Source of the DNA: Oscillospiraceae bacterium
GTDB taxonomy: Bacteria > Bacillota > Clostridia > Oscillospirales > Oscillospiraceae
DNA: 64,000 nucleotides
Direction of reading: 5' to 3'
NCBI GenBank assembly: GCA_017508045.1
Contig: JAFVZT010000028.1
Location: 1-64,000, forward strand
The position numbers were made by a program, and so were the translations under genes. The stretch's first letter is position 1, and every line of letters starts with the position of its first letter. Below the pieces are notes generated by a model. The model did no database searches and had not been told where the DNA came from. It saw nothing but the letters and a program-made list of their open reading frames with translations. This document shows, in pieces, positions 1 through 64,000 of this stretch.

Positions 1-1483
1 GCTCTACGCGCTGGCGCAGGGGCATCTCAAGGTCGTACAGGAACTTAACTTCGTTCTTGGATTCGCAAGCTTCGACAACAACCTGAGCCAGCTCAGCAGC
101 GCCTTCGCCGCCGTATCTCCAGTGGTTGGATTCAGCGCAACGGACGCCCTTCTCAGCACACAGCTTCTTCAGCAGAGCGATTTCTGCATCGGTATCGGTG
201 TAGAAACGGTTGATACAAACAACAGGGTTGATGCCGGACTTCTTAATGGTGTTGACATGGTGGAACAGGTTGCAGGTGCCCTTCTCCAACAGCTCCAGGT
301 TCTCCTCCTTGTACTCCTTGGGCAGGGGTGCGCCGGGGGTAACCTTGGGGCCGCCGCCGTGCATCTTAAGGCTGCGAACGGTAGCAACCAGAACGGAAAC
401 GTTGGGAGTCAGGCCGCTAAGACGGGTCTTAACGTTCCAGAACTTCTCGAAGCCGATGTCAGCAGCGAAGCCGGACTCGGTAACGTGGTAGTCAAACAGC
501 TTAAGAGCCAGACGGTCAGCAATAACAGAGGACTGGCCGATCGCGATGTTGGCAAACGGACCGGCATGGATCAAAACAGGCTGATGCTCAACAGAGTAGC
601 ACATGGTGGGGTTGATGGCGTTACGCATCCAGGCGGTCATAGCGCCGGCAACGTCCAAGTCCTCACAGGTAACCGGTGCGCCGGTCTTGGAGTAGGCAAC
701 CACGATCTTGCCGATACGCTCACGCAGGTCCTTCAAGTCCTTGGCAACAGCCAGAATAGCCATCAGCTCGGAGCCAACGGCGATACCGAACTTGCTCTCC
801 ATCATGAAGCCGTCCAGACGGCCGCCGATACCGATGATGATGTTACGCAGGCTCTGTGCGCAGAAGTCGATGATCCAGCCCATCTCCACACGCTTGGGGT
901 CGATGTCCAGACGCTTCAGACCCTTGGCAGCCAGCCACTCGTCGGTGTTGTTGCGCTCGTGCTGCATACGGGCAGTCAGAGCAACCATAGCCAGGTTGTG
1001 AGCGTTCATAATGTCATTGATGTCGCCGGTCAGACCCAGGGAGAACTCGGTCATGGGCATCAGCAGGGCGTTGCCGCCGCCGGCTGCAGTACCCTTAACG
1101 TTCATAGTAGGACCGCCGGAGGGCTGACGCAGAGCGCCGCCGGCATTCTTGCCGATGTAGCCCAGGCCTTCAATCAGACCCAGAGAAACGGTAGACTTAC
1201 CCTCGCCGAAGGGGGTGGGGGTCACAGCGGTAACCTCGATGAACTTGCCGTCGGGCTTATCCTTCAGACGGTTCATAACCTTGATGAAGTCAATCTTGGG
1301 GGTCTTGCCGTAGGGGATGATTTCGTCCTCCAGCAGGCCCAGCTTCTCACGGAAGTAGTTTACGGAAGGCAGCGTCTTTTCTGCTTCCTCAGCGATTTGC
1401 CAGTCGGCAAACTTGGTGGGGTCCAGCTTTACAAGACCCTTCTCGTCTACGTACTTGCCATTTTCGTCAAAAACGATTGCCAT
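1..1483 (-). CDS. fhs: Formate--tetrahydrofolate ligase (3' end beyond window)
   Basis: ATP-dependent ligation of formate to tetrahydrofolate, giving 10-formyl-THF for one-carbon metabolism in the cytoplasm. About 494 residues are present of a usual ~555; the C-terminus lies left of the window. The family signature [11 protein letters not shown] (about residues 88-98, the nucleotide-binding loop) is clear, as are [14 protein letters not shown] and the downstream [11 protein letters not shown]. The start is the ATG at 1483, preceded by a strong AGGAGG. Codon use is strongly biased, as in highly expressed genes, which also creates a long spurious antisense frame. The next gene upstream on the same strand is the trigger-factor-like gene, 85 bp away. 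Confidence 0.97.
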
Positions 1484-1568
1484 AGTATGTTTCCTCCTAT
1501 TTTTTGGTGCCTTGCGGCACATTATTAATGTATATATTTCCAATGCAGGCTTTGTTCTGCACAGGTCT

Positions 1569-2513
1569 TTATTCCTCAGTTATAACCGCATTGTCCCGGA
1601 TGAGCTTCATAACCTTTCCGGTAAGCACGCTGTTGATAACCATTTGCTCCAGGGCGGCGTCGTAGCTTTCCTTCAGCTGCTCCATGGTAATGTTGTTGTG
1701 ACGGCAAATAACCGCCAGTGCCTTGCCAATTTCCTCCTGGTCTGCCTCCAGACCCTCCAGAGCAACAACCTCGTCAATCACAGCCCGGCAGCGAATGGCG
1801 TTTTCCGCGGCAGGCTTTAATTCCTCCAAAAGCTTTTCCTCGGTAGTACCCATAAACTGGCAGTACATTTCCAGAGTAAGTCCCTGCTGGGCAAGCTGGG
1901 CCTTCAGATTTTGCAGCTGCTCCGCAGTTGCATCCTCCAGCATCTTTTCGGAAACGGTAAGCTCCAGGGTTTGCGCTGCCTGACGCAGCAAGGTGTCCTG
2001 CAAATCCATCTCCCCGCGCTCATCGGTGTAGGCCTGCAGGCTTTCGCGCATCTTTTGATACATCTGGGAAAGGCTCTCGCACTGACCCACCTCCTGAGCG
2101 AAGGTGTCGTCCAGCTCGTATTCGGTCTTAACCCGGATTTCCTTAATCTTACATTCAAACCGGGCTTCCTTGCCTGCCAAGTCCTGACTGTGGTACTGGG
2201 TGGGGAAAGTAACCTTCACGGTAACAGCTTCGCCGCAAACCTTATCCAAAAGCTGCTCCTCAAAGCCGGGGATAAACATGCCGCTGCCTAATACCAGGGT
2301 CTGATCCTGGGCAGTGCCGCCGGCAAACTGCTCATCGCCGCAAAAACCGGCGTAGTCCAGAACGACCTCGTCGCCGTTTTGGGTGGGGCGATCGGTAATT
2401 TTGGCGATCCGGGGGTTCTGCTGACGCAGACGCTCCATATTCCGGTTGACCTCTTCTTCCGTAACTACGTGGCGGCTGTAGGTTGCCTGCAGTCCTTTGT
2501 AGGTAAAGCTCAT
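1569..2513 (-). CDS. Trigger-factor-like peptidyl-prolyl isomerase/chaperone lacking the ribosome-binding domain
   Basis: 314 residues against about 430 for a normal trigger factor. An FKBP-type PPIase domain lies around residues 40-125 ([11 protein letters not shown], then [14 protein letters not shown], then VKVTFPTQY). It is followed by the long helical C-terminal chaperone arm. The N-terminal ~110-residue ribosome-docking domain with its GFRxGK loop is absent; the protein opens directly with a short linker ([20 protein letters not shown]). The start at 2513 has an upstream AAGGAG and its own promoter, so the short form is not a sequencing truncation. I infer a cytosolic folding factor that does not bind ribosomes; a full-length tig probably exists elsewhere in the genome. 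Confidence 0.88.
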
Positions 2514-2552
2514 AAGTATTTGCGCTCCTTATATGTATGATTTCTACCCAGT

Positions 2553-2581
2553 ATTTTATCACAGACCGGCAAAAACTGCAA
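2553..2581 (-). promoter_or_regulatory. SigA-type promoter of the trigger-factor-like gene
   Basis: On the minus strand TTGCAG (2576-2581), a 17-bp spacer and TAAAAT (2553-2558), about 40 bp upstream of the start codon. The spacing is ideal and the -10 close to consensus. Confidence 0.7.
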
Positions 2582-2686
2582 GCATCTGGTAAATACAAGC
2601 TGATTATACAAAAAGTTCTTGCAAAAACCAATATAGTTATGATATTTTATTTATAGTTTCTATCTATAGATTCGTGAGGTGGGCAT

Positions 2687-3565
2687 ATGAACTACAATTA
2701 TCTGCGGTATTTTTCCGTTCTGGCGCAGGTGGAGCACTACACCCTTGCCGCCGCCCGGCTGGGAATCTCTCAGCCGTCATTAAGCAGCGCCATTCATAAC
2801 CTGGAGGATGAGCTGGGCGGTGTGCGGCTGTTTGAAAAGGTGGGCCGGAACATCCGGCTGACGGAGGAGGGGCGTTTTTACCGGGAGCAGGTGGACGCGG
2901 CTTTGCAGCAGCTGCACCAGGCATCCCAGACCCTCCACGAAAGCAAGGTCAGCGCTCCGGTGGTTGTGCGTATGGGTCTTGTGTCCGGCGCGCTGGACGA
3001 AACCGTAGCGCAGGAGATTACCGAGTATGCAAAGCAAAACCCCCGCATCCGGTTTCAGCTGACGGAAAGCTCTGCCGACGACCTGATGGATATGGTGCGG
3101 CAGGAACGGCTGGACATGGCCCTGGTGGATACCACCAACCGTGACCGCAGCCTGCATTTCCGCAAGCTGTGCCAGCAGAATTTCTTTGTGGCATTGCCTG
3201 CAGACCATCCCTATGCCCACAAGGAGCGACTGATGTACCAGCAGCTGCAGGGTCTGCCCCAGGTAGCCTTTCACTATAGCTTTGAAAACGCCTTCAGCCA
3301 ATGGGCCTCGGGCAGCGAAGAAAAAACCGTCTGCGCGGTAAATACGGCGCAGACGGCATTGAGCCTTGTGGCGGCAGGCTTCGGCTTTTGTTTCCTGCCG
3401 GAAAGCTGCATCCAAAAGCGGGAGGATGTAGCTTTTGTGCCGCTGGAAAACTGGCACCAGGCCCTTTATATGTGTATTTTATACGACAAGTGGCTGGAGC
3501 CGCCTGTCTGGGGCTTTATCGAAAAGCTGGTGCGCGTCCTGCGGCAAAGCAACGTGCCGATATAA
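2687..3565 (+). CDS. LysR-family transcriptional regulator
   Basis: 292 residues. The N-terminal winged helix-turn-helix is typical of LysR: MNYNYLRYFSVLAQVEHYT, then LGISQPSLSSAIHNLEDELG (about residues 25-45), then the LFEKVGRNIRLTEEG wing. The C-terminal half is the two-lobe effector-binding domain (about 90-290). It starts at the ATG at 2687 after GAGGTGG and is transcribed divergently from the trigger-factor-like gene, which may be its target, though nothing here proves that. Ligand unknown. Ends at a strong terminator. Confidence 0.93.
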   Translation: MNYNYLRYFSVLAQVEHYTLAAARLGISQPSLSSAIHNLEDELGGVRLFEKVGRNIRLTEEGRFYREQVDAALQQLHQASQTLHESKVSAPVVVRMGLVSGALDETVAQEITEYAKQNPRIRFQLTESSADDLMDMVRQERLDMALVDTTNRDRSLHFRKLCQQNFFVALPADHPYAHKERLMYQQLQGLPQVAFHYSFENAFSQWASGSEEKTVCAVNTAQTALSLVAAGFGFCFLPESCIQKREDVAFVPLENWHQALYMCILYDKWLEPPVWGFIEKLVRVLRQSNVPI

Positions 3566-3570
3566 GCATA

Positions 3571-3605
3571 GGGCTGCTGCAGTATTCTGCAGCAGCCCTC
3601 TTTTC
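3571..3605 (+). terminator. Rho-independent terminator after the LysR gene
   Basis: Perfect 12-bp stem (GGGCTGCTGCAG / CTGCAGCAGCCC) with a short loop, followed by a T-rich tail (CTCTTTTC). The same hairpin with one base changed recurs at 5974-6002. Confidence 0.88.
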
Positions 3606-3778
3606 GTCATATACACCAAAAAGCAATGACGGAATTTAGAGATATATACAAAATTTGGAAAGTTCGTGGCGTATTAGGAGCTTTCCCCTTTCCGAGCGAA
3701 GGATTTCGGTGTATAATAAAAAAGGAGGATAATAGGATCGTTTCTTTGTTTTGCTTGTTTTGGTAAGGAGGGTTCATT

Positions 3779-5440
3779 ATGAAAGCAAAAACCTATACTT
3801 TAATCAGCCTTGTTTTATCATTAGCCATGTGCATTATGTTATCCGCCTGCGCTAACCCCGGAATGAATGAGCAACCGGACACGCCGGGAGAATACGAAAT
3901 TAAATGTTCAGATTACACGCTCATTGGAAAAAACAACGAGTTCTTTATGATGTTTGATGACATTAATATATATCAGTCTCAAGGACCAGAAAGTCAAGTA
4001 AAAGGAACTATTGAATTTCCAACGATGAAAGACTTTAAAGACAGCGTAACCAAAGGGCTTCTCACCGATTATCAGAAAGAAATTGCGGCAGGCTTTCAGA
4101 AAAACAGAGCCGGTGAAATTATGACGTGCGATTTTGACAATCTGTACATTCCAACGCTTCCCAAAAACGGTGTTATAAAGGTCATATCATGGGATGGCCA
4201 GACTTATAGATTCCGGGCAAATCTAAATGATGAAGTATGGGCGACTATCAGTTATATGACCAAGGATGATTTTGATAGTACATATCAAAACAATTATTTA
4301 GAGTTTTTCAATAGTGATTCAATTACCGTCACTAAGACGCTGGACGATGGTAAGATTGCAACCTATTTCACAACTAAAGCGGGCGATTTTATGAGGATGC
4401 GCTATACCATGACTGTGGGGACTAAGATTATCACGGTAGATAAGGAATTTAGACTTCGGGCAAATTCTGATTATCAGCCTGCCTCCTCTACTGTACCTTT
4501 AAGTGTTGATTTGTATATAACATCGGGAGATAAATTTTGTTATATTTCACTGTATGGTTTTTCTGAGGATCCAACCGATGCTTGGCTCTCCTGCTTTGGC
4601 CTTGAGAAGTATATTGATGAGACAGATTCTTCCGCCTCCACTAACCCCGGAATTAATGAGCAGCCGGACACGCTGGGAGAATACGAAATTAAATGTTCAG
4701 ATTACACGCTCATCGGCAAGAACAACGAGTTCTTTGTGGTGTTTGATGATATTAATATATATCAGTCTCAAGGACCGGAAAGTCAGGTAAAGGGAACTAT
4801 TGACTTTCCAACGATGAAGGACTTTAAAGACAGCGTAACCAAAGGGCTTCTCACCGATTATCAGAAAGAAATTGCGGCAGGCTTTGAGAAAAACAGCGCC
4901 GGTGCAATTATGACATGCGATTTTGACAATCTGTATATTCCAACGCTTCCCAAAGACTGTGTTGCAAGTGTTGTGTCATGGGAAGGTCAGTACTATTCAT
5001 CCCTGTTTTTGCCAAACGATAAAAATCATGGGTTGTTCAGCCATGGGTGGTTCAATTATTTGACTAAAGATTGGTTTGATAGCAGATACCAAGAGGATTA
5101 TTTAGAGTATTTCAATAATGATAAAATTACCGTCACGAAAACGCAGACACTGGCCGGCGGTAAGATTGCCACCTATTACACAACTAGCGCAGGCGAATTT
5201 ATGAACGTACGCTATACTATGACTGTGGGGACTAAGGTTATCACGGTAGATAAGGAATTTATTCTTCAGTTGCACCGCACGCCATTACCTTTTGAGACAA
5301 TCTCTTCTACTGTACCTGAAGATGTTGATCTGTATATAACATCAGGAGATAAATTCTGCCACATTAACCTAGATGGTTTGTCTGAAGATCCAACCGATGC
5401 CTGGCTCTCTCGCTTTGGCCTTGAAAAGTATGTTGACTAG
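3779..5440 (+). CDS. Lipoprotein with a tandemly duplicated domain of unknown function
   Basis: 553 residues. A lipoprotein signal peptide (hydrophobic 8-20, lipobox LSAC with Cys24) predicts anchoring to the outer face of the membrane. The mature part consists of two ~263-residue copies of one domain, beginning NPGMNEQPD and NPGINEQPD. The copies are 789 bp apart (3854 and 4643) and almost identical in DNA over the first ~330 bp, including EYEIKCSDYTLIGKNNEFF and YQKEIAAGF. They diverge in the second half, so this is a recent in-frame duplication with uneven drift. I recognise no family. AT-rich codon use differs from the neighbours and suggests transfer. Start ATG at 3779 follows AAGGAGG; TATAAT at 3712-3717 may be its -10. 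Confidence 0.88.
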   Translation: MKAKTYTLISLVLSLAMCIMLSACANPGMNEQPDTPGEYEIKCSDYTLIGKNNEFFMMFDDINIYQSQGPESQVKGTIEFPTMKDFKDSVTKGLLTDYQKEIAAGFQKNRAGEIMTCDFDNLYIPTLPKNGVIKVISWDGQTYRFRANLNDEVWATISYMTKDDFDSTYQNNYLEFFNSDSITVTKTLDDGKIATYFTTKAGDFMRMRYTMTVGTKIITVDKEFRLRANSDYQPASSTVPLSVDLYITSGDKFCYISLYGFSEDPTDAWLSCFGLEKYIDETDSSASTNPGINEQPDTLGEYEIKCSDYTLIGKNNEFFVVFDDINIYQSQGPESQVKGTIDFPTMKDFKDSVTKGLLTDYQKEIAAGFEKNSAGAIMTCDFDNLYIPTLPKDCVASVVSWEGQYYSSLFLPNDKNHGLFSHGWFNYLTKDWFDSRYQEDYLEYFNNDKITVTKTQTLAGGKIATYYTTSAGEFMNVRYTMTVGTKVITVDKEFILQLHRTPLPFETISSTVPEDVDLYITSGDKFCHINLDGLSEDPTDAWLSRFGLEKYVD

Positions 5441-5519
5441 ACAGACTAACGGTTAGAAGCCAAGACCCCAATAGCACATTGGTTCAAGCACAAGCTGATG
5501 CTCATGGAGTGTATTAAAT

Positions 5520-5849
5520 ATGAACAAGCGTTTAAAAATATTGCTGTGCATTTTATTAATTTTGGTTCTTATCGAAGCGTTAACGTTTGTAATTTATAAA
5601 TACATTAATCGTTATGATCCTAACAATTTTATTGGACTTACTGCGGAGCAGATCACTGACCGTTACGGTGAGTTTGATAGATATAGCTTTTGGGACTTGA
5701 ACGGAAATTATCGCGCGGGTGTATACACAGTCAAACCAAAACGTGTTGGCTTTCTTGGCACATATAATGAGGAGTACTTCGTGATCCGTTTTGATGAGAA
5801 AGGTTTCGCCTACGAATGCGAGTATGTAATAAGTGGTGCAGGTGGGTAA
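5520..5849 (+). CDS. Small membrane-anchored protein of unknown function
   Basis: 109 residues. One N-terminal membrane segment (about residues 6-26, LLCILLILVLIEALTFVIY) preceded by a positively charged MNKRLK, then an ~80-residue extracytoplasmic domain with GLTAEQITDRYGEFD and GTYNEEYFVIRFDEKGF. The latter resembles small SmpA/OmlA-like or lipoprotein-associated beta domains, but I cannot assign a family. It lies 79 bp after the duplicated lipoprotein, shares its AT-rich composition, and probably arrived with it. No strong Shine-Dalgarno is visible (GGAGTG about 8 bp upstream). Confidence 0.72.
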   Translation: MNKRLKILLCILLILVLIEALTFVIYKYINRYDPNNFIGLTAEQITDRYGEFDRYSFWDLNGNYRAGVYTVKPKRVGFLGTYNEEYFVIRFDEKGFAYECEYVISGAGG

Positions 5850-5973
5850 TAATCAAAGATAATTGTTCGTAAGACGAGAGGGACGGACGGCGCCGCTGCC
5901 CCCTATCTAACCTGTGTGGATGGTTCCCGGCCTGCTGATTACCCAGTCGACCCGGTCTATTTAAAGATGAACA

Positions 5974-6002
5974 GGGCTGCTGCAGTATTTTGCAGCAGCC
6001 CT
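5974..6002 (-). terminator. Hairpin after tatD, near-copy of the LysR terminator
   Basis: GGGCTGCTGCAG and CTGCAGCAGCCC-type arms around TATTT, immediately after the tatD stop codon on the minus strand. 28 of 29 bases match the terminator at 3571-3599. Confidence 0.75.
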
Positions 6003-6009
6003 GTATAGA

Positions 6010-6774
6010 TCAGTTTTCAATCCGGTACAGGCGTTTGGCGTTGGCAGTTGTAATCTGTATCGCCTCTTCCACCGGGATGCTCCGGATTTCTGCCAGCTTC
6101 TTTGCCATTTCTATCAAATAGCCCGGGTCGTTGCGCCTGCCCCGGAAGGGTTCGGGCGCCATAAAGGGGCAATCGGTTTCCAAAACAATCCGGTCTAAGG
6201 GGATGCGCTGGGCGGTCTCCACAGCCTTTCTGGCATTTTTAAAGGTCAAGACTCCGGTAAAGCCGATATACCACCCCATATCCACCAGCTGCCGCGCCAT
6301 TTCCGCAGAGCCGGAGTAGCAGTGGAACACGCCGGTAACATCTTTAAATTCCTTAACCACACGCATACCGTCGTCGTGGGCGTTTCGCTCATGGACAATT
6401 ACCGGCATGCCCAGCTCCCGTGCCAGTTCCATCTGCATGCGAAAGGCCTTGATTTGAATTTCCCGGGGGACGGTTTCGTAATAATAATCCAGTCCGATTT
6501 CTCCAATGGCTCGCACCTTTGGGTGACGGGCCATTTCTTTATATTGCGCCAGGACATCCCCGTTTACCTCATTGGCAGAATCCGGATGAGTGCCTACGGA
6601 GGCATAGACAAAGGGGTACTTTTCCGCCATTGCCACGCAATCCTTTGAAGATTCCAGACAGCAGCCCACGTTTAAAAAATTGGCCACACCTTTATCCTTC
6701 AGTCCCAGAATCACCGCTTCCCGGTCTTCGTCAAAGGCCGGGTCATTCATATGGGCATGGGTATCAAATAGCAT
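6010..6774 (-). CDS. tatD: TatD family metal-dependent hydrolase (DNase)
   Basis: 254 residues, full family length. The TIM-barrel metal-site motifs are all present: FDTHAHMND (residues 3-11), GEIGLDYYYE (about 91-100), the HERNAHDD His, FHCYSGS, and ETDCPFMAPEPFRG near the C-terminus. Members are Mg-dependent 3'-5' exonucleases or deacylases of the cytoplasm. Start ATG at 6774 after AGGAGA. It lies 10 bp downstream of the phosphopantetheinyl transferase gene, so the two are probably co-transcribed. Confidence 0.95.
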   Translation of the reverse strand: MLFDTHAHMNDPAFDEDREAVILGLKDKGVANFLNVGCCLESSKDCVAMAEKYPFVYASVGTHPDSANEVNGDVLAQYKEMARHPKVRAIGEIGLDYYYETVPREIQIKAFRMQMELARELGMPVIVHERNAHDDGMRVVKEFKDVTGVFHCYSGSAEMARQLVDMGWYIGFTGVLTFKNARKAVETAQRIPLDRIVLETDCPFMAPEPFRGRRNDPGYLIEMAKKLAEIRSIPVEEAIQITTANAKRLYRIEN

Positions 6775-6784
6775 TGACTTTCTC

Positions 6785-7252
6785 CTATTCTATAATTGCT
6801 ACCAAATGATTTTCTATAATTTTGACCCGTGGGTCAGCAAGGTCAAACTCCGTATGGTTGGGATAGCCGCAGATTCCTTCTCCTGTGCGCTTCCCTTCTG
6901 CCTCCTTCAGCACCCAAAAGGTTAAAAGCGCCATGCGCTTATCCGGCGCGGCATCGTACTGCGCTTTTTCCTTCGCCGAAAGGATTTTTTCCGCCAGACC
7001 CAGATTAACCGGTCTGTCCAGCTCCTCCGCGTCAATCCCCACCGGCTTGTCCGACAAGACGCAAAACGCCCGGCTCTTTGTATGGGAAATGGAAAAATAG
7101 CAGGTGCTGTTTAAAAAATAGGGCTTTCCCCGGGAGGTAATCGCAATTTCCGGAAGATGGCCGCCGGTTTGAAGGTGATATAGCTCTGCCAGCAGCTGCC
7201 TGCCTGCTGTATGTCCGGACAGCCTGCCCAGCTCCATGCTCTTAAAAACCAT
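6785..7252 (-). CDS. 4'-phosphopantetheinyl transferase superfamily protein (short Sfp-like)
   Basis: 155 residues. The C-terminal core carries the magnesium-site motif VGIDAE (about residues 70-75) and the second motif FWVLKEAEGKRTGEG (about 113-127), where W-x-x-KE-A is diagnostic. The N-terminal half-domain is shorter than in Sfp (~225 aa). Members transfer 4'-phosphopantetheine from CoA onto carrier proteins. The protein here could serve fatty acid synthase ACP or a secondary-metabolite carrier; no carrier gene is nearby. Start ATG at 7252 follows GGAGGTG at good spacing. Confidence 0.85.
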   Translation of the reverse strand: MVFKSMELGRLSGHTAGRQLLAELYHLQTGGHLPEIAITSRGKPYFLNSTCYFSISHTKSRAFCVLSDKPVGIDAEELDRPVNLGLAEKILSAKEKAQYDAAPDKRMALLTFWVLKEAEGKRTGEGICGYPNHTEFDLADPRVKIIENHLVAIIE

Positions 7253-7352
7253 CCCATCACCTCCATTGCTATTTAAAGTATATCCCCAAATGGCTGCGGT
7301 GTCAAATGTTCTAATTTACAGCCGGGCGCATAAGCTTTGTTGAGGTGATACT

Positions 7353-7625
7353 ATGGCCACAGAACCCATACAGCTGCCCCATAAGCTGACACTGAACGAA
7401 CGCAAGCAGCTGACCATGACAGGAGTAACAGAGGTCGTCAGCTTTGATGAAACTGCCGTTGTTCTGCGCACTGCCTTGGGAACGCTGGAAGTACAGGGGC
7501 AGGACCTACAGCTGAAAACCCTTTCCATAGACGGCGGACAGGTTGCCGTTGACGGCAGCATCAGCGCCCTGATTTATGAAGAACCCCGGGACCGGCAAGG
7601 CTTTTGGGGGCGGCTTTTCCGATGA
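7353..7625 (+). CDS. yabP: Sporulation protein YabP
   Basis: 90 residues, the usual length. The conserved YabP/YqfC fold pattern is visible: LTLNERKQLTMTGVTEVVSFDE, a short beta-rich middle, and GTLEVQGQDLQLKTLSIDGGQVAVDGSI split over the second half. Mother-cell sporulation protein of unclear biochemical role. It overlaps yabQ by ATGA and starts the run yabP-yabQ-divIC-yabR, the same order as in Bacillus. The start at 7353 follows GAGGTGAT. Confidence 0.92.
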   Translation: MATEPIQLPHKLTLNERKQLTMTGVTEVVSFDETAVVLRTALGTLEVQGQDLQLKTLSIDGGQVAVDGSISALIYEEPRDRQGFWGRLFR

Positions 7626-8239
7626 CCACTCCGGAGGTAGCCTTTTGGCGGTTTCTCATCGGAGTGAGCTTGGGAGCAGGGCTGGGGCTTTTCTACGGTT
7701 TTTTGCGCCCCCTGCGCCCTCGGCACACCACTTTATGTGACCTCCTTTTTATCCTTGTCACCTTCTGGGTCTGGTTGTATCACGGCTTTGCCGTATGCCG
7801 CAGTGACCTGCGTCTGGGCTACAGCATGGCGTTTGCGGTAGGCGGCGTTCTTTGGGAACTGACTGTGGGAAAGCTTCTGCGGCCGGTTTTTGGGAAATTT
7901 TGGGGTTTTATGGGAAGACTTTGGTCCTTATTTCTCAGCCCTTTCAAAAAATTTTTAAAAATAATTACAAAAACCGCAAAATTTCTCTTGGCAACAAAGA
8001 AAAAAACGGGTACAATAAAGTGTAATAACCACGGAGGTACCCGATATGGCAGGACGCAATTGGTTCAGTCGCATACGGCTGGTATATCGGCGCAGCTCCA
8101 CACCGGTGAAATGTCTGGTGCTGGGCGCGCTGGCTTTGTCTACGCTGACAATGCTGACGCTGCGCCACGCAATTCTGGAAACCAAAGAGCAAGCCGAAGA
8201 AAAGAGGGCCGAAGCCGCCGTTTTAGAAGAAGAAAATAA
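7622..8239 (+). CDS. yabQ: Spore cortex protein YabQ, with an odd C-terminal extension into divIC
   Basis: Integral membrane sporulation protein needed for cortex formation. The start ATG at 7622 overlaps the yabP stop (ATGA). Residues 1-95 contain the typical four membrane segments (FWRFLIGVSLGAGLGLFYGFL, LLFILVTFWVWLYHGF split by the PLRPRHTT loop). After residue ~125 the frame runs on through the divIC ribosome-binding site and 194 bp into divIC, giving an arginine-rich tail unlike YabQ. Insertion or deletion of one base in the A7 run near 7998-8004 would place a stop before divIC, so the true protein is probably ~130 residues and the open frame an error or recent frameshift. Confidence 0.8.
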   Translation: MTTPEVAFWRFLIGVSLGAGLGLFYGFLRPLRPRHTTLCDLLFILVTFWVWLYHGFAVCRSDLRLGYSMAFAVGGVLWELTVGKLLRPVFGKFWGFMGRLWSLFLSPFKKFLKIITKTAKFLLATKKKTGTIKCNNHGGTRYGRTQLVQSHTAGISAQLHTGEMSGAGRAGFVYADNADAAPRNSGNQRASRRKEGRSRRFRRRK

Positions 8240-8354
8240 ACGGCTTTCCCAGTCCATTGCTGAGCTGGGCACCGTGCAGAGCGTAACTGATTTGGCAGGC
8301 AAGCTTCTTGGGCTTGTAGATCCCAATACCGTGATTTTTTTGCCTGAGGGCTGA
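8046..8354 (+). CDS. divIC: Septum formation initiator DivIC/FtsB family
   Basis: 102 residues. Bitopic membrane protein of the divisome: a short basic cytoplasmic N-terminus (RIRLVYRRS), one membrane helix (about 19-36, CLVLGALALSTLTML), then an extracytoplasmic coiled coil rich in E, A and K (about 40-75). It ends with the LGLVDPNTVIF motif typical of the family. Start ATG at 8046 follows GGAGG. Flanked by yabQ and yabR as in Bacillus. Confidence 0.92.
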   Translation: MAGRNWFSRIRLVYRRSSTPVKCLVLGALALSTLTMLTLRHAILETKEQAEEKRAEAAVLEEENKRLSQSIAELGTVQSVTDLAGKLLGLVDPNTVIFLPEG

Positions 8355-8373
8355 GAGAGGAAGCAAAGCAAAC

Positions 8374-8817
8374 ATGGAGTTAACCGTTGGAGAAATTTTA
8401 GAGGGCAAGGTAAAATCAATTACAAGCTTTGGTGCATTCATTACCCTGCCTGAAAACAAAACCGGTCTGGTACATATCTCGGAGGTAGCAAATACCTTTG
8501 TCAGTGATGTTCACCAGCACCTGACAGAGGGCCAGGATGTGAAGGTTATGGTTATCGGCACCGAGGCCGGCAAGCTGAACCTGTCCATTAAACGGCTGGA
8601 GGTCAAGCCTCAAAAAGACGGCATTCCTTCCAGACAAATTCGCCGGGAAGCACCGGCAAGCCGCCCGAGCCGTACCGCACCCACACCGCCCCCTGCCCCC
8701 AAAACAGCCGACCAACTGTTTGAGGAAAAGCTGAAGGCCTTTATGACCGAATCGGACAGTAAAATTTCTTCCTTGCGCCAGTATACAGACCATCGCACCA
8801 AAAGCCGCAGAAGATAA
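8374..8817 (+). CDS. yabR: S1 domain RNA-binding protein (YabR-like)
   Basis: 147 residues. One S1 domain fills residues 1-73 (VGEILEGKVKSITSFGAFI, then TGLVHISEVA, then GQDVKVMVIG and LNLSIKRL). After it comes a basic, proline- and alanine-rich linker (about 80-115) and an acidic-to-basic tail ending HRTKSRRR. Orthologues act in RNA binding or as general stress proteins. The position directly after divIC supports YabR. Start ATG at 8374 with GAGAGGAA upstream. Confidence 0.9.
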   Translation: MELTVGEILEGKVKSITSFGAFITLPENKTGLVHISEVANTFVSDVHQHLTEGQDVKVMVIGTEAGKLNLSIKRLEVKPQKDGIPSRQIRREAPASRPSRTAPTPPPAPKTADQLFEEKLKAFMTESDSKISSLRQYTDHRTKSRRR

Positions 8818-8865
8818 TCATCAGGCTGCTGCCCAGAGCAGCGGCCATTTTTACGGAGGTATCTT

Positions 8866-9564
8866 ATGTCCACAGTTGTCATTACCGGCGGCTCCCGGGG
8901 AATTGGCGCTGCTGCGGTGGAGCTGTTTGCCGCCCGAGGTGACCGGGTTTATTTCCTATATGAAAAAAACCACGATGCCGCCCGGCGGGTTGCCCAAAAA
9001 ACCGGTGCAACCGCCATTTGCTGCGATGTAGCTGACCTTACTGCCGTAAATGCTGCCTTTGCGCAAATTCCCGACGTGGATGTACTGATCTGTAATGCCG
9101 GCATCTGCCACTATGGACTGATGAGCCAAACCACGGAAGCGGATTGGGACAGAGAATTTGCGGTAAATGTCAAGGGTATGTACACCTGCATCAATGCCGC
9201 TATGCCGAAATTTCTGCAAAAGCACGCAGGCTGCATCATCACCGTCAGTTCTATGTGGGGACAGACGGGTGCCTCCTGTGAGGTTGCCTATTCTGCCACC
9301 AAGGGCGCGGTGATTGCCATGACCAAGGCCTTGGCTCAGGAGCTGGGACCCAGCGGCATTCGCTGTAACTGCATCGCCCCCGGCGTAATTTTAACCGATA
9401 TGTGCAAGGATGTTTCCCCCGACACTATGCAGGCGCTGGCGCAGGAAGCGCCCTTGGGCAAAAACGGCACACCGGAGCAGGTTGCCCATGCTATGGTTTA
9501 CTTAACGGAAGCGGAATTTGTCACCGGACAGGTGCTGCCTGTCAACGGTGGCTTGGTTATATAG
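8866..9564 (+). CDS. SDR family oxidoreductase, probably EF-P 5-aminopentanone reductase (YmfI type)
   Basis: 232 residues, classical short-chain dehydrogenase: NAD(P)-binding TGGSRGIG (residues 7-14), CNAGI, catalytic Ser in VSSMWG and the YSATKG Tyr-Lys pair, then PG and a C-terminal VTGQVLPVNGG. The Trp after the catalytic Ser and the GASCEVAYSATKG stretch are more like YmfI, which reduces the aminopentanone group on elongation factor P, than like FabG. FabG is the alternative. Start ATG at 8866 after GGAGG; rpiB follows 20 bp downstream. Confidence 0.85.
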   Translation: MSTVVITGGSRGIGAAAVELFAARGDRVYFLYEKNHDAARRVAQKTGATAICCDVADLTAVNAAFAQIPDVDVLICNAGICHYGLMSQTTEADWDREFAVNVKGMYTCINAAMPKFLQKHAGCIITVSSMWGQTGASCEVAYSATKGAVIAMTKALAQELGPSGIRCNCIAPGVILTDMCKDVSPDTMQALAQEAPLGKNGTPEQVAHAMVYLTEAEFVTGQVLPVNGGLVI

Positions 9565-9584
9565 TTATAAAAAGGAGAACTGCT

Positions 9585-10028
9585 ATGAAGCTTGCAATCG
9601 CTTGCGACCACGGCGCTTTGGCGCTAAAAAACACGCTTTTGACTCATCTGGAGCAAAAGGGTCATACCGTCAAGGACTTTGGCACCTACACCTTAGACAG
9701 CTGTGACTATCCCGACTATGCCGCACAGGCCGCCAAGGCTGTAGCTTCCGGAGAATGTGAAAGAGGCATTGTGCTTTGCACCACCGGAATTGGCGTTAGT
9801 ATTGTCTGCAATAAGGTCAAGGGAATCCGTTGCGCCCTTTTATCCGATGTGATGTCCGCCCGCATGACCCGGGAGCATAACGACACCAATATGATGGCCA
9901 TGGGCGCCGGCGTGGTAGGAGAAATGCTGGCGCTTCAAATCGCAGATACCTGGCTATCTACGGAATTTTCCCAGAACGAAAGACATCAGCGCCGAATCGA
10001 CAAGGTTATGGCTCTGGAAGCGGAATAA
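9585..10028 (+). CDS. rpiB: Ribose-5-phosphate isomerase B
   Basis: 147 residues. Interconverts ribose-5-P and ribulose-5-P in the pentose phosphate pathway. The start at 9585 (AAGGAG upstream) gives MKLAIACDHGALALK, with the family CDHG. The catalytic Cys is in VLCTTGIGVSI (about residue 65), and the phosphate-binding Arg-His stretch is MTREHNDTN. Its final four codons are followed by two back-to-back terminators. Confidence 0.95.
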   Translation: MKLAIACDHGALALKNTLLTHLEQKGHTVKDFGTYTLDSCDYPDYAAQAAKAVASGECERGIVLCTTGIGVSIVCNKVKGIRCALLSDVMSARMTREHNDTNMMAMGAGVVGEMLALQIADTWLSTEFSQNERHQRRIDKVMALEAE

Positions 10029-10038
10029 ACCAATTCAA

Positions 10039-10068
10039 GCCACCGGCAAGCTGCCGGTGGCTTTCTTA
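10039..10068 (+). terminator. Terminator of the yabP-rpiB operon
   Basis: GCCACCGGCA / TGCCGGTGGC, a 10-bp stem with a minimal loop, followed by TTTCTT. Confidence 0.8.
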
Positions 10069-10075
10069 TAACGGC

Positions 10076-10107
10076 AAAAAGCACACAGCGGTTACTGTGT
10101 GCTTTTT
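10076..10107. terminator. Bidirectional terminator between rpiB and rqcP
   Basis: AAAAAGCACACAG / CTGTGTGCTTTTT with a GGTTA-like loop. A on one side and T on the other let it work for both converging operons. Confidence 0.85.
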
Positions 10108-10109
10108 GT

Positions 10110-10349
10110 TCAGATTTCCTTATACATAGCGCCGGCATCGTCCTTACGGACATTTTCCGCCACCTGTACCACTTCCACCGCCAGGGTTCTTGTTCCCAGT
10201 GCGATTTCAATCCGATCGCCGATCTTGACCTCGTAGCTGGCCTTTACAACACGGCCATTTACACTGATACGACCATTGTCGCAGGCTTCGTTTGCCACCG
10301 TCCGACGTTTAATCAAGCGGGACACCTTCAGATACTTGTCAAGACGCAT
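10110..10349 (-). CDS. rqcP: S4 domain RNA-binding protein RqcP (YabO)
   Basis: 79 residues, almost all one S4 fold: MRLDKYLKVSRLIKRRT (1-17), ACDNGRISVNGRVVKASYEVKIGD split across 24-46. YabO/RqcP binds the stalled 50S subunit with RqcH in ribosome-associated quality control (alanine tailing). Start ATG at 10349, AAGGAG upstream, 12 bp after hup. In related genomes yabP follows directly; here it is on the opposite strand. Confidence 0.9.
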   Translation of the reverse strand: MRLDKYLKVSRLIKRRTVANEACDNGRISVNGRVVKASYEVKIGDRIEIALGTRTLAVEVVQVAENVRKDDAGAMYKEI

Positions 10350-10361
10350 AGGGAAGGCTCC

Positions 10362-10637
10362 TTACTTTGCCACAACGTCCTTCAGAGCCTTGCTGGCCTT
10401 GAAAGCGGGCAGACGGGTTGCGGGAATTTCAATGGTCTCCTTGGTGCGGGGGTTGCGGCCTACGCGAGCTTCACGAGCCTTGACCTCGAAGATGCCAAAG
10501 CCGGAAACCTGCACCTTGTCGCCCTTAACCAGGCTGGCGGTGATGGTGTCTACGGTGGCGTTGATGACGCGCTCTGCGTCCTTCTTGGTCATACCGGTCT
10601 TCTCTGCGACGGCAGCGATGAGTTCTGTCTTGTTCAT
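10362..10637 (-). CDS. hup: HU family DNA-binding protein
   Basis: 91 residues, a complete HU: MNKTELIAAVAEKTGMTKKDA, KVQVSGFGIFEVKAR, then the DNA-intercalating beta arm with GRNPRTKE and the C-terminal helix FKASKALKDVV. Nucleoid-associated dimer. Start ATG at 10637. Strong codon bias fits abundant expression, and a good promoter lies upstream. Confidence 0.97.
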   Translation of the reverse strand: MNKTELIAAVAEKTGMTKKDAERVINATVDTITASLVKGDKVQVSGFGIFEVKAREARVGRNPRTKETIEIPATRLPAFKASKALKDVVAK

Positions 10638-10678
10638 AATATGCGACCTCGATTCATTAAAATTTCATATGGGATTTT

Positions 10679-10707
10679 ATAGTACCATACTTGTCAAAAA
10701 AAAGCAA
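10679..10707 (-). promoter_or_regulatory. Promoter of hup-rqcP
   Basis: Minus strand TTGCTT (10702-10707), 17 bp, TACTAT (10679-10684), about 40 bp before the hup start. Confidence 0.6.
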
Positions 10708-10778
10708 GGGTTTTTGACAATTTTTGTTTATTTTTACAACTAAATCAAAGGATTATCCAAAAAAACGCCACAACAACC

Positions 10779-12383
10779 TTACAATTTAAGCATTTTTGCA
10801 AGCTTGTCACCTTTGGGTAATAACTGGCAATCCTCGCGGGTAATGGACTTGCACCACACCACCGCCAGAGCATATACCAGAACACCTGCGGCAACGGGTA
10901 CTCCGCACAGTAAAACCCGGCTTCCCTGCTGGGTTAAAAGCTGCACCATAAGCCGGTAGACACCGTAAACCGTCACGCCCATAATGGCCGCCGGCAGCGC
11001 CGGGCGCAAAAAGTTAGTAAGCAGCGCCGGCTTCTGGGGTACGACCCGGGCAATGGCTATTAAATTCATTGCCGCGATGGCGCTGTAGCCCAAAACCGCG
11101 CCCATAGGCGCGCCCAAAATTCCCAGCTGAGGGTTGCCCGTCAGCACATATACCACCGCCAGCTTCACCGCCCCCGCCAGGAGCATATTCACCACGGGAA
11201 TATGGGCATAGCCGTGGGCCTGCATCAAAGCATTGGTGTACTGGATAATGGCATACAGGCATACGCATATGCCCAACACCGACATCAAGCTTGCGGCTAA
11301 GTCCAGTTTTTCACCGGTATAGCCGCCTAAAAGCGCCATAATGGGACGGGACAGGATACACAGCCCCACCCCGCAGGGCAGGCTGATTAAGCCGGCAATA
11401 CGGGCAGCAGATTCCTCAGTTTCCCGCACGCCCCGATTGTTTTTCAGGGTCAGATGGGAGGTAATTGCAGGAATGACGCTAATGGCAATGGGTACGATAA
11501 AGGCACAGGGCATATTGTAAATGGTCATAGTCATAGAGTAGATGCCCTTCATCGTATCTGCCACATCCTGAGAAAAACCGCAGGATGTCAGCAGCTGACC
11601 CATATAAAGCTTCTGCTCAATCACCGTTAAAAGCTGCAGCCCTGCCGAGCCCACGGTAATGGGAATGGCAATCGTCAGAAGGCTCTTTGCCGTCGCGCCA
11701 AAGGAAAGGGGCTTATCCTCAGAGGTGGGCAACTCTGCATAAGCCGGACGGAATTTTCCATACAGGAAGATTGCGCTGACCAAACAGCTTCCGGTAACAC
11801 CCAAAATCGCACCGGCAGCCGCCACAGGCACGCTGTGATAGCGCTGCATCAGCACAAAAGCCAGTCCCAGACCTACAATCAGCTTTACTGCCGCCTCCAA
11901 AACCTGACTGGCGGAGGTAGGACGCATATTTCCGTGACCCTGGAAAAAGCCCCGGTAGGCGGAAATCAGTCCCATAAACAAGGTGCAAGGTCCTAAGCAG
12001 GCAATGGCATAGGCAGCATTGGGCTGTTCCAGCTGCTGCGCCAGCCAAGTGCTTCCCAGCACCATAATCAAGCTGCTGACGACACCCAGTCCCAGAAAAA
12101 TCAGTCGGGCGGTATTGTAAACTCTGCGCACCTGATTGTGGCTGCCCAAGGCATTGGCCTGGCTAATCATCCGACTCATCGCCACAGGAAGACCTGCGGT
12201 GGAAATCAGCAAAAGCACCGAGTAAACATCATAGGCAGTCATAAAATAGCCGTAGCCCTGGTCGCCGATGACCATTTTTAAGGGGAGCTTATAAAATGCG
12301 CCAATGAGCTTTACCGCCGCGGTTGCCAAGGCAAGCAGGGCAGCACCGTGGAGGAAGGTTTGTTTTTTTGTGGTCTCGGACAT
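10779..12383 (-). CDS. spoVB: Stage V sporulation protein B-like polysaccharide flippase (SpoVB, MOP superfamily)
   Basis: 534 residues with about 14 predicted membrane helices throughout. The N-terminal FLHGAALLALATAAVKLIGAFYKLPL and the MISQANALG loop after helix 2 match the SpoVB/MurJ-type lipid-linked sugar exporters of Firmicutes. Probable role: flipping a peptidoglycan or polysaccharide precursor across the membrane during spore cortex or wall synthesis. The spoVB-hup-rqcP order is shared with Bacillus (yabM-yabN-yabO), except that mazG is missing here. 3 bp after the amidohydrolase gene. Confidence 0.9.
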   Translation of the reverse strand: MSETTKKQTFLHGAALLALATAAVKLIGAFYKLPLKMVIGDQGYGYFMTAYDVYSVLLLISTAGLPVAMSRMISQANALGSHNQVRRVYNTARLIFLGLGVVSSLIMVLGSTWLAQQLEQPNAAYAIACLGPCTLFMGLISAYRGFFQGHGNMRPTSASQVLEAAVKLIVGLGLAFVLMQRYHSVPVAAAGAILGVTGSCLVSAIFLYGKFRPAYAELPTSEDKPLSFGATAKSLLTIAIPITVGSAGLQLLTVIEQKLYMGQLLTSCGFSQDVADTMKGIYSMTMTIYNMPCAFIVPIAISVIPAITSHLTLKNNRGVRETEESAARIAGLISLPCGVGLCILSRPIMALLGGYTGEKLDLAASLMSVLGICVCLYAIIQYTNALMQAHGYAHIPVVNMLLAGAVKLAVVYVLTGNPQLGILGAPMGAVLGYSAIAAMNLIAIARVVPQKPALLTNFLRPALPAAIMGVTVYGVYRLMVQLLTQQGSRVLLCGVPVAAGVLVYALAVVWCKSITREDCQLLPKGDKLAKMLKL

Positions 12384-12386
12384 AGC

Positions 12387-13700
12387 TTACTCCTTACTGT
12401 TCAGCCGGGGGATGGCATAGGTCATAAGTTCCTGTACCGCAGCGCTTAAGTCCACAGTGGGAAAGCGGCCGCTTTGGTAGAGCACCTTGCCCCGCACCAT
12501 GGTCATAGCCACATCGCCGCCCTTGGCAGAAAAGACTAAAGAATTCATAACATCGTGACAGGGTATTAAATGGGGGGCAGAAAAATCCACCAGCACCACA
12601 TCCGCATCCATGCCCACTTTCAGCATACCGGTTTCCGCCTCCCGCCCTTGGGCGCGGGCGCCGCAGCCGGTGGCCATCATCAGCACCGCCGCCGCGGGCA
12701 TAGTATTGGCGTCCCCTCCGGATACCCGGGCATCCATTGCCGCGGCACGCATAACCTCAAACATATCCAGGTTGCCGCACTCATTTGCGCCCCCTGTACC
12801 AAGTGCCACGTTCATTCCCGCCTTGACGCTTTTCGCAATTGCCAGAGAGGGTAAGCCCTGTTTCAAATTGGCGATGGGGGTGGCTACCGCCGTTGCCTTG
12901 CGCTTGCCCAACAGCTGGCGCTCATAATCGCTCAGACCGGCACAGCCGGCGGCGGTTGTCCTTACAGAAAACAGCCGGTGAGAATCCAAAAGCTCTGCCG
13001 GAGTCAGACCGGTTCGGTCCTGACAGGCATCCGCCTCCTGCCGGGTTTCCGCCAGATGCAGCTGCAGACCCAGCCCCTGCTCCGATGCCCATGCCGCCAA
13101 GCCCTCCCACAGTGGGTAGTTGCTGGTATACTCGGCATAAAGTCCCGCGTCAATTTTGATGCGACCGCTGTCAAAGCCGTGCCACTTATCTTTTAGACGG
13201 CATTGCTCCCGGCATTGCTCGTCTGCTTCGAAGTCAAAATCCTCGTTCTGGTCAATAAAGCGGTAGGAGGACAGTGCCAGATTGGCTTTTATTCCGCTTT
13301 CTGCCACCGCCTGAGCAGTGGCCTCGGGAAAATAATATAAATCCGACACTGAGGTAATACCAAAGCGCAGACATTCCGCAATGGACAAAAGGGCGGCTGC
13401 CTTTGCGCTTCTGTCATCTAATTTATCCTGCACGTACAGCTGCTGCTCCAAGGCCTCCAAACGGGCAGTATCGTCATTCATAGCGCGAAATACCGAAGTC
13501 GCCAAATGGGTATGGGCATTGACAAAGCCTGGCATAGCCACCATACCGGTGCCGTCAATAATGGTGCTTGGCTGTTCCTTTGGGGGTTGCTTCCCAATAT
13601 AAGAAAGTTTACCGTCCTGTATCCCTAAATATGCACCGAACAGCACATCCATTTTTTCATTCAGAGTCACCGCAGTGACATTGGAGATCAATGTATCCAC
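12387..13700 (-). CDS. Amidohydrolase family protein related to MTA/SAH deaminase, altered metal site
   Basis: 437 residues, close to MtaD length and architecture: small beta domain, TIM barrel, C-terminal return to the beta domain. The first metal pair is intact (GFVNAHTHLA, His63 and His65), and HLAET carries His215. The family motif LGTDG reads LGTGG (Gly303 for the metal-ligand and catalytic Asp). The usual aHc segment reads AAGCAG (250-255), so that His is also missing. The fold is therefore confident but deaminase activity is not. GTG start at 13700. The stop lies 3 bp before spoVB. Confidence 0.85.
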   Translation of the reverse strand: MDTLISNVTAVTLNEKMDVLFGAYLGIQDGKLSYIGKQPPKEQPSTIIDGTGMVAMPGFVNAHTHLATSVFRAMNDDTARLEALEQQLYVQDKLDDRSAKAAALLSIAECLRFGITSVSDLYYFPEATAQAVAESGIKANLALSSYRFIDQNEDFDFEADEQCREQCRLKDKWHGFDSGRIKIDAGLYAEYTSNYPLWEGLAAWASEQGLGLQLHLAETRQEADACQDRTGLTPAELLDSHRLFSVRTTAAGCAGLSDYERQLLGKRKATAVATPIANLKQGLPSLAIAKSVKAGMNVALGTGGANECGNLDMFEVMRAAAMDARVSGGDANTMPAAAVLMMATGCGARAQGREAETGMLKVGMDADVVLVDFSAPHLIPCHDVMNSLVFSAKGGDVAMTMVRGKVLYQSGRFPTVDLSAAVQELMTYAIPRLNSKE

Positions 13701-13876
13701 ACTTACACATCCTTTTGGGTAAAATCATTATCTTCCCTACTGCTTTATAACAGCTAAAGCTTAATGCTTTCCATCCGTCAAAATCCGGTTTATTGCGCTG
13801 CTTTAAATTAGCAAACGCACCCCTAACTGCACCGAAACTTTGCTTTGTGCTACCCTGAAAGCGCGCCGGGAGGGGA

Positions 13877-13970
13877 CCCGGGGAGGGTGGCTTTGGGAGC
13901 GGGAGCTAACAACTCAACGCCTCCCCGGGCCGCCTCTTTGGGTACTTTCTTGGCGGGACAAGAAAGTACC
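13877..13970 (+). repeat. Two-hairpin repeat, copy A
   Basis: Hairpin 1 pairs CCCGGGGAGG (13877-13886) with CCTCCCCGGG (13920-13929). Hairpin 2 pairs GGTACTTTCTTG with CAAGAAAGTACC (13941-13970). An inverted second copy lies 110 bp away. Confidence 0.8.
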
Positions 13971-14078
13971 GCCGCCGGCAGGCACCGGAAGTATCGTTGT
14001 GCTGTCAGGCTGCATGCAGAAAGATTATCGGTTTATAATTGGCTTTCTGCCAAATTGTTAGTGCAGTTCCTCCGGAGG

Positions 14079-14174
14079 GTGTCTTTCTTGTTTCGGCAAG
14101 AAAGACACGAAAGAACCGACATAGGGGAGGCGCTGTGTGTCTTGCTCCCGCAATCCAAGCCGCCCTCCCCTATG
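14079..14174 (-). repeat. Two-hairpin repeat, copy B (inverted)
   Basis: Reverse-complement relative of copy A. Hairpin 2 is GTGTCTTTCTTG / CAAGAAAGACAC (14079-14108), and hairpin 1 is CATAGGGGAGG / CCTCCCCTATG (14120-14174). Stem bases that differ from copy A are changed on both arms. Confidence 0.8.
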
Positions 14175-14255
14175 TACCCCACCCGGCCGCATCGTAAGGA
14201 AATGCTCACAAGGTTTCGGGTTTTTTCGGGTGCTTAACGCAGGCTTTGTGTATAG

Positions 14256-14287
14256 ATTGCCACGCCCCTTACGGGGCTCGCAATGAC
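14256..14287. repeat. Short REP-like palindrome
   Basis: ATTGCcaCGCCCC / GGGGctCGCAAT around TTAC, of the kind dispersed in many bacterial genomes. Confidence 0.5.
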
Positions 14288-14312
14288 ATTAAGTTTTCGT
14301 TGTTATAAGATA

Positions 14313-15734
14313 CTACAAAAGGGCAAACAGCTCTTCCTTTTGCCGCAGTACACTGTCAATTTGTTCGATATACTGCTCGGGAAATTTGGGGTTGTGGAAC
14401 CGCTTAAGGGTTCCGTCGGGGAGGTTGACCTTATTCATACCGCCACCGCCTAAGGAGACAATGGTATGCAGCTCCTCCATCATATAGATATTATACAAGC
14501 AGTCCCGATTATCCCGACTCCAGCCAACATTTTCAAAGCTGCCGGACATATATTTCTGCCGGTACAGATAATAGGGCTTATACCCCAAATTTCGCAGGGC
14601 TTCATTGGCGTAGTCCACCATCTCGGTTACCGCCCCGGCATCAGGTAAATCCACCTGCTTTTCAAACAGGTCTGCTCCCTTTTTCAGTGCCAGGGTATGC
14701 ACCGTAATATTGGCAGGGTTAAGCGCCGCCACCGTATCCAAAGAGTAGTGAAAGCCCTCCGGAGTGTCCCCGGGCAGGCCGGCAATTAAATCCATATTGA
14801 TATTCTCAAAGCCGGCAGCCTCCGCCTGACGGTAGCTAATAAGCACATCCCGGGCGGTATGGGGTCTGCCGCTGGCACGAAGCACGGAATCCACCATACT
14901 TTGCGGGTTAATGCTCATCCGGTCCGCGCCGTGGTCAAAAATCGTTTTCAGCTTTTTTTCATCTAAGGTATCCGGGCGACCGCCCTCCACCGTAAATTCC
15001 AAACACCTGCTTAAATCAAAGGTATCCCGCATACAATCCAGCAGCCACACCATTTGCTCCGCAGACAAGGTGGTGGGTGTTCCGCCGCCTATGTAAATGC
15101 TTCTTACGCGTTTGCCGGAACGTGCCAGCAGCTGTCCGGTAATTTCTATTTCCCGCTGCAGCGCCTGTAAATATGGCAGCATCAGCTCGGTACGCTTGCC
15201 GATGCTGCGGCTGACAAAGCTGCAATAGGCGCATCGGGTTGGGCAAAACGGGATGCCCACATATAAGGAAACATCCGTTTCCTCGGTTTTTTCAAAGGCT
15301 CGCACCGTTGCCTTGGAGCAATCCAGCGCCAAGGCTCTGCGCTGAGGTGTGACAAAGTATACATCCCGTAAGAGCCTATCTGCAGAAGCCTCGGAGCCGC
15401 CCTGCAAAAGGTGCTTTGTGGTGAGCTTGGTAGGCCGTACCCCTGCCAGCGCACCCCAGGCAGGTACAGCTTCCAGCTGCTCCAGCGCCGCCAAATACAG
15501 GCTCTGCTGCAAAATGCGTCTGCGCATCTGCACCGTTTCTTTTTCCACAGCCAGACGGCGAACGCCCCGGCTTTTTTTCGTTTCCGATGTCAGAATTGTG
15601 CTTGCCGTTATATAGCGGCTGCCCCGGCTGAGCCTGGACATTACCTGCACCCGGCTGTCCGCCCCGAACAAGGACATAGCCAGCTGTTCTACGGCATAGC
15701 GCTCATCGTGACCGATTAATGTCAGTGTCATCAT
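14313..15734 (-). CDS. hemZ: Radical SAM coproporphyrinogen III oxidase-like protein HemZ
   Basis: 473 residues. A HemZ-specific N-terminal domain (about 1-150) precedes the radical SAM barrel with the CxxxCxxC cluster in IPFCPTRCAYCSF (about 158-170), YIGGGTPTTL, and the HemN-type C-terminal region with the YRQKYMSG segment. Firmicutes HemZ is annotated as an oxygen-independent coproporphyrinogen dehydrogenase, but several HemN relatives have other roles, so the substrate is uncertain. Overlaps the MBL gene by 4 bp (ATGA), so translation is coupled. Confidence 0.9.
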   Translation of the reverse strand: MMTLTLIGHDERYAVEQLAMSLFGADSRVQVMSRLSRGSRYITASTILTSETKKSRGVRRLAVEKETVQMRRRILQQSLYLAALEQLEAVPAWGALAGVRPTKLTTKHLLQGGSEASADRLLRDVYFVTPQRRALALDCSKATVRAFEKTEETDVSLYVGIPFCPTRCAYCSFVSRSIGKRTELMLPYLQALQREIEITGQLLARSGKRVRSIYIGGGTPTTLSAEQMVWLLDCMRDTFDLSRCLEFTVEGGRPDTLDEKKLKTIFDHGADRMSINPQSMVDSVLRASGRPHTARDVLISYRQAEAAGFENINMDLIAGLPGDTPEGFHYSLDTVAALNPANITVHTLALKKGADLFEKQVDLPDAGAVTEMVDYANEALRNLGYKPYYLYRQKYMSGSFENVGWSRDNRDCLYNIYMMEELHTIVSLGGGGMNKVNLPDGTLKRFHNPKFPEQYIEQIDSVLRQKEELFALL

Positions 15735-16324
15735 AGGCCGTACATATACGGATTGCTCCGTCGTTCTGTATTTAAGGTTGTATTCTCTCCGTGACCGGGG
15801 AAAACACGATAGTCCCCTGTCATGCCGGCAAGCCGGGCGAGGGAGTTTTTCATTTTCCCCGGATCACTGCCGGGAAAATCTGTTCTGCCGCAAGTGCCGG
15901 CAAATAAGGTGTCTCCCGAGAAAATAACATCCTCACAAATCAAACACACACTGCCGGTAGAATGCCCCGGCGTCTGCATAACCTGAAAGGTCAGTCCGGC
16001 GTGGGTTACTTCATCTCCTTGGGCGTAGGTATCCGTATAATACAGCACGCCGCCCCGTAGCATAGCCGGCAAAGTCAAATCTTCCTTGCAAATATATACC
16101 CGGCAACCGGTTTTTTCCGCCAGATGCTGTACGCCGCCTACATGGTCAAAATGTCCGTGGGTAATAAAAATGGCTTCCGGATGTTTTCCCAGTCGGTCAA
16201 GCTTTTGCAAGACACGCTCCGGACCATCACCGGGGTCTATCAAAATACATCCGTCTGTACCCTCGCCCCAGACGATGTAGCAGTTTGTGCAATACGCACC
16301 AAGCTCCACTGTTTCAATCTGCAT
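15731..16324 (-). CDS. MBL-fold metallo-hydrolase (glyoxalase II-like)
   Basis: 197 residues. The metallo-beta-lactamase signature THGHFDHVGG (about residues 55-64) gives the dinuclear zinc ligands, with further ligands in TPGHSTGS, the GDTLF Asp and the PGHGENTT His. This is the small YcbL/YqgX type found beside hemZ and dtd in many Clostridia; likely a thioester hydrolase. Start ATG at 16324 after GAAGGTAG; 12 bp from dtd. Confidence 0.92.
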   Translation of the reverse strand: MQIETVELGAYCTNCYIVWGEGTDGCILIDPGDGPERVLQKLDRLGKHPEAIFITHGHFDHVGGVQHLAEKTGCRVYICKEDLTLPAMLRGGVLYYTDTYAQGDEVTHAGLTFQVMQTPGHSTGSVCLICEDVIFSGDTLFAGTCGRTDFPGSDPGKMKNSLARLAGMTGDYRVFPGHGENTTLNTERRSNPYMYGL

Positions 16325-16336
16325 ATATCTACCTTC

Positions 16337-16801
16337 TTATCTTCTGGGAGTTTCCATCAGCTGCTGGGTATCCAAAATCAAGGTCACAGGTCCGTCGTTG
16401 ACGGAAAAAACCTGCATATCCGCGCCAAACCGTCCGTGCTGAGGGGGATACCCCAAACGGTCGCACTCTTTTAAAAACTGCTCATACAGCCGGTTGCCCA
16501 GCTCCGGGTCTGCTGCTTCAGTAAAGCTGGGACGGCGACCCTTACGGCAATTGCCGTAGAGGGTAAACTGGCTGACCACCAGCACCTCACCGCCTACATC
16601 CCCAAGACCTAAATTCATTTTTCCGTTTTCGTCCTCGAAAACCCGAAGGCCCAAAGCCTTTTCTGCCAGATACCGACAGGTTTCTTCCGTATCCTCCGGG
16701 CCTACGCCCAGTAATATCAGAAAGCCCTGTCCGATTTTTCCTGCCGTTTCTTCGTCAATGGTAACGGAGGCGGATTTTACTCTTGTTAAAACTGCACGCA
16801 T
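16337..16801 (-). CDS. dtd: D-aminoacyl-tRNA deacylase
   Basis: 154 residues. Removes D-amino acids mischarged on tRNA. The start at 16801 (MRAVLTRVKSASV) follows AAGGAG; a longer frame exists upstream but lacks family sequence. Motifs: SQFTLYG (about 77-83), RPSFTEAA, and the C-terminal NDGPVTLILDTQ containing the cross-subunit Gly-Pro-type motif. Head of a dtd-MBL-hemZ operon, with relA-recJ upstream on the same strand beyond a repeat. Confidence 0.95.
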   Translation of the reverse strand: MRAVLTRVKSASVTIDEETAGKIGQGFLILLGVGPEDTEETCRYLAEKALGLRVFEDENGKMNLGLGDVGGEVLVVSQFTLYGNCRKGRRPSFTEAADPELGNRLYEQFLKECDRLGYPPQHGRFGADMQVFSVNDGPVTLILDTQQLMETPRR

Positions 16802-16860
16802 ATTGTGTCTCCTTCTTTTTAAACCCTCTGCACAAGTCAAGACGAAAGGGTGGCGAAAGC

Positions 16861-17017
16861 ACCCCTCAGTCAAAAATCATAGATTTTTGCCAGCTCCCCT
16901 ATAGGGGAGCCTTTTTGCATATCCCTGTGCGGCTCCCCTATAGGGGAGCCTTTTTGCATATCCCTGTACGGCTCCCCTTTTAGGGGAGCTGGCAGCCGGG
17001 CAGGCTGACTGAGGGGT
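16861..17017. repeat. Inverted-arm element containing 39-bp tandem repeats
   Basis: Outer arms ACCCCTCAGTC (16861-16871) and GACTGAGGGGT (17007-17017), inner arms GCCAGCTCCCC and GGGGAGCTGGC. Inside are two full and one partial 39-bp repeats starting at 16893, 16932 and 16971. Each begins with the palindrome GCTCCCCTATAGGGGAGC and ends in TTTTTGCATATCCCTGT. A relative with similar arms lies at 30565-30712. Confidence 0.85.
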
Positions 17018-17035
17018 GTTACTACCTCATATTCG

Positions 17036-19219
17036 TCAGTTCTGACCCCGGCGGGAGCCTAAAACATCCCGGATGTTCAAAAGCCGATTCCGGACACTCT
17101 CCAGCTCCGCAATGTTTTTCACCTCAAAGCGTACCGTGAAGACGCTGTGTCCGCCGGGCATATCCTTACCGTAAAGCTCCTTCACCCGAATACGGGCAGC
17201 AGTCATCACCATAGCAACATCCAATAAAAGGCCGTCACGGGTAAGGCAATCCAACTCCAAGGTGGTTTCAAAGGGCTGTTCTTCCACATTGTCCCAGCGC
17301 ACCCGCACCCAACGGGCCGCCTGCCTGGGGTCGCGGATACCGGCGGTATTGGGGCAATCCGCACGGTGAATGGACACACCGAAGCCCTTGGTGATATAGC
17401 CTACAATGGCATCTCCCGGCACAGGTGTACAGCACTTGCTGAACTTAATCATACAAGAATCGATATCCTCGACAATGACACCGTTGGCCGCGTGGCGGTT
17501 TTGCTTCTCCGGCTCACCTTCAGGGGCGACACGCACCGGCGTCTGGCTGGCCTTTTCCGCCTTAATCGCCTTGTTGATATCGTCACGGATTCTGCCTACT
17601 GCCTTCACGGCGGTCAAACCGCCATAGCCAATTGCGGCATACATATCGTCCCAGTTGTCAAAGGACAGTTTCTTTAAAAGAGCCTTTTCCAGCTCCTCAT
17701 CCATAGCTGCCGGCAGCGGCAGAAGCAGCCGTTTCATTTCCAACTCAAAGCTGGATTTTCCGTGGAGGACGTTTTCCTCCCGCTTTTCTTTTTTAAACCA
17801 CTGCTTGATTTTGGTCCGGGCTTGGTTGGACTGACAAATATTCAGCCAATCGCGGCTGGGACCCTTGGCTGTTTTGGAGGTAATAATCTCCACGATATCG
17901 CCGTTTTGCAGCTTCGCATCAATGTTGACAATCCGGGCGTTGACTTTGGCCCCCACCAAGGCATTACCCACACCGGAGTGAATGGCATAGGCAAAGTCAA
18001 TGGGGGTCGACCCGGCAGGCAGAGAGACAATTTTGCCCTTGGGGGTAAAAACAAACACCTCATCGTCGAACATATCGATTTTTAGGGAGTTTACATAATC
18101 CTCTGCGTCGGTATCCTGCTGGCTTTCCAGCAAACGGCGCACCCATTCAAAGTCCTTTTCATCCCCAGCGCCTGCGCCCTGCTTATACTTCCAGTGGGCA
18201 GCGATACCGTATTCTGCGGTTTCGTGCATTTGCCAGGTGCGGATTTGCACCTCAAAGGGGATGCCCTGCTTTCCGATAACGGTGGTGTGCAGGCTCTGGT
18301 ACATATTAGGCTTAGGGGTAGAGATATAGTCCTTAAACCGTCCGGGTACCAGATTGAACAAATCGTGGACGTGTCCCAAGACGTTATAGCAGTCGGGAAT
18401 GGTGTCCACTACCACACGGAAGGCATAGATATCGTACAGCTCCTCTAAGCTTTTACCCTGCTGCTTCATTTTCCGATAAATGGAATATACGTGCTTAATC
18501 CGTCCGTAAATTGTACCCTGAATCCCCATTTCCGTCAGACGGGTGGTAATCCTCTCCTGAATTGCCCGCATAAAGGCCTCGTCCTGCTCCTTATGCGCCT
18601 TCAAATAGGCCATAATGTCCTCATAACCGGCAGGATCCAAGTACCGTAACGCTATGTCCTCCAGCTCCCACTTCATCTTCTGCATACCGAGACGGTGGGC
18701 CAAGGGTGCATACACATCCATGGTCTCCCGGCACTTGATGATTTGCTTCTCCGGGGTCTGGTACTGCATGGTACGCATATTATGAAGCCGGTCGGCAATT
18801 TTAATCAGCACAACCCGGATGTCCTTGGACATAGCCATAAACATCTTCCGCAGGTTTTCCATCTGCTGCTCCTCGGAGGAGGAGAAATTGGCCCGGGTCA
18901 GCTTGGTTACGCCCTCCACCAGCTCTGCCGCCACTGTGCCAAAGCGCTTGGCAATGTCGTCAAAGGAGGCATCGGTATCTTCAATACAGTCGTGTAAAAT
19001 CGCGCCCAAAATCGCATCGGTATCCAGTCCCATATCTGCCACAATCTGGGCTACCGCCAGAGGGTGGATGATATAAGGCGAGCCATCCTTGCGCTTTTGC
19101 GCCTTATGCTTTTCCTGGGCGTAGGCAATGGCCTGCTCAATTACGGACAAATCCTTATCCGGCATATGCTCTTGCAGGGTCTGCCTCAACGCCTCATAAT
19201 GCTGCGAACAACTTTCCAT
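17036..19219 (-). CDS. relA: RelA/SpoT bifunctional (p)ppGpp synthetase/hydrolase
   Basis: 727 residues, full length for Rel. HD hydrolase domain (YIIHPLAVAQI, ILHDCIEDTD, about 45-80), synthetase domain (YSIYRKMKQQGK, YDIYAFRVVVD, about 240-350), TGS domain (VFTPKGKIVSLPAGSTPIDFAY split near 395-420), zinc-finger region with SKCCTPVPGD, and a C-terminal ACT domain. Makes and degrades the stringent-response alarmone. Follows recJ by 6 bp. Confidence 0.97.
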   Translation of the reverse strand: MESCSQHYEALRQTLQEHMPDKDLSVIEQAIAYAQEKHKAQKRKDGSPYIIHPLAVAQIVADMGLDTDAILGAILHDCIEDTDASFDDIAKRFGTVAAELVEGVTKLTRANFSSSEEQQMENLRKMFMAMSKDIRVVLIKIADRLHNMRTMQYQTPEKQIIKCRETMDVYAPLAHRLGMQKMKWELEDIALRYLDPAGYEDIMAYLKAHKEQDEAFMRAIQERITTRLTEMGIQGTIYGRIKHVYSIYRKMKQQGKSLEELYDIYAFRVVVDTIPDCYNVLGHVHDLFNLVPGRFKDYISTPKPNMYQSLHTTVIGKQGIPFEVQIRTWQMHETAEYGIAAHWKYKQGAGAGDEKDFEWVRRLLESQQDTDAEDYVNSLKIDMFDDEVFVFTPKGKIVSLPAGSTPIDFAYAIHSGVGNALVGAKVNARIVNIDAKLQNGDIVEIITSKTAKGPSRDWLNICQSNQARTKIKQWFKKEKREENVLHGKSSFELEMKRLLLPLPAAMDEELEKALLKKLSFDNWDDMYAAIGYGGLTAVKAVGRIRDDINKAIKAEKASQTPVRVAPEGEPEKQNRHAANGVIVEDIDSCMIKFSKCCTPVPGDAIVGYITKGFGVSIHRADCPNTAGIRDPRQAARWVRVRWDNVEEQPFETTLELDCLTRDGLLLDVAMVMTAARIRVKELYGKDMPGGHSVFTVRFEVKNIAELESVRNRLLNIRDVLGSRRGQN

Positions 19220-19225
19220 AGTTTC

Positions 19226-21286
19226 TTAGCTCTCTTTCACCGCTGCAAGCTTCTGCATGGTCAGGCTCTGGGTCAGGTCAGCCTTTTGTTCCACGGGAAG
19301 CAAGGTAATGGTTATGTATTTGTGGTAGCGCTGTATTTTTACAAGCCCCACATCTGCAAAAATATCCAAACAGGTCATAAGCTTTTCAAGGCTCAGTGGT
19401 GTATCGGTTTTCCGGACAATTTTCCGGCACAGACAGGCAGGGCTTTCCCGGAGGACGCCGGCTGCCGTTTGCGCAAGATAACGCCATACCGCGCCTAAGG
19501 TCATTCGGTCCGGCATCAGCTCCCGGGCTGCCGAAGGGGTAATATTGCCTGCGCACAGCGCCTGATAAGCAGCTGTCCGCATAGAACACTCTGCCTTACA
19601 GCTGGGGCGGATGTCCAGCACATTCATCTGAACACTGCGCTCATTTTTAAACTCGTTAATCTGAGGATGAAAAGCTACATCCACCAAATCCCCCACTTCG
19701 ACAGAGGCCGTTTCCAAGTCCGTACAGAACCAGATGGCCTGGAAGCTCTGGCGGCTGCTCTGCAGCCGCAGCCGCAGATGACGGCCGTTGCCCACAGGAC
19801 AAACCCGTTCCACCTTCAGTCCCTGCATCACCAGCACCGGCTTGGGACAGCCGCTGCCGCAGGGCTCCAGCTGAGATAAATCCGTAATGTTGAAAACCGT
19901 CAGCATTTCCGGTGAGATCGTGCAGTCCGCCTCTAAAACAGTGCGGATCGCGCCGTCTGTATAATACCGGCGGGCAAGGGCGCAAATCTGCTCCCGGAAA
20001 GCCGGGATATTCCCCCGGTTAATGGTAAAGCCTGCCGCCAGCTCGTGACCGCCGTAGCTTTCCAGCAGATCAGATAATGCAGACAGTGAGGCAAACAGAT
20101 TAAAGCCGCCATAGCTTCGGGAGCTGGCCTTTCCGTGTTCACCGTCCAGACAAATCAAGAAGGTAGGGCAGCAAAATTCCTCAGCAATCCGGCTGGCAAC
20201 AATGCCTACCACGCCCTGATGCCAGCTTTCCTCCGCAAGGACAATGGCATCGGGATTTTTCCCGTGGGGCAGCATATCCACCGCCTGCTGATAAATTTCC
20301 GATTCCACACTCTGCCGCTGCTTGTTCAGCTCACACAGGGCCTTTGCCAGCTCTTGCCCCCTTGCTTCATCCTCTGTAAGGAACAGCTCCACCGCCAAAT
20401 CAATCTGCCCCATTCGGCCGGCAGCGTTAATACGGGGAGCAAGGGTATAGCCCACCGAGGAGGCGGTTAAGCCGGTACGGTCACAGCCGGACTGCTCCAT
20501 AAGGGCAATCAGGCCGGGACGCCGGGTATTCTGCAAGGCTGTCAGACCCCGGGACACAAAGACCCGATTTTCTCCCTGCAGCAGCATCACATCCGCCACA
20601 GTTCCCAAGCAAACCATATCGGCGTATTTCTCCAGAATTTCCTCTTGGCTTCCACACAGGGCGCTTGCCAGCTTGAAGGCCACGCCAACGCCAGACAGCT
20701 CACCGTGGGGGTAAGTACAGTCAGGGCGGTGAGGGTCTACCACCGCAACCGCCTGCGGTAAGGTATCCTTGCACTCGTGGTGGTCGGTAATCACCAAATC
20801 GATACCCCGCCGAGCGCAAAGCTGCGCCTCATCCACTGCAGTAATGCCGCAGTCCACCGTAACAATCAGTTTTACGCCTAAGCTATGTAAATAGTCGATG
20901 GCAATGGCGTTCAGACCGTAGCCCTCCTCCAATCTGCCGGGGATGTAGGGAACGCAGTCTCCTCCCAGACTGCGGATAAAATCCGTCAGCAGGCAGGTGG
21001 CGGTAATGCCGTCTACATCATAGTCGCCAAACACCGCAATTTTTTCTTCCCGGGACAGGGCGAGGGCCAGCCGCCCCGCCGCCAAATCCATATCCTTCAT
21101 GGCAAAAGGGTCGACGAGGGCTGCGTTGCAGTCAAGAAAAGTCTTTGCCTGCTGGCTGTCCTGCATACCCCGGGCCGCCAAAATCATGGCAGTCAAGGGT
21201 CCATAGCCGCCGCTGACCAGTCTGTTTACTTGTTCCATTCCCGGTTCCGATACATTCCAAATTCCGTATTTCAAGGTATAACACAT
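19226..21286 (-). CDS. recJ: Single-stranded-DNA-specific exonuclease RecJ
   Basis: 686 residues. DHH-family motifs are clear: GDYDVDGITATCLL (about 88-101), VTVDCGI, VITDHHE, and the DHHA1 region with SYGGHELAAGF. Removes DNA 5' ends in repair and recombination. The ~130-residue C-terminal region after the OB domain is characteristic of Firmicutes RecJ. The start at 21286 has only a weak ribosome-binding site, and an internal ATG 16 codons later is possible, but the YGIWNV segment upstream fits the family. Confidence 0.93.
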   Translation of the reverse strand: MCYTLKYGIWNVSEPGMEQVNRLVSGGYGPLTAMILAARGMQDSQQAKTFLDCNAALVDPFAMKDMDLAAGRLALALSREEKIAVFGDYDVDGITATCLLTDFIRSLGGDCVPYIPGRLEEGYGLNAIAIDYLHSLGVKLIVTVDCGITAVDEAQLCARRGIDLVITDHHECKDTLPQAVAVVDPHRPDCTYPHGELSGVGVAFKLASALCGSQEEILEKYADMVCLGTVADVMLLQGENRVFVSRGLTALQNTRRPGLIALMEQSGCDRTGLTASSVGYTLAPRINAAGRMGQIDLAVELFLTEDEARGQELAKALCELNKQRQSVESEIYQQAVDMLPHGKNPDAIVLAEESWHQGVVGIVASRIAEEFCCPTFLICLDGEHGKASSRSYGGFNLFASLSALSDLLESYGGHELAAGFTINRGNIPAFREQICALARRYYTDGAIRTVLEADCTISPEMLTVFNITDLSQLEPCGSGCPKPVLVMQGLKVERVCPVGNGRHLRLRLQSSRQSFQAIWFCTDLETASVEVGDLVDVAFHPQINEFKNERSVQMNVLDIRPSCKAECSMRTAAYQALCAGNITPSAARELMPDRMTLGAVWRYLAQTAAGVLRESPACLCRKIVRKTDTPLSLEKLMTCLDIFADVGLVKIQRYHKYITITLLPVEQKADLTQSLTMQKLAAVKES

Positions 21287-21363
21287 CCAATTATATCATT
21301 TTCCTTATATTATAACAAAAATGCAGGAAATGCACAATAGGAAGTTTTTGTTTCCCGGTAAAT

Positions 21364-22407
21364 TTACAGATTATCTGTTTTTTTAACTACCAAGGAAACC
21401 GCCGCTGATGCCACAATGGGCATCAGAAGCATCCCCAAAATACCCCAAAACCGGTATCCTATATAAAGGGCGACCAGAGTTGCCAGAGGGTCAAGCCCCA
21501 GCTGCTGACCCACCAGACGGGGCTCTAATACCGTCCGTGTAACAAAGGCTGCCCCATAGGTACACAAAAGGCCGATGCAGTTTAACCCCTGCCCCTGTAA
21601 AAGGCAAACCAGCGCCCATGGCAGCAAAATCGTACCTGTACCCAAAATCGGCACCGCATCCACCAGCGCCACCACCAGCGCCCACATGGGAGCATAGGGG
21701 ATTTTCAGCAATACAAACCCAACGGTTACAATGACCCAGGTCACCGCCGCCAGCTTAAGCTGAGCCTTAAACCAGCCTCCCAGTGCCTTACGAAGGCGGC
21801 GCAGATTGGGCAGGTAGGTCTTTTCCCAGCTTGCCGGGATTTTTTGGACTACCGCCTGCTTCAGCCTTGGCAGACGGGCGGAAATTAAAAAGGCGGAGAG
21901 AATCCCCGTGCCCAGTCCCAGCGCCCCGTCCCCCACCCGGGTCAGCGTTGTGCCGATAATGCCGGGAATATACTGGGACAGCTGCTGGAGTAGCACTGTG
22001 CCGTCATCAAAAAAGTTAAGCACCGTACGCTGCAGAGCAGGGCGTAAGCTCTCCGGTGCCTGTTCTGAAAGATTTACAAAAAAGTCCTGTACCAGCACCA
22101 TTCCCTGCCTTGCAGTATTTACCAGTGTGGGCGCTGCACCGGCAAGCCGCCCCAGCTGCCGTACTGCCACCGCGCCGATAACCGATACAATCGCCGCTAT
22201 GCCTGCAAGGGTTGCCGCTACCCCCACACCGGCAGCCGCCCCCCGGGGCAGTCGATTAGAGACTGCCTTTACCAGCGGCTCGGCCGCAAGCGCCAGCGCC
22301 GTACCCAGCAAAAACGGCAGTGCCACAGGAAGCAAATACCGTCCTGCCAGCCATGCGCCCACCATAGCCGCCGCCACATATAAAACTTTCTTCCCCCAAA
22401 CCGGCAT
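21364..22407 (-). CDS. AI-2E family transporter (YtvI-like membrane protein)
   Basis: 347 residues with about eight membrane helices. N-terminal pair (about 9-45), a long amphipathic extracellular-facing middle (LSEQAPESLRPALQRTV), and the conserved C-terminal PYAPMWALVVALVDAVPILGTGTILLPW region of the AI-2E/PerM superfamily. Homologues include the sporulation membrane protein YtvI. The substrate cannot be told. ATG at 22407 after GGGGAG. Confidence 0.85.
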   Translation of the reverse strand: MPVWGKKVLYVAAAMVGAWLAGRYLLPVALPFLLGTALALAAEPLVKAVSNRLPRGAAAGVGVAATLAGIAAIVSVIGAVAVRQLGRLAGAAPTLVNTARQGMVLVQDFFVNLSEQAPESLRPALQRTVLNFFDDGTVLLQQLSQYIPGIIGTTLTRVGDGALGLGTGILSAFLISARLPRLKQAVVQKIPASWEKTYLPNLRRLRKALGGWFKAQLKLAAVTWVIVTVGFVLLKIPYAPMWALVVALVDAVPILGTGTILLPWALVCLLQGQGLNCIGLLCTYGAAFVTRTVLEPRLVGQQLGLDPLATLVALYIGYRFWGILGMLLMPIVASAAVSLVVKKTDNL

Positions 22408-22507
22408 TTAAAACTCCCCTTACTTTGTACTTGCTTTTTGATGGCGTATGTGCTACAATTGTCCACAGCAGACAGACACTCTGCAGTTTTCTACAGGAGG
22501 TATACCT

Positions 22508-22948
22508 ATGGCAAAGTTACCGAAGTATTATATCGTTGAGGCCTCTGCCCTGCCGGAGGTGTTTTTGAAGGTAGCGGAAGCCAAACGCCTGCTCCAAACC
22601 GGAGAGGCCACCACCGTTAACGATGCTGCCCGGATGACCGGCATCAGCCGCAGCGCCTTTTATAAATACCGGGATGCCGTTTTGCCCTTTCAAAATATGA
22701 TGACCGGCAGAATTATTACCTTCCAGTTTTTGCTGCAGGATCAGGCCGGTCTTTTATCCTCTATGTTAAGTATATTGGCAGAACACAAGGCTAATATCCA
22801 AACCATCAATTCTATTATCCCCACCAACGGCTGTGCCGTTTTGACCATCTCCGCTGAAACCATGGATCTTACCATTTCATTAGAGGAGCTTTTGTCCCGT
22901 TTGAGCCACATTCCCGGTGTTATCAAAGCAGAAATTCTGGCAGGCTAG
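22508..22948 (+). CDS. ACT domain-containing protein (UPF0735/PheB-like)
   Basis: 146 residues. N-terminal helix-turn-helix-like segment (AKRLLQTGEATTVNDAARMTGISRSAFYKYRDAV, about 25-58, with the second half matching a DNA-recognition helix) and a C-terminal ACT domain (about 68-146, VHQ-less FLLQDQAGLLSSMLSIL). Probably an amino-acid-sensing regulator. The start at 22508 follows ACAGGAGG; the open frame upstream is not conserved-looking. Divergent from the AI-2E gene. Confidence 0.88.
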   Translation: MAKLPKYYIVEASALPEVFLKVAEAKRLLQTGEATTVNDAARMTGISRSAFYKYRDAVLPFQNMMTGRIITFQFLLQDQAGLLSSMLSILAEHKANIQTINSIIPTNGCAVLTISAETMDLTISLEELLSRLSHIPGVIKAEILAG

Positions 22949-23045
22949 TCTGAGCGATATAGCCTGAATTCGTTTGGATTATATTGCTCAGGCTAACAAA
23001 CAGTTTTCCCAATTTGACCCAAAACATACCAACAAAGAACATAAA

Positions 23046-23082
23046 AAACGGCGGGAAGTCCCGCCGTTTCTTCTTTTTTAAT
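23046..23082. terminator. Bidirectional terminator between the ACT and ECF genes
   Basis: AACGGCGGGA / TCCCGCCGTT stem with T-rich sequence on both outer sides, between convergent genes. Confidence 0.85.
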
Positions 23083-23580
23083 TCAGGGCAGACTGTAGCC
23101 CATTTTTTGATACAGTGTCTGCAGCAGCCTTCTCAGCGGCACAAACAGCACCAGAGCAATTACAAAATTACCGACACAATGGGTCACATCAAAGCCGATA
23201 CCTGCCAGCCACCAGCGAATGCCGTAACCAAAACCGTCCACAGCCATATACACAAAGGAGCATAAAAAGCCAAAGGAAAGTCCGAACAAGCCCGACAATG
23301 CCGCCCACCACAGGGGATTTTGCAGTCTGCGCACAGCAATGGCTGCCAGCATCAAAATGAGCCAGACGTACAGATAGTTGATGTTCCAAAGCTGGATGCC
23401 GTAAAGCCATATCTCCAAAAACACGTACAGATAAATAGGATACAGCGCCTTCCAGCCGAACACCACGGCAAACAGCATCACCATCAGAGAAACCGGTTCA
23501 ATATTGGGCAGACCACTCATTGCAACCTTGACACCGAAGGTCAGCGACCCCAGAATGCCAAACAGAGCAATCTGCCGCAA
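23083..23580 (-). CDS. ECF transporter S component, probably for cobalamin or a corrinoid
   Basis: 165 residues from a TTG start at 23580, chosen because AAAGGA sits 6 bp upstream and it avoids overlapping the lipoprotein gene; a frame open to 23622 exists. Five or six hydrophobic helices (ALFGILGSLTFGVKVAMSGLP, then VSLMVMLFAVVFGWKALYPIYLY) match the integral-membrane substrate-binding subunit of ECF-type vitamin importers. No ATPase or T subunit is nearby, so it presumably shares the genome's common ECF module. The upstream cobalamin riboswitch indicates the substrate. Confidence 0.82.
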   Translation of the reverse strand: MRQIALFGILGSLTFGVKVAMSGLPNIEPVSLMVMLFAVVFGWKALYPIYLYVFLEIWLYGIQLWNINYLYVWLILMLAAIAVRRLQNPLWWAALSGLFGLSFGFLCSFVYMAVDGFGYGIRWWLAGIGFDVTHCVGNFVIALVLFVPLRRLLQTLYQKMGYSLP

Positions 23581-23590
23581 GGCAAGTCCT

Positions 23591-23968
23591 TTACGCAAGG
23601 GTATACACCAGCTTATACACACCGCCGTCTCTTATAGGGGTGGCGTCAATGCCCTGCAGGGCATATTCCTCTCCCTCATAGATTGCCCAGTATGCCTTGT
23701 CCTCTGTATAGACAGCCTTTTCCCCGTCCACCGTGTGGATTTCCAGACCGTATTGCCCCATATTTCCGGCAATTAAGCCCTCTGCCTGAAGCACTTCGCC
23801 CACATAGGTCTTGTCCGAGGTGTAGGTAAAGTCCTTGGATGTGCCGTCCCTGTGTACCACAGTGACGGTAAAGGTTTTTTGGCTTCCGTCGTTTTCTACC
23901 TTGGGCTGACAGCCGCAAAGGCACAAAAGCATAGTAAGTGCTAAAATCAAAGCCAGTAATTTTTTCAT
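23591..23968 (-). CDS. DUF4430 domain lipoprotein
   Basis: 125 residues starting at the ATG at 23968 (AGGAGG upstream). Lipoprotein signal peptide MKKLLALILALTMLL with lipobox ending CGC (Cys20). The mature part has the DUF4430 pattern, KTYVGEVLQAEGLI and the YWAIYEGEEYALQGID segment, the fold shared with transcobalamin beta domains. It likely captures corrinoid at the cell surface and passes it to the S component encoded 10 bp downstream. Controlled by the riboswitch. Confidence 0.9.
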   Translation of the reverse strand: MKKLLALILALTMLLCLCGCQPKVENDGSQKTFTVTVVHRDGTSKDFTYTSDKTYVGEVLQAEGLIAGNMGQYGLEIHTVDGEKAVYTEDKAYWAIYEGEEYALQGIDATPIRDGGVYKLVYTLA

Positions 23969-23984
23969 ATATTTACCTCCTGAA

Positions 23985-24021
23985 AATAAAGATGCTGCGG
24001 CACCCAAACGGGTGCCGCAGC
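23985..24021 (-). terminator. Terminator/expression platform of the cobalamin riboswitch
   Basis: GCTGCGGCACCC / GGGTGCCGCAGC around GTTT, followed on the minus strand by ATCTTTATTTTC and then the lipoprotein Shine-Dalgarno. Its position supports transcription attenuation. Confidence 0.78.
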
Positions 24022-24044
24022 CGATTTTCTGCGACAACGCATCC

Positions 24045-24290
24045 TCCGTAAACACGCGAAGGAAGAAGAAACTCCATTCCGTAGGTCTTCTGACTCATGC
24101 CACAAAAGGAGGTTGCATCCTTTTTACAAGCCAGCCTTCCCGGGAATACCCCAGTGACCGGTTTTCACCAAAGGCTTGTTTTTTGGCACATACAGCGGCG
24201 GTACCGTCCGGGATTTTCACCCGGTTATCTTGTTCAGCAAGCAACGCCCTACGCCCTGCCTGCCACGGAACGGATATTCGATTGTCGGAA
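24045..24290 (-). promoter_or_regulatory. Cobalamin (AdoCbl/B12) riboswitch
   Basis: Minus-strand aptamer with the hallmark core GGTGAAAATCCCGG, then GGTACCGCCGCTGTA (near 24191-24222), the GGTCACTGG-type segment (near 24150) and the B12 box GAGTCAGAAGACCTAC (24081-24096). It lies between a consensus promoter and a terminator, upstream of the DUF4430 lipoprotein and ECF S component. Boundaries are approximate. Confidence 0.93.
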
Positions 24291-24292
24291 TA

Positions 24293-24321
24293 ATTGTAGC
24301 ACTGTCCTTTCCTTTTGTCAA
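24293..24321 (-). promoter_or_regulatory. SigA promoter of the riboswitch operon
   Basis: Minus strand TTGACA (24316-24321), 17 bp, TACAAT (24293-24298). Confidence 0.82.
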
Positions 24322-24326
24322 CAGGC

Positions 24327-24962
24327 TCAGCAGCAGAAGAATCTGCCTCCGCAGCAAAACCACTGCGCCACCCAGCACAGGCACAGCTGCCATAAGCCGC
24401 CCCGCATCTGGAAACCCCGGAAGGAGCCTGCCTGCCGGCGATATGCCGCGCCGCCGTTCTGGATGTCCTCCAGTACCTGCAGATACTCCATATTGTCCGG
24501 CTCCATACTTACCGCCCGACGGATATGCTCCAAAGCCGTCACCTGATTGCCCAAGCCGTCATTAGCAAGGGCAGACAGATAATACCAACGGGCGGTTTTG
24601 TTGGGAGCACTCTGCAGAATATTCAGTGCCTCCCGATAGCGTCCGTAGAAAATGTATTGCTGCGCCGCCTGAAAATATTGGTCACCGGAATAGCTTTGCT
24701 GGTGATAGCCGCCAAATGGATCATAACCGTAACCGCTGTAGCTCTGTCCGCCATAACCGCCCTGGGTGCTTTGGCGGTAGGCATCGGGATTTTTAATCTG
24801 CTCATAGGCGGCGTTAATTTCCTGCATTTTTTGTGCCGCTGCCGCATCTCCGGGATTGCGGTCAGGATGATACTGCTTGGCAAGGCGGCGATAGGCCTTT
24901 TTTATGTCTTCATCCGAAGCGCCGGGACTGACGCCCAGCACCTTATAAGGATCTTCAATCAT
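24327..24962 (-). CDS. DnaJ domain protein
   Basis: 211 residues. J domain at the N-terminus (MIEDPYKVLGVSPGAS, then YRRLAKQYHPDRNPGD with the HPD motif, about residues 1-65), a Gly/Tyr/Gln-rich linker (about 72-100), then two TPR-like helices (AAQQYIFYGRYREALNIL). It ends in a Cys/Trp-rich hydrophobic tail. A J-protein co-chaperone for DnaK. ATG at 24962, overlapping the upstream DUF5685 gene by 8 bp, so the two are probably coupled. Confidence 0.9.
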   Translation of the reverse strand: MIEDPYKVLGVSPGASDEDIKKAYRRLAKQYHPDRNPGDAAAAQKMQEINAAYEQIKNPDAYRQSTQGGYGGQSYSGYGYDPFGGYHQQSYSGDQYFQAAQQYIFYGRYREALNILQSAPNKTARWYYLSALANDGLGNQVTALEHIRRAVSMEPDNMEYLQVLEDIQNGGAAYRRQAGSFRGFQMRGGLWQLCLCWVAQWFCCGGRFFCC

Positions 24963-25791
24963 TGGAAACCTCCCGGGAAACGCCCCGTTTTCCCTGTCTT
25001 CTTCGATATTCCAGCCAAATTCCGCTGTACAAAATATTATCCAGTATTGCCTTGTCCTGTACCAGAGGCAGGCGCTCATAAAAATCGGTACACCGCCCCA
25101 TAGCAAGAAGCAAATACTGCTCCCACTGCTCCCAGTTTTCCTCCATGCCCATTGCAAAAAAAGGATTGTACCGGTTATGCTTTTTGTCCTGGCGAAAATC
25201 CACCGCTGCGTCGGCAAGATAAATATACCGTCCCAGCGCCATACCCATTTGCCGCAGAGTATCCGACCACATATCCTCTTTACAGACAAGCAGCTCGCCC
25301 ATAAGCTGCCCGAAGCAGGCAGCAGGCTCGTCGGGATTTTTACAGCACTCCTTTTCCAGTCGGGAGAGACGGGCAATACAGTCTTCAATTGCCTGACATT
25401 GCCGGGGCCATCGGGCGGCGATCTCCGGCAGCGCCTTGGAAAATACATTTGCCATTGCTTTTGCCGACCTTTTTCCCTCGTCCAAATAGTCGTCCATACA
25501 GTTATAATACGCAAGGGCCACATTCATATCCGCCCCGTAGGCGACATATTCGTTGTCTGCAAAGCACCTTAAGGGATGGAGCATACAGGCATGCTTTCCG
25601 GATACCTCCTCCGGCTCATACAGGCTCATAAGCAGTAAGGATAAAAACGCCATATCGTAGCTTAGCCCCAGACGGGCGGTATTGCAGGTGCTCCGGCGGA
25701 TTTGCCGGCAGATGCCGCAATAAACGGCGCTGTAGCGCGTCCGCTGCTCCTTATTAAGCTCCGGCAAATTTGCCATAACATAGCCAAACAC
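24955..25791 (-). CDS. DUF5685 family protein
   Basis: 278 residues from a GTG at 25791, with GGGAGG upstream giving the family's usual FGYV beginning; a frame open to 25827 is less likely. Mostly helical, with the conserved YCGICRQIRR Cys pair, a CKED and an ACMLHPLRC segment, and DAAVDFRQD near the C-terminus. The acidic D-x-x-x-D pattern resembles all-helical prenyl-synthase-like folds, but no activity is known. Its tail overlaps the DnaJ-like gene, a pairing seen in Clostridia. Confidence 0.85.
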   Translation of the reverse strand: MFGYVMANLPELNKEQRTRYSAVYCGICRQIRRSTCNTARLGLSYDMAFLSLLLMSLYEPEEVSGKHACMLHPLRCFADNEYVAYGADMNVALAYYNCMDDYLDEGKRSAKAMANVFSKALPEIAARWPRQCQAIEDCIARLSRLEKECCKNPDEPAACFGQLMGELLVCKEDMWSDTLRQMGMALGRYIYLADAAVDFRQDKKHNRYNPFFAMGMEENWEQWEQYLLLAMGRCTDFYERLPLVQDKAILDNILYSGIWLEYRRRQGKRGVSREVSND

Positions 25792-25860
25792 AAGCGTTCC
25801 TCCCTTTTTTCTCTCACTATACCACACTTGCGCCCCGCAAACAAGAAATATTCCAGAAAT

Positions 25861-26688
25861 TTACACTTTGTTTTCCTTTTGCAGCAGCCATTGGTTCAGC
25901 GCACCACCGTAAAACACAATGGAAACACAGCAGTAAAGCCACAGCATGCTCAGCGCCACGCCATAGACAGAGCCGTACACATTGGAAAGACCGGCAAAAC
26001 GCTCCACATACACAGAATATAAATCCGAAAACACAAGCCACCCCACCGATGCCAGCACCGCCCCGGGAAAGGAATCGGAAAGGGTATTTGCCTTGCTGGG
26101 CAGCACCATATACATGGCACAAAACAGGGCAGTTTGCAGAAATAACAGCAGAAAAAACCGAAAATCCACAACATTTTCCAAAAAAACAAAAAAAGCACTG
26201 TCCTCCAGGAACAGCCACGCAGACATACTCTCCCCGAAAACGGCAAGCACCAGCGTCAGCAGCAAAACCAGTAAAAACAAAACCGTATACACCACGCTGA
26301 TGAGCCTGTTTTGGAAATAGCCCCGTTTTTCTGTTGCGCCGTAAATAGCGTTTAGTCCCGTCACCAAGCCGTGAATTCCCCGACTTGCCGACCACAGCAC
26401 CGCAACTGCGGAAATGGAAATCAGCGTACCGGAGGTGGAGTTGTAGGTGTTTAAAATCAGCCTTTGGGCCGCAGGCATCAGCGCCACGGGCAAAAAACCG
26501 TGTAAAAGCTCCGTTAAATATTCCACCTCCAAGCCGGTGTACCGCAAAAGGCTCAGCAGCAGCACCAATAGCGGAAAGACCGCCAGCACGATAAAAAAAC
26601 CGGCGTGAGAGGCGTATATCGGAATATGCAGCCCGGAAATATATCTGGCAAGTGGGAGAAGCTTTCTCCAGCCGGCGTTTTTGTGCAT
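25861..26688 (-). CDS. YihY/BrkB family inner membrane protein
   Basis: 275 residues with six predicted helices. Family landmarks: ASHAGFFIVLAVFPLLVLLLS near residue 27, the SASRGIHGLVTGLNAIYG segment (about 110-127) and the C-terminal SMLWLYCCVSIVFYGGALN. Function in the family is disputed (once called RNase BN). Start ATG at 26688 after GAGGGGTGG. Confidence 0.9.
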   Translation of the reverse strand: MHKNAGWRKLLPLARYISGLHIPIYASHAGFFIVLAVFPLLVLLLSLLRYTGLEVEYLTELLHGFLPVALMPAAQRLILNTYNSTSGTLISISAVAVLWSASRGIHGLVTGLNAIYGATEKRGYFQNRLISVVYTVLFLLVLLLTLVLAVFGESMSAWLFLEDSAFFVFLENVVDFRFFLLLFLQTALFCAMYMVLPSKANTLSDSFPGAVLASVGWLVFSDLYSVYVERFAGLSNVYGSVYGVALSMLWLYCCVSIVFYGGALNQWLLQKENKV

Positions 26689-26756
26689 TATCCACCCCTC
26701 GCTTTCTTACAAAACTTCTGATTTCATAGTATGCCCTGTTGCGGAAATATAACCCC

Positions 26757-26795
26757 AAAAAAAAGCACCGCAGAAGCCTTCTGCGGTGCTTTTTG
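26757..26795. terminator. Terminator of the yloU-fakA operon
   Basis: AAAAGCACCGCAGAAG / CTTCTGCGGTGCTTTT with flanking A and T runs. Confidence 0.88.
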
Positions 26796-26806
26796 GGTAT
26801 CTGGTT

Positions 26807-28438
26807 TTATTCTGCGGAAATGAGGTAATAATACACCGGCTGACCGCCTCGCAAAAGATTGACCTCTGCATCGGGGCAAATCTTTTGGAACAGATCTGCC
26901 GCCTTTTGGGCGTGCTTTTCCGTAATATCCTCACCATAGTAAATGGTGATGTACTCTTTCTCCTCGTCCCGAACCTTCTGGGCCAACGATTTTAAAAGCA
27001 CCTTGATGTCCTTGCTTGTGCCAAACAGAGTACTTCCGAATATAGCAAGATAATCGCCTTCGTGGATATCGTAGCCGTCAAAATCGGAATTCCGGGCAGC
27101 GTAGGTAATCTGCATGGTATCCACCGTGGAGAGTGCCTCGGTCAGGGCCTGGGTGTTTGCCTCTTCGGTGTCCTCGGGGTTAAAGCTCAGCATTGCGGTG
27201 ATGCCCTGGGGTACGGTCTTGCTGGGAATAACCACCACGTGCTTGGGGGTCAGCGCATCCACCTGCTCCGCCGCCATAATAATGTTTTTATTGTTGGGCA
27301 GAACATACACGGTTTCCGCCGGCACCTTGTTAACCGCCTCCAGAATGTCCTGGGTACTGGGGTTCATGGTCTGCCCGCCGGAAATAATACCGTCTACGCC
27401 CAAATTCATAAACACCTCTGCAAGACCGTCACCGGCACACACAGAAACCACGCCGAAGGTCTTTTCCGGCTCTGCGATTTTGGGAGCAAGCTCCTGCTCG
27501 CTAAGCACCTTTTCCGTATGCTGCAGACGCATATTTTCAATCTTAACGGTTACAAAGGAGCCGTAATCAATAGCCTCGTGGAGGGCCTTGCCCGGGTCAT
27601 TGGTGTGAACGTGGACCTTGATAATTTCCTCATCGTCCACCAGCACAAGGCTGTCGCCCAAGCTGTCCAAAAATGCCCGCAGCTGTTCCGGGTCCTTATC
27701 GTTTTCCCGGGAGATGATAAACTCGGTGCAGTAGGTAAAGGTGATGTCCTCGGGATTGTAATCAGAAAAATCCGCCTGCTGACGCAGCTCGGTGTCGCCA
27801 TAGCCTTCGGGAACAACCACATCCTCGCCGCGAAGGGCGCTGAGCATAGCCTCCAGCACGAAGACCCAGCCCTTACCGCCGGCATCCACCACTCCGGCTT
27901 TTTTCAAAACAGGATTTTGGTTAACGGTATTGGCAAGGGCAGCCTTTGCCTCCCCGATAGCGGCTTCCTGCACAAATTCGATGTGATTATTTTCCTTGGC
28001 CGCCTTGATTGCCGCCAAAGCTGCCATACGGGAGACCGTTAAAATCGTACCCTCGGCAGGCTTCATAACTGCCTTATAGGCCGCATCCACGCCCTCTTGC
28101 AGGGCTGCTGCCCACAGCACGCCGTCACAAACCTCGCTGCCCTTTAATTTTCGGGAGATACCGCGAAACAGCAGGGACAGAATAACACCGGAGTTGCCTC
28201 TGGCGCCCCGCAGCATAGCAGAGGCGGTAATCGCCGCCGCCTTTTCCAAAGTGGGGTCCTCTGCCTTGCGCAGATCTCCTGCCGCAGCATTGATGGTCAT
28301 AGACATATTGGTTCCGGTATCGCCGTCAGGCACCGGGAACACATTTAAATCATTTAACTGCTGCTTATGAATTTCAACAGAGGCAGCCGCGCTAATCGCC
28401 ATCCGGCGAAAATCCGCGCCGTTAATTATCTGTCTCAA
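26807..28438 (-). CDS. fakA: Fatty acid kinase catalytic subunit FakA (YloV, DAK2 domain)
   Basis: 543 residues. N-terminal DAK2/kinase domain with NVFPVPDGDTGTNMSMT (about 33-49) for Mg-ATP and MLRGARGNSGVILS (about 88-101), a middle domain, and a C-terminal DegV-adaptor-like domain. Phosphorylates fatty acids carried by FakB partners for phospholipid synthesis; no fakB is in this window. TTG start at 28438 with AGGAGG upstream. Follows yloU by 17 bp, the standard Firmicutes pairing. Confidence 0.94.
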   Translation of the reverse strand: MRQIINGADFRRMAISAAASVEIHKQQLNDLNVFPVPDGDTGTNMSMTINAAAGDLRKAEDPTLEKAAAITASAMLRGARGNSGVILSLLFRGISRKLKGSEVCDGVLWAAALQEGVDAAYKAVMKPAEGTILTVSRMAALAAIKAAKENNHIEFVQEAAIGEAKAALANTVNQNPVLKKAGVVDAGGKGWVFVLEAMLSALRGEDVVVPEGYGDTELRQQADFSDYNPEDITFTYCTEFIISRENDKDPEQLRAFLDSLGDSLVLVDDEEIIKVHVHTNDPGKALHEAIDYGSFVTVKIENMRLQHTEKVLSEQELAPKIAEPEKTFGVVSVCAGDGLAEVFMNLGVDGIISGGQTMNPSTQDILEAVNKVPAETVYVLPNNKNIIMAAEQVDALTPKHVVVIPSKTVPQGITAMLSFNPEDTEEANTQALTEALSTVDTMQITYAARNSDFDGYDIHEGDYLAIFGSTLFGTSKDIKVLLKSLAQKVRDEEKEYITIYYGEDITEKHAQKAADLFQKICPDAEVNLLRGGQPVYYYLISAE

Positions 28439-28455
28439 AGGCCTATCCTCCTAAA

Positions 28456-28803
28456 TTACATCATGGAATCGATATAGACGTTAACCGCCTTTACCTGTGT
28501 TCCCGTACAATTGTTAACCACATAGCGCACCTCGGAAATAATGGATGTGCCAACAGCGGTCAGGTTTACACCTGCATCCACAATAATATGCAAATCAATG
28601 GAAATGGTATCATCCTCATGAAACTCCACCTTCACGCCCTTGGACATGGATTCCTTGCGCAGCAGGTGATAGACACCGTCAGAAACAGACCGGGCAGCCA
28701 TACCCTTAACGCCAAAGCAGTTGCTTGCCGCAACGCCGGCAATTTCGGTATAGACACCGGTGGACACCAGAACACTGCCGTTTTCATAATTGTGACGAAT
28801 CAT
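28456..28803 (-). CDS. yloU: Asp23/Gls24 family protein YloU
   Basis: 115 residues. Conserved VLVSTGVYTEIAGVAASNCFGVKGM at the N-terminus (Asp23 signature) and the LHIIVDAGVNLTAVG segment near residue 75. Envelope-stress-associated family; in Firmicutes it precedes fakA. ATG at 28803 after AGGAGG. Confidence 0.93.
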   Translation of the reverse strand: MIRHNYENGSVLVSTGVYTEIAGVAASNCFGVKGMAARSVSDGVYHLLRKESMSKGVKVEFHEDDTISIDLHIIVDAGVNLTAVGTSIISEVRYVVNNCTGTQVKAVNVYIDSMM

Positions 28804-28833
28804 TCGCGTACCTCCTGTCTTGATGAACGTTGC

Positions 28834-30396
28834 TTAAACCATGCTTTCTTCCCAACACTGGGGGGCAGTCAGGCCCATCATTTTTACCACAGTAGGCGCC
28901 ACATTGGCAAGGCCGTAAGCACCCTCCCGGATTTCATAACGGGTATCAGTATCGTAAATAATGAAGGGAACAGGATTTAAAGAGTGGGCAGTCCGGACAG
29001 CCACCTTGCCCTTTTTGGTTTCGGTCATCTGGTCGGCATTGCCGTGGTCAGCTGTAATCAAAACGGTATAGCCATACTTTTCGGCTGCTTCCAAAATGGC
29101 TTTCAGGCTGTTATCCACGCACTCCATAGCATAGACTACCGCATCCATAGCGCCGGTGTGACCCACCATATCGCCGTTGGGATAATTACAGCGCAAAAAT
29201 TCATATTTCTTGGAGGCCATAGCCGCTACCAACGCCTCGGTAATCTCCTTGGACTTCATGGCAGGTGCCTGCTCGAAGGGGATAACATCCGAGGGAATCT
29301 CCAAATACTCCTCCAGCTTTTCGTCCACCTTACCGGAACGGTTGCCGTTCCAGAAATAGGTAACGTGGCCGTACTTCTGCGTTTCGGACACGGCAAACTC
29401 CCGGACGCCTGCCTGACACAGCACCTCTGTCAGGGTGTTGGTAATGACAGGGGGCTGCACCAGATAGCGCTCGGGGATGTTTAAATCTCCGTCGTACTGG
29501 AGCATACCGGCAAACTTCACACCGGTGTAATCCCCCCGGTCGAATTTATCAAATTCCTTACGGTCAAAAGCAAGGGAAATTTCCTGTGCCCGGTCGCCAC
29601 GGAAATTGAACAAAATTACGCTGTCGCCGTTTTCAATTTTGGCAACAGGCTGACCCTGTCTTGCCACCACGAAAGCAGGCAGATCCTGGTCAATCACACC
29701 GGTTTCGGCGCGGTAGGTTTCAATTGCCTCGGCAGCAGATGCAAACTGTCTGCCCAAGCCCTGAACATGGGTGCGCCAGCCGGCCTCAACCATACCCCAG
29801 TTGGCCTCATACCGATCCATTGTCACCTGCATACGGCCGCCGCCGGAGGCAATGGCATAGTCACAGCCCTCGGTGTTCAGCTCCTTAAGAACAGCCTCTA
29901 ATTGACCCACATATTCCAATGCGGAGGTGGCAGGCACATCCCGGCCATCCAGAAGAATATGGCAGTATGCCTTTTTTACGCCGGCAGCCTTGGCTGCCTT
30001 CAAAAGGGCAATCAGGTGGGCAATATTGGAGTGAACATTGCCGTCGGACAAAAGGCCCAGAAAATGCATGGCCTTACCGGACTTGGCGTTTTCCACCAAA
30101 TCCTGCCAGACACTTGACGCAAACAGCGCGCCGTTTTCGATGGATTCGCCCACCAATTTCGCGCCCTGAGAATAGACCTGACCGCAGCCTAAAGCGTTGT
30201 GACCTACCTCTGAGTTGCCCATATCCTCATCCGAGGGCAAACCGACGGCAGTTCCGTGAGCCTTCAAATAGGTATGGGGGCAGGTTGCCAGCAAATGATC
30301 CAAGGTGGGGGTTTTTGCAACTGCAACTGCGTCACCGCTGCCGCCGTCGCCCTTGCCCACACCGTCCATAACAACTAATACAATTGGTTTTTCCAT
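28834..30396 (-). CDS. gpmI: 2,3-bisphosphoglycerate-independent phosphoglycerate mutase
   Basis: 520 residues starting at 30396 (MEKPIVLVVMDGVG; GGAGG upstream). Alkaline-phosphatase superfamily: the catalytic Ser is in DMGNSEVGHNALG (about residue 67), with HILLDGRDVP, FNFRGDRAQE and the C-terminal metal sites DHGNAD and RTAHSLNPVPF. Converts 3- to 2-phosphoglycerate in glycolysis. 30 bp upstream of yloU; possibly one operon. Confidence 0.96.
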   Translation of the reverse strand: MEKPIVLVVMDGVGKGDGGSGDAVAVAKTPTLDHLLATCPHTYLKAHGTAVGLPSDEDMGNSEVGHNALGCGQVYSQGAKLVGESIENGALFASSVWQDLVENAKSGKAMHFLGLLSDGNVHSNIAHLIALLKAAKAAGVKKAYCHILLDGRDVPATSALEYVGQLEAVLKELNTEGCDYAIASGGGRMQVTMDRYEANWGMVEAGWRTHVQGLGRQFASAAEAIETYRAETGVIDQDLPAFVVARQGQPVAKIENGDSVILFNFRGDRAQEISLAFDRKEFDKFDRGDYTGVKFAGMLQYDGDLNIPERYLVQPPVITNTLTEVLCQAGVREFAVSETQKYGHVTYFWNGNRSGKVDEKLEEYLEIPSDVIPFEQAPAMKSKEITEALVAAMASKKYEFLRCNYPNGDMVGHTGAMDAVVYAMECVDNSLKAILEAAEKYGYTVLITADHGNADQMTETKKGKVAVRTAHSLNPVPFIIYDTDTRYEIREGAYGLANVAPTVVKMMGLTAPQCWEESMV

Positions 30397-30564
30397 GTGG
30401 AAATTCCTCCGCAATGTGTAGTATATGTAAAATTGACATCTTATGAGTCATACTATTTTACATCATTTTTTGCAAACTTACAACCTATTTTTGAAATTTT
30501 TTGTAACCGAAGCTAAAACAGCCCTGTCCTTCAAGGTGTACGGCAAGCTTTGGCAGTGCTGCAA

Positions 30565-30712
30565 AGGCTCCCCTTGCAGGGGCGCTGGCATTTGCGAAGC
30601 GCGAGCAAATGACTGAGGGGTGTTAACGGCGATGCCTGTTTTTCCGGATATCGTTCCTCCGTACACCCCTCCGGGTCACCGCAGGTGACCCACCTCCCCT
30701 ACAGAGGAGGCT
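30565..30712. repeat. Inverted-arm element related to the one at 16861-17017
   Basis: Left arm GGCTCCCCTTGCAGGGGCGC and TGACTGAGGGGTGTTA; right arm ACACCCCTCCGGGT and CACCTCCCCTACAGAGGAGG. The same AGGGGTG/CTCCCC vocabulary as the 16.9-kb element but without 39-bp repeats. It accounts for most of the 343-bp gap between gpmI and recG; nothing else is visible there. Confidence 0.7.
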
Positions 30713-30739
30713 TTGAGTACAAGTGCGGTAAAATTGCCG

Positions 30740-32788
30740 TCAATTCATCGTACCCTGCGCCCGCAAAAACAGCTGTCCGATTCGGGCGCGCAGGGCTGCT
30801 CCCTCCGGAGTATCCGCCGTACCCTCTGCTTCAATCCACTCCTTCGAGGCCTGCTGGGCCTGCTGGAGCGTCTGTAAGTCACAGCTCAGGTTTGCCACCC
30901 GGAACACCGGCAGTCCCGACTGCCGTGAGCCGAAAAAGTCCCCGGGACCTCTCAGCTTTAAGTCCTCCTGGGCAATTCGGAAGCCGTCGGTTGTCTTACA
31001 CAGCGCCTTTAACCGGGCAACGGTTTCGGGATTTTTATTATGGGTGGTTAAAATACAGTAGCTTTTGCTGTCGCCTCTGCCCACCCGGCCCCGAAGCTGG
31101 TGAAGCTGGGAAAGTCCGAACCGGTCCGCATCCTCAATCACCATCAAGGTGGCATTGGGTACATCCACGCCTACCTCGATAACCGTAGTGGCCACCAGAA
31201 CATCCGCCTCGCCTCTGGCAAAGGCTGCCATAACCTGTTCTTTTTCTGTGGACTTCATCTGTCCGTGAAGCAGTGCTACCTGTAAATCCGGAAAGACTGT
31301 TTGCTGCAAGGTCTCTGCCCAGACTGTGGCAGCCTTTAAATCCAAATCTCCGTTTTCCCCCACCGCAGGACAAACCACATAGCACTGATGCCCCATATCC
31401 ACCTGCTTGCGGATAAAGGCATTAATCCGGGCGCGGTAGCTCTCCCCTACCAAGAAGGTGTCAATCTGCTGACGGCCGGGGGGCAATTCATCCAATACGC
31501 AGACCTCTAAATCTCCGTACATTAAAAGCGCCAGCGTTCTGGGAATGGGGGTTGCGGACATCACCAGAAGATGGGGGGCTTCGCCCTTTGCAGACAGCGC
31601 CGACCGCTGGGCAACGCCAAAGCGGTGCTGTTCATCTGCCACCACCAGTCCCAAATCCCGAAATTGCGTGCTGTCTGTCACCAGCGCGTGCGTGCCGATA
31701 ACGAAATCCGTCTGTCCGTCGGCAATAAGCTGTCGGGCATCCTTTTTCTGCTTCGGAGTAAGTCCTCCGGTAAGAAGGCAAACCCGGATACCCAAAGGTG
31801 TCAGGAGCTTGGAAAGAGATTTATAATGCTGCTCCGCCAATATTTCCGTAGGCGCCATTAACGCCGCCTGCTTGCTGTTTTTCACCGTCAGATAGGCAGC
31901 CGCAACCGCTACCATAGTTTTACCGCTGCCCACATCTCCCTGTACCAGACGGTTCATAGGGGTGCCCCGGCGCAAATCTGCCACAATCTCTCCGATAGCC
32001 CGACTTTGCGCTCCGGTAAGAGAAAAGGGCAGCGCCTGATAAAATTCTTTCAAGTCCGTATGCTTATAAGCAGGGGTGGTCTTTCCCGCCCGGGCAGCGC
32101 GCATCAGGGAAAGCCCTGCGGAAAATACGAAAAACTCCTCAAAAATCAACCGCCGCTTGGCAAGCTCCGCCTCCTCCATAGAACTGGGGGCATGAATGGC
32201 ATAGTATGCCCGCTGTGCCGGCAGGATACCGTATTTCTGCCGCACCGACTGGGGCAAAATCTCCGCCGGAACGTCGCAGATTGCCAGAGCCTGCTCCACC
32301 GCCTTGACCACCGCTACGTTGGAAAGCCCGGCAGTTAAAGGATAAATGGGCAGCACCCGCCGGGTGGTCACCGGAGGTGCATTCAGCTCTTCAAACACAG
32401 GGGTGGCCATATTGTAGCCGATAAAATCTCCCGACACCGCCCCGTAGAAAATATATTCCTTGCCGTATTGCAGCCGGTCTGTGGTGAATTTCTGATTAAA
32501 AAAGGTCAGATTTAATCTTCCCGTATGGTCGGCCACCTGCACCTTGGTCACATCCAAGCCCTTGCGGATATGGGCAGTTCTGGGGGTATTCATCACCATA
32601 GCCTTAAAGCAGGCAGGTCGGTCCACCTCCAGCTTTTCAATGGTCACCAGCCGGGTGCGGTCCTCATAGCCTCTGGGAAAATGGCAGATCAAATCCTCCA
32701 GAGTAAAAATATTCAATGCGGCAAACTGCTTTGCCTTGGTAGGCCCCACGCCCTTTAAGATTGTCACCGGGTCGGAAAGTCTTGCCAT
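30740..32788 (-). CDS. recG: ATP-dependent DNA helicase RecG
   Basis: 682 residues. N-terminal wedge/OB domain (about 1-150: GVGPTKAKQFAALNI, FFNQKF), Walker A GDVGSGKT (about 288-295), DEQHRFG box (about 390), SATPIPRTLAL, and the C-terminal helicase motifs VIEVGVDVPNATLM, QLHQLRGRVGR. Reverses stalled replication forks. ATG at 32788 after GGGGG. Confidence 0.97.
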   Translation of the reverse strand: MARLSDPVTILKGVGPTKAKQFAALNIFTLEDLICHFPRGYEDRTRLVTIEKLEVDRPACFKAMVMNTPRTAHIRKGLDVTKVQVADHTGRLNLTFFNQKFTTDRLQYGKEYIFYGAVSGDFIGYNMATPVFEELNAPPVTTRRVLPIYPLTAGLSNVAVVKAVEQALAICDVPAEILPQSVRQKYGILPAQRAYYAIHAPSSMEEAELAKRRLIFEEFFVFSAGLSLMRAARAGKTTPAYKHTDLKEFYQALPFSLTGAQSRAIGEIVADLRRGTPMNRLVQGDVGSGKTMVAVAAAYLTVKNSKQAALMAPTEILAEQHYKSLSKLLTPLGIRVCLLTGGLTPKQKKDARQLIADGQTDFVIGTHALVTDSTQFRDLGLVVADEQHRFGVAQRSALSAKGEAPHLLVMSATPIPRTLALLMYGDLEVCVLDELPPGRQQIDTFLVGESYRARINAFIRKQVDMGHQCYVVCPAVGENGDLDLKAATVWAETLQQTVFPDLQVALLHGQMKSTEKEQVMAAFARGEADVLVATTVIEVGVDVPNATLMVIEDADRFGLSQLHQLRGRVGRGDSKSYCILTTHNKNPETVARLKALCKTTDGFRIAQEDLKLRGPGDFFGSRQSGLPVFRVANLSCDLQTLQQAQQASKEWIEAEGTADTPEGAALRARIGQLFLRAQGTMN

Positions 32789-32950
32789 AAATGCACCCCC
32801 TTTCGCTGATTATCCACATTATAACATATAAATGGAGAATTGAAAATTGAAAATTGAGAATTGTTGTAGTTGCCTTACAAATGGTTTTGATCCACCGCCA
32901 ATGCTGACACATTCCTTCTTAATTCTCTATTGTGCGCCAAAATGAAAAAA

Positions 32951-32978
32951 CGCCCGGGTGTCTAAGCAACACCGGGCG
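32951..32978 (-). terminator. Terminator of rpsT
   Basis: CGCCCGGGTGT / ACACCCGGGCG-type stem, with TTTTTT following on the minus strand. Confidence 0.88.
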
Positions 32979-32993
32979 ATATTTTCAGAGAAA

Positions 32994-33257
32994 TCAGGCC
33001 AGCTTGTTCAACCGCAGGGTCATGCTGCTCTTTTTCCGGGCAGCAGTATTCTTGTGCAGAATACCCTTTGTGACAGCCTTATCCACAATCTGGATTGCGT
33101 CCTTGTAAGCAACCTCCGCAGCAGCGCGGTTGCCTTCCGCCAGAGAAGCTTCATACTTCTTGATGACGGTCTTCATCTCAGATTTGTCAGCCTTGTTCTT
33201 CTCGTAAGCAATCTTGGAACGGATGACATCCTTCTTAGAGGACTTGATATTGGGCAT
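32994..33257 (-). CDS. rpsT: 30S ribosomal protein S20
   Basis: 87 residues, complete: MPNIKSSKKDVIRSKIAYEKN at the start and HKNTAARKKSSMTLRLNKLA at the end. Primary 16S rRNA-binding protein. AGGAGGTG ribosome-binding site; monocistronic between its own promoter and terminator. Confidence 0.97.
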   Translation of the reverse strand: MPNIKSSKKDVIRSKIAYEKNKADKSEMKTVIKKYEASLAEGNRAAAEVAYKDAIQIVDKAVTKGILHKNTAARKKSSMTLRLNKLA

Positions 33258-33299
33258 AGTTACACCTCCTGTTCTGCATTCTTTTTTACGCAGTTACCA

Positions 33300-33328
33300 A
33301 TTATAACGCGACTTTTCCATAAAATCAA
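33300..33328 (-). promoter_or_regulatory. Promoter of rpsT
   Basis: Minus strand TTGATT (33323-33328), 17 bp, TATAAT (33300-33305). Confidence 0.82.
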
Positions 33329-33525
33329 TACCTATTTTTATTTTTTTCCAAAAACAGAGTTTTACACAGGATTTTGCGGCACATTATCTTGTCAAGACCT
33401 TTTTTTCCGTCACAATTTTTCTTTATTGTCATTTTGATTATAGGCGAAAAAGTGGGAATTGTGTCTTCCATTGTCGAATTAACTTATGTTAACCAAAATG
33501 CATATAACAGCCATTGCCTGCCCCT

Positions 33526-33555
33526 TGTGGAAAAGTCTGTGGATAATGTGGAAAA
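33526..33555 (-). promoter_or_regulatory. Cluster of three DnaA-box-like sites
   Basis: TTTTCCACA, TTATCCACA and TTTTCCACA read on the minus strand at 33547-33555, 33538-33546 and 33526-33534. The middle one is a perfect consensus box; all share orientation. Confidence 0.5.
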
Positions 33556-33802
33556 GTCAAGGTATTCAACCGAAATTTTCCAATTCGTCCTGACAAAACC
33601 CCAAAAAAGCCTGTATAAAAACCTGCATAACCCATACCGTAATTTCCGATTATTTCGCGTTATGTCGCCGGTAACCACCCGGTCGTTTTTTAAAACTTTT
33701 TGCCCGGAAAGTTGGAAATTCTTCCTAATTGGGTTTATTTTCCCCCAGCCTTTTGCCATGGACCTTTAAAATATTTGTTGAACTTTCACAAATTTTAAAT
33801 CT

Positions 33803-33831
33803 GTATGTTTTTCCCTGTTCCGGAAATAATG
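33803..33831 (+). promoter_or_regulatory. Candidate SigF-type promoter of sigG
   Basis: GTATG (33803-33807), 14 bp, GGAAATAATG (33822-33831), close to the forespore sigma-F consensus (GYWTA, GGHRARAMTR), 38 bp before the sigG start. Confidence 0.45.
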
Positions 33832-33868
33832 AACTCATCAACATTTCTAATAAGCAAAGGGGAACACC

Positions 33869-34642
33869 ATGCAGGGTAAAGTAGAATTAAGCGGTGTGAA
33901 CACCGCCCGGCTGAAGGTCCTGTCCCAGGTTGAAATGGATATGCTGCTCCGCAGAGCAAAGGAAGGGGACGAAAATGCCCGGCAGCAGCTCATCGAAGGA
34001 AATTTGCGTCTTGTGCTTTCCGTTATTCAGCGCTTTGACAAGCGGGGAGAATCCCCCGACGATTTATTTCAGGTGGGCTGTATTGGCCTAATTAAGGCAA
34101 TTGCCAATTTTGATCCCACCAAGCAGGTAAAATTTTCCACCTACGGCGTTCCGATGATTGCCGGCGAGGTGCGCCGCTACCTGCGGGATAATTCCGCCAT
34201 CCGGGTATCCCGGTCTATCCGGGACGTGGCATATCGTGTGCTGCAATGCAAGGAAAGCCTTATGGCAGCTATGGGTCGGGAGCCGACTCTAGAGGAAATT
34301 GCCAACACCTTGGATTTGGATGTGGGGGAGGTCAGTGAAGCGCTGGACGCGGTTTGCGCCCCCTTGAGCCTGTACGATCCCGTTTACGCCGACGGCGGCG
34401 ACCCCCTGACGGTGATGGATCAGGTGAAAGACACAAAAAACACAGAGGCCCACTGGCTGGAGCATATTGCCCTGAACACCGCCTTCCGGGCCCTTTCTCC
34501 CCGGGAAAAGCAAATTCTCTCATTGCGGTTTGTAGGGGGTAAGACCCAAATGGAGGTCGCCTCCCTGGTGGGCATCTCCCAGGCTCAGGTCTCCCGGCTG
34601 GAAAAAAGCGCTCTGGGCAGTCTGCGGAAGAATATCAGCTGA
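33869..34642 (+). CDS. sigG: RNA polymerase sporulation sigma factor SigG
   Basis: 257 residues, late forespore sigma factor. The N-terminal VELSGVNTARLKVLSQVEM matches the SigG-specific anti-sigma-binding leader. Region 2 reads GNLRLVLSVIQRFDKRGESPDDLFQVG (about 48-75) and KFSTYGVPMIAGEVRRYLRD. Region 4 ends with the helix-turn-helix TQMEVASLVGISQAQVSRLEK. AAAGGGGAA ribosome-binding site. ylmC follows by 36 bp. spoIIGA/sigE, often adjacent, are not in the window. Confidence 0.95.
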   Translation: MQGKVELSGVNTARLKVLSQVEMDMLLRRAKEGDENARQQLIEGNLRLVLSVIQRFDKRGESPDDLFQVGCIGLIKAIANFDPTKQVKFSTYGVPMIAGEVRRYLRDNSAIRVSRSIRDVAYRVLQCKESLMAAMGREPTLEEIANTLDLDVGEVSEALDAVCAPLSLYDPVYADGGDPLTVMDQVKDTKNTEAHWLEHIALNTAFRALSPREKQILSLRFVGGKTQMEVASLVGISQAQVSRLEKSALGSLRKNIS

Positions 34643-34678
34643 AGGTTTTGCATACCTTGCACTAAGGGAGGGCTGGGT

Positions 34679-34960
34679 ATGTGCTGTAAATTTACAGACC
34701 TGCATTGTAAAGAGGTCATCTGTATCTGTGACGGGCGGCGGCTGGGCTTTATTTCCGATGCGAAAATCGATTTGTGTGACGGCAGGGTCATTGCTATTGT
34801 TGTACCGGGACCCTGTCGGCATTTCGGTGTTTTGGGACATCGGGACGATTTTGTGATTCCCTGGAATTGCATCCGGCAAATCGGACCGGACATCGTTTTG
34901 GTGGATGTCAAGCCCGATGAATGCCGCGTTCCACGGATTAAAAATCTTCTTCCCTTTTAA
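34679..34960 (+). CDS. ylmC: YlmC/YmxH family sporulation protein (PRC-barrel)
   Basis: 93 residues, one PRC-barrel-like beta domain: FTDLHCKEVICICDGRRLG and SDAKIDLCDGRV, then DFVIPWNCIRQIGPDIVLVD. In Clostridia this family sits directly after sigG, as here. Biochemical role unknown. ATG at 34679 after GGGAGG. Confidence 0.9.
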   Translation: MCCKFTDLHCKEVICICDGRRLGFISDAKIDLCDGRVIAIVVPGPCRHFGVLGHRDDFVIPWNCIRQIGPDIVLVDVKPDECRVPRIKNLLPF

Positions 34961-34996
34961 AAGTCAAAAAACTTTTAAATTTTTCCAAAAAAACAC

Positions 34997-35025
34997 TTGC
35001 AAAATAAAAACTATTCCTATATAAT
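34997..35025 (+). promoter_or_regulatory. Promoter of rpsB-tsf
   Basis: TTGCAA (34997-35002), 17 bp, TATAAT (35020-35025). Confidence 0.85.
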
Positions 35026-35066
35026 TATTCGGCACGGGATTTTTTCCGTAGTATTTCAAAACCACA

Positions 35067-35126
35067 CACCCGGTGATTGCGCCCTCACGTGTCCTTTGGG
35101 ACGGGCAGCGCAAGATGAACGGGGTG
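35067..35126 (+). promoter_or_regulatory. Structured 5' leader of rpsB, possible autoregulatory element
   Basis: Nested helices between promoter and gene: outer CACCC (35067-35071) with GGGGTG (35121-35126), middle TTGCG with CGCAA and GCCC with GGGC, and apical GTCC with GGAC. The Shine-Dalgarno lies just after. Ribosomal protein S2 leaders are known in several phyla; identity with them is inference. Confidence 0.55.
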
Positions 35127-35154
35127 GAGGAAAAAACAAAAGGAGAAACAAAAA

Positions 35155-35904
35155 ATGAGTGTTGTATCTATGAAACAACTGCTGGAGGCCGGCGTTCACT
35201 TCGGTCACCAGACCCGCCGCTGGAACCCAAAAATGGCTCCCTACATCTACACGGAGCGCAACGGTATCTACATCATCGACCTGCAAAAGACCGTTAAGAA
35301 GCTGGAAGAGGCTTACAGCTTCGTCCGTGAGATTTCCGCCAACGGCGGTAACGTCCTGTTTGTCGGCACCAAGAAGCAGGCTCAGGATGCCATTAAGGAA
35401 GAAGCTGCTCGCTGCGGCGGCTACTATGTTAACGCCCGCTGGCTGGGCGGTATGCTGACCAATTTCCGCACCATGCGTACCCGTATCGACCGTCTGGCTC
35501 AGCTGCGCAAGATGGAAGCTGACGGCACCTTCGCTATGCTGCCTAAGAAGGAAGTTATCAAGCATCAGGCCGAAATCGAAAAGCTGGAGAAGTATCTGGG
35601 CGGCGTTAAGGAAATGAAGAAGATTCCCGCCTGCCTGTTTATCGTTGACCCCCGCAAGGAGCGCAACGCCATTGCCGAGGCTCAGAAGCTGAACATTCCC
35701 ATCGTTGCCATTGTTGACACCAACTGTGACCCCGATGAAATCGACTACGTCATCCCCGGCAACGACGACGCTATCCGCGCCATCCGTCTCATCGCCGCCG
35801 CTATGGCAAGCGCTGCCATCGAAGGCCGTCAGGGCGAGGACGCCGCTGTTGAGGCTGTAGAAGCTGTGGAAGCTGAAGCTGCAGAGGCTGTTGAGGCTGA
35901 ATAA
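35155..35904 (+). CDS. rpsB: 30S ribosomal protein S2
   Basis: 249 residues. [24 protein letters not shown] at the start and the conserved [12 protein letters not shown]-type segment ([10 protein letters not shown] near residue 95) identify S2. The last ~25 residues form an unusual tail made almost only of A, E and V ([19 protein letters not shown]). AAGGAG ribosome-binding site. tsf follows 63 bp downstream beyond a GC-rich hairpin. Confidence 0.97.
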
Positions 35905-35916
35905 TTGAAAATATTA

Positions 35917-35940
35917 TGGCACCCGGCTACGGGTGCCATC
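35917..35940 (+). other. Hairpin between rpsB and tsf
   Basis: TGGCACCC / GGGTGCCA around GGCTAC without a T run. Possible mRNA-stability or partial attenuation element setting the S2 to EF-Ts ratio. Confidence 0.55.
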
Positions 35941-35967
35941 TACAAAAGATTATAGGAGGATACGAAT

Positions 35968-36891
35968 ATGGCATTTACTGCTTTGGATGTTAAGAAGCTC
36001 CGTGAAATGACCAACGTTGGCATGATGGACTGCAAGGCTGCCCTGACTGCTACCGATGGCGATATGGAGAAGGCTGTTGACTGGCTCCGCGAAAAGGGCC
36101 TGGCTAAGGCTGCCAAGAAGGCTGACCGCATTGCTGCAGAAGGCGTTGCTTATGCTGCTGTTATTAACGGTGTGGGCGTTGTAATCGAAGTCAACTCCGA
36201 AACCGACTTTGCTGCAAAAACCGATTCCTTCATGGATTTGGTTAAGAATTTGGCTAGCGTTGTCGCTACCGATGCTCCGGCAGACGTAGAGGCTCTGAAG
36301 GCCTGCAAGTACCCCAACTCCAATCTGACCGTCACCGAGATTATGCAGGAGAAGGTCATGTCCATCGGTGAGAATATGCAGATCCGCCGCTTTGACCGTT
36401 ACGCCACCGGCACCAACGTTGCTTACGTCCACATGGGCGGCAGCCACGGTGTTCTGGTTAATCTGGAGGCTGACGTGGACGCTACCGAGATCGGTAAGAA
36501 CGTAGCTATGCAGATTGCTGCTATGAATCCCAAGTACTGGGATAAGGCTCAGGTTCCCCAGGAGGATGTGGACAGAGAGCTGGCCGTTCAGGTTGCTCTT
36601 ATGGACAACGATCCCAAGATGGCTTCCAAGCCCGCCGCTGTTAAGGAAAAGATTGCTGCCGGCAAGCTTGCCGCTTTCTATAAGGAAAGCTGCCTGCTGC
36701 AGCAGGATTTCGTCCGCAGCGACCTGTTCAAGGGCGATGTGGCCGGTTATATTGCCGATGCTGCCAAGAAGCTGGGCGGCAATGTAAAGTTCGTCAGCGC
36801 TTACCACTACATTAAGGGTGAGGGCATCGAGAAGAAGGAAGAAAACTTTGCCGATGAGGTTGCCGCACAGATTGCCGGCGCTGCAAAGTAA
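35968..36891 (+). CDS. tsf: Elongation factor Ts
   Basis: 307 residues. N-terminal UBA-like domain (VKKLREMTNVGMMDCKAAL), the core with TDFAAKTDSFMDLVKNLA, and LLQQDFVRSD near residue 230. Guanine nucleotide exchange factor for EF-Tu. AGGAGG upstream. The usual followers pyrH and frr are absent; a terminator ends the operon here. Confidence 0.97.
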   Translation: MAFTALDVKKLREMTNVGMMDCKAALTATDGDMEKAVDWLREKGLAKAAKKADRIAAEGVAYAAVINGVGVVIEVNSETDFAAKTDSFMDLVKNLASVVATDAPADVEALKACKYPNSNLTVTEIMQEKVMSIGENMQIRRFDRYATGTNVAYVHMGGSHGVLVNLEADVDATEIGKNVAMQIAAMNPKYWDKAQVPQEDVDRELAVQVALMDNDPKMASKPAAVKEKIAAGKLAAFYKESCLLQQDFVRSDLFKGDVAGYIADAAKKLGGNVKFVSAYHYIKGEGIEKKEENFADEVAAQIAGAAK

Positions 36892-36909
36892 TTTTAAGAA
36901 TAAGCCGAA

Positions 36910-36943
36910 AGCACTCCAACCGATTGGTTGGAGTGCTTTTTTT
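36910..36943 (+). terminator. Terminator of rpsB-tsf
   Basis: AGCACTCCAACC / GGTTGGAGTGCT followed by seven T. Confidence 0.92.
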
Positions 36944-37000
36944 GGATAAAAACCGCACTTTTGCCCAATAGTATAGATATGTATTTTGGGAGGTGCGCCT

Positions 37001-38869
37001 ATGAAAAAATTTATATGCTGGCTGGGAGTTTTTGTTTTGGCAATCGGCCTGCTCTCCGGCTGCAAAAACAGTTCCTCCTCCGGAAACGGAAGTCGGGATA
37101 CCCTTGTAATCGGTACAAAAAACTTTGACGGAAAGTTTTCTCCGTTCTTTTACACCAACGCTTACGAAAATGAAGTGTTAAGCCTTGTCCATCTGTCTCT
37201 TTTGGGTACGGACCGGGAGGGTGCGGTGGTGCTTCGGGGCATTGAGGGCGAGGTACGCCCCTATAACGGCACAGACTACACCTACACCGGCATTGCCGAC
37301 TGTGTCATTACGGAAAACCCCGACGGACGGGTATTTTACGATATTACCCTGCGGGAGGGCATTGTCTTTTCCGACGGTCTGCCGGTTACCATTGATGATG
37401 TAATTTTCTCGCTTTACGTTCCCTTAGACCCCAGCTATGACGGTATTATGACCTTGTACTCCCTGCCCATTGAGGGTCTTGACGCATACCGCAACGGCAA
37501 CGCCCCCAACATCTCCGGCATACAAAAAACCGGGGATAACAGCCTGCGGATTGTTTTGACGGAGGTATCCGCCACCGCCATTTACTCCCTTGCCACAGCG
37601 GTAGTACCTATGCACTATTACGGTGACGAAGGCGCCTACGACTACGAGCAAAACCGCTTTGGCTTTCCCAAGGGGGATTTGTCCCGGGTTCGTTCCGTCA
37701 CTACCAAGCCGGTAGGCGGTGGACCTTACCAATTTGTCAGTTACACTGCCGGTACGGTTACCCTTCAGGCAAATCCCCGATACTGGAAGGGTGAGCCGAA
37801 AATTCAAACCATTTTGTTCCGGGAGGGACAGGATGCGGACAAGGTCTCCGGTTTGATTGCCGGCACCATTGATATTACCGATCCCTCCTACTCCACGGAA
37901 ACGGCAAAAGCAATCCAGCAGGCAAACGGCGGCGCGCTTTCCGGTGACGTTATCACCACCCGTATGGTCGCCAATTTAGGCTACGGCTATGTGGGCATCA
38001 ACGCCAAAAATGTCTGTATCGGCGGCAAGCCCGGCTCGGATGCTTCAAAAAATCTCCGAAAGGCACTGGCAACAGTGATCGCGGTGTATCGGGATGTGGC
38101 GGTAAACTCCTATTACGGAGAATATGCCAACATCATCCACTACCCCATTTCCGACACCTCCTGGGCTGCCCCCCGGGTTACCGATGAGGGGTATCGCACT
38201 GCCTTTTCCGTATCTGTCACCGACGCACCTATTTACACCGCCGATATGACCCCTCAGGAACGTTACGATGCCGCCAAAAATGCTGCACTGGAGTATTTAA
38301 AAGCCGCCGGCTATACCATTACGGGCGGTAAAGCTACCGCCGCCCCCAAGGGTGGAAAACTGGAATATGAGGTGCTGGTAGGCGCCGGAGGCACCGGCGA
38401 CCACCCCACCTTTATGGCCTTGAGCATGGCCTCCAAGGCGCTGCAGGAGCTGGGGCTTCGGCTGATTGTCACAGACCTTTCCAACTTCTCTCAGCTAAGC
38501 AATGCGGTAAACGGCGGTACGGCTGAGCTGTTTGCTATGGCTTGGGGGGCCTCCGCCGACCCGGATATGTATCAGGTCTATCACTCTCAGGGCAGCTCCA
38601 ACGAAAAAGCCTATTTTATTAAAGACGACCGACTGGACGAGCTGATTCTCCTTGCCCGACAGTCCACCGACCAGACCTACCGAAAAACTTTGTATCGGGA
38701 ATGTCTGGAGATTATCGCCGATTGGGCGGTGGAAATTCCCATTTATCAGCGGCAAAACGTCATTGCGATTTCTCCCCGGCGGGTCAATCTCAATACCCTG
38801 ACGCCGGATATTACCACCTTCTGGGGCTGGCAGAACGATATTGAACGTCTGGAGCTGAATAATGACTAG
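37001..38869 (+). CDS. Oligopeptide ABC transporter substrate-binding lipoprotein
   Basis: 622 residues from the ATG at 37001 (GGGAGGTG upstream). Lipoprotein signal with Cys21 in LSGC. SBP family 5 pattern: FDGKFSPFFYTNAYEN, DITLREGIVFSDGLPVTIDDV (about 120-140), PVGGGPYQFVSY, and a C-terminal MAWGASADPDMYQVYHS. Larger than the ~540 typical for OppA. First gene of a five-gene operon with overlapping ends. Confidence 0.92.
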   Translation: MKKFICWLGVFVLAIGLLSGCKNSSSSGNGSRDTLVIGTKNFDGKFSPFFYTNAYENEVLSLVHLSLLGTDREGAVVLRGIEGEVRPYNGTDYTYTGIADCVITENPDGRVFYDITLREGIVFSDGLPVTIDDVIFSLYVPLDPSYDGIMTLYSLPIEGLDAYRNGNAPNISGIQKTGDNSLRIVLTEVSATAIYSLATAVVPMHYYGDEGAYDYEQNRFGFPKGDLSRVRSVTTKPVGGGPYQFVSYTAGTVTLQANPRYWKGEPKIQTILFREGQDADKVSGLIAGTIDITDPSYSTETAKAIQQANGGALSGDVITTRMVANLGYGYVGINAKNVCIGGKPGSDASKNLRKALATVIAVYRDVAVNSYYGEYANIIHYPISDTSWAAPRVTDEGYRTAFSVSVTDAPIYTADMTPQERYDAAKNAALEYLKAAGYTITGGKATAAPKGGKLEYEVLVGAGGTGDHPTFMALSMASKALQELGLRLIVTDLSNFSQLSNAVNGGTAELFAMAWGASADPDMYQVYHSQGSSNEKAYFIKDDRLDELILLARQSTDQTYRKTLYRECLEIIADWAVEIPIYQRQNVIAISPRRVNLNTLTPDITTFWGWQNDIERLELNND

Positions 38870-39851
38870 GTATATTTTAAAACGGTTGGGAATTTCCGTT
38901 ATCATTTTGCTTTTTGTTGTGTTTATCATCTATGTTTTGATGCGGTGTCTGCCTGCCTCCTATGTGGAAAATATGGCGCTGCAGCTATCCCAAGCGCCGG
39001 GAGCAAAGCCCTATGAGGAGTGGGTGCGCCAGTTAAACGCCCAATACGGCTTGGATGTGGGCATTGTGCAGGGATATTTCATTCAGCTGAAAAACCTTGT
39101 AACCTTAAATTTCGGCGACAGTTGGAAATTTACTGTTCCGGTTTTGGAAAAATTCTCAGAGGTGATTTGGGTGTCTGTAGCTATGGGGGCAATCGCCCTT
39201 GCATTGGAGTTAATTATCGCCATTCCCCTTGGAATTTTGGCCGCCACCCGGCAATACTCTCTTACGGATTATGCCGTGACCACCGGCGCTCTGGTGGGGA
39301 TTTCTCTGCCCACCTTCTTTTTTGCCACCTTACTAAAGCTGGTATTTTCCGTAAAGCTGGGGTGGTTTGACCTTTACGGATTGGTGGGACGCAATCACCT
39401 GAGCCTAGACCCTTGGGGGAAATTCTGGGATATCGCCGCCCATCTGGTGCTGCCCATTATCACCTTGGTGGTGGTGTCTGTGGGTTCTCTGATGCGCTAT
39501 ACCCGCACCAATATGCTGGAGGTATTAAACGCCGACTATATCCGCACCGCCCGGGCAAAGGGTCTTCCCGAGAGGCGCGTGGTGTATTCCCACGCCTTTC
39601 GCAACACCTTAATCCCTCTGGTGACTCTGATCGGGGGAAGTCTTCCCAGCCTGTTTGCCGGCGCGTTGATTACGGAAACCTTATTTGCCATTCCCGGCAT
39701 CGGCTACACCTCCTATCAGGCTATGATCGCCGGAGATATCCCCTTTTCCATGTTCTATTTAACCTTTTTGGCGGCGCTTACCCTGCTGGGCAATCTGCTT
39801 TCCGATATTGCCTACAGCCTGGTTGACCCCCGGGTGAGGGTTGGCACATGA
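38862..39851 (+). CDS. Oligopeptide ABC transporter permease, OppB type
   Basis: 329 residues, six membrane helices. The EAA-type loop near residue 220 (NADYIRTARAKGLPERRVVYSHAFRN) couples to the ATPases; the C-terminus reads DIAYSLVDPRVR, typical of OppB/DppB. Overlaps the binding-protein gene by 8 bp and the next permease by 4 bp. Confidence 0.94.
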   Translation: MTRYILKRLGISVIILLFVVFIIYVLMRCLPASYVENMALQLSQAPGAKPYEEWVRQLNAQYGLDVGIVQGYFIQLKNLVTLNFGDSWKFTVPVLEKFSEVIWVSVAMGAIALALELIIAIPLGILAATRQYSLTDYAVTTGALVGISLPTFFFATLLKLVFSVKLGWFDLYGLVGRNHLSLDPWGKFWDIAAHLVLPIITLVVVSVGSLMRYTRTNMLEVLNADYIRTARAKGLPERRVVYSHAFRNTLIPLVTLIGGSLPSLFAGALITETLFAIPGIGYTSYQAMIAGDIPFSMFYLTFLAALTLLGNLLSDIAYSLVDPRVRVGT

Positions 39852-41302
39852 AAAAACAACCCACTCAGTCCCTCGCCAATTTGACAGCCCGTCGGTTTTT
39901 CCGTAATCGGCTGGCTGTTTTTGGCTTGGGCATCCTGCTTTTTATGTTTTTATTCTCCTTTTTAGGCGGCGCTGTCAGTCCCTATTCCCAGGATCAGGTG
40001 TTTTATCGGGACGAACAGCAGGTAAAGGAGCTTGCAGGCGTCACCCGAAACGAAAGCTATCGCTTTGCTGCAGAAAATTCTTCTGCCTTCACCACGGTGG
40101 TGCAAGCGCTGTTTGCCCGATATCTGGGTAAACAGGACAGCTTTACCCACGAAAATAAGACCTACGAAATTCGCTTGGAAGGCCAAAATCTTTACGGCCT
40201 GTACACCCAAGGCAAGCTGGTGGGTATTGCCTTTCTGGACATCCTCTCCCCCTCCGGAAGCTTCGGCTTTACCTACGCCGCGCTGAAAGCCTACTGCAAC
40301 AGCCGGCCCGACTTTTTGTATGACGGAAAAACCTATGCATTAGACCCTCAAGGAAGCATTTATTCCGAGGATGAAGAGGTTGGTTTTATCAGCCGGCTGA
40401 TTATTCGGGGCGCACAGGGGCAGACGGAGCTTCCCCAGTGGTTTCGCCCGGCTGTTACCGAGGCAATTACCCAAGGGAATACAACCTTTCAAGGACCCGA
40501 CGGGCAGCAGCTGTCTTTGTTTTACAATGCTGCCGGCAGGCTCTGGTCTGTTCGACAGGTAAGCTTGACCCGAGTCTGGGATTCCTACGCCTCTCCCTCC
40601 CAAAAGCACCTGCTGGGTACGGACAAAAACGGTATGGATATGCTCACCCGGCTGATGTACGGCGGTCGCGTTTCTCTGGTTATCGGGTTTCTTGTTGTGC
40701 TGATTTCCTCATTTTTGGGGGTTATATTTGGAGGAATTGCCGGCTATTTCGGCTCTTATATAGACAATTTAATTATGCGTCTGGTAGACATTTTCTACTG
40801 TGTCCCATCCACTCCACTGCTGATTATTCTCGGTGCGGTCATGGACGGTATGCGCATTGACCCAAAGCTTAGAATGGTAGGGCTCATGCTTATACTGGGC
40901 TTTTTGGGATGGCCTGGAATTGCCCGGCTTGTCCGAGGTCAGATTTTAAGCCTGCGGGAACAGGAGTTTATGACAGCGGCGGAGGCATTGGGGCTAAAAA
41001 CCTCCCGACGGATTTTCAGACACCTGCTTCCCAATGTAATCCCCCAGCTCATCGTCAATTGCACTATGAGTCTGGGCAGTACCATTTTGACAGAGGCGAC
41101 CTTATCCTTTTTAGGCTTGGGTGTCAAATTTCCCTTCGCCTCCTGGGGCAATATTATCAACGACGCCGCCAACGCCCACGTGCTGACCTCCTATTGGTTT
41201 GTTTGGATTCCTGCCGGCGTGTGTCTGGTAATGTCGGTGCTGGGATTTAACTTTTTGGGAGACGGACTGCGGGATGCCTTTGACCCGAAAATGAGGAGGT
41301 AG
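39848..41302 (+). CDS. Oligopeptide ABC transporter permease, OppC type with a ~130-residue insert
   Basis: 484 residues against about 300 for OppC. After the first helix (about 18-42) and the AVSPYSQDQ segment comes an extra domain of about 130 residues (roughly 50-195, including FFTTVVQALFARY-like and YDGKTYALDPQGSIYSEDEE stretches) facing outside. Only then comes the normal KHLLGTDKNGMDMLTRLMYGGR segment and five helices. The EAA loop is EFMTAAEALGLKTSRRIFRHLLPN. The insert may contact the binding protein or substrate. Confidence 0.92.
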   Translation: MKKQPTQSLANLTARRFFRNRLAVFGLGILLFMFLFSFLGGAVSPYSQDQVFYRDEQQVKELAGVTRNESYRFAAENSSAFTTVVQALFARYLGKQDSFTHENKTYEIRLEGQNLYGLYTQGKLVGIAFLDILSPSGSFGFTYAALKAYCNSRPDFLYDGKTYALDPQGSIYSEDEEVGFISRLIIRGAQGQTELPQWFRPAVTEAITQGNTTFQGPDGQQLSLFYNAAGRLWSVRQVSLTRVWDSYASPSQKHLLGTDKNGMDMLTRLMYGGRVSLVIGFLVVLISSFLGVIFGGIAGYFGSYIDNLIMRLVDIFYCVPSTPLLIILGAVMDGMRIDPKLRMVGLMLILGFLGWPGIARLVRGQILSLREQEFMTAAEALGLKTSRRIFRHLLPNVIPQLIVNCTMSLGSTILTEATLSFLGLGVKFPFASWGNIINDAANAHVLTSYWFVWIPAGVCLVMSVLGFNFLGDGLRDAFDPKMRR

Positions 41303-41305
41303 CCT

Positions 41306-42397
41306 ATGAATAAGCAGCAAATACGCAGCTACACCAAGCTTTTGGAGCGTCAGCGCAGAAAAACCAATGTTCCGGAGCGCTGCTACCGCACCCAAATGAA
41401 GGACACCGGAAACGCCGTGGAATTTGACAACCTGCAGGTGCAGTTTTTTACCGATAACGGGATTGTTAAGTCCGTAGACGGGGTCAGCTTTTGCGTGCCC
41501 ACCGGCAAGGTGGTGGGGGTCGTGGGAGAATCCGGCTGTGGAAAATCCGTTACCAGCCTTGCCCTTATGCAGCTGCTGCAGCGGCCACAAGGACAAATCG
41601 TGGGCGGCGAAATCCGGCTGAATTTACAGGACAAGGCCTACGACATTGCCAAAACGCCGGAAGCAGTTATGCGTCAGCTTCGTGGCAGCGCGGTATCTAT
41701 GATTTTTCAGGAGCCAATGACCGCCCTTAACCCGGTATTTACCGTGGGCAGGCAGATTGAGGAGGTTATTTCCTTCCACGACCGGCGCTATGCTACAGCG
41801 CAGGAGATAAAAAATCGCACACTGGAGCTTTTGGAGCTGGTGGGCATCCCCAACCCACAGGGAGTATATGGAATGTATCCCCATCAACTCTCCGGCGGTA
41901 TGCGGCAACGGGTGATGATCGCCATTGCCATTGCCTGCAATCCCCGACTGGTAGTTGCCGACGAACCCACCACTGCCCTGGATGTAACCATACAGGCGCA
42001 AATCTTAGAGCTGCTTGCTTCTCTGCGGGATAAGCTGGGTACGGCCATTTTGCTCATCACCCACGATTTGGGTGTGGTGGCCGGCATTGCGGATTTGGTG
42101 GTAGTAATGTATGCCGGACGGGTGGTGGAACAGGGTACTGTTCAGGAAATCCTTTCCTGCCCTGCCCATCCTTACACCATCGGCCTGCTTGCCTCCAAGC
42201 CGGTGGTAGGAAAGAAAACGGATTCCCTTTTTTCCATTCCCGGAAGCGTTCCCGACCCTGTAAATCTTCCAAAGCATTGTTATTTTCACAGCCGCTGCTC
42301 CCACGCCACCCAAGCCTGCACCGGAGAATATCCGGCAGAAATTCAGCTAAGTCCCACTCACAAGGTCAGCTGCTACAAGGAGAACACCCATGGATGA
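41306..42397 (+). CDS. Oligopeptide ABC transporter ATP-binding protein, OppD type
   Basis: 363 residues. An unusual basic ~35-residue N-terminal extension, then Walker A GESGCGKS (about 73-80), signature [12 protein letters not shown] (about 197-208), Walker [13 protein letters not shown], and the C-terminal oligopeptide/dipeptide domain with the cluster-type Cys spacing [19 protein letters not shown] ribosome-binding site 3 bp after the permease. Confidence 0.95.
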
Positions 42398-43361
42398 TAT
42401 TCTGTCGGTAAAAAATCTAAAAAAATATTTCCCCTCCCCCAACGGTCTTGTTAAGGCGGTGGATGATGTAAGCTTTTCCGTGAAACGGGGAACGACCATG
42501 GGACTGGTGGGGGAATCCGGCTGCGGAAAATCCACCACCGGGCGGTGTGTTCTGCGGCTTTCCGGCGGTCTCACCGGCGGGCAGGTGTTATTCCAAAACC
42601 AAGATTTATACAAGCTCAGCAAAAAAGCCCTTCGGGCGCTGCGCCCGAAGCTGCAAATCATTTTTCAAGACCCCTTTTCCAGCTTATCCCCCCGACTGAC
42701 AGTGGGGGAGCTTATGAAAGAGGCTGTACGGGAGCATCGCATTGTGCCAGCCGGGGAGCTGGAACATCACATCGATAAAATTATGGAAAACTGCGGACTG
42801 AAAACCTCCTATAAAAGCCGCTATCCCCACGAATTTTCCGGCGGACAGCGGCAGCGAATCTGTATTGCCCGGGCATTGGCATTAAACCCGGATTTTGTGT
42901 TGTGTGATGAGCCGGTTTCGGCGTTGGATGTGTCCATTCAGGCGCAGATTGTCAACCTTTTGCAAAAGCTGCAGCAGGAGTACGGACTTACCTACCTGTT
43001 TATCTCCCACGATTTATCGGTAGTAGAACACATTTGTGACACCGTGGCAGTGATGTATTTGGGAAAAATTGTGGAATACGCCCCTACCAAGGCTCTGTTT
43101 GACAAGCCCCTGCACCCCTATACCCAAGCCCTGTTTTCTGCCATTCCCGTACCCGACCCCAATCATAAGCTGCAGCGGATTTTGCTTCAGGGGAACATCC
43201 CCTCTCCCATCGATCCGCCCTCCGGATGCCGGTTTCACCCCCGATGCCCCCACGCTATGGACATCTGCAGTCGGGTTGTGCCGGTGCTGGCAAAGGTGGA
43301 CGCAGACCACACCTGCGCCTGCCACCTGTACCATCAGGTACGGGAAGCCTCCAAAGAGTAA
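42390..43361 (+). CDS. Oligopeptide ABC transporter ATP-binding protein, OppF type
   Basis: 323 residues. Walker [13 protein letters not shown] (about 38-49), signature FSGGQRQRICIARAL, Walker B VLCDEPVSALD, C-terminal GCRFHPRCPHAMDICS. Overlaps the OppD-type gene by 8 bp; last gene of the operon. Confidence 0.95.
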   Translation: MDDILSVKNLKKYFPSPNGLVKAVDDVSFSVKRGTTMGLVGESGCGKSTTGRCVLRLSGGLTGGQVLFQNQDLYKLSKKALRALRPKLQIIFQDPFSSLSPRLTVGELMKEAVREHRIVPAGELEHHIDKIMENCGLKTSYKSRYPHEFSGGQRQRICIARALALNPDFVLCDEPVSALDVSIQAQIVNLLQKLQQEYGLTYLFISHDLSVVEHICDTVAVMYLGKIVEYAPTKALFDKPLHPYTQALFSAIPVPDPNHKLQRILLQGNIPSPIDPPSGCRFHPRCPHAMDICSRVVPVLAKVDADHTCACHLYHQVREASKE

Positions 43362-43378
43362 TCCTCTCTAAACACATC

Positions 43379-43420
43379 GTGCCGGAGCTTTCGCTCCGGC
43401 ACGAGTTCACAATTATTCTT
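43379..43420 (+). terminator. Terminator of the oligopeptide operon
   Basis: GTGCCGGAGC / GCTCCGGCAC around TTTC; a T run follows after about ten bases. Confidence 0.7.
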
Positions 43421-43550
43421 TTTTAAGCCTGCCCAAACGATTGACATCGCTTCTAGCTATGGCGTTTTTGCTTTCGCAAACGGCCTCTTGTGCATCTATA
43501 ATCTGCTGATCCCTATCGTCACCGGCAAATCGACCCACACGAATCACGCC
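43413..43550 (-). pseudogene. Possible remnant of a sialate O-acetylesterase-type gene
   Basis: Minus strand, an open stretch of ~45 codons without a start codon reading GVIRVGRFAGDDRDQQIID then AQEAVCE. It resembles, from memory, the C-terminal region of carbohydrate/sialate acetylesterases, then continues into unrelated sequence ending LGRLKKE and a stop. It lies just after the glycosidase-like gene, so a degraded neighbour is plausible. Chance coding-likeness is the alternative. Confidence 0.35.
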
Positions 43551-43573
43551 AATAATTATAATATCAATATTTT

Positions 43574-45472
43574 TTATCGTTTTTCCAATTCATCAATAGC
43601 CAGCATCATCCACATCAGACGGCACATTGCGCTTACATTGGGACTCCAGGGTACGTAGTAGGGCTGACCAATCACGATGCGCTCCATCATACAGTACTCT
43701 TCTGTCACAGTATACTTACGCTGGGTACGCAAGATCTCACGGGCCTTTTCGTAATCGCCAATCTGCATCCACAGCTGGAACCAGGAAATTTCCGCAGCGG
43801 AAATATACCAGACACCGCCCTCCTTAAGCACAGGGGTACGTCCGTAGAAAACACCGTTGGAACGGTTGGAGTTAATCAGCCAGCGGAAGATCTTATCGCT
43901 GTACGCCACATCCAGTGCACCGATCAAAATAAACTTAGGATAGTGGTACATAGGATAATCGTCCCGGACCAGTTCTTTATCATTTCCGTCGGGGCGCAGA
44001 GGAATGTACAATTCATCCGAATCCTTTTGTTCATCCAGATAAGGCTGCAGGTGGAACTTGATCGCTTCCACATACTGCTCCATCTCCTGCTGTATTTCGT
44101 CAGCCCGGGAATCTCCAAACATTCTTGCCGCTTCCAAATACGGCTTCATATTCATAATGTTGTAGCAGTCTGTAATCTGCCAGTTTTGGTAGACCTGCTC
44201 ATAGTCACAGGCACGCAGCGGCGGGAACAGGCCTCTTGCAAGGTCATCACTGTCGGCTGTCTCAGCTCGGGTATTTTTAATCCACCGGAAGCCTGCATAG
44301 GCCTTATCCTTATATTTGTGGTAGAAGCGCTCTCCGGCTTCTGCGCTGTATTTACAATAGTTACCGAAGGAAGACAAAATGGTGGAAGTGATCATCGCCC
44401 AGTAGATGCCGATATTGACAATCTCGCCGCTGTCTTTCTGCATAACATTGAAATATGTATCAAACAGAGGTTCCAGATAGTCTGCAAAATCACCTATTCT
44501 GGGCAGAACATCAAACGCCCACATAGTATCTCCCGGGAAGCCGATGCAGCGCAGACCGCCCTGCCGGATAAACAGATAGTCCTTGCCCTCATTATAGGTA
44601 ATATGCTGCAAAATCTGTGCAACCATATGCCGAACCATTTTCAGTGTCTCCGGGTCATCTTGCCAGCTTTTGGGCAGCTTGTTCAGACGGGTGAGCTCCT
44701 TACGCCAGAACTTCTCGGTAATCTCTTTCTCTGCATTGTAATTTCCGGAAGTGGCTTCGCCCTTGTTGATAACAAAAATAAGCTGCGTGGTTTCTCCGGC
44801 AGCCAGAGTCAGCTCCCAGTCAAGAACGCCGTCCTGCGTGTTCAAAACAGGCCGCTTTTCGCCGGAAACTGTCATAATATGGGTTCCGTCTGTAAAGTGA
44901 TCGCCCTCTATGCGCCAGGTGTTCGGTGCCTGTTCCTTCCAGCGCTGCAAATGCCGGTGCGGCGCATAGGAATGGTACTGGTCCGGAGAAATGATCAGCA
45001 AAGGCTCTTTTGCGGTACGCAGCATAAAGCCAAGCTTTTGTGTTGCAGTTTCAGCACCGGTATTTGTCACATTCACTTTCAAGAAGCAAGTGGATTTGCG
45101 CTGGGTATCGCAAAAGGCTTCCATTTCAATGGCAAAGGTATCCAAACGATGCTTCAGCCCGTGAACCGGAACACCGTCCTCCGTAGTAACATTTTCCGCA
45201 TCGTGGAAATCGAACTGCTCCCGATCATCGCCATGAAGCAGCCACATTCCAAAGGTAACCTCATCGTTCCAGTACTCGTGACCGTTCTTCTTATCTTCCA
45301 CATCACTGCCGTCATAGACTCTGCCGTAAAGAAGTTTTCCGTCAATCCACAGGGAAATCAACCGTTCAGATTTGGGCGGCTGCAAATTTCTGTGGGTAGT
45401 TCTGGGCTTTTCCCATAAGCTGGGGTCCAGATCCTTTTCGTCCAGAGGGCGTAATTTAGAATACTCGTACAT
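43574..45472 (-). CDS. Six-hairpin glycosidase-like protein of unassigned family
   Basis: 632 residues from the ATG at 45472 (AAAGGAG 8 bp upstream; an ATG two codons earlier is too close). N-terminal beta-rich domain (about 1-250: ISLWIDGKLLYG, TFAIEMEAFCDT, WELTLAAGETTQLIFV) followed by a helical C-terminal half (about 260-630) with aromatic and acidic residues typical of (alpha/alpha)6 barrels (CIGFPGDTMWAFDVLPRIGDF, EEYCMMERIVIGQPYYVPW). No signal peptide, so probably cytoplasmic. I cannot name a GH family; the catalytic acid might lie near GDTMWAFD. No close neighbour on this strand within 360 bp. Confidence 0.8.
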   Translation of the reverse strand: MYEYSKLRPLDEKDLDPSLWEKPRTTHRNLQPPKSERLISLWIDGKLLYGRVYDGSDVEDKKNGHEYWNDEVTFGMWLLHGDDREQFDFHDAENVTTEDGVPVHGLKHRLDTFAIEMEAFCDTQRKSTCFLKVNVTNTGAETATQKLGFMLRTAKEPLLIISPDQYHSYAPHRHLQRWKEQAPNTWRIEGDHFTDGTHIMTVSGEKRPVLNTQDGVLDWELTLAAGETTQLIFVINKGEATSGNYNAEKEITEKFWRKELTRLNKLPKSWQDDPETLKMVRHMVAQILQHITYNEGKDYLFIRQGGLRCIGFPGDTMWAFDVLPRIGDFADYLEPLFDTYFNVMQKDSGEIVNIGIYWAMITSTILSSFGNYCKYSAEAGERFYHKYKDKAYAGFRWIKNTRAETADSDDLARGLFPPLRACDYEQVYQNWQITDCYNIMNMKPYLEAARMFGDSRADEIQQEMEQYVEAIKFHLQPYLDEQKDSDELYIPLRPDGNDKELVRDDYPMYHYPKFILIGALDVAYSDKIFRWLINSNRSNGVFYGRTPVLKEGGVWYISAAEISWFQLWMQIGDYEKAREILRTQRKYTVTEEYCMMERIVIGQPYYVPWSPNVSAMCRLMWMMLAIDELEKR

Positions 45473-45526
45473 AGTCATAACTCCTTTTGCGTTAGTATTG
45501 ATTATTTAAATTGATTATTCAATATA

Positions 45527-45700
45527 TCAAAGCGCCCCAGCTTGCTGATCGCGAAGCGCAACTGATCCGTTTCCTGCTACCAACACAATCGCGCTGTGGG
45601 TAATGAATCTGATTCTGCCCCCGGCAATACGGGTTATGCAGTCGATACATGCCCTCATTGGCGGTTTTTGCGATATGCTCGGGAAGACTGGACTACGAAA
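45527..45700 (-). pseudogene. Short coding-like remnant, no start
   Basis: Minus-strand open stretch of ~58 codons ending in a TGA, with content such as ITRIAGGRIRFITHSAIVLV and GSVALRDQQAG but no start codon or ribosome-binding site. It lies in the 367-bp gap between the two glycosidase-like genes. Family not recognised; it may be a decayed gene tail. Confidence 0.3.
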
Positions 45701-45780
45701 TTACGATTGCATTGCAAAATGTTCATATCACATTAAACTCCTTGCCTGAATTATATCACAGGAAAAAATAAAGTCAACCA

Positions 45781-45812
45781 AAAAAGGCTTACCATCCGGC
45801 AAGCCTTTTCAG
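45781..45812 (-). terminator. Terminator of the GHL6-like gene
   Basis: AAAAGGCTTGCC / ggtAAGCCTTTT stem, followed on the minus strand by a T run. Confidence 0.82.
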
Positions 45813-45839
45813 TATAGGTTGATAAACGAGGTAACGTGA

Positions 45840-47903
45840 TCAATAGGTAATATATACCACATCAAAGAGATCAAGTTTGTCAATTGTCAGGTGCAGGAAT
45901 TGCTCCTTAATTTTCCAGGATACATTTCTGCCCAGTGTGGTGTATATTTCCTTCGGCTGCACATCCAGCTTCAGGGAGAACTCCAAATTGTACAGAGGAA
46001 CGATTTTCTTTACATTTTGGCTGTTCAAAAGGGATACGGTGTAGCAGCGCTTCTGGGGATTGTGGCGCAATACGTGGGACAGATATTCTGTTTCCTCACA
46101 TTGCAGTGTCAGTCCGCCATTTTCTTCCAGCAGATTGCAAATCCATTTATTGAAGACCTCAATGTTGCAGTCCATCTTGTTTTGCTCAATAGGCGCGCAG
46201 CTATACAAGCAGGCACCTTTACCGTAGCGGTGATATACCACTGCAGGTATGTCGGTTACTCTGCCGGGGGGATTGCTGATGGCAGAGGAATACCGCCGGA
46301 AATCCCGGGCATCGGTTAGGGGATAAGTAAGTGTTGCCAACACCTGTGCGGTATCGGAAATTTGTGTGGCAGTGGGAACGGCAAAGGGGAGCATTTGCGG
46401 ATATTCGGCGGTAAAGCCGGGGAACCAAGGTTCGCCGGACTGTGTCGGTGCTAAATAGATCGGTTGTGTATCCACAAAGGCATCGTATTCTACGCCCATT
46501 ACCTTTGATAGCATAAAACGGTCTTTGTTTGTGCCGTCTGTGGACAAGGCACTGGATGCGCCGCTGATATAAAGCCGTCCGCCCTGGGCAACATACTCTG
46601 CCAGCTTTTCACATTCGGATTGGGACATACGGTACAGATCCGGTACCACCACAACCTTGTAATCCGAAAGCCTGTGGATGTTTTTCTCCGTCAGGATGTC
46701 ATAATCAATGTGAGCCCGGGAGAAGTTCAGATTGATTTGCTCCAGATTTAAAGCAATGTCCCGGTAATCCCCTATGCGGTGACTGGGTTGCCCCTCCGCG
46801 GTCCGCTGGGTGTAGGAGTCAAAATTGATATACACAGCAACATCCCGCAGAATTTTCGCATCATGGTCCACTGCTTTATAAAATGGCATCAATTCGCGCT
46901 TGATGTCGCCCATGGTGTGATATAACGCCTCTTGCAGCTTGCCGTTGGGATCGATGGCATCAATGAACAGGAAGCTGCCGCCGCAAAGCAGCGCAGTACA
47001 AGCCTGGTGCAACAGCTCATTCTTGCTTTTTAGACCCGTGTGATAGGACAGGTGGGGTGCCCGGGAGACCATATACTCAAAGGGCATATTCTCGCTCAGG
47101 TTGGGCAGTATCCGACAGATTACCTCTGTTTTATGCCGGGATGCATAAAAATCACCGGAAACGTAATCCATAGTACGGTAGTAGTCATCATGCAGACCGT
47201 AATCCATTGCACGGTTCCAGCCGGCACATTGGAAGGACACACTAATGCCGGGGCGTGCCTTTTTTGCGGTATCGGAAACCTCCTGTGCGTATTGGCTAAC
47301 GCTGTCGAATTTGAAGCGGACGTAATTTATAAAATTGGGATCTGTCCAGTTGATGGTGTCCGGAAGTTCCTGACCGGTCTGTGCCTTATACTTTTCCCGG
47401 CACCATTTACAGGTGCAATCCGGTGCGAAAAAGCCAATCATATCCACCCAGAAACCGTCAATGTCATAGGTAGATACCATTTCGTGGACCATAGCCAGGA
47501 AATGATCCCGGAAAGGACTGTTGGGGCAGCAAGTACCAAAACGGGTATGCTCACCACGAATAAAACCGTTGCTGGAAACAATCTGCCAATCCGGATGCCG
47601 CTTGGCGGCTTCCGTGTTCCAACTGTTGAGATAACCGACGACGCCGATACCACGCTTGCGCAACGCTTTCACAGTTTCACCGAAAATATCTCGTTTCTCT
47701 GTGATGGTATGTCGATAACCTACCTTGCTGGGATATAGGCAAAGACCCAAACAGTTGGACGCATAAACATAGGCCGTTTCTACTCCGGCAATCTCCATAC
47801 ATTTTGCATACTGCTCCGGATCAAATTCTTCCAGATAGCCTTCTCCGTTGGGAATGTGCATATCCACAAGATTGCGGAACATACTGCGTTTATACCACTG
47901 CAT
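45840..47903 (-). CDS. Putative glycosyl hydrolase (GHL6-like, with GH42 trimerisation-type domain)
   Basis: 687 residues from the ATG at 47903 (AGGAGG 8 bp upstream; the ATG two codons earlier is too close). TIM-barrel N-terminal half like the hypothetical glycosyl hydrolase 6 family: VETAYVYASNCLGL, VVGYLNSWNTEAAKRHPDW, and IDGFWVDMIGFFAPDCTCKWC (about 148-168) with a conserved Asp154 and a Cys cluster. The second half (about 385-560: YKVVVVPDLYRMSQSECEKL, AQGGRLYISGA) resembles the class I glutaminase-like trimerisation domain of GH42 enzymes. No signal peptide. Substrate unknown. Confidence 0.82.
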   Translation of the reverse strand: MQWYKRSMFRNLVDMHIPNGEGYLEEFDPEQYAKCMEIAGVETAYVYASNCLGLCLYPSKVGYRHTITEKRDIFGETVKALRKRGIGVVGYLNSWNTEAAKRHPDWQIVSSNGFIRGEHTRFGTCCPNSPFRDHFLAMVHEMVSTYDIDGFWVDMIGFFAPDCTCKWCREKYKAQTGQELPDTINWTDPNFINYVRFKFDSVSQYAQEVSDTAKKARPGISVSFQCAGWNRAMDYGLHDDYYRTMDYVSGDFYASRHKTEVICRILPNLSENMPFEYMVSRAPHLSYHTGLKSKNELLHQACTALLCGGSFLFIDAIDPNGKLQEALYHTMGDIKRELMPFYKAVDHDAKILRDVAVYINFDSYTQRTAEGQPSHRIGDYRDIALNLEQINLNFSRAHIDYDILTEKNIHRLSDYKVVVVPDLYRMSQSECEKLAEYVAQGGRLYISGASSALSTDGTNKDRFMLSKVMGVEYDAFVDTQPIYLAPTQSGEPWFPGFTAEYPQMLPFAVPTATQISDTAQVLATLTYPLTDARDFRRYSSAISNPPGRVTDIPAVVYHRYGKGACLYSCAPIEQNKMDCNIEVFNKWICNLLEENGGLTLQCEETEYLSHVLRHNPQKRCYTVSLLNSQNVKKIVPLYNLEFSLKLDVQPKEIYTTLGRNVSWKIKEQFLHLTIDKLDLFDVVYITY

Positions 47904-47921
47904 AATCATTTCCTCCTTGCG

Positions 47922-48782
47922 TTATTGCAAAATAGATTTCTTGTATGCGGTAGGGGTCATATGTGCATATTTTTTGAAAACCTTTGTAAAGTAGGTTGGG
48001 CTTTCAAAGTTCAACTGCACGGCAACAATTGCCACAGGCATATTTTTGCGAAGCAGCTTTTTGGCTTCCTGGATTTTCAGCATCGTGTAATACTTCATGA
48101 TGGGCATGCCTGTGTTTTTCTTGAAGATGCCGTTAAGGAAGGTTTTGCTGTAGAAGGTTTGCTGACTGACCTGTTCCAGCGTGATCTCGTCATAAATATG
48201 CGACTTGAGCAGTTTAATAATATCGTTGCTGAGGCTGTGCTCCAACTCGATACTGTTCATAACAAACACAATATCGCGGTCTTCACTGATACGGGCGCGA
48301 ATCAGATGAATCAACAGCTTCTCAAGACCGTTTTCCACCATTTGCTGGGCTCCGATCATAGGCTTTGGCAGCAGCTTAAGCTTTTTTTCAAAGGGGAAGA
48401 CGAAGGCGTTTTTCGCCTCCCTAATGATTTCGGAAATGATGCGCTTTGTGTCCTTGTCCAGAGGGATCTTCTGATCCAGAATGGACAGATATTCCGAACG
48501 GCTGCGAAAGCAAATGATAAAAATAGTGGCGCTTTGGTCACAGGCGGCACTGTAGGCATGCTGACGCAGTGGGGGGATCAGAAGAAAGTCGCCCTGCTGC
48601 AGGGTGGTTGTGCCGCAGTCTGCTTTGCACACAATGATGCCGGAGTCGATGTATGCGAGCTCGTAAAATTCGTGAATTTCCTCCGGATAGGAAAAATCCG
48701 GGGAGATGTCTAAGGTTTCTACGGTGATCAGGTTTTGCACCGTCACCTCTTTTTTGATTTGGTAGCTGAAATACTTTTTCAT
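47922..48782 (-). CDS. AraC family transcriptional regulator
   Basis: 286 residues from the ATG at 48782 (AGGTGG upstream). N-terminal cupin sensor (HEFYELAYIDSGIIVCKADCGTTTL, GDFLLIPPLRQHAYSAA, about 44-90) and two C-terminal helix-turn-helix units (about 185-285: ITLEQVSQQTFYSKTFLNGIFKKNTG; AIVAVQLNFESPTYFTKVFKKYAHMTPTAYK). Likely senses a sugar-like ligand and controls the flanking divergent genes. 18 bp upstream of the GHL6-like gene. Confidence 0.92.
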   Translation of the reverse strand: MKKYFSYQIKKEVTVQNLITVETLDISPDFSYPEEIHEFYELAYIDSGIIVCKADCGTTTLQQGDFLLIPPLRQHAYSAACDQSATIFIICFRSRSEYLSILDQKIPLDKDTKRIISEIIREAKNAFVFPFEKKLKLLPKPMIGAQQMVENGLEKLLIHLIRARISEDRDIVFVMNSIELEHSLSNDIIKLLKSHIYDEITLEQVSQQTFYSKTFLNGIFKKNTGMPIMKYYTMLKIQEAKKLLRKNMPVAIVAVQLNFESPTYFTKVFKKYAHMTPTAYKKSILQ

Positions 48783-48800
48783 AAGACACCACCTTTTAAA

Positions 48801-48927
48801 TATCATAGCACAAAAAAACCAAAAAACAAAGATATGGAAAAAAATGTTTTTGTGGTTTTATTATTTTATTTTTTACCATTTTCCCGTTGTTTTCTACCTT
48901 GTTGCCAGAAGCGATTGTGCTATCATA
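48801..48927. promoter_or_regulatory. Divergent promoter region with mirrored TTGTGCTATSATA motifs
   Basis: TTGTGCTATGATA on the minus strand (48801-48813) and TTGTGCTATCATA on the plus strand (48915-48927). Each contains an extended -10 (TGcTATGAT, TGcTATCAT) facing one of the divergent genes. Probably two promoters co-regulated by the AraC protein or its symmetric sites. Confidence 0.55.
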
Positions 48928-48980
48928 AATTTGTATAGCCTGACCAAGCTTGGGCAGGTTCAGATTAGGGAGGTGTATTT

Positions 48981-50375
48981 ATGAAAATTATTGTTGCATC
49001 TTTTCAATGTGAATCCAATACAAGAGCAAGCCTGCATCCGGGAAAAAGTGATTTCGAATATTTTTCCGGGGAGGATATCTATAAAAAATTGGTGGTTAAG
49101 GATATCTTTGCCCGGAACGGATTTGAAGTCATTCCTTCGATTTATGCAAATGCGCTCCCCTCCGCTACAGTGGAACGGGATGTTTATGAATTTTATAAGG
49201 AGCAAATTCTCGACACAGTCCGGGCGCATCGGGATGCGGCGGGTATTTATCTGTATGTCCACGGCAGTATGGAGGTTGATGGCATCGGCAGTGGCGAACT
49301 GCAGCTTGTCAAAGAAATTCGGCAGCTTGTCAGCCGGGATTGTCTGATTGCCTTTACAATGGACCTGCATGCCAATATCACAGATGAGCTGGGGCAGTAT
49401 GTAGATATTATTTGCGGATATAAGACAGCGCCCCATATCGACCAGGATGAAAGTCAGCGCCGGGCAGCTACAGCATTGGCGTATTGCTTGAAAAACGGCA
49501 TAAAGCCGCACACCTATGTCCAGAAAATCCCGATGCTGGTCAAAGGTGATACAATGCTGACCCAGTTAGAACCGCTGCGTTCCTTGGAAGCAGAAACAGC
49601 ACAGCTGGAGCAGCAAGAGGATATTTTCGGTGCCAACCTGTTTTTCGGGCATTGCTGGATCGATGCGCCCAATACCAGTGCATCTGCAGTTGTCAGTGCA
49701 GCAGATGCCCAAACAGCAAAGCAGTGGGCGCAAACGCTTGCCAATAAGCTTTGGGCCACAAGAAAGGAATACCGATTCCGGATCGAAGCGGAGCTTCCTG
49801 AGGAATGTGTACGACGGGCTTTGCAGGGAAATGAAAAGCGCATTTTCATTACGGACAGCGGCGACAACACAACTGCCGGTGCAGAGGGAAATACCCAGGA
49901 GCTCCTCAAGCTTTTCTTGCAGGCAGAGCCAAATAAGAAAACCTGCGTAGCAGGTATCACAGATTTTGATACGGTGGATTCTCTTTGGGACCAACCGGAC
50001 GGAGCATTCGTTACTGTCCCCGGCCTGGGGCAGAAAGGTATCATTAAGACCCACGGTGAAATTTTAGGCTGGGCAAAGGAAATCATCGGCAGATGCCTTA
50101 CCATTACTTTTGGAAATGTAGATGCAATTTTCACCGAAAAAAGAAGCGGCTTTATTGAAAAAGGAAATTTCGATAAGGCAAATGTGGATTTGCTTGGTTA
50201 TGAAATTGTGGTGGTGAAGCTGGGATATTTGTTTGAAGAACTCAAGCCCTATGCTGACAGAGAACTGTTTGCACTGACCGATGGCGCCAGTTGCGTGGAG
50301 CTTTCCCGGTTAAATCTAAAAAATATTGTACGTCCGATGTATCCTCTTGAGGATTTTGATTGGGCTGCAAAATAA
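48981..50375 (+). CDS. M81 family metallopeptidase-like protein (MlrC)
   Basis: 464 residues, full length. MlrC N-terminal domain: IVVASFQCESNT-type start (IIVASFQCESNTRAS), YLYVHGSMEVDGIGSGE (His94), AFTMDLHANI (Asp128, His130) and TAPHIDQDES (His152), matching the zinc-ligand pattern of the microcystinase C family. The C-terminal domain holds DSGDNTTAGAEGNTQEL (about 293-309). Known members hydrolyse small peptides or amides. First gene of mlrC-M24-ASRT, transcribed away from the AraC gene. GGGAGG ribosome-binding site. Confidence 0.92.
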   Translation: MKIIVASFQCESNTRASLHPGKSDFEYFSGEDIYKKLVVKDIFARNGFEVIPSIYANALPSATVERDVYEFYKEQILDTVRAHRDAAGIYLYVHGSMEVDGIGSGELQLVKEIRQLVSRDCLIAFTMDLHANITDELGQYVDIICGYKTAPHIDQDESQRRAATALAYCLKNGIKPHTYVQKIPMLVKGDTMLTQLEPLRSLEAETAQLEQQEDIFGANLFFGHCWIDAPNTSASAVVSAADAQTAKQWAQTLANKLWATRKEYRFRIEAELPEECVRRALQGNEKRIFITDSGDNTTAGAEGNTQELLKLFLQAEPNKKTCVAGITDFDTVDSLWDQPDGAFVTVPGLGQKGIIKTHGEILGWAKEIIGRCLTITFGNVDAIFTEKRSGFIEKGNFDKANVDLLGYEIVVVKLGYLFEELKPYADRELFALTDGASCVELSRLNLKNIVRPMYPLEDFDWAAK

Positions 50376-50396
50376 AACAATAAGGAGTATATCATT

Positions 50397-51575
50397 ATGG
50401 CTTATTACAACGAGCAGGAAACCAAAAACAGAATTCAGAAGGTTGTAACTCTTTTAAATGAAAAGGATGCGGATATTGCGGTCATCTATTTTGATGAGCT
50501 CAATATTGCCAACGGCTGGTATTTGACCGGTTGGTGCGGTCAGTTTGAGAAAGGTGCGGTTTTGGTCGGCAGAGACGGCACAACAATGTTGCTGGGCGGT
50601 CCCGAGAGTGAACCTTTTGCAAAACAGTCTTCTGCCATCAGCGACACGCGCTGCTTCAAAGTATTTATGGTTCCGGATGAGGAATATCCCCTTGCTACCA
50701 TCATTGGCTTCCCGGAGCTGTTTGCTGAGCTTAATCAGAAATTCCCCGTCAAAAAGGTTGCCCTTGTTGGTACCACCGATATGCCCTATGCAGTACATCA
50801 GGACCTGGTTGCCGGCTTCAGCGGCTGTGAAATCATTGACCTGACCGAGGAGTATCTGAAGTTCCGCTATGTAAAGAGCGATTGGGAAGTGGAACAGGCC
50901 AGAAAGGCAACCATGCTTTGTCACGATGCCTATAAGGCAATGGCCGCCAAGGTTAAAGCCGGTGCAAAGGAATATGAAGTGGCCGCAGCCGGTGAGGCTG
51001 TTTGCCGCGCCAACGGTGCCAACAGCTTTGCTTACCAGACCATCGTTGGCAGCGGTGTGCGTTCCAACGCGGTCGTTCCCACAGCTACCGATAAGGTAAT
51101 GGAAAATGGCGAAATGGTTATGCTTGGCATTGCGCCCCGCATCAACGGTTATGCCGGTACTTTCGGTCATACTGTTCCTGTTAGCGGAGAGTACACTCCG
51201 GATCAGAAGAAGTGCCTGACCGATATGATCGAAGTAATGCAGGTGGTCAAAGGTATGCTGAAGATCGGCAATACCGGCAGACAGATCGATGCAGAAGGCC
51301 GGAAGCTGTATGATAAAGGCGGTTACTTAAAGTACATTGTTTGTCCTTTTGCACACACTATGGGTCTTATGGAAGCGGAAGCTCCTTTCTTCGGCCCCAA
51401 CAGTGATGACGTCCTGGAGAAAAATATGATCGTTAATGTGGACGTGTCCTTCTTTGGTCATCCCACACTGAATGGTCTGCGTGTGGAAACCTGCTATGTG
51501 ATCACAGAAAACGGCGCTGAGCCCCTGTGCCCTGCGTTTGAAAAAGAATTGTTTGACTACGTGCAAAATCACTAA
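50397..51575 (+). CDS. M24 (aminopeptidase P/creatinase fold) protein with an altered metal site
   Basis: 392 residues: N-terminal creatinase-like domain (about 1-150) and C-terminal pita-bread domain. Against the M24 ligand set, the first Asp is Gly244 (MVMLGIAPRINGY), the second is Thr255 (AGTFGHT), His320 is kept (FAHTMGL), the first Glu is Asp349 (VNVDVSFFG) and the last Glu364 is kept (LRVET). Loss of both Asp residues argues against ordinary dinuclear aminopeptidase activity; creatinase is a precedent for non-metal chemistry on this fold. AAGGAG start region; 21 bp after mlrC. Confidence 0.9.
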   Translation: MAYYNEQETKNRIQKVVTLLNEKDADIAVIYFDELNIANGWYLTGWCGQFEKGAVLVGRDGTTMLLGGPESEPFAKQSSAISDTRCFKVFMVPDEEYPLATIIGFPELFAELNQKFPVKKVALVGTTDMPYAVHQDLVAGFSGCEIIDLTEEYLKFRYVKSDWEVEQARKATMLCHDAYKAMAAKVKAGAKEYEVAAAGEAVCRANGANSFAYQTIVGSGVRSNAVVPTATDKVMENGEMVMLGIAPRINGYAGTFGHTVPVSGEYTPDQKKCLTDMIEVMQVVKGMLKIGNTGRQIDAEGRKLYDKGGYLKYIVCPFAHTMGLMEAEAPFFGPNSDDVLEKNMIVNVDVSFFGHPTLNGLRVETCYVITENGAEPLCPAFEKELFDYVQNH

Positions 51576-51588
51576 GGAGGAAATAAAT

Positions 51589-51951
51589 ATGTACGGTAAA
51601 AAGAATTGGGTATTTTGTGACGGCGATCTGCCTCCTTCCGGCAACAATCCGAATTTCCCCGGCCATGAGGCTTTAATGATCACCAACGTTTCTGATGTGG
51701 ATGCCAACATCCGTATTAAGATCCTCTTTGTGGATCAGCCCCCTTATGATAAAATCACAATGGAGCTGAAGGCAGAGCGCACCTGCTGTCTGCGTTTGGA
51801 TGGCCCCATTGGCAATGAAGGATATCAGATTCCTTTTGGTCAGTACGCGATCCACGTGATCTCCGATGTGCCGGTGGTCGCTTGCTTCGGCAGATTGGAT
51901 GTGCGTCAGGATAATATGGCATATTACAGTCCGGCAGGCTACGGCTTCTAA
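51589..51951 (+). CDS. ASRT (Anabaena sensory rhodopsin transducer) family protein
   Basis: 120 residues from the ATG at 51589 (AAGGAGG upstream, 13 bp after the M24 gene). Single beta-sandwich domain matching the ASRT superfamily: KNWVFCDGDLPPSGNN, HEALMITNVSDVDANIRIKI, the AERTCCLRLDGP stretch and a C-terminal IPFGQYAIHVISDVPVVAC then GRLDVRQ. The family is proposed from comparative genomics to bind small molecules such as sugars. No rhodopsin gene is present. Likely a soluble or oligomeric ligand-handling partner of the two enzymes upstream. Confidence 0.85.
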   Translation: MYGKKNWVFCDGDLPPSGNNPNFPGHEALMITNVSDVDANIRIKILFVDQPPYDKITMELKAERTCCLRLDGPIGNEGYQIPFGQYAIHVISDVPVVACFGRLDVRQDNMAYYSPAGYGF

Positions 51952-51956
51952 AAACC

Positions 51957-51984
51957 TTGACATTGCGAAAATGTATGGTATAAT
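51957..51984 (+). promoter_or_regulatory. Consensus SigA promoter after the ASRT gene
   Basis: TTGACA (51957-51962), 16 bp, TATAAT (51979-51984), starting 6 bp after the ASRT stop codon. Confidence 0.85.
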
Positions 51985-51990
51985 GGGATA

Positions 51991-52188
51991 ACTTAAAAAA
52001 TGAAGGTATGCCTTATTTTAAAGTTAACCAAGTGCGAATTTGCCGACATGCTTCTGGCGGACATTACCCCGTTATAAGTTAGAATGGATGTATGCTCCGC
52101 TAATTAAAGAAGCTTGACACCGTTGCAAAACAGGTTGCGTATAAAACACATTGGCTGGCTCCAAAAGGAAAAGGCCAATGTGTTTTTT
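51991..52188 (+). ncRNA. Candidate ~200-nt small RNA or long MFS leader
   Basis: The 318-bp gap before the MFS gene opens with a consensus promoter and contains an intrinsic terminator (ACACATTGGC / GCCAATGTGT plus six T, 52146-52188). Near its 5' end, AACTT and the following A/G-rich arm pair with CCTTATTTTAAAGTT (about 51991-52027), and TGCCGACATG..CTGGCGGACA can fold further in. A 25-codon frame from 52000 lacks a ribosome-binding site. No known riboswitch class recognised. Confidence 0.5.
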
Positions 52189-52269
52189 GCGGCCGAATGT
52201 ACTGTTCATAGCCAGCCTGGGTAACGACTGTTATGTTGACGCCACAGAAAAAAGGAAGGATAAGGGTTC

Positions 52270-53535
52270 ATGAAAACACTTGTACGGAAGCATTATCACT
52301 GGCTTGTTGCCGCAATCATATTCTGCGAGATGTTTGTATACGGAGGCATCGTCACCAGCATCAGTATTTATACCATTCCGATTACGGAAGGACTTTCTGT
52401 TGACCGCGGTCCGTTTACACTCACGGAAATACCCTACGGTGTGCTTTCTTTCATAAGCGCAATGGGTACGGGATGGCTGTTGCGCAAATTCGGCTATAAA
52501 ACGCTTACAATCGGTTCCCTTATGCTTACCTCCGCAGGCTTGATGATAATGGGTGTTTCGCCGGATTTGGTGGGACAAGGTATCGGCCGTGGTTTAATCG
52601 GTCTTGGTTACGGTGCGTGTTTTACTGCAGGCTGCGTATGGATTATCAAACAATGGTTTCATGGTCGGCAGGGCCTGGTTGTGGGTGCGGTTTCTATGGC
52701 GTCCGGTTTTGGCGGCAGCGCGATGTCATTCGTATTTTCCCGGGTGATTGTGAAATTTGGCTGGCGCACAGCACTATTAATTGAGGGCACTTTACCCATT
52801 GCGATTGCTTTTCTGTACCTGTTAATCTATAATGCTCCGGAAAAAATAGGACTGTTGCCTTACGGAAAAATGGAAAAGGTAACGAAGAAAATGCGGCAAG
52901 AGAGCAACTGGGAAGGCTTTTCAATGAAAGAGCAATACCGAAACCCGTTGCTGTATATTATGTGCGCAGCAACACTGCTGAGTGCGATGTGCGTTTATGC
53001 AACGCATACTGTACTGAACCCCCATTTTCAAGATAACGGCTATTCTCAAACGGCAGCAGCAAGCTACAGCAGTATGCTTATGCTGATTGTTGCTTTTGTA
53101 AAATTGTTGTTAGGCTGGATAAGCGATCGCTACGGTGCAAAGCTGGTAGCGCTAATGTGCTTGGGATGTGCGGCTGTTGGCCAATGGATGCTGTCTGATG
53201 TGTCAAACCCCGTATTGTCTTACATAGGTGTTGGCTTGTTTGCTGTTGGCCTCTGCTTGACATCAATTGCGATTCCTCTTATCGCATTTCCATTATTTGG
53301 ATATTGGGGAAGCGCAGAGGTGAACGGTATTGTTGTGGGAATGGCTTCACTGGCACACTTGATCACTGCACCGATTTGTAATTTTATATTTGACTATATT
53401 GGAAGCTATAGCCCGTCTTTTAGGGTTGCCGCAATATTAGAGGTCTGTCTTATTCCTGTATATTTAATTATGTTCGCTATGGCAGACAAACAAAGAAAAA
53501 AAGAATTAGACAGAAAAAACATCGGCTGCCCCTAA
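52270..53535 (+). CDS. MFS transporter, oxalate/formate antiporter (OFA)-like
   Basis: 421 residues, about 12 membrane helices. The order of helices, GRGLIGLGYGACFTAGCVWIIKQWFHGRQGLVVGA in TM4 (shown in family as a G-rich segment before a W-F motif) and the LLLGWISDRYGAK loop between TM8 and TM9 fit the OFA subfamily, which exchanges carboxylates. ATG at 52270 with GGAAGGAT upstream. Probably imports the substrate of the preceding enzymes, though it follows a terminator and may have its own control. Confidence 0.88.
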   Translation: MKTLVRKHYHWLVAAIIFCEMFVYGGIVTSISIYTIPITEGLSVDRGPFTLTEIPYGVLSFISAMGTGWLLRKFGYKTLTIGSLMLTSAGLMIMGVSPDLVGQGIGRGLIGLGYGACFTAGCVWIIKQWFHGRQGLVVGAVSMASGFGGSAMSFVFSRVIVKFGWRTALLIEGTLPIAIAFLYLLIYNAPEKIGLLPYGKMEKVTKKMRQESNWEGFSMKEQYRNPLLYIMCAATLLSAMCVYATHTVLNPHFQDNGYSQTAAASYSSMLMLIVAFVKLLLGWISDRYGAKLVALMCLGCAAVGQWMLSDVSNPVLSYIGVGLFAVGLCLTSIAIPLIAFPLFGYWGSAEVNGIVVGMASLAHLITAPICNFIFDYIGSYSPSFRVAAILEVCLIPVYLIMFAMADKQRKKELDRKNIGCP

Positions 53536-53561
53536 TAGGGGTGGCCGATGTGCCTTTTTTC
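53520..53561 (+). terminator. Terminator overlapping the MFS gene's 3' end
   Basis: CATCGGctGCCCCT / AGGGGtggCCGATG, then TTTTTTC; the left arm includes the last codons. Confidence 0.88.
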
Positions 53562-53640
53562 TTTACGAATAAGCTGACTGCAGAATTTATCGAATCCAAG
53601 GCCGTTGCGATAGCAGGAAACCGGCGGAAAGCAGCTTCCG

Positions 53641-53883
53641 TTATGCATCATACTTGATTATATCGGAGATTTCGCAGTTTAAAATATAGCAGAATCGAGC
53701 CAGTACATCAGAATCAATTCTCTCCACTGTGCCGGAACACCATTTTTCCACCACCTCAAACCGGGTGTCAGCCAGCTTGGCAAGGCGGTAGCGGGTAATC
53801 CCTCTTTCTTCAATTAGCTGCTTCAAGTGAATGGAAACATTTCCGTAGGAGCTTAAGTTTACAACACTGCGAAGGTCTTTCAT
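53641..53883 (-). CDS. Cro/C1-type helix-turn-helix regulator
   Basis: 80 residues from the ATG at 53883 (GGTGAT upstream). XRE-type DNA-binding domain: IHLKQLIEERGITRYRLAKLADTRFEVVEKWCSG, shown as helices about 15-50, and the family ending LARFCYILNCEISDIIKYD. Divergent from the BspA-like gene, whose -10 region overlaps a perfect palindrome, suggesting repression. Confidence 0.9.
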   Translation of the reverse strand: MKDLRSVVNLSSYGNVSIHLKQLIEERGITRYRLAKLADTRFEVVEKWCSGTVERIDSDVLARFCYILNCEISDIIKYDA

Positions 53884-53921
53884 AATTATCACCGTAAATA
53901 TTTTACCCAAGGAATTACATA

Positions 53922-53961
53922 TTGACAATTACGATAAAAACCGATACTATGTATATAGTAT
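53922..53961 (+). promoter_or_regulatory. Promoter of the BspA-like gene with overlapping operator palindrome
   Basis: TTGACA (53922-53927), 17 bp, TACTAT (53945-53950). ATACTAT (53944-53950), a 4-bp gap and ATAGTAT (53955-53961) form a perfect inverted repeat across the -10. Confidence 0.75.
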
Positions 53962-54037
53962 TATGTTAGGGCATTTTATCTTGCCACACAGAACTTTTTG
54001 TGCTATGCTAATAAAAAAGCGACAGGAGAGGGTTTTT

Positions 54038-56299
54038 ATGAAAAAGGTTTTTGCATTTGCTATGTCAGTCCTTATTGTGTTTGCCTTATGCAGTTGCGGC
54101 ATCACAACGAGTGCTTCCGAAAATAAGGACGCTGATTCTAACCAGTCCGGTAATATCTCCTCCAACAAGAATCAGACCTTGGAAGATAAAACAACCTCTG
54201 AAGATGCCAAGGACTGTTCCCATTTGTGGTCACAATGGGAAGAAAAAACGAAGGCCACCTGTCAGATTGCCGGCATTAAGGAACGGGTCTGCCAAAACTG
54301 TAACGCCACCGAAAGCGAAACCGTCAAAGCAACCGACCACACAGAAAGTGACTGGATTGTAGAAAAGGAAGCCAAGGTTGGGCAAGACGGCCTGAAATAT
54401 AAAAAGTGCACCCACTGCGGCAAACGGATGCAGGAGGAAACGCTCCCTGCTCTCAAGGAAGACCACCGCCATGCAGTTGCCCAATGGGTTGTCACCAAGT
54501 CCCCCGACTGTACAAATAACGGCTCTCAAAACGGCATTTGCGCCTGCGGTCAGGTACTGGAAACCAAGGTCATTTCCAAGCTGGGCCATTCTCCTGTGAC
54601 AGACAAGAGCGTTGCCGCCACCTGTACCGCAAGCGGCCTGACGGACGGCAGCCACTGCTCTGTCTGCAGCACAGTGCTTACCGCCCAAGAAGTTGTCACT
54701 GCCCAAGGCCACAGCTTATCCTTCAAAACGGTTGCCGCCAACGGCGGCAAAGAGGCACATAAGCTTTATTCCTGCGCAAACTGTACCTACTCTTATGAAG
54801 AAGTTATCGATTCCACGGCGGTGCTTAAATTCCTTAGCAACAACGACGGCACCTGCAGGGTGACAGGAACTACAGACAAAACCGTCACAACCCTTATCAT
54901 TCCGGAAAAGAGTCCAGCCGGCGATACAGTGGTTGCCATCGGCGGCGAAGCCTTTAAAAACTGCGACGCCCTTGAAGCTGTGGTGCTTCCGGACACCGTT
55001 GTAAAAATTTTCTACGATGCGTTTTACAGCTGCGACAAGCTAAAAACCGTTGTTTTCCCCAAAAACGGCGCGCAAAACCTTGAACTAAATTATCAATGCT
55101 TTGCTTTTTGCGGCTTTGAGGAGCTTGATCTGACAAATGTAACGATGGAAACCGTTGGACAGCATGCTTTTTACGGCTGTAAGAGTCTGAAAACTGTAAA
55201 GCTGGGGGCGGTTACAACCATTGATAACTTTGCCTTTGCCGAATGCTCCGAGCTGGTTTCTTTGATCCACGCGGGCAATCTGGTCACCATCGGCGAGCGC
55301 TCCTTTGACGGCTGCAAGAAGCTGACCGAGCTTCGGGGAAAGAACTCCCAGCACAATCTGGACACCGTTCTGCAGTTTTCTTACCACTCCTTCTACGGCT
55401 CCGGTATTCGGGACATTGTTTTCAACAAAAATCTCAAAGGCACAAATAATGCCTTCGAGGGCTGTAAAAATCTGGGAACGGTGGATTTTTCCCAGGTCAG
55501 CTCAAAATTTGCATCCTTTTTCGGGTCTAAGATCGAGAAGCTCATTTTCCCCAGTTCTTTGTCAAGAATTCCCGACAACTGTTTCCGCAACGCTACCATA
55601 GATTCCCTTGTGCTGCCCAGTTCGGTTACAGAAATCGGAAACGGCGCTTTTGCGGAAGCAAGGATTGGCAAGCTCACCTTTGGCTCCGGGTTGACCCGTA
55701 TTGGCGCAAACGCCTTCAACGGCACACAGGCTACCTATGATTTTTCCCGGGTGACCCGCCCTCTCACCATTGATTATGAGGCCTTTGCCAACAATGATTT
55801 TACATCATTTGCCTTCCCTGAATCCACAGTTTTCATTGGTGCAGGCGCGCTGATGGGCTGCAATAAGCTGCAGATTTTGTCCATTCCCTTCATTGGTGAG
55901 GATGCGGAGGCCGGCAACGCGTCCACCCATTGTTTCGCATGGCTTTTCGGCAGGGATGTGAACTGCTGGGATCAAACCTCGGTGGTGCCGACTACGCTGA
56001 AAACCGTAATTCTCCACGGAGAAAATCCGGATGTCAGAGCCTTTATGGGTGTAAAAATAACTGCCCTTGTGGTGGGTAAGGATATTACTGCCATCGGCAA
56101 CGAGAATTTTAACTCCAGCAGCAGCCTGACCCGGGTGTACTACGAAGGCACGCAGCAGGAGTGGAATGCAATCACAAAAGGCACTTACGATAACCAAAAG
56201 CTTTCCTCTGCTGATAAGTATTTCTATTCTGAAACGCAGCCACCAACGGAAGGCAACTTCTGGCATTACGACGCAAACGGCGCCATTACCCTTTGGTAA
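54038..56299 (+). CDS. BspA-like leucine-rich-repeat surface lipoprotein
   Basis: 753 residues from the ATG at 54038 (AGGAGAGG upstream). Lipoprotein signal with Cys20 (ALCSC). Residues ~60-240 hold about five Cys-rich units, each with CxxC (CQNCNATES, CTHCGKRM, CACGQVLE, CSVCSTVL, CANCTYSY) in a T-C-T-x-x-G context common in gut Clostridia surface proteins. Residues ~260-690 are LRR_5/BspA repeats (EAFKNCDALEAVVLPDTV, HAFYGCKSLKTVKLGAVTTI). Likely host or matrix adhesion. The C-terminus (WNAITKGTYD) is a final repeat. Confidence 0.92.
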   Translation: MKKVFAFAMSVLIVFALCSCGITTSASENKDADSNQSGNISSNKNQTLEDKTTSEDAKDCSHLWSQWEEKTKATCQIAGIKERVCQNCNATESETVKATDHTESDWIVEKEAKVGQDGLKYKKCTHCGKRMQEETLPALKEDHRHAVAQWVVTKSPDCTNNGSQNGICACGQVLETKVISKLGHSPVTDKSVAATCTASGLTDGSHCSVCSTVLTAQEVVTAQGHSLSFKTVAANGGKEAHKLYSCANCTYSYEEVIDSTAVLKFLSNNDGTCRVTGTTDKTVTTLIIPEKSPAGDTVVAIGGEAFKNCDALEAVVLPDTVVKIFYDAFYSCDKLKTVVFPKNGAQNLELNYQCFAFCGFEELDLTNVTMETVGQHAFYGCKSLKTVKLGAVTTIDNFAFAECSELVSLIHAGNLVTIGERSFDGCKKLTELRGKNSQHNLDTVLQFSYHSFYGSGIRDIVFNKNLKGTNNAFEGCKNLGTVDFSQVSSKFASFFGSKIEKLIFPSSLSRIPDNCFRNATIDSLVLPSSVTEIGNGAFAEARIGKLTFGSGLTRIGANAFNGTQATYDFSRVTRPLTIDYEAFANNDFTSFAFPESTVFIGAGALMGCNKLQILSIPFIGEDAEAGNASTHCFAWLFGRDVNCWDQTSVVPTTLKTVILHGENPDVRAFMGVKITALVVGKDITAIGNENFNSSSSLTRVYYEGTQQEWNAITKGTYDNQKLSSADKYFYSETQPPTEGNFWHYDANGAITLW

Positions 56300-56310
56300 C
56301 CAAGCTCACA

Positions 56311-56340
56311 AAAAAACCGGGCGAAAACCGCCCGGTTTTT
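56311..56340. terminator. Terminator between the BspA-like and small conserved genes
   Basis: AAAAAACCGGGCG / CGCCCGGTTTTT, symmetric A and T runs between convergent genes. Confidence 0.88.
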
Positions 56341-56343
56341 ATT

Positions 56344-56526
56344 CTATATAGTTCCATTTGCCAGAGATGCAACAAGAGAATACATTTCCTTTTCACTGCG
56401 GACATTGTGGGACTTGTTCAGAATGTCCTGTTTTTGCTCTTTGGTCAGGTGGGCATAGCGGGTCATTGCCGCAGTGTTTTGTGAAAGTGCCAAGCCAAAG
56501 CCAATGGGAACTTTGTAGAAATCCAT
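56344..56526 (-). CDS. Small conserved Clostridia protein (60 aa)
   Basis: 60 residues, ATG at 56526 with AAAGGAG upstream. The pattern MDFYKVPIGFGLALSQN then MTRYAHLTKEQKQ and VRSEKEMYSLVASLA is one I recognise as a short, mostly helical protein widespread in gut Clostridia with no assigned function. No signal or membrane segment. Confidence 0.8.
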   Translation of the reverse strand: MDFYKVPIGFGLALSQNTAAMTRYAHLTKEQKQDILNKSHNVRSEKEMYSLVASLANGTI

Positions 56527-56552
56527 GATTTTTCTCCTTTCGTTTGGGGACA

Positions 56553-56672
56553 GATTCCTCGGCGCGCTACGCTAGCTCGGAATGACAGAGGAAGTAGGAT
56601 AGTCGCTGCAACCACCATTCATCTCTGTCATCCTGAGCGCAGTGCGAAGCACGAAGTCGAAGGATCCGTTCT
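56553..56672. repeat. Dispersed-type inverted repeat
   Basis: Arms GGAATGACAGAG and CTCTGTCATCCTGAGCG with flanking GAAGTCGAAGGATCC. This is the TCATCCTGAGCG...AAGGATC type repeat seen widely in Firmicutes. It separates the small conserved gene from the spoIVB fragment. Confidence 0.7.
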
Positions 56673-56676
56673 CTTT

Positions 56677-56799
56677 TTATGCGGCGGCGTCCAGCATGTT
56701 TTTAATGAAGATGCCATATCCGGTGGTAGGATCGTTAACAAGGACATGGGTTACTGCGCCCACCAGTTTGCCGTTTTGAATGATGGGGCTACCCGACAT
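56677..56799 (-). pseudogene. spoIVB 3'-end fragment, copy A (40 codons)
   Basis: Minus-strand ORF-like fragment [20 protein letters not shown] then [19 protein letters not shown] and stop, matching residues 283-322 of the intact SpoIVB at 59331 with three substitutions. Homology begins exactly at the Met before the catalytic Ser. Upstream sequence is unrelated to spoIVB but shared with copy B. No ribosome-binding site. Confidence 0.88.
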
Positions 56800-56988
56800 T
56801 TCTGTGTCAAGTGTGGGACAAAAGAATTTTGTGTTTTTCTGCGGAATTTATGCGTTTTTGCAGGTAAAAGGCAGGTTTTCACTCACCGCAAATGCAGTCC
56901 TTAAGTTGACATAGATGAATTGTCGAAAATACCGCTTTTCAAACATTCTCGATTTTTCGACAAATTCTAATATTTGCCGGACCGTCGG
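56800..56988 (-). repeat. Unit shared upstream of spoIVB fragments, copy A
   Basis: About 190 bp, from TGTCAAGTGTGGGACAAAAG beside the fragment to ACCGTCGG at the far end, homologous to 58762-58950. It contains ACAAAAGAATTTTGT (an inverted repeat), TTAAGTTGACATAGATGAA, and TTGTCGAAAA (56920-56929) facing TTCGACAAA (56956-56964), both like Spo0A boxes. Confidence 0.8.
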
Positions 56989-57056
56989 TGATTATTGATG
57001 AGAAAAATCCGTGTGATCTTAAAAAACACACGGATTTTTCTTTTACAAGTATGGAC

Positions 57057-58037
57057 TTATCTGCCTAAAATAGCCTTCTTTTCGGCATCAAACTCTTCTT
57101 GTGTTAGAATGCCTTCATCAAGCAGAGCTTTCAGCTCTCTTAATTGCTCCGCTTTACTCGTTTCTTGTTTTGGAGTATTTGTGGTTTCTTGAATGTTTTT
57201 TGCCATTGTGTTGCCTAATGCCATACCTGCACCCAATCCTGCCAAGCCACCCTTTTGTTTAGCGGCATCACGCATGGCTCGCGCTGTCTGATATTGCATA
57301 AAAGTACCCATATCACGACTTGCCATTCCAATTCCAGACTGCTCGTCGATTAGCTTTTCCACTTCTTCCGGAAGCGTGATGTTCTCGATGAGAATATCGC
57401 TGAATTGCACGCCAATGGCCGCAACTTGCTCGTTGAGCTTTTCTTGAATTGCAGTGGAAAGATTCCGGTATTCTGTAACTAGATCAAGTACGGCCATTTG
57501 GGATTCGCCTACAGTGACAGCAAATGCTTCTGTAACCAGAGATGACAGATATTCCACAATATCATATGTCATTACGATTCCCTTTGATCCAAAGACCTCC
57601 CGCATAAAGGTCGCAACATCCGTAATTCGGAAAGAAAACTTTCCGAAGGCACGCAGACGAACCATATTAAATTCGCCATCGCGTTTCATTATAGGATTCT
57701 TTGTTCCCCATTTATTGTCGATAAACTGTCTTGTGCTGACAAAATACAGGTCAGCAATTACCGGAGATGCGAACAAGAAAGGAAATGCCTTTAATGAGGA
57801 CAAAACAGGCAGGTTGTCGGTTGTTAATGTGTGTGTACCAGGGGAAAGAATATCAGCTAGCTGGCCGCCTTTTAAGAATACAGCGCACTGACCCTCCCTT
57901 ACAATGACTTTAGACCCCTGCTTTAACTCGTTGTTTCCGCTTTCTCTCTGAAACTTAAAAACGATAAGTTTATTGCTTATATCTTCGAATTCAATTACAT
58001 CTAAAAATTGATCTTTTACAAAGTCTAACAGTCCCAT
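57057..58037 (-). CDS. SPFH domain protein with C-terminal SHOCT domain
   Basis: 326 residues. N-terminal part DVIEFEDISNKLIVFKF, then the SPFH/band-7 core (about 40-230: VREGQCAVFLKGGQLADILSPG, FRITDVATFMREVFG), a Gly/Ala/Met-rich linker (about 255-280) and a short C-terminal SHOCT helix pair (LRELKALLDEGILTQEEFDAEKKAILGR). YdjI-like proteins of this build are membrane-associated scaffolds. AAGGAG start. Downstream of the TM2 gene by 9 bp; AT-rich. Confidence 0.92.
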   Translation of the reverse strand: MGLLDFVKDQFLDVIEFEDISNKLIVFKFQRESGNNELKQGSKVIVREGQCAVFLKGGQLADILSPGTHTLTTDNLPVLSSLKAFPFLFASPVIADLYFVSTRQFIDNKWGTKNPIMKRDGEFNMVRLRAFGKFSFRITDVATFMREVFGSKGIVMTYDIVEYLSSLVTEAFAVTVGESQMAVLDLVTEYRNLSTAIQEKLNEQVAAIGVQFSDILIENITLPEEVEKLIDEQSGIGMASRDMGTFMQYQTARAMRDAAKQKGGLAGLGAGMALGNTMAKNIQETTNTPKQETSKAEQLRELKALLDEGILTQEEFDAEKKAILGR

Positions 58038-58046
58038 ATTTGCTCC

Positions 58047-58421
58047 TTATTTCTTCAGCGGTAGATTGTTGCTGTCGGTAAACTTACCAATAGCGATACA
58101 AACCAAATCAATCAACCAACCAATGCAGAACAAGCCGCCGGTAAACAAGTAGAGAATGCCCTTACCTGTTCTACCGACATAGAAATAGTGTCCGCCAAAC
58201 ACGCCAAGGAAATAACAAATTGCCAAAGCTGCCCATCTGCTCTTGGGACTAATACTTGCCTGCGTGGGTGCAGACTGTGTATTAACAAAGATCTGTGTAA
58301 CCACAGCTGCAGCAGTTTTTCCGCCAGTGGAATTAGAGACGGTGGGATTTGTTTGAGGGGTGTATCCGCAGTAATCGCATGTGCTGCTTTCCATAGGGGC
58401 TCCGCATTTTGGACATTTCAT
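58047..58421 (-). CDS. TM2 domain protein with N-terminal zinc ribbon
   Basis: 124 residues. Zinc ribbon at residues 3-18 (CPKCGAP, CDYCGY), a polar Thr/Ser/Pro linker, then the TM2 domain (about 60-124): two membrane helices with WAALAICYFLGVFGGHYFYVGRTGKGILYLF and GLFCIGWLIDLVCI. Likely forms a pair with the SPFH protein. AAGGAGAG upstream and a near-consensus promoter. Confidence 0.92.
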   Translation of the reverse strand: MKCPKCGAPMESSTCDYCGYTPQTNPTVSNSTGGKTAAAVVTQIFVNTQSAPTQASISPKSRWAALAICYFLGVFGGHYFYVGRTGKGILYLFTGGLFCIGWLIDLVCIAIGKFTDSNNLPLKK

Positions 58422-58453
58422 AAAAAGCTCTCTCCTTATGTTTGATTTTTGTT

Positions 58454-58482
58454 ATTTTATCATGGATTTATCTGTTAATCAA
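58454..58482 (-). promoter_or_regulatory. Promoter of the TM2-SPFH operon
   Basis: Minus strand TTGATT (58477-58482), 17 bp, TAAAAT (58454-58459). Confidence 0.8.
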
Positions 58483-58503
58483 GCGACAAGAGAGTTTTTA
58501 TGT

Positions 58504-58528
58504 AACGAACGGTCTATGACCGTCCGTT
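58504..58528. terminator. Hairpin after spoIVB fragment copy B
   Basis: AACGaACGGTC / GACCGTcCGTT around TAT, overlapping the fragment's stop codon; no strong T run. Confidence 0.45.
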
Positions 58529-58761
58529 ATGCTGCTGCATTCAGCATATTCTCTATAAATATCCCATACCCCGTCGTAGGATCGTTAACAAGGACATGGG
58601 TTACTGCGCCCACCAGTTTACCTGTTGCGGTGCCCGATAAAATCTTCAGGCTTTTGCTTCTCCTCGATTTTATCGACCGCTGCCACTCGCTCAGCTCCCT
58701 TCCTCCGCCACCGGCGGCGGTCGCATCGCTCCCCGTCCTGGATGATGGGACTGCCGCTCAT
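58527..58761 (-). pseudogene. spoIVB 3'-end fragment, copy B, interrupted by a 112-bp insert
   Basis: Minus-strand sequence with the same boundaries as copy A: it begins at the Met-Ser-Gly-Ser-Pro codons (58761) and ends ...[12 protein letters not shown] stop (58527). A 112-bp insert (about 58621-58732) splits the region between the I-I-Q and K-L-V-G codons and shifts the frame, so it cannot encode a product. Confidence 0.85.
58621..58732. repeat. 112-bp palindromic insert in spoIVB fragment B
   Basis: GC-rich insert with inverted CGATAAAATC (58635-58644) and GATTTTATCG (58666-58675), and the palindromic stretch CCGCCACCGGCGGCGG. Small miniature-element-like insertion. Confidence 0.65.
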
Positions 58762-58950
58762 GCTGATGTCAAGTGTGGGACAAAAGAATTTTGTGTTTTT
58801 CTGCGCTTTTTATGCGTTTTTGCAGGCAAACGGAAGGTTTTTGCATACATCACCCGGAATCCCTAAGTTGACATAGATGAAATGTCAAAACCAGTCGCTT
58901 TTAAATTTCCTCTCACTTTCGACAAATTCCGAACAATACCGAACCGTCGG
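58762..58950 (-). repeat. Unit shared upstream of spoIVB fragments, copy B
   Basis: Homologue of 56800-56988, same orientation to its fragment. Keeps TGTCAAGTGTGGGACAAAAG, CTAAGTTGACATAGATGA and TTTCGACAAATT (58917-58928). TTGACAT (58868-58874) and ATGTCAA (58882-58888) form an inverted repeat here. Confidence 0.8.
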
Positions 58951-59053
58951 TTTATTTGCTCCCGGTACTTTTATTTGGACGGAATCTATGATACGTTATA
59001 TTTATATAATAGTTGGCGAAGTTTTTTGAATGTGCTACAAAAGGAGTGGGAAT

Positions 59054-59290
59054 ATGTATCACTTTCGTGATGTTATCTGCTATAAATGCAAACATAAATT
59101 TCTTCACATGAAAGACTGCGGGCCCGTCGGTTCTGAATTTTATGAATACTATTTAGAAAATAAAGATGAGTTGCTAGTGTACGCAACATGCCCTAAATGT
59201 TCAGCTGAAATGGTTCTTATTGGAGAATCACATATTGGTGTAGATCCCAATAGTGACGGGATAAAAAAGGAACGAGTTCATGGCATATAG
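59054..59290 (+). CDS. Small zinc-ribbon protein of unknown function
   Basis: 78 residues from the ATG at 59054 (AAAGGAG upstream). Two CxxC knuckles, CYKC (about residues 9-12) and CPKC (about 46-49), 34 residues apart, with polar, acidic sequence around them and no membrane segment. AT-rich like the SPFH/TM2 genes. Sits between spoIVB and its copy B fragment. No family recognised. Confidence 0.75.
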   Translation: MYHFRDVICYKCKHKFLHMKDCGPVGSEFYEYYLENKDELLVYATCPKCSAEMVLIGESHIGVDPNSDGIKKERVHGI

Positions 59291-59298
59291 GTCGTAAA

Positions 59299-59328
59299 GA
59301 ATACCCACACCATTGGTGCGGGTATTCT
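59299..59328. terminator. Terminator between zinc-ribbon gene and spoIVB
   Basis: AAGAATACCCgCACC / GGTGcGGGTATTCTT around an AATT-like loop; convergent genes. Confidence 0.82.
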
Positions 59329-59330
59329 TG

Positions 59331-60299
59331 TTATGCGGCTGCATCCAGCATGTTCTCGATGAAGATGCCGTAGCCCATGGTGGGGTCATTGACCAAAACG
59401 TGGGTCACCGCGCCGATGAGCTTGCCGTTTTGAATGATGGGGCTACCCGACATGCCCTGCACGATGCCGCCGGTGGCGGCTAAAAGTGCGGGGTCGGTAA
59501 TTTTTATCAGCATGTTCCGGTTGCGGCTGCCGGTGTTGGCATAGATTTTGAGAATCTCCACAGAATATTCGCGTAAGGTTGTGCCGCCTACGGTGCTGCG
59601 AATGGTGGCGCTGCCGGTTTTAATTTCATTTGCCTTCGCTACGGGCATGGCATCCCCTGCCACTGCTGCGGCAGATGCGCCAAAAACACCCCGGTCAGTA
59701 TTTTTCTTCAAGGTTCCCACAGGCGTTTGGGAGGTTACCGACCCCAACAGCTGTCCCGGCGTGCCGGGTTTTCCTTTTTTTACTGAAAAAACATTGGCAG
59801 AGAAAATTCTACCGGCTTCCAGACGAACCAGCTCCCCGGCAGAGGTATTCACCCCATGCCCCAGGGCAGCGAAGGTGTGGGTTTCCGGATCATAATAGGT
59901 GACCGTACCCAGACCGGTTGTGCCTTGCCGCAAATACACGCCCAAACGAGGACCTTCCTGGGTCAGCGGCGGGGTGAGAGTGAGGGTTTTGGTTTTTGCG
60001 CCGCGAACAATGGACAGCTTGACCTGCCCATCGGAACAGGCTAGTGCCTTTCGCACATCCTCGGCGGTATGAACCGGTGTGTTGTCAATTTTTAAAATCT
60101 TGTCCCCCTGGGCAAGCCCTGCGGCCTTGGCGGCATCACCTAGGTTTTCGTCAAAAGCGGCGATGGTGACGGTGTTATCCAGAAGCTCCAAGCCGATTAC
60201 CTGTCCACCGGGAATTAAGGTAGTAACGCCACAGACGCTGGTGGCGCAGATACCGATTATACAAAGCAAAATCAGCGATCGTACACAAAAGCGTTTCAT
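59331..60299 (-). CDS. spoIVB: SpoIVB serine peptidase (S55 family)
   Basis: 322 residues from the ATG at 60299 (AGGAGG 9 bp upstream; an ATG three codons earlier touches the ribosome-binding site). N-terminal membrane segment (about 7-24), PDZ domain (about 40-112: AAKAAGLAQGDKILKI), then the S55 domain with catalytic His148 (AALGHGV) and Ser284 (QGMSGSPI). Secreted from the forespore to trigger sigma-K processing. Shorter than Bacillus SpoIVB (~425). No spo0A follows, unlike most spore formers; two 3'-end fragments lie downstream. Confidence 0.95.
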   Translation of the reverse strand: MKRFCVRSLILLCIIGICATSVCGVTTLIPGGQVIGLELLDNTVTIAAFDENLGDAAKAAGLAQGDKILKIDNTPVHTAEDVRKALACSDGQVKLSIVRGAKTKTLTLTPPLTQEGPRLGVYLRQGTTGLGTVTYYDPETHTFAALGHGVNTSAGELVRLEAGRIFSANVFSVKKGKPGTPGQLLGSVTSQTPVGTLKKNTDRGVFGASAAAVAGDAMPVAKANEIKTGSATIRSTVGGTTLREYSVEILKIYANTGSRNRNMLIKITDPALLAATGGIVQGMSGSPIIQNGKLIGAVTHVLVNDPTMGYGIFIENMLDAAA

Positions 60300-60391
60300 A
60301 AAAATCATCCTCCTTGCCTTGTTAATATTCCAAAACTCATGATTTGTAACCGATGAAAAAGCCGAAAATTTTGTAAAATCTTTCCTGCCTA

Positions 60392-60441
60392 TTGACTTTA
60401 TAGGTAAACGGTGTTATATTACCCATAAAGTTAGTAGGTAA
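60392..60441 (+). promoter_or_regulatory. Promoter of the isc operon with possible Rrf2 sites
   Basis: TTGACT (60392-60397), 17 bp, TATATT (60415-60420). GGTAA (60403-60407), TTACC (60419-60423) and GGTAA (60437-60441) surround the -10; autoregulation by the operon's Rrf2 protein is inferred. Confidence 0.7.
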
Positions 60442-60482
60442 TTAAAATTTGTTGCTTTTTAAATAAGCTTGGGAGGAAATTT

Positions 60483-61670
60483 ATGTTTGTATACGCAGAC
60501 AATGCCGCCACGACGAAAATGAGCAAAACCGCCATTTCCGCCATGACGGATTACTATGAAAATATTTATGCCAATCCCTCCAGTTTGCACACTGCAGGAC
60601 AGCAGGCAAAGGAGGCATTGGAGGACGCCAGAGCCAGAGTTGCCGCCTGCCTGGGCTGCGAGGCGCGGGAGATTTATTTCACCTCCGGCGGCAGCGAGGC
60701 AGACAATCAGGCCATTCTCTCTGCCGCAAAGCTGGGGGCAATGAAGGGCAAAAAGCACATCATTTCCACCGCCTTTGAGCATCACGCGGTGCTGCATACC
60801 TTAAATAAGCTGGAAAAAGAGGGCTATGAAATTACCCTTTTGGATGTTTCTCAGGGTCACAATGTAACAGCCGGTCAAGTCGCCGAAGCCATTCGTCCCG
60901 ATACCTGTCTGGTAACCTGCATGTACGCCAACAATGAGATCGGCTCTGTTTTGCCCGTTGCCGAAATCGGCAAGGTGTGCAAGGAAAAGGGCGTACTGTT
61001 TCATACCGACGCGGTGCAGGCTGTCGGCCATTTGGAAATTGATGTAAAAAAGCAAAACATTGATATGCTGAGCCTGTCCGGCCACAAGTTCCACGGACCT
61101 AAAGGCGTGGGCGCGCTGTATGTCCGCCGGGGTGTGATGCTCTCCAACCTGATTGAGGGCGGCGCACAGGAACGGGGTAAGCGCGCCGGCACAGAAAACA
61201 TCCCCGGTATCCGGGGTCTGGCGGCGGCTTTGGAAGAGGCCTGCGCCAATATGGAAGAAAATAACAAAAAGGTGGTTGCCCTGCGGGATAAGCTGATTGC
61301 CGGTCTTTCCCAAATTCCCCACAGCGCCTTAAACGGCGACCCGGTAAACCGCCTGCCCGGCAATGTCAGCTTCTGCTTTGAGGGCATCGAGGGTGAGAGC
61401 CTGCTTTTAATGCTGGATGCTTTGGGCATTTGCGCCTCCTCCGGCTCTGCCTGCACCTCCGGCTCTTTAGACCCCAGCCATGTGCTTCTGGCAATCGGGC
61501 GGGTGCATGATGTGGCTCACGGCTCTTTGCGGCTGTCTGTGTGCCACTACAATACGGAAGAGGAAATAGAGCATATTCTTGCCTGTGTCCCCAAGGTGGT
61601 ACAGAATCTGCGGAATATGAGTCCTGTCTGGCGTGACCTGCAAACCGGCAAAAGAGAATATATTTTGTAA
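60483..61670 (+). CDS. iscS: Cysteine desulfurase (NifS/IscS family)
   Basis: 395 residues. Pyridoxal-phosphate enzyme: YADNAATTKMS start, YFTSGGSEADNQAI, FEHHAV, the PLP lysine in SLSGHKFHGPKG (about 200-211) and the persulfide cysteine in CASSGSACTSGS (about 318-329). Supplies sulfur for iron-sulfur cluster assembly to the scaffold encoded 21 bp downstream. GGGAGG ribosome-binding site. Confidence 0.95.
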   Translation: MFVYADNAATTKMSKTAISAMTDYYENIYANPSSLHTAGQQAKEALEDARARVAACLGCEAREIYFTSGGSEADNQAILSAAKLGAMKGKKHIISTAFEHHAVLHTLNKLEKEGYEITLLDVSQGHNVTAGQVAEAIRPDTCLVTCMYANNEIGSVLPVAEIGKVCKEKGVLFHTDAVQAVGHLEIDVKKQNIDMLSLSGHKFHGPKGVGALYVRRGVMLSNLIEGGAQERGKRAGTENIPGIRGLAAALEEACANMEENNKKVVALRDKLIAGLSQIPHSALNGDPVNRLPGNVSFCFEGIEGESLLLMLDALGICASSGSACTSGSLDPSHVLLAIGRVHDVAHGSLRLSVCHYNTEEEIEHILACVPKVVQNLRNMSPVWRDLQTGKREYIL

Positions 61671-61691
61671 AAGTGAAAAAGGAGAAAAACT

Positions 61692-62123
61692 ATGGCATTA
61701 TACAGCGAAGTGGTTATGGACCATTTTATGAACCCCCGGAATGTGGGCATTATTGAAAACGCTGACGGCGTTGGCGAGGTAGGCAACGCCAAGTGCGGCG
61801 ATATTATGAAAATCTATTTAAAGATTGAAAACGACATCATCGAGGATGTGAAGTTTGAGACCTTTGGCTGCGGCAGCGCCATTGCCTCCTCCTCTATGGC
61901 TACCGAGATGATTAAGGGCAAGTCCATTGAAAACGCCCTGAGCCTGACCAACAAGGCTGTTGCCGAGGCGCTGGAGGGTCTGCCTGCCCACAAGATGCAC
62001 TGCTCCGTTTTGGCGGAGGAGGCCATTAAGTCGGCGCTGAAAAATTACTACGAAAAGAACAACATTCCCTATGACAAGAGCCAGTTTCCCGACTGTGAAA
62101 ACTGCGCTCACTGTCACGAATAA
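61692..62123 (+). CDS. iscU: Iron-sulfur cluster scaffold IscU/NifU family
   Basis: 143 residues. Cluster ligands Cys35 (NAKCGD), Cys60 (FGCGSAIASSS) and Cys104 (HKMHCSVLAEEA) are in place. An extra C-terminal tail with CENCAHC adds three cysteines beyond the standard IscU, a feature of Clostridia NifU-like proteins. AAAGGAG upstream. Confidence 0.95.
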   Translation: MALYSEVVMDHFMNPRNVGIIENADGVGEVGNAKCGDIMKIYLKIENDIIEDVKFETFGCGSAIASSSMATEMIKGKSIENALSLTNKAVAEALEGLPAHKMHCSVLAEEAIKSALKNYYEKNNIPYDKSQFPDCENCAHCHE

Positions 62124-62126
62124 GCC

Positions 62127-62534
62127 ATGATAGTGTCGACAAAAGGGCGGTATGCCCTGCGGGTGATGGTCTATTTTGTCCTGCATGGCTCACAGGAGTA
62201 TATTCCTCTGAAGCAAATTGCGGAGGCGGAGGACATTTCCCAGAAATATCTGGAATCCATTATGACCACCTTAAGTAAGGCCGGCTTTGTGGATGCAATC
62301 CACGGCAAGGGCGGCGGCTACCGGCTCAATCGCAAGCCGGAGGAGTATACGGTTGGAAGCATTTTAAAGCTCACAGAGGGAAGCCTCAATACAGTTTCCT
62401 GCACCACCCAGGGAGCGGGCGCCTGTAACCGGGCAACCTGCTGTCATACCCTGCCTATGTGGGAAAAGCTGGACGCTATGGTGGAGGATTTCTTTGAGGG
62501 AATCACCTTAAAGGATTTATTGGAACAAAAATGA
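62127..62534 (+). CDS. Rrf2 family regulator (IscR-like)
   Basis: 135 residues. Winged helix-turn-helix (STKGRYALRVMVYF, ISQKYLESIMTTLSKAGFV) with the HGKGGGYRL wing, followed by Cys92, Cys100, Cys105 and Cys106 that can bind an iron-sulfur cluster. Position after iscS-iscU indicates feedback control of cluster synthesis. Starts 3 bp after iscU and overlaps the next gene by ATGA. Confidence 0.92.
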   Translation: MIVSTKGRYALRVMVYFVLHGSQEYIPLKQIAEAEDISQKYLESIMTTLSKAGFVDAIHGKGGGYRLNRKPEEYTVGSILKLTEGSLNTVSCTTQGAGACNRATCCHTLPMWEKLDAMVEDFFEGITLKDLLEQK

Positions 62535-63214
62535 AAAAGAAAGCAACAAAAATTACATCTATTATCCTTGTTGTGTGCCTTGCCCTGTGTCTTTTGGCGG
62601 GGGCGGCGCTTTTGGGCATCAACGCCTATGTGGTCAATTGGAGCAAAAATTGGATTTTATCTCCGGAGGATGCCGCAAAACTCACAGGCGCAGACTGCAT
62701 TTTGGTGTTAGGCTGTCAGGTCAAAGCAGGCGGAGTTCCCAGTCATATGCTGGAGGATCGGCTGCGCCGGAGCGTGGAGCTGTTTCAAGCAGGCGCTGCG
62801 CCAAAGCTTCTGATGTCCGGCGACCACGGAACTGCCGACTATAACGAGGTGGGCGCGATGAAGCAGTATGCTCTGGATGCCGGAATCGGCTCGTCCGATG
62901 TATTTATGGACCATGCAGGCTTTTCCACTTACGAAAGCATGTACCGGGCAAAGGAAATCTTCGGGGTGAAAAAGCTTGTAATTGTCACCCAGCAGTATCA
63001 CCTGTACCGGGCTGTGTACATTGCCCATGCCCTGGGCATGGAGGCCTACGGCGTTGCCTGTGATTACCGCAGCTATTCGGGGCAGACCGCCCGGGATATT
63101 CGGGAGATTTTAGCAAGAAACAAGGACTTTCTCACCGGTATTTTAAAGCCGCAACCCACCTATTTAGGCCCAACCGTCCCCATTTCCGGTGACGGAGATG
63201 TAACAAACGATTAA
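62531..63214 (+). CDS. SanA/YdcF-like DUF218 membrane protein
   Basis: 227 residues. One N-terminal membrane helix (about 11-33), then the DUF218 fold: DCILVLGCQV (about 55-64), MLEDRLRRSVELFQAG, LLMSGDHG, DHAGFSTYESMYRAKEIF and QQYHLYRAVYIA. SanA proteins affect envelope permeability (vancomycin exclusion in E. coli). Overlaps the Rrf2 gene by 4 bp, so it rides on the isc transcript. Confidence 0.9.
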   Translation: MKKKATKITSIILVVCLALCLLAGAALLGINAYVVNWSKNWILSPEDAAKLTGADCILVLGCQVKAGGVPSHMLEDRLRRSVELFQAGAAPKLLMSGDHGTADYNEVGAMKQYALDAGIGSSDVFMDHAGFSTYESMYRAKEIFGVKKLVIVTQQYHLYRAVYIAHALGMEAYGVACDYRSYSGQTARDIREILARNKDFLTGILKPQPTYLGPTVPISGDGDVTND

Positions 63215-63217
63215 TGG

Positions 63218-63246
63218 TTGCTCCCCAACCAAAACTGTGCTATAAT
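63218..63246 (+). promoter_or_regulatory. Promoter of lrgAB
   Basis: TTGCTC (63218-63223), 17 bp, TATAAT (63241-63246), 30 bp before the lrgA start. Confidence 0.72.
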
Positions 63247-63276
63247 GGCGACAGCTTTTGTTTGGGGGGCAATTTT

Positions 63277-63636
63277 TTGAAATACATAAAACAAGTGTTT
63301 ATCATTCTTGCCTTTTGCCTGCTGGGGGAGCTTTTGGCAAAAATCATTCCGCTTCCAATCCCGGCGGCGATTTACGGTTTATTAGGACTTTTTATCGCCC
63401 TTTGTACAGGACTTGTAAAACAGAGCGCCATTGCCGAAACTGCGAACTTTCTCATCTCCGGAATGGGCATTTTGTTTGTCGCGCCGGCGGTGAACATTCT
63501 GGCATATTATAAGCTCATCGCTCCGGCACTGGCAAGCATTTGCAGCATTGTCATTTTTACCACCTTTGTGGTGTTTGTGGTTGCGGGACTGGTAACCCAG
63601 GTGCTGCGGAAAAAGGAGGGCAAAGAAAATGGCTGA
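63277..63636 (+). CDS. lrgA: CidA/LrgA family holin-like protein
   Basis: 119 residues from a TTG at 63277 (GGGGGG upstream); the frame is open further left but that part is not membrane-like and overlaps the promoter. Four membrane helices with the family PIPAAIYGLLGLFIALC and SGMGILFVAPAVNI. Works with LrgB in control of autolysis or small-molecule (pyruvate) transport. Overlaps lrgB by 8 bp. Confidence 0.92.
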   Translation: MKYIKQVFIILAFCLLGELLAKIIPLPIPAAIYGLLGLFIALCTGLVKQSAIAETANFLISGMGILFVAPAVNILAYYKLIAPALASICSIVIFTTFVVFVVAGLVTQVLRKKEGKENG

Positions 63637-64000
63637 TTTTCTGGAAGGTCTTTCCTTGTTCCCTCTGGCGCTGACCTTTGGAACATACCAATTCGGGTTG
63701 TGGTGTCATAAAAAGTGGAAAACGCCCCTTCTTAATCCCATTTTGGTTTCTGTTTTTTTAATAATCGGTGTGATTTTGATTTTCGGAATTGATTTGGGCA
63801 GCTATCAGGCAGGAATGAAGGGAATTTCCTGGCTGCTGACCCCGGCCACCGTGTGTCTTGCCCTGCCCCTTTACAATCAGTTAAAGACCCTGAAAAAGAA
63901 CATGGGCGCAATTTTGGCAGGCGTTTTTGCAGGTACGCTTACCAGTATGCTTTCTGTTTTGGCGTTGTGTATTTTGTTCCGATTGGATACAGAAGTGACC
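63629..64000 (+). CDS. lrgB: LrgB family protein (3' end beyond window)
   Basis: First ~124 residues of about 230. MADFLEGLSLFPLALTFGTYQFG, then TPLLNPILVSVF and LTPATVCLALPLYNQ are LrgB hallmarks, with three or four helices in view. ATG at 63629 after GGAGGG inside lrgA. Confidence 0.93.
   Translation, partial: MADFLEGLSLFPLALTFGTYQFGLWCHKKWKTPLLNPILVSVFLIIGVILIFGIDLGSYQAGMKGISWLLTPATVCLALPLYNQLKTLKKNMGAILAGVFAGTLTSMLSVLALCILFRLDTEVT

Follow-up and report, generated by a model that had tools for sequence, protein, structure and literature searches.

Integron gene cassettes are small, recombinase-less units, often of one gene, that a tyrosine recombinase adds serially at a reusable anchor. 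Full SCC elements encode the large serine recombinases ccr and use the last bases of orfX for insertion. The skin element, in sigK, is an intervening element of a sporulation gene. SCC elements at orfX/rlmH include SCC-like remnants without ccr (PMC3637587). The gin element is a serine-recombinase element in gerE, a sporulation gene, with three serine recombinase genes (PMC5595907). In Streptococcus ICEs of the triplet type, three tandem serine integrases face the same direction, one target gene (mutT, traG, hsdM) is disrupted and the direct repeats are very short (PMC4701971). Serine-triplet elements in other genes are already published; our literature search found none reported at spoIVB. 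Processing of pro-sigmaK in B. subtilis depends on SpoIVB as its key signal (PMC5894183).

Here we describe probably mobile DNA at spoIVB in an Oscillospiraceae bacterium (assembly GCA_017508045.1, 76% complete). The sequence analysed, hereafter the window, is the 64,000-nucleotide stretch at positions 1–64,000 of contig JAFVZT010000028.1, forward strand.

The cassette array at spoIVB

The window contains two small cassettes without a recombinase, each ordered as spoIVB 3' end, cargo and half-site. The spoIVB gene itself is left whole: the ORF list and Pfam both give an uninterrupted 325-aa gene (59331..60308, minus strand) with Peptidase_S55 and PDZ domains. A preliminary description of the locus had counted the last 40 spoIVB codons three times, with both extra copies beginning at the Met of GMSGSP. 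Alignment of the three copies confirmed this. The Met is codon 286 (59451–59453, minus strand), within GGIVQG-M-SGSP; it is the insertion point, and the breakpoint of all copies in the window.

Cassette 1 starts with the last 40 codons and stop codon of spoIVB (59331..59453, minus strand; alignment), which probably arrived with the cassette. Its cargo is an 86-aa Cys-rich, zinc-ribbon-like ORF (59030..59290, plus strand; ORF list) with no Pfam match. The right arm (58762..58951, minus strand; alignment) includes the half-site TTGTCCCACACTTGACATCAGC at 58762–58783. Adjoining it is displaced 3' end B (58527..58761, minus strand; alignment), interrupted by a 112-bp insert (58623–58734). The cargo of cassette 2 is different, as originally noted, and comprises a 124-aa TM2-domain protein (58047..58421, minus strand; Pfam PF05154) and a 326-aa SPFH-SHOCT protein (57057..58037, minus strand; Pfam PF13421, PF09851). 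Its right arm (56800..56990, minus strand; alignment) includes the half-site TTGTCCCACACTTGACACAGAA at 56800–56821. Displaced 3' end A (56677..56799, minus strand), a mosaic of the intact end and B, terminates the array. The 60-aa gene beyond (56344..56526, minus strand; no Pfam match) is native flank, and is also found 3' of the last displaced end in loci L071 and L074.

The common sequence of ~190 bp first recognised behind both breaks is real. The two arms are 78% identical over 185 bp, and each precedes its copy on the minus strand. The arm occurs in only two places in its own genome, where the next-best match is 21 bp. A Tn7-like end was rejected as an identity for the arm; split genes carry serine recombinases instead. 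RNA structure was also rejected. Across 20 sequences, the inverted repeats of the arm are nearly invariant and never change on both sides together; hence, on sequence grounds, they are likelier to be protein-binding DNA.

Copy A matches the intact 3' end at 100/123 nt and copy B does so at 89/123 nt, excluding the 112-bp insert; A and B have 100/123 nt in common. Copy A equals the intact end over the first 32 nt and equals B over nt 31–74. The residues of the intact end are largely kept (37/40 in A, 36/40 in B) despite 23 and 34 nucleotide changes, as if each copy had once been under selection in another gene. This argues against one ancient tandem duplication of the gene end that later acquired cargo.

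Codon 286 and the half-site in relatives

Other Oscillospiraceae genera, and Lachnospiraceae as well, share the breakpoint at codon 286, with different arms and cargo. The arm terminates in a half-site, TTGTCC-N16, and several kinds of arm terminate at the same base. We counted the half-site in 34 displaced copies that were identified solely through homology to spoIVB, having excluded 7 of 41 rows whose loci were fetched through the motif. TTGTCC was exactly 22 bp before codon 286 in 16 of the 34, and once more with one mismatch, where ~0.16 would be expected. Duplicate contig ids were excluded from this count (15) and from the comparison of adjacent copies (24). L281 was among the excluded ids, although its record is distinct from that of L221 (99.98% identity over 6.8 kb); the half-site count still includes two duplicates (L080/L221 and L272/L354).

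Scanning 400 family genomes with the half-site motif gave 11 matches, 9 with a spoIVB 3' end behind them, and none in the reversed control. A scan of genome_contigs returned at least 118 stretches; among the 118 listed, a SpoIVB C-terminal copy lay directly behind the motif in 103 and within 220 bp in 4 more. As a rule, the arm itself is not scattered over many unrelated loci. In the 400 family genomes, all but one of the listed matches that extend into the arm adjoin a spoIVB 3' end. The exception is the truncated arm of G279:C2; no spoIVB was found in genome G279.

Two scans of viral_contigs for arm ends found no match, and two further scans returned 27 and 19 stretches, with a SpoIVB C-terminal copy (E<=1e-3) in 0/46. 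By eye, some of these stretches have TTTTGTCCC..ACTTGACA-like ends, which may belong to other elements. A recombinase search of viral_contigs found triplets in 6 loci. Of ten matches in phage records, nine resemble bacterial DNA, each containing a long match to spoIVB; MT836038.1 (L054) is the one junction.

Copy number differs between spoIVB loci, with just one copy in 34/61 genus genomes. Many cassettes are shorter than 1 kb and hold a single gene of their own. Adjacent 3'-end copies are mostly 66–92% alike; they are too different for target-site duplication as a rule, which was rejected. The direct repeats of one gene end, and the 5/62 adjacent pairs that are 96–99% alike, are what an old duplication would offer in its favour. 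Conversely, the same codon and the same half-site occur with different cargo in many genera. Because arrays differ from one another in cargo, arms and 3'-end alleles, and because so many genus genomes have a single copy, the copies are not one old duplication common to relatives, and we regard this origin as extremely improbable.

Large elements and the proposed growth of arrays

In relatives, the half-site is the right end of 50–108-kb elements with large serine recombinases. These elements split spoIVB at codon 286, and their left ends read ATG-NNN-GTGWGTTATAATNNGGACAA in 7/7 cases. Therefore, codon 286 is an attachment site of triplet-serine-integrase elements. Serine recombinases lie 0.01–1.6 kb upstream of the junction in 8/118 stretches listed, and also in L054 and G291. 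The gene is split in 6/8 recombinase-bearing genomes, as well as in G291. Tandem triplets were found in L236, L241, L276, L293 and L354, with three genes wherever the stretch is long enough. The triplets of L054 and G291 pair by position (1-1, 2-2, 3-3) at ~50% identity. Among cultured bacteria, Eubacterium sp. 14-2 has three recombinases and an element of ~108 kb, and Fusibacillus kribbianus YH-rum2234 has a cassette. When 10 G291 proteins were scanned for a conjugation module, one TrbL_4, barely above the cut-off, and one TraG P-loop were identified. A triplet of large serine recombinases is most likely the enzyme class acting at codon 286.

As the preliminary description stated, no recombinase ORF lies among the spoIVB copies of the window. 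The four Recombinase-domain genes elsewhere in the genome have 22–29% identity to the spoIVB-type enzymes. Neither this genome nor the 136 genus genomes searched yielded an enzyme of that type, which counts against the cassette model set out below; the best match had 36% identity, and the genus search gave 12 genomes with matches at E<=1e-65. Cassettes are most likely moved in trans by such serine recombinases.

The suggestion of repeated insertion at one gene end is supported and can be sharpened to codon 286. We think it probable that the window holds a two-cassette array anchored in spoIVB, built by site-specific insertion at this codon with enzymes in trans, and altered later by homologous recombination. 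A cassette would comprise the last 40 codons and stop codon of a spoIVB, cargo, and a right arm ending in a half attachment site. Insertion, with its presumed crossover, would occur at the TG of codon 286. Afterwards, spoIVB would be whole with the 3' end of the cassette (B'), and the old 3' end would be displaced downstream behind the arm (P). The reaction would regenerate both BOB', the intact site, and POB', the junction, so the site would stay usable and the array could grow. The tandem recombinases of the large elements, sharing the half-site, are the most likely agents in trans. Subsequent homologous recombination between repeated 3' ends would cause deletions, swaps and mosaics. The presumed BOB' x POB' reaction would differ from the usual attP x attB. 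Large serine recombinases are not known to carry out attB x attR-like recombination as a standard reaction, which counts against this model.

Cassettes could instead be scars. Here, a triplet element splits spoIVB, the 3' end is regained by homologous recombination under selection for sporulation, and little of the element survives apart from its right end, with the former 3' end still present; repeated rounds build an array. Large elements do split spoIVB at codon 286. Moreover, the uninterrupted spoIVB of L354 (G529) is followed first by other DNA and then by a recombinase triplet plus a displaced 3' end, but the left end of the element is absent. The native 60-aa gene lies within the first cassette in L065, and partly so in L070. 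The shared stretches of L284/L288 and L240/L301 start near the stop codon; the 3' end has therefore parted from its cargo, which fits scars and counts against cassette insertion. Conversely, a 692-bp cassette common to L284 and L288 (98.7% identical) occupies different array positions, with unrelated downstream flanks. The many one-gene cassettes below 1 kb also argue against scars, as does the close pair L338/L025. This pair is 98.8% identical up to codon 286, 86.7% identical over the next 120 nt, and has no identity beyond; the exchange is precise to the codon. We consider scars unlikely. Identity drops behind codon 286 in only 2/5 gene pairs above 80% identity, a point against the cassette model.

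Homologous recombination also acts on arrays, as the mosaic 3' ends show; this process was absent from the original reading. Site-specific insertion might even account for just the first displaced ends, and cassettes might since have spread chiefly through homologous recombination of 3'-end copies and arms. The switch within copy A from intact end to B, the change in similarity near the stop codon, and cassettes alike in only their left or right part are consistent with this. However, adjacent copies in the 66–92% range are poor partners for homologous recombination, and different arm kinds end on the same base; spread of this kind seems more doubtful than scars. In favour of the cassette model, a cassette tail is ~90% identical over 310 bp across two genera (G314 and G159). 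A proposed excess of deviant 3' ends in array genomes was rejected genus-wide, which counts against that model: below 75% gene identity, the binned means of each of the three groups fell at 76–80% likeness.

A wider version of the cassette model is attractive but tentative, and we put it at somewhat under an even chance. Codon 286 would be an integron-like platform of serine-recombinase triplets, where BOB' x POB' reactions gain and lose recombinase-less cassettes and the SpoIVB C-terminus is traded between species. If so, cassettes, often of one gene, come and go in gut Clostridia while the sporulation gene remains whole.

Comparison with known systems

In gut Clostridia, mobile DNA inserts recurrently at codon 286, within the gene of a protease that sporulation requires. 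A candidate recombinase class can be named, and the cassettes suggest where small strain-specific genes without a known function come from. Large elements leave spoIVB split and are predicted to stop sporulation unless excised, a possible reason for poorly sporulating gut isolates. Alongside integrons and SCC, minimal cassettes equipped with a spare gene end would represent a further natural system of gene exchange.

The large elements fit the triplet-serine-integrase ICEs of Streptococcus; the target here is spoIVB, and the window cassettes lack a recombinase and leave the target whole. Like gin and skin, the large elements are serine-recombinase elements inside a sporulation gene. The target differs from those of gin and skin, the three genes of gin are not one tandem triplet, and the window spoIVB is uninterrupted. 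SCC shares serial elements at the 3' part of one gene, some without a recombinase, and large serine recombinases in the full elements. The window array has neither ccr nor any other recombinase and sits at spoIVB rather than orfX; spoIVB arrays carry a 123-bp gene end, and their cassettes can be <1 kb. The window cassettes resemble those of integrons in being small, recombinase-less and in series at an anchor, whereas serine recombinases are implicated here and the anchor is within a protein gene.

The cassette array behind spoIVB

The window is taken from contig C19 of a 1.46-Mb genome that is 76% complete. Behind spoIVB (59331-60308, minus strand) the order is cassette 1, displaced 3′ end B, cassette 2, displaced 3′ end A and a 60-aa gene. 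Cassette 1 carries an 86-aa Cys-rich ORF, on the plus strand and opposite to spoIVB, and an arm at 58762-58951. Cassette 2 carries a TM2 gene, an SPFH-SHOCT gene and an arm at 56800-56990. These two genes, both arms and copies B (58527-58761) and A (56677-56799) lie on the minus strand. So does the 60-aa gene beyond copy A (56344-56526); the same flank occurs in loci L071 and L074 of relatives. A repeat-like stretch seen in the sequence (56555-56676, ..TGTCATCCTGAGCGCAGTGCGAAGCACGAAGTCGAAGGATCC..) separates it from copy A, and a 778-aa BspA-type leucine-rich-repeat protein (53963-56299) adjoins the array. Bar short matches, neither the arm nor the 3′ end of spoIVB recurred elsewhere in this 76% complete genome.

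Displaced 3′ end B (at 58623-58734) and a displaced 3′ end of L071 (at about 5815-5925) are interrupted at equivalent places by a repeat-like insert of 112 bp, which has GATAAAATC/GATTTTATC arms. Hence, the arm and broken 3′ end have a common history in both genomes.

Among 129 arms, which include a few repeats, 18 are of the window type by the chosen cut-off and 44 end like ..TGACAATCACTC. In 20 sequences of the window-type arm, the inverted repeats GAATTTGTCGAAA/TTTCGACAwTTC and TGTCAA/TTGACA are near-invariant. In this arm TGTCGAA looks similar to a Spo0A box. In genome G279 (L046:1-260) a window-type arm is truncated and lacks both the half-site and a spoIVB end; its left part resembles the tail of the cassette in G314 and G159. 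A search of G279 for spoIVB found none. Cassette cargo is varied. Five of ten proteins reached the Pfam cut-off (DUF4956, Fic, DUF4279, VTC, cyclase) and five missed it. A module of CotH-like (by eye), VTC and DUF4956 (both Pfam) genes occurs in cassettes c2 of L066 and c1 of L070, with a different gene order in each genome.

The insertion codon and half-site in relatives

In five loci of other genomes (L042, L043, L047, L048 and L049), displaced 3′ ends begin at spoIVB codon 286, the Met of GMSGSP. The C-terminal stretch was present in 54 of 61 genus genomes (own counted), with at least two matches, some weak or divided among contigs, in 20 of the 61. For 34 copies found by homology alone (7 rows from motif-fetched loci were left out), alignment began at codon 286 in 22, the remainder being degenerate or partial. 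The half-site TTGTCC-N16 preceded codon 286 exactly in 16/34 and with one mismatch in 1/34.

The motif TTGTCC-N16-RTGWSCGGNWSNCC gave 11 matches in 11 of 400 family genomes; its reversed control gave none in the same 400. A spoIVB 3′ end stood behind nine of the 11. The G039 match looks like chance, and genome G296 gave no SpoIVB hit. Scanning genome_contigs with a wider motif returned at least 118 stretches. Among the matches listed, a SpoIVB C-terminal copy was directly behind the motif in 103/118, within 220 bp in 4/118, elsewhere in the stretch in 3/118 (L233, L305, L319) and absent from 8/118 (L220, L226, L232, L261, L266, L278, L310, L320). Record titles of the motif stretches listed name Oscillospiraceae, Lachnospiraceae and other Clostridia, including some isolates.

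For signs of cassette movement we compared gene pairs; five exceeded 80% among 101 distinct genes. L338 and L025 share 98.8% identity in the 330 nt that precede codon 286 and 86.7% in the 120 nt that follow; after the stop the figure is 22% (unrelated). By eye, the new stretch of L025 includes a Fic-like ORF; its contig stops before any arm. Over the same intervals L111/L044 drops too (91.5, 85.0 and 36.0%). There is no drop at codon 286 for L025/L030 (89.1, 90.0, then 22.0%) or L032/L033 (82.7, 90.8, then 46.0%). In L338/L030 the flanks are alike (88.5, 90.0 and 97.0%). L284 and L288 share a 692-bp cassette at 98.7% identity, which follows a whole spoIVB in the former and a displaced end in the latter; downstream of it these loci have no similarity.

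Several results weigh against such movement. In L284/L288 and L240/L301 similarity starts close to the stop codon, so 3′ end and cargo have not stayed together. Copy A is mosaic, built from the intact spoIVB end and B. Neighbouring copies show 66-99% likeness, across 37 intact-displaced and 25 displaced-displaced pairs. Taken together, these observations indicate that homologous recombination between copies is also at work. It may delete a front cassette, leaving a hybrid end, or may be the main route. Genomes with and without arrays showed no difference in 3′-end deviance.

Large elements and serine recombinases

The human-faecal contig MT836038.1 (L054) encodes three tandem large serine recombinases, ending 43 bp before the spoIVB junction. 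In G291, codon 286 is where spoIVB is broken; the 3′ end of the gene is found 94.7 kb further, behind three recombinases that pair position by position with those of L054 at ~50% identity. The first L054 recombinase (L054:1007-2425) lacks ~76 catalytic-part residues compared with its G291 homologue. After the G291 3′ end is a response regulator, taken by eye for Spo0A. A scan of 10 proteins of the G291 element gave hits that included ParA-like, ParB, TrbL_4 and TraG-type P-loop.

Among the matches listed, a recombinase of the same kind ends 0.01-1.6 kb upstream of the junction in 8/118 stretches (L229, L236, L241, L272, L276, L289, L291, L293). The spoIVB 5′ part ends at alignment codon 287-289 in six of these eight genomes. 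G529 has a whole spoIVB, and only the spoIVB end was found in G531. For four of the six split genes (G526, G528, G530, G533) the parts are on separate contigs; they are ~108 kb apart in Eubacterium sp. 14-2 and 50.5 kb apart in IMSAG_013.

All seven left junctions, G291 counted, read ATG-NNN-GTGWGTTATAATNNGGACAA. The left-end motif occurs in one of 400 family genomes, namely G291, and its reverse in none of them. Joined, left end and right half-site form an imperfect palindrome, GTTGTCC...GGACAAC, around a core. The attP sites of serine integrases are imperfect palindromes around a core. In the small elements the right half-site is present, and the left end is a spoIVB 3′ end.

Relatives of the third recombinase (E<=1e-60) are found in 81/400 family genomes. 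Also against cassette movement, a search of 136 genus genomes, many incomplete, gave no matching recombinase: 12 genomes had hits at E<=1e-65, the best at 36%. Ends of the form TTGTCC..TGACA also lie near other recombinase pairs or triplets, beside other genes, in L140 (about 3137) and L146 (about 84); the half-site may characterise the recombinase family as a whole.

Comparison with known elements

Two papers describe serine-integrase triplets disrupting mutT, traG or hsdM (PMC4701971) and a gerE element with three serine recombinases (PMC5595907). Listings of open-licence literature on spoIVB with mobile or integrative elements, prophages and recombinases gave no published integration at this spoIVB site; passages of PMC5894183, among the papers listed, deal with different topics. 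The kind of element is already known; what is new against this literature is the spoIVB target, the codon, and the recombinase-less cassettes that restore the gene.
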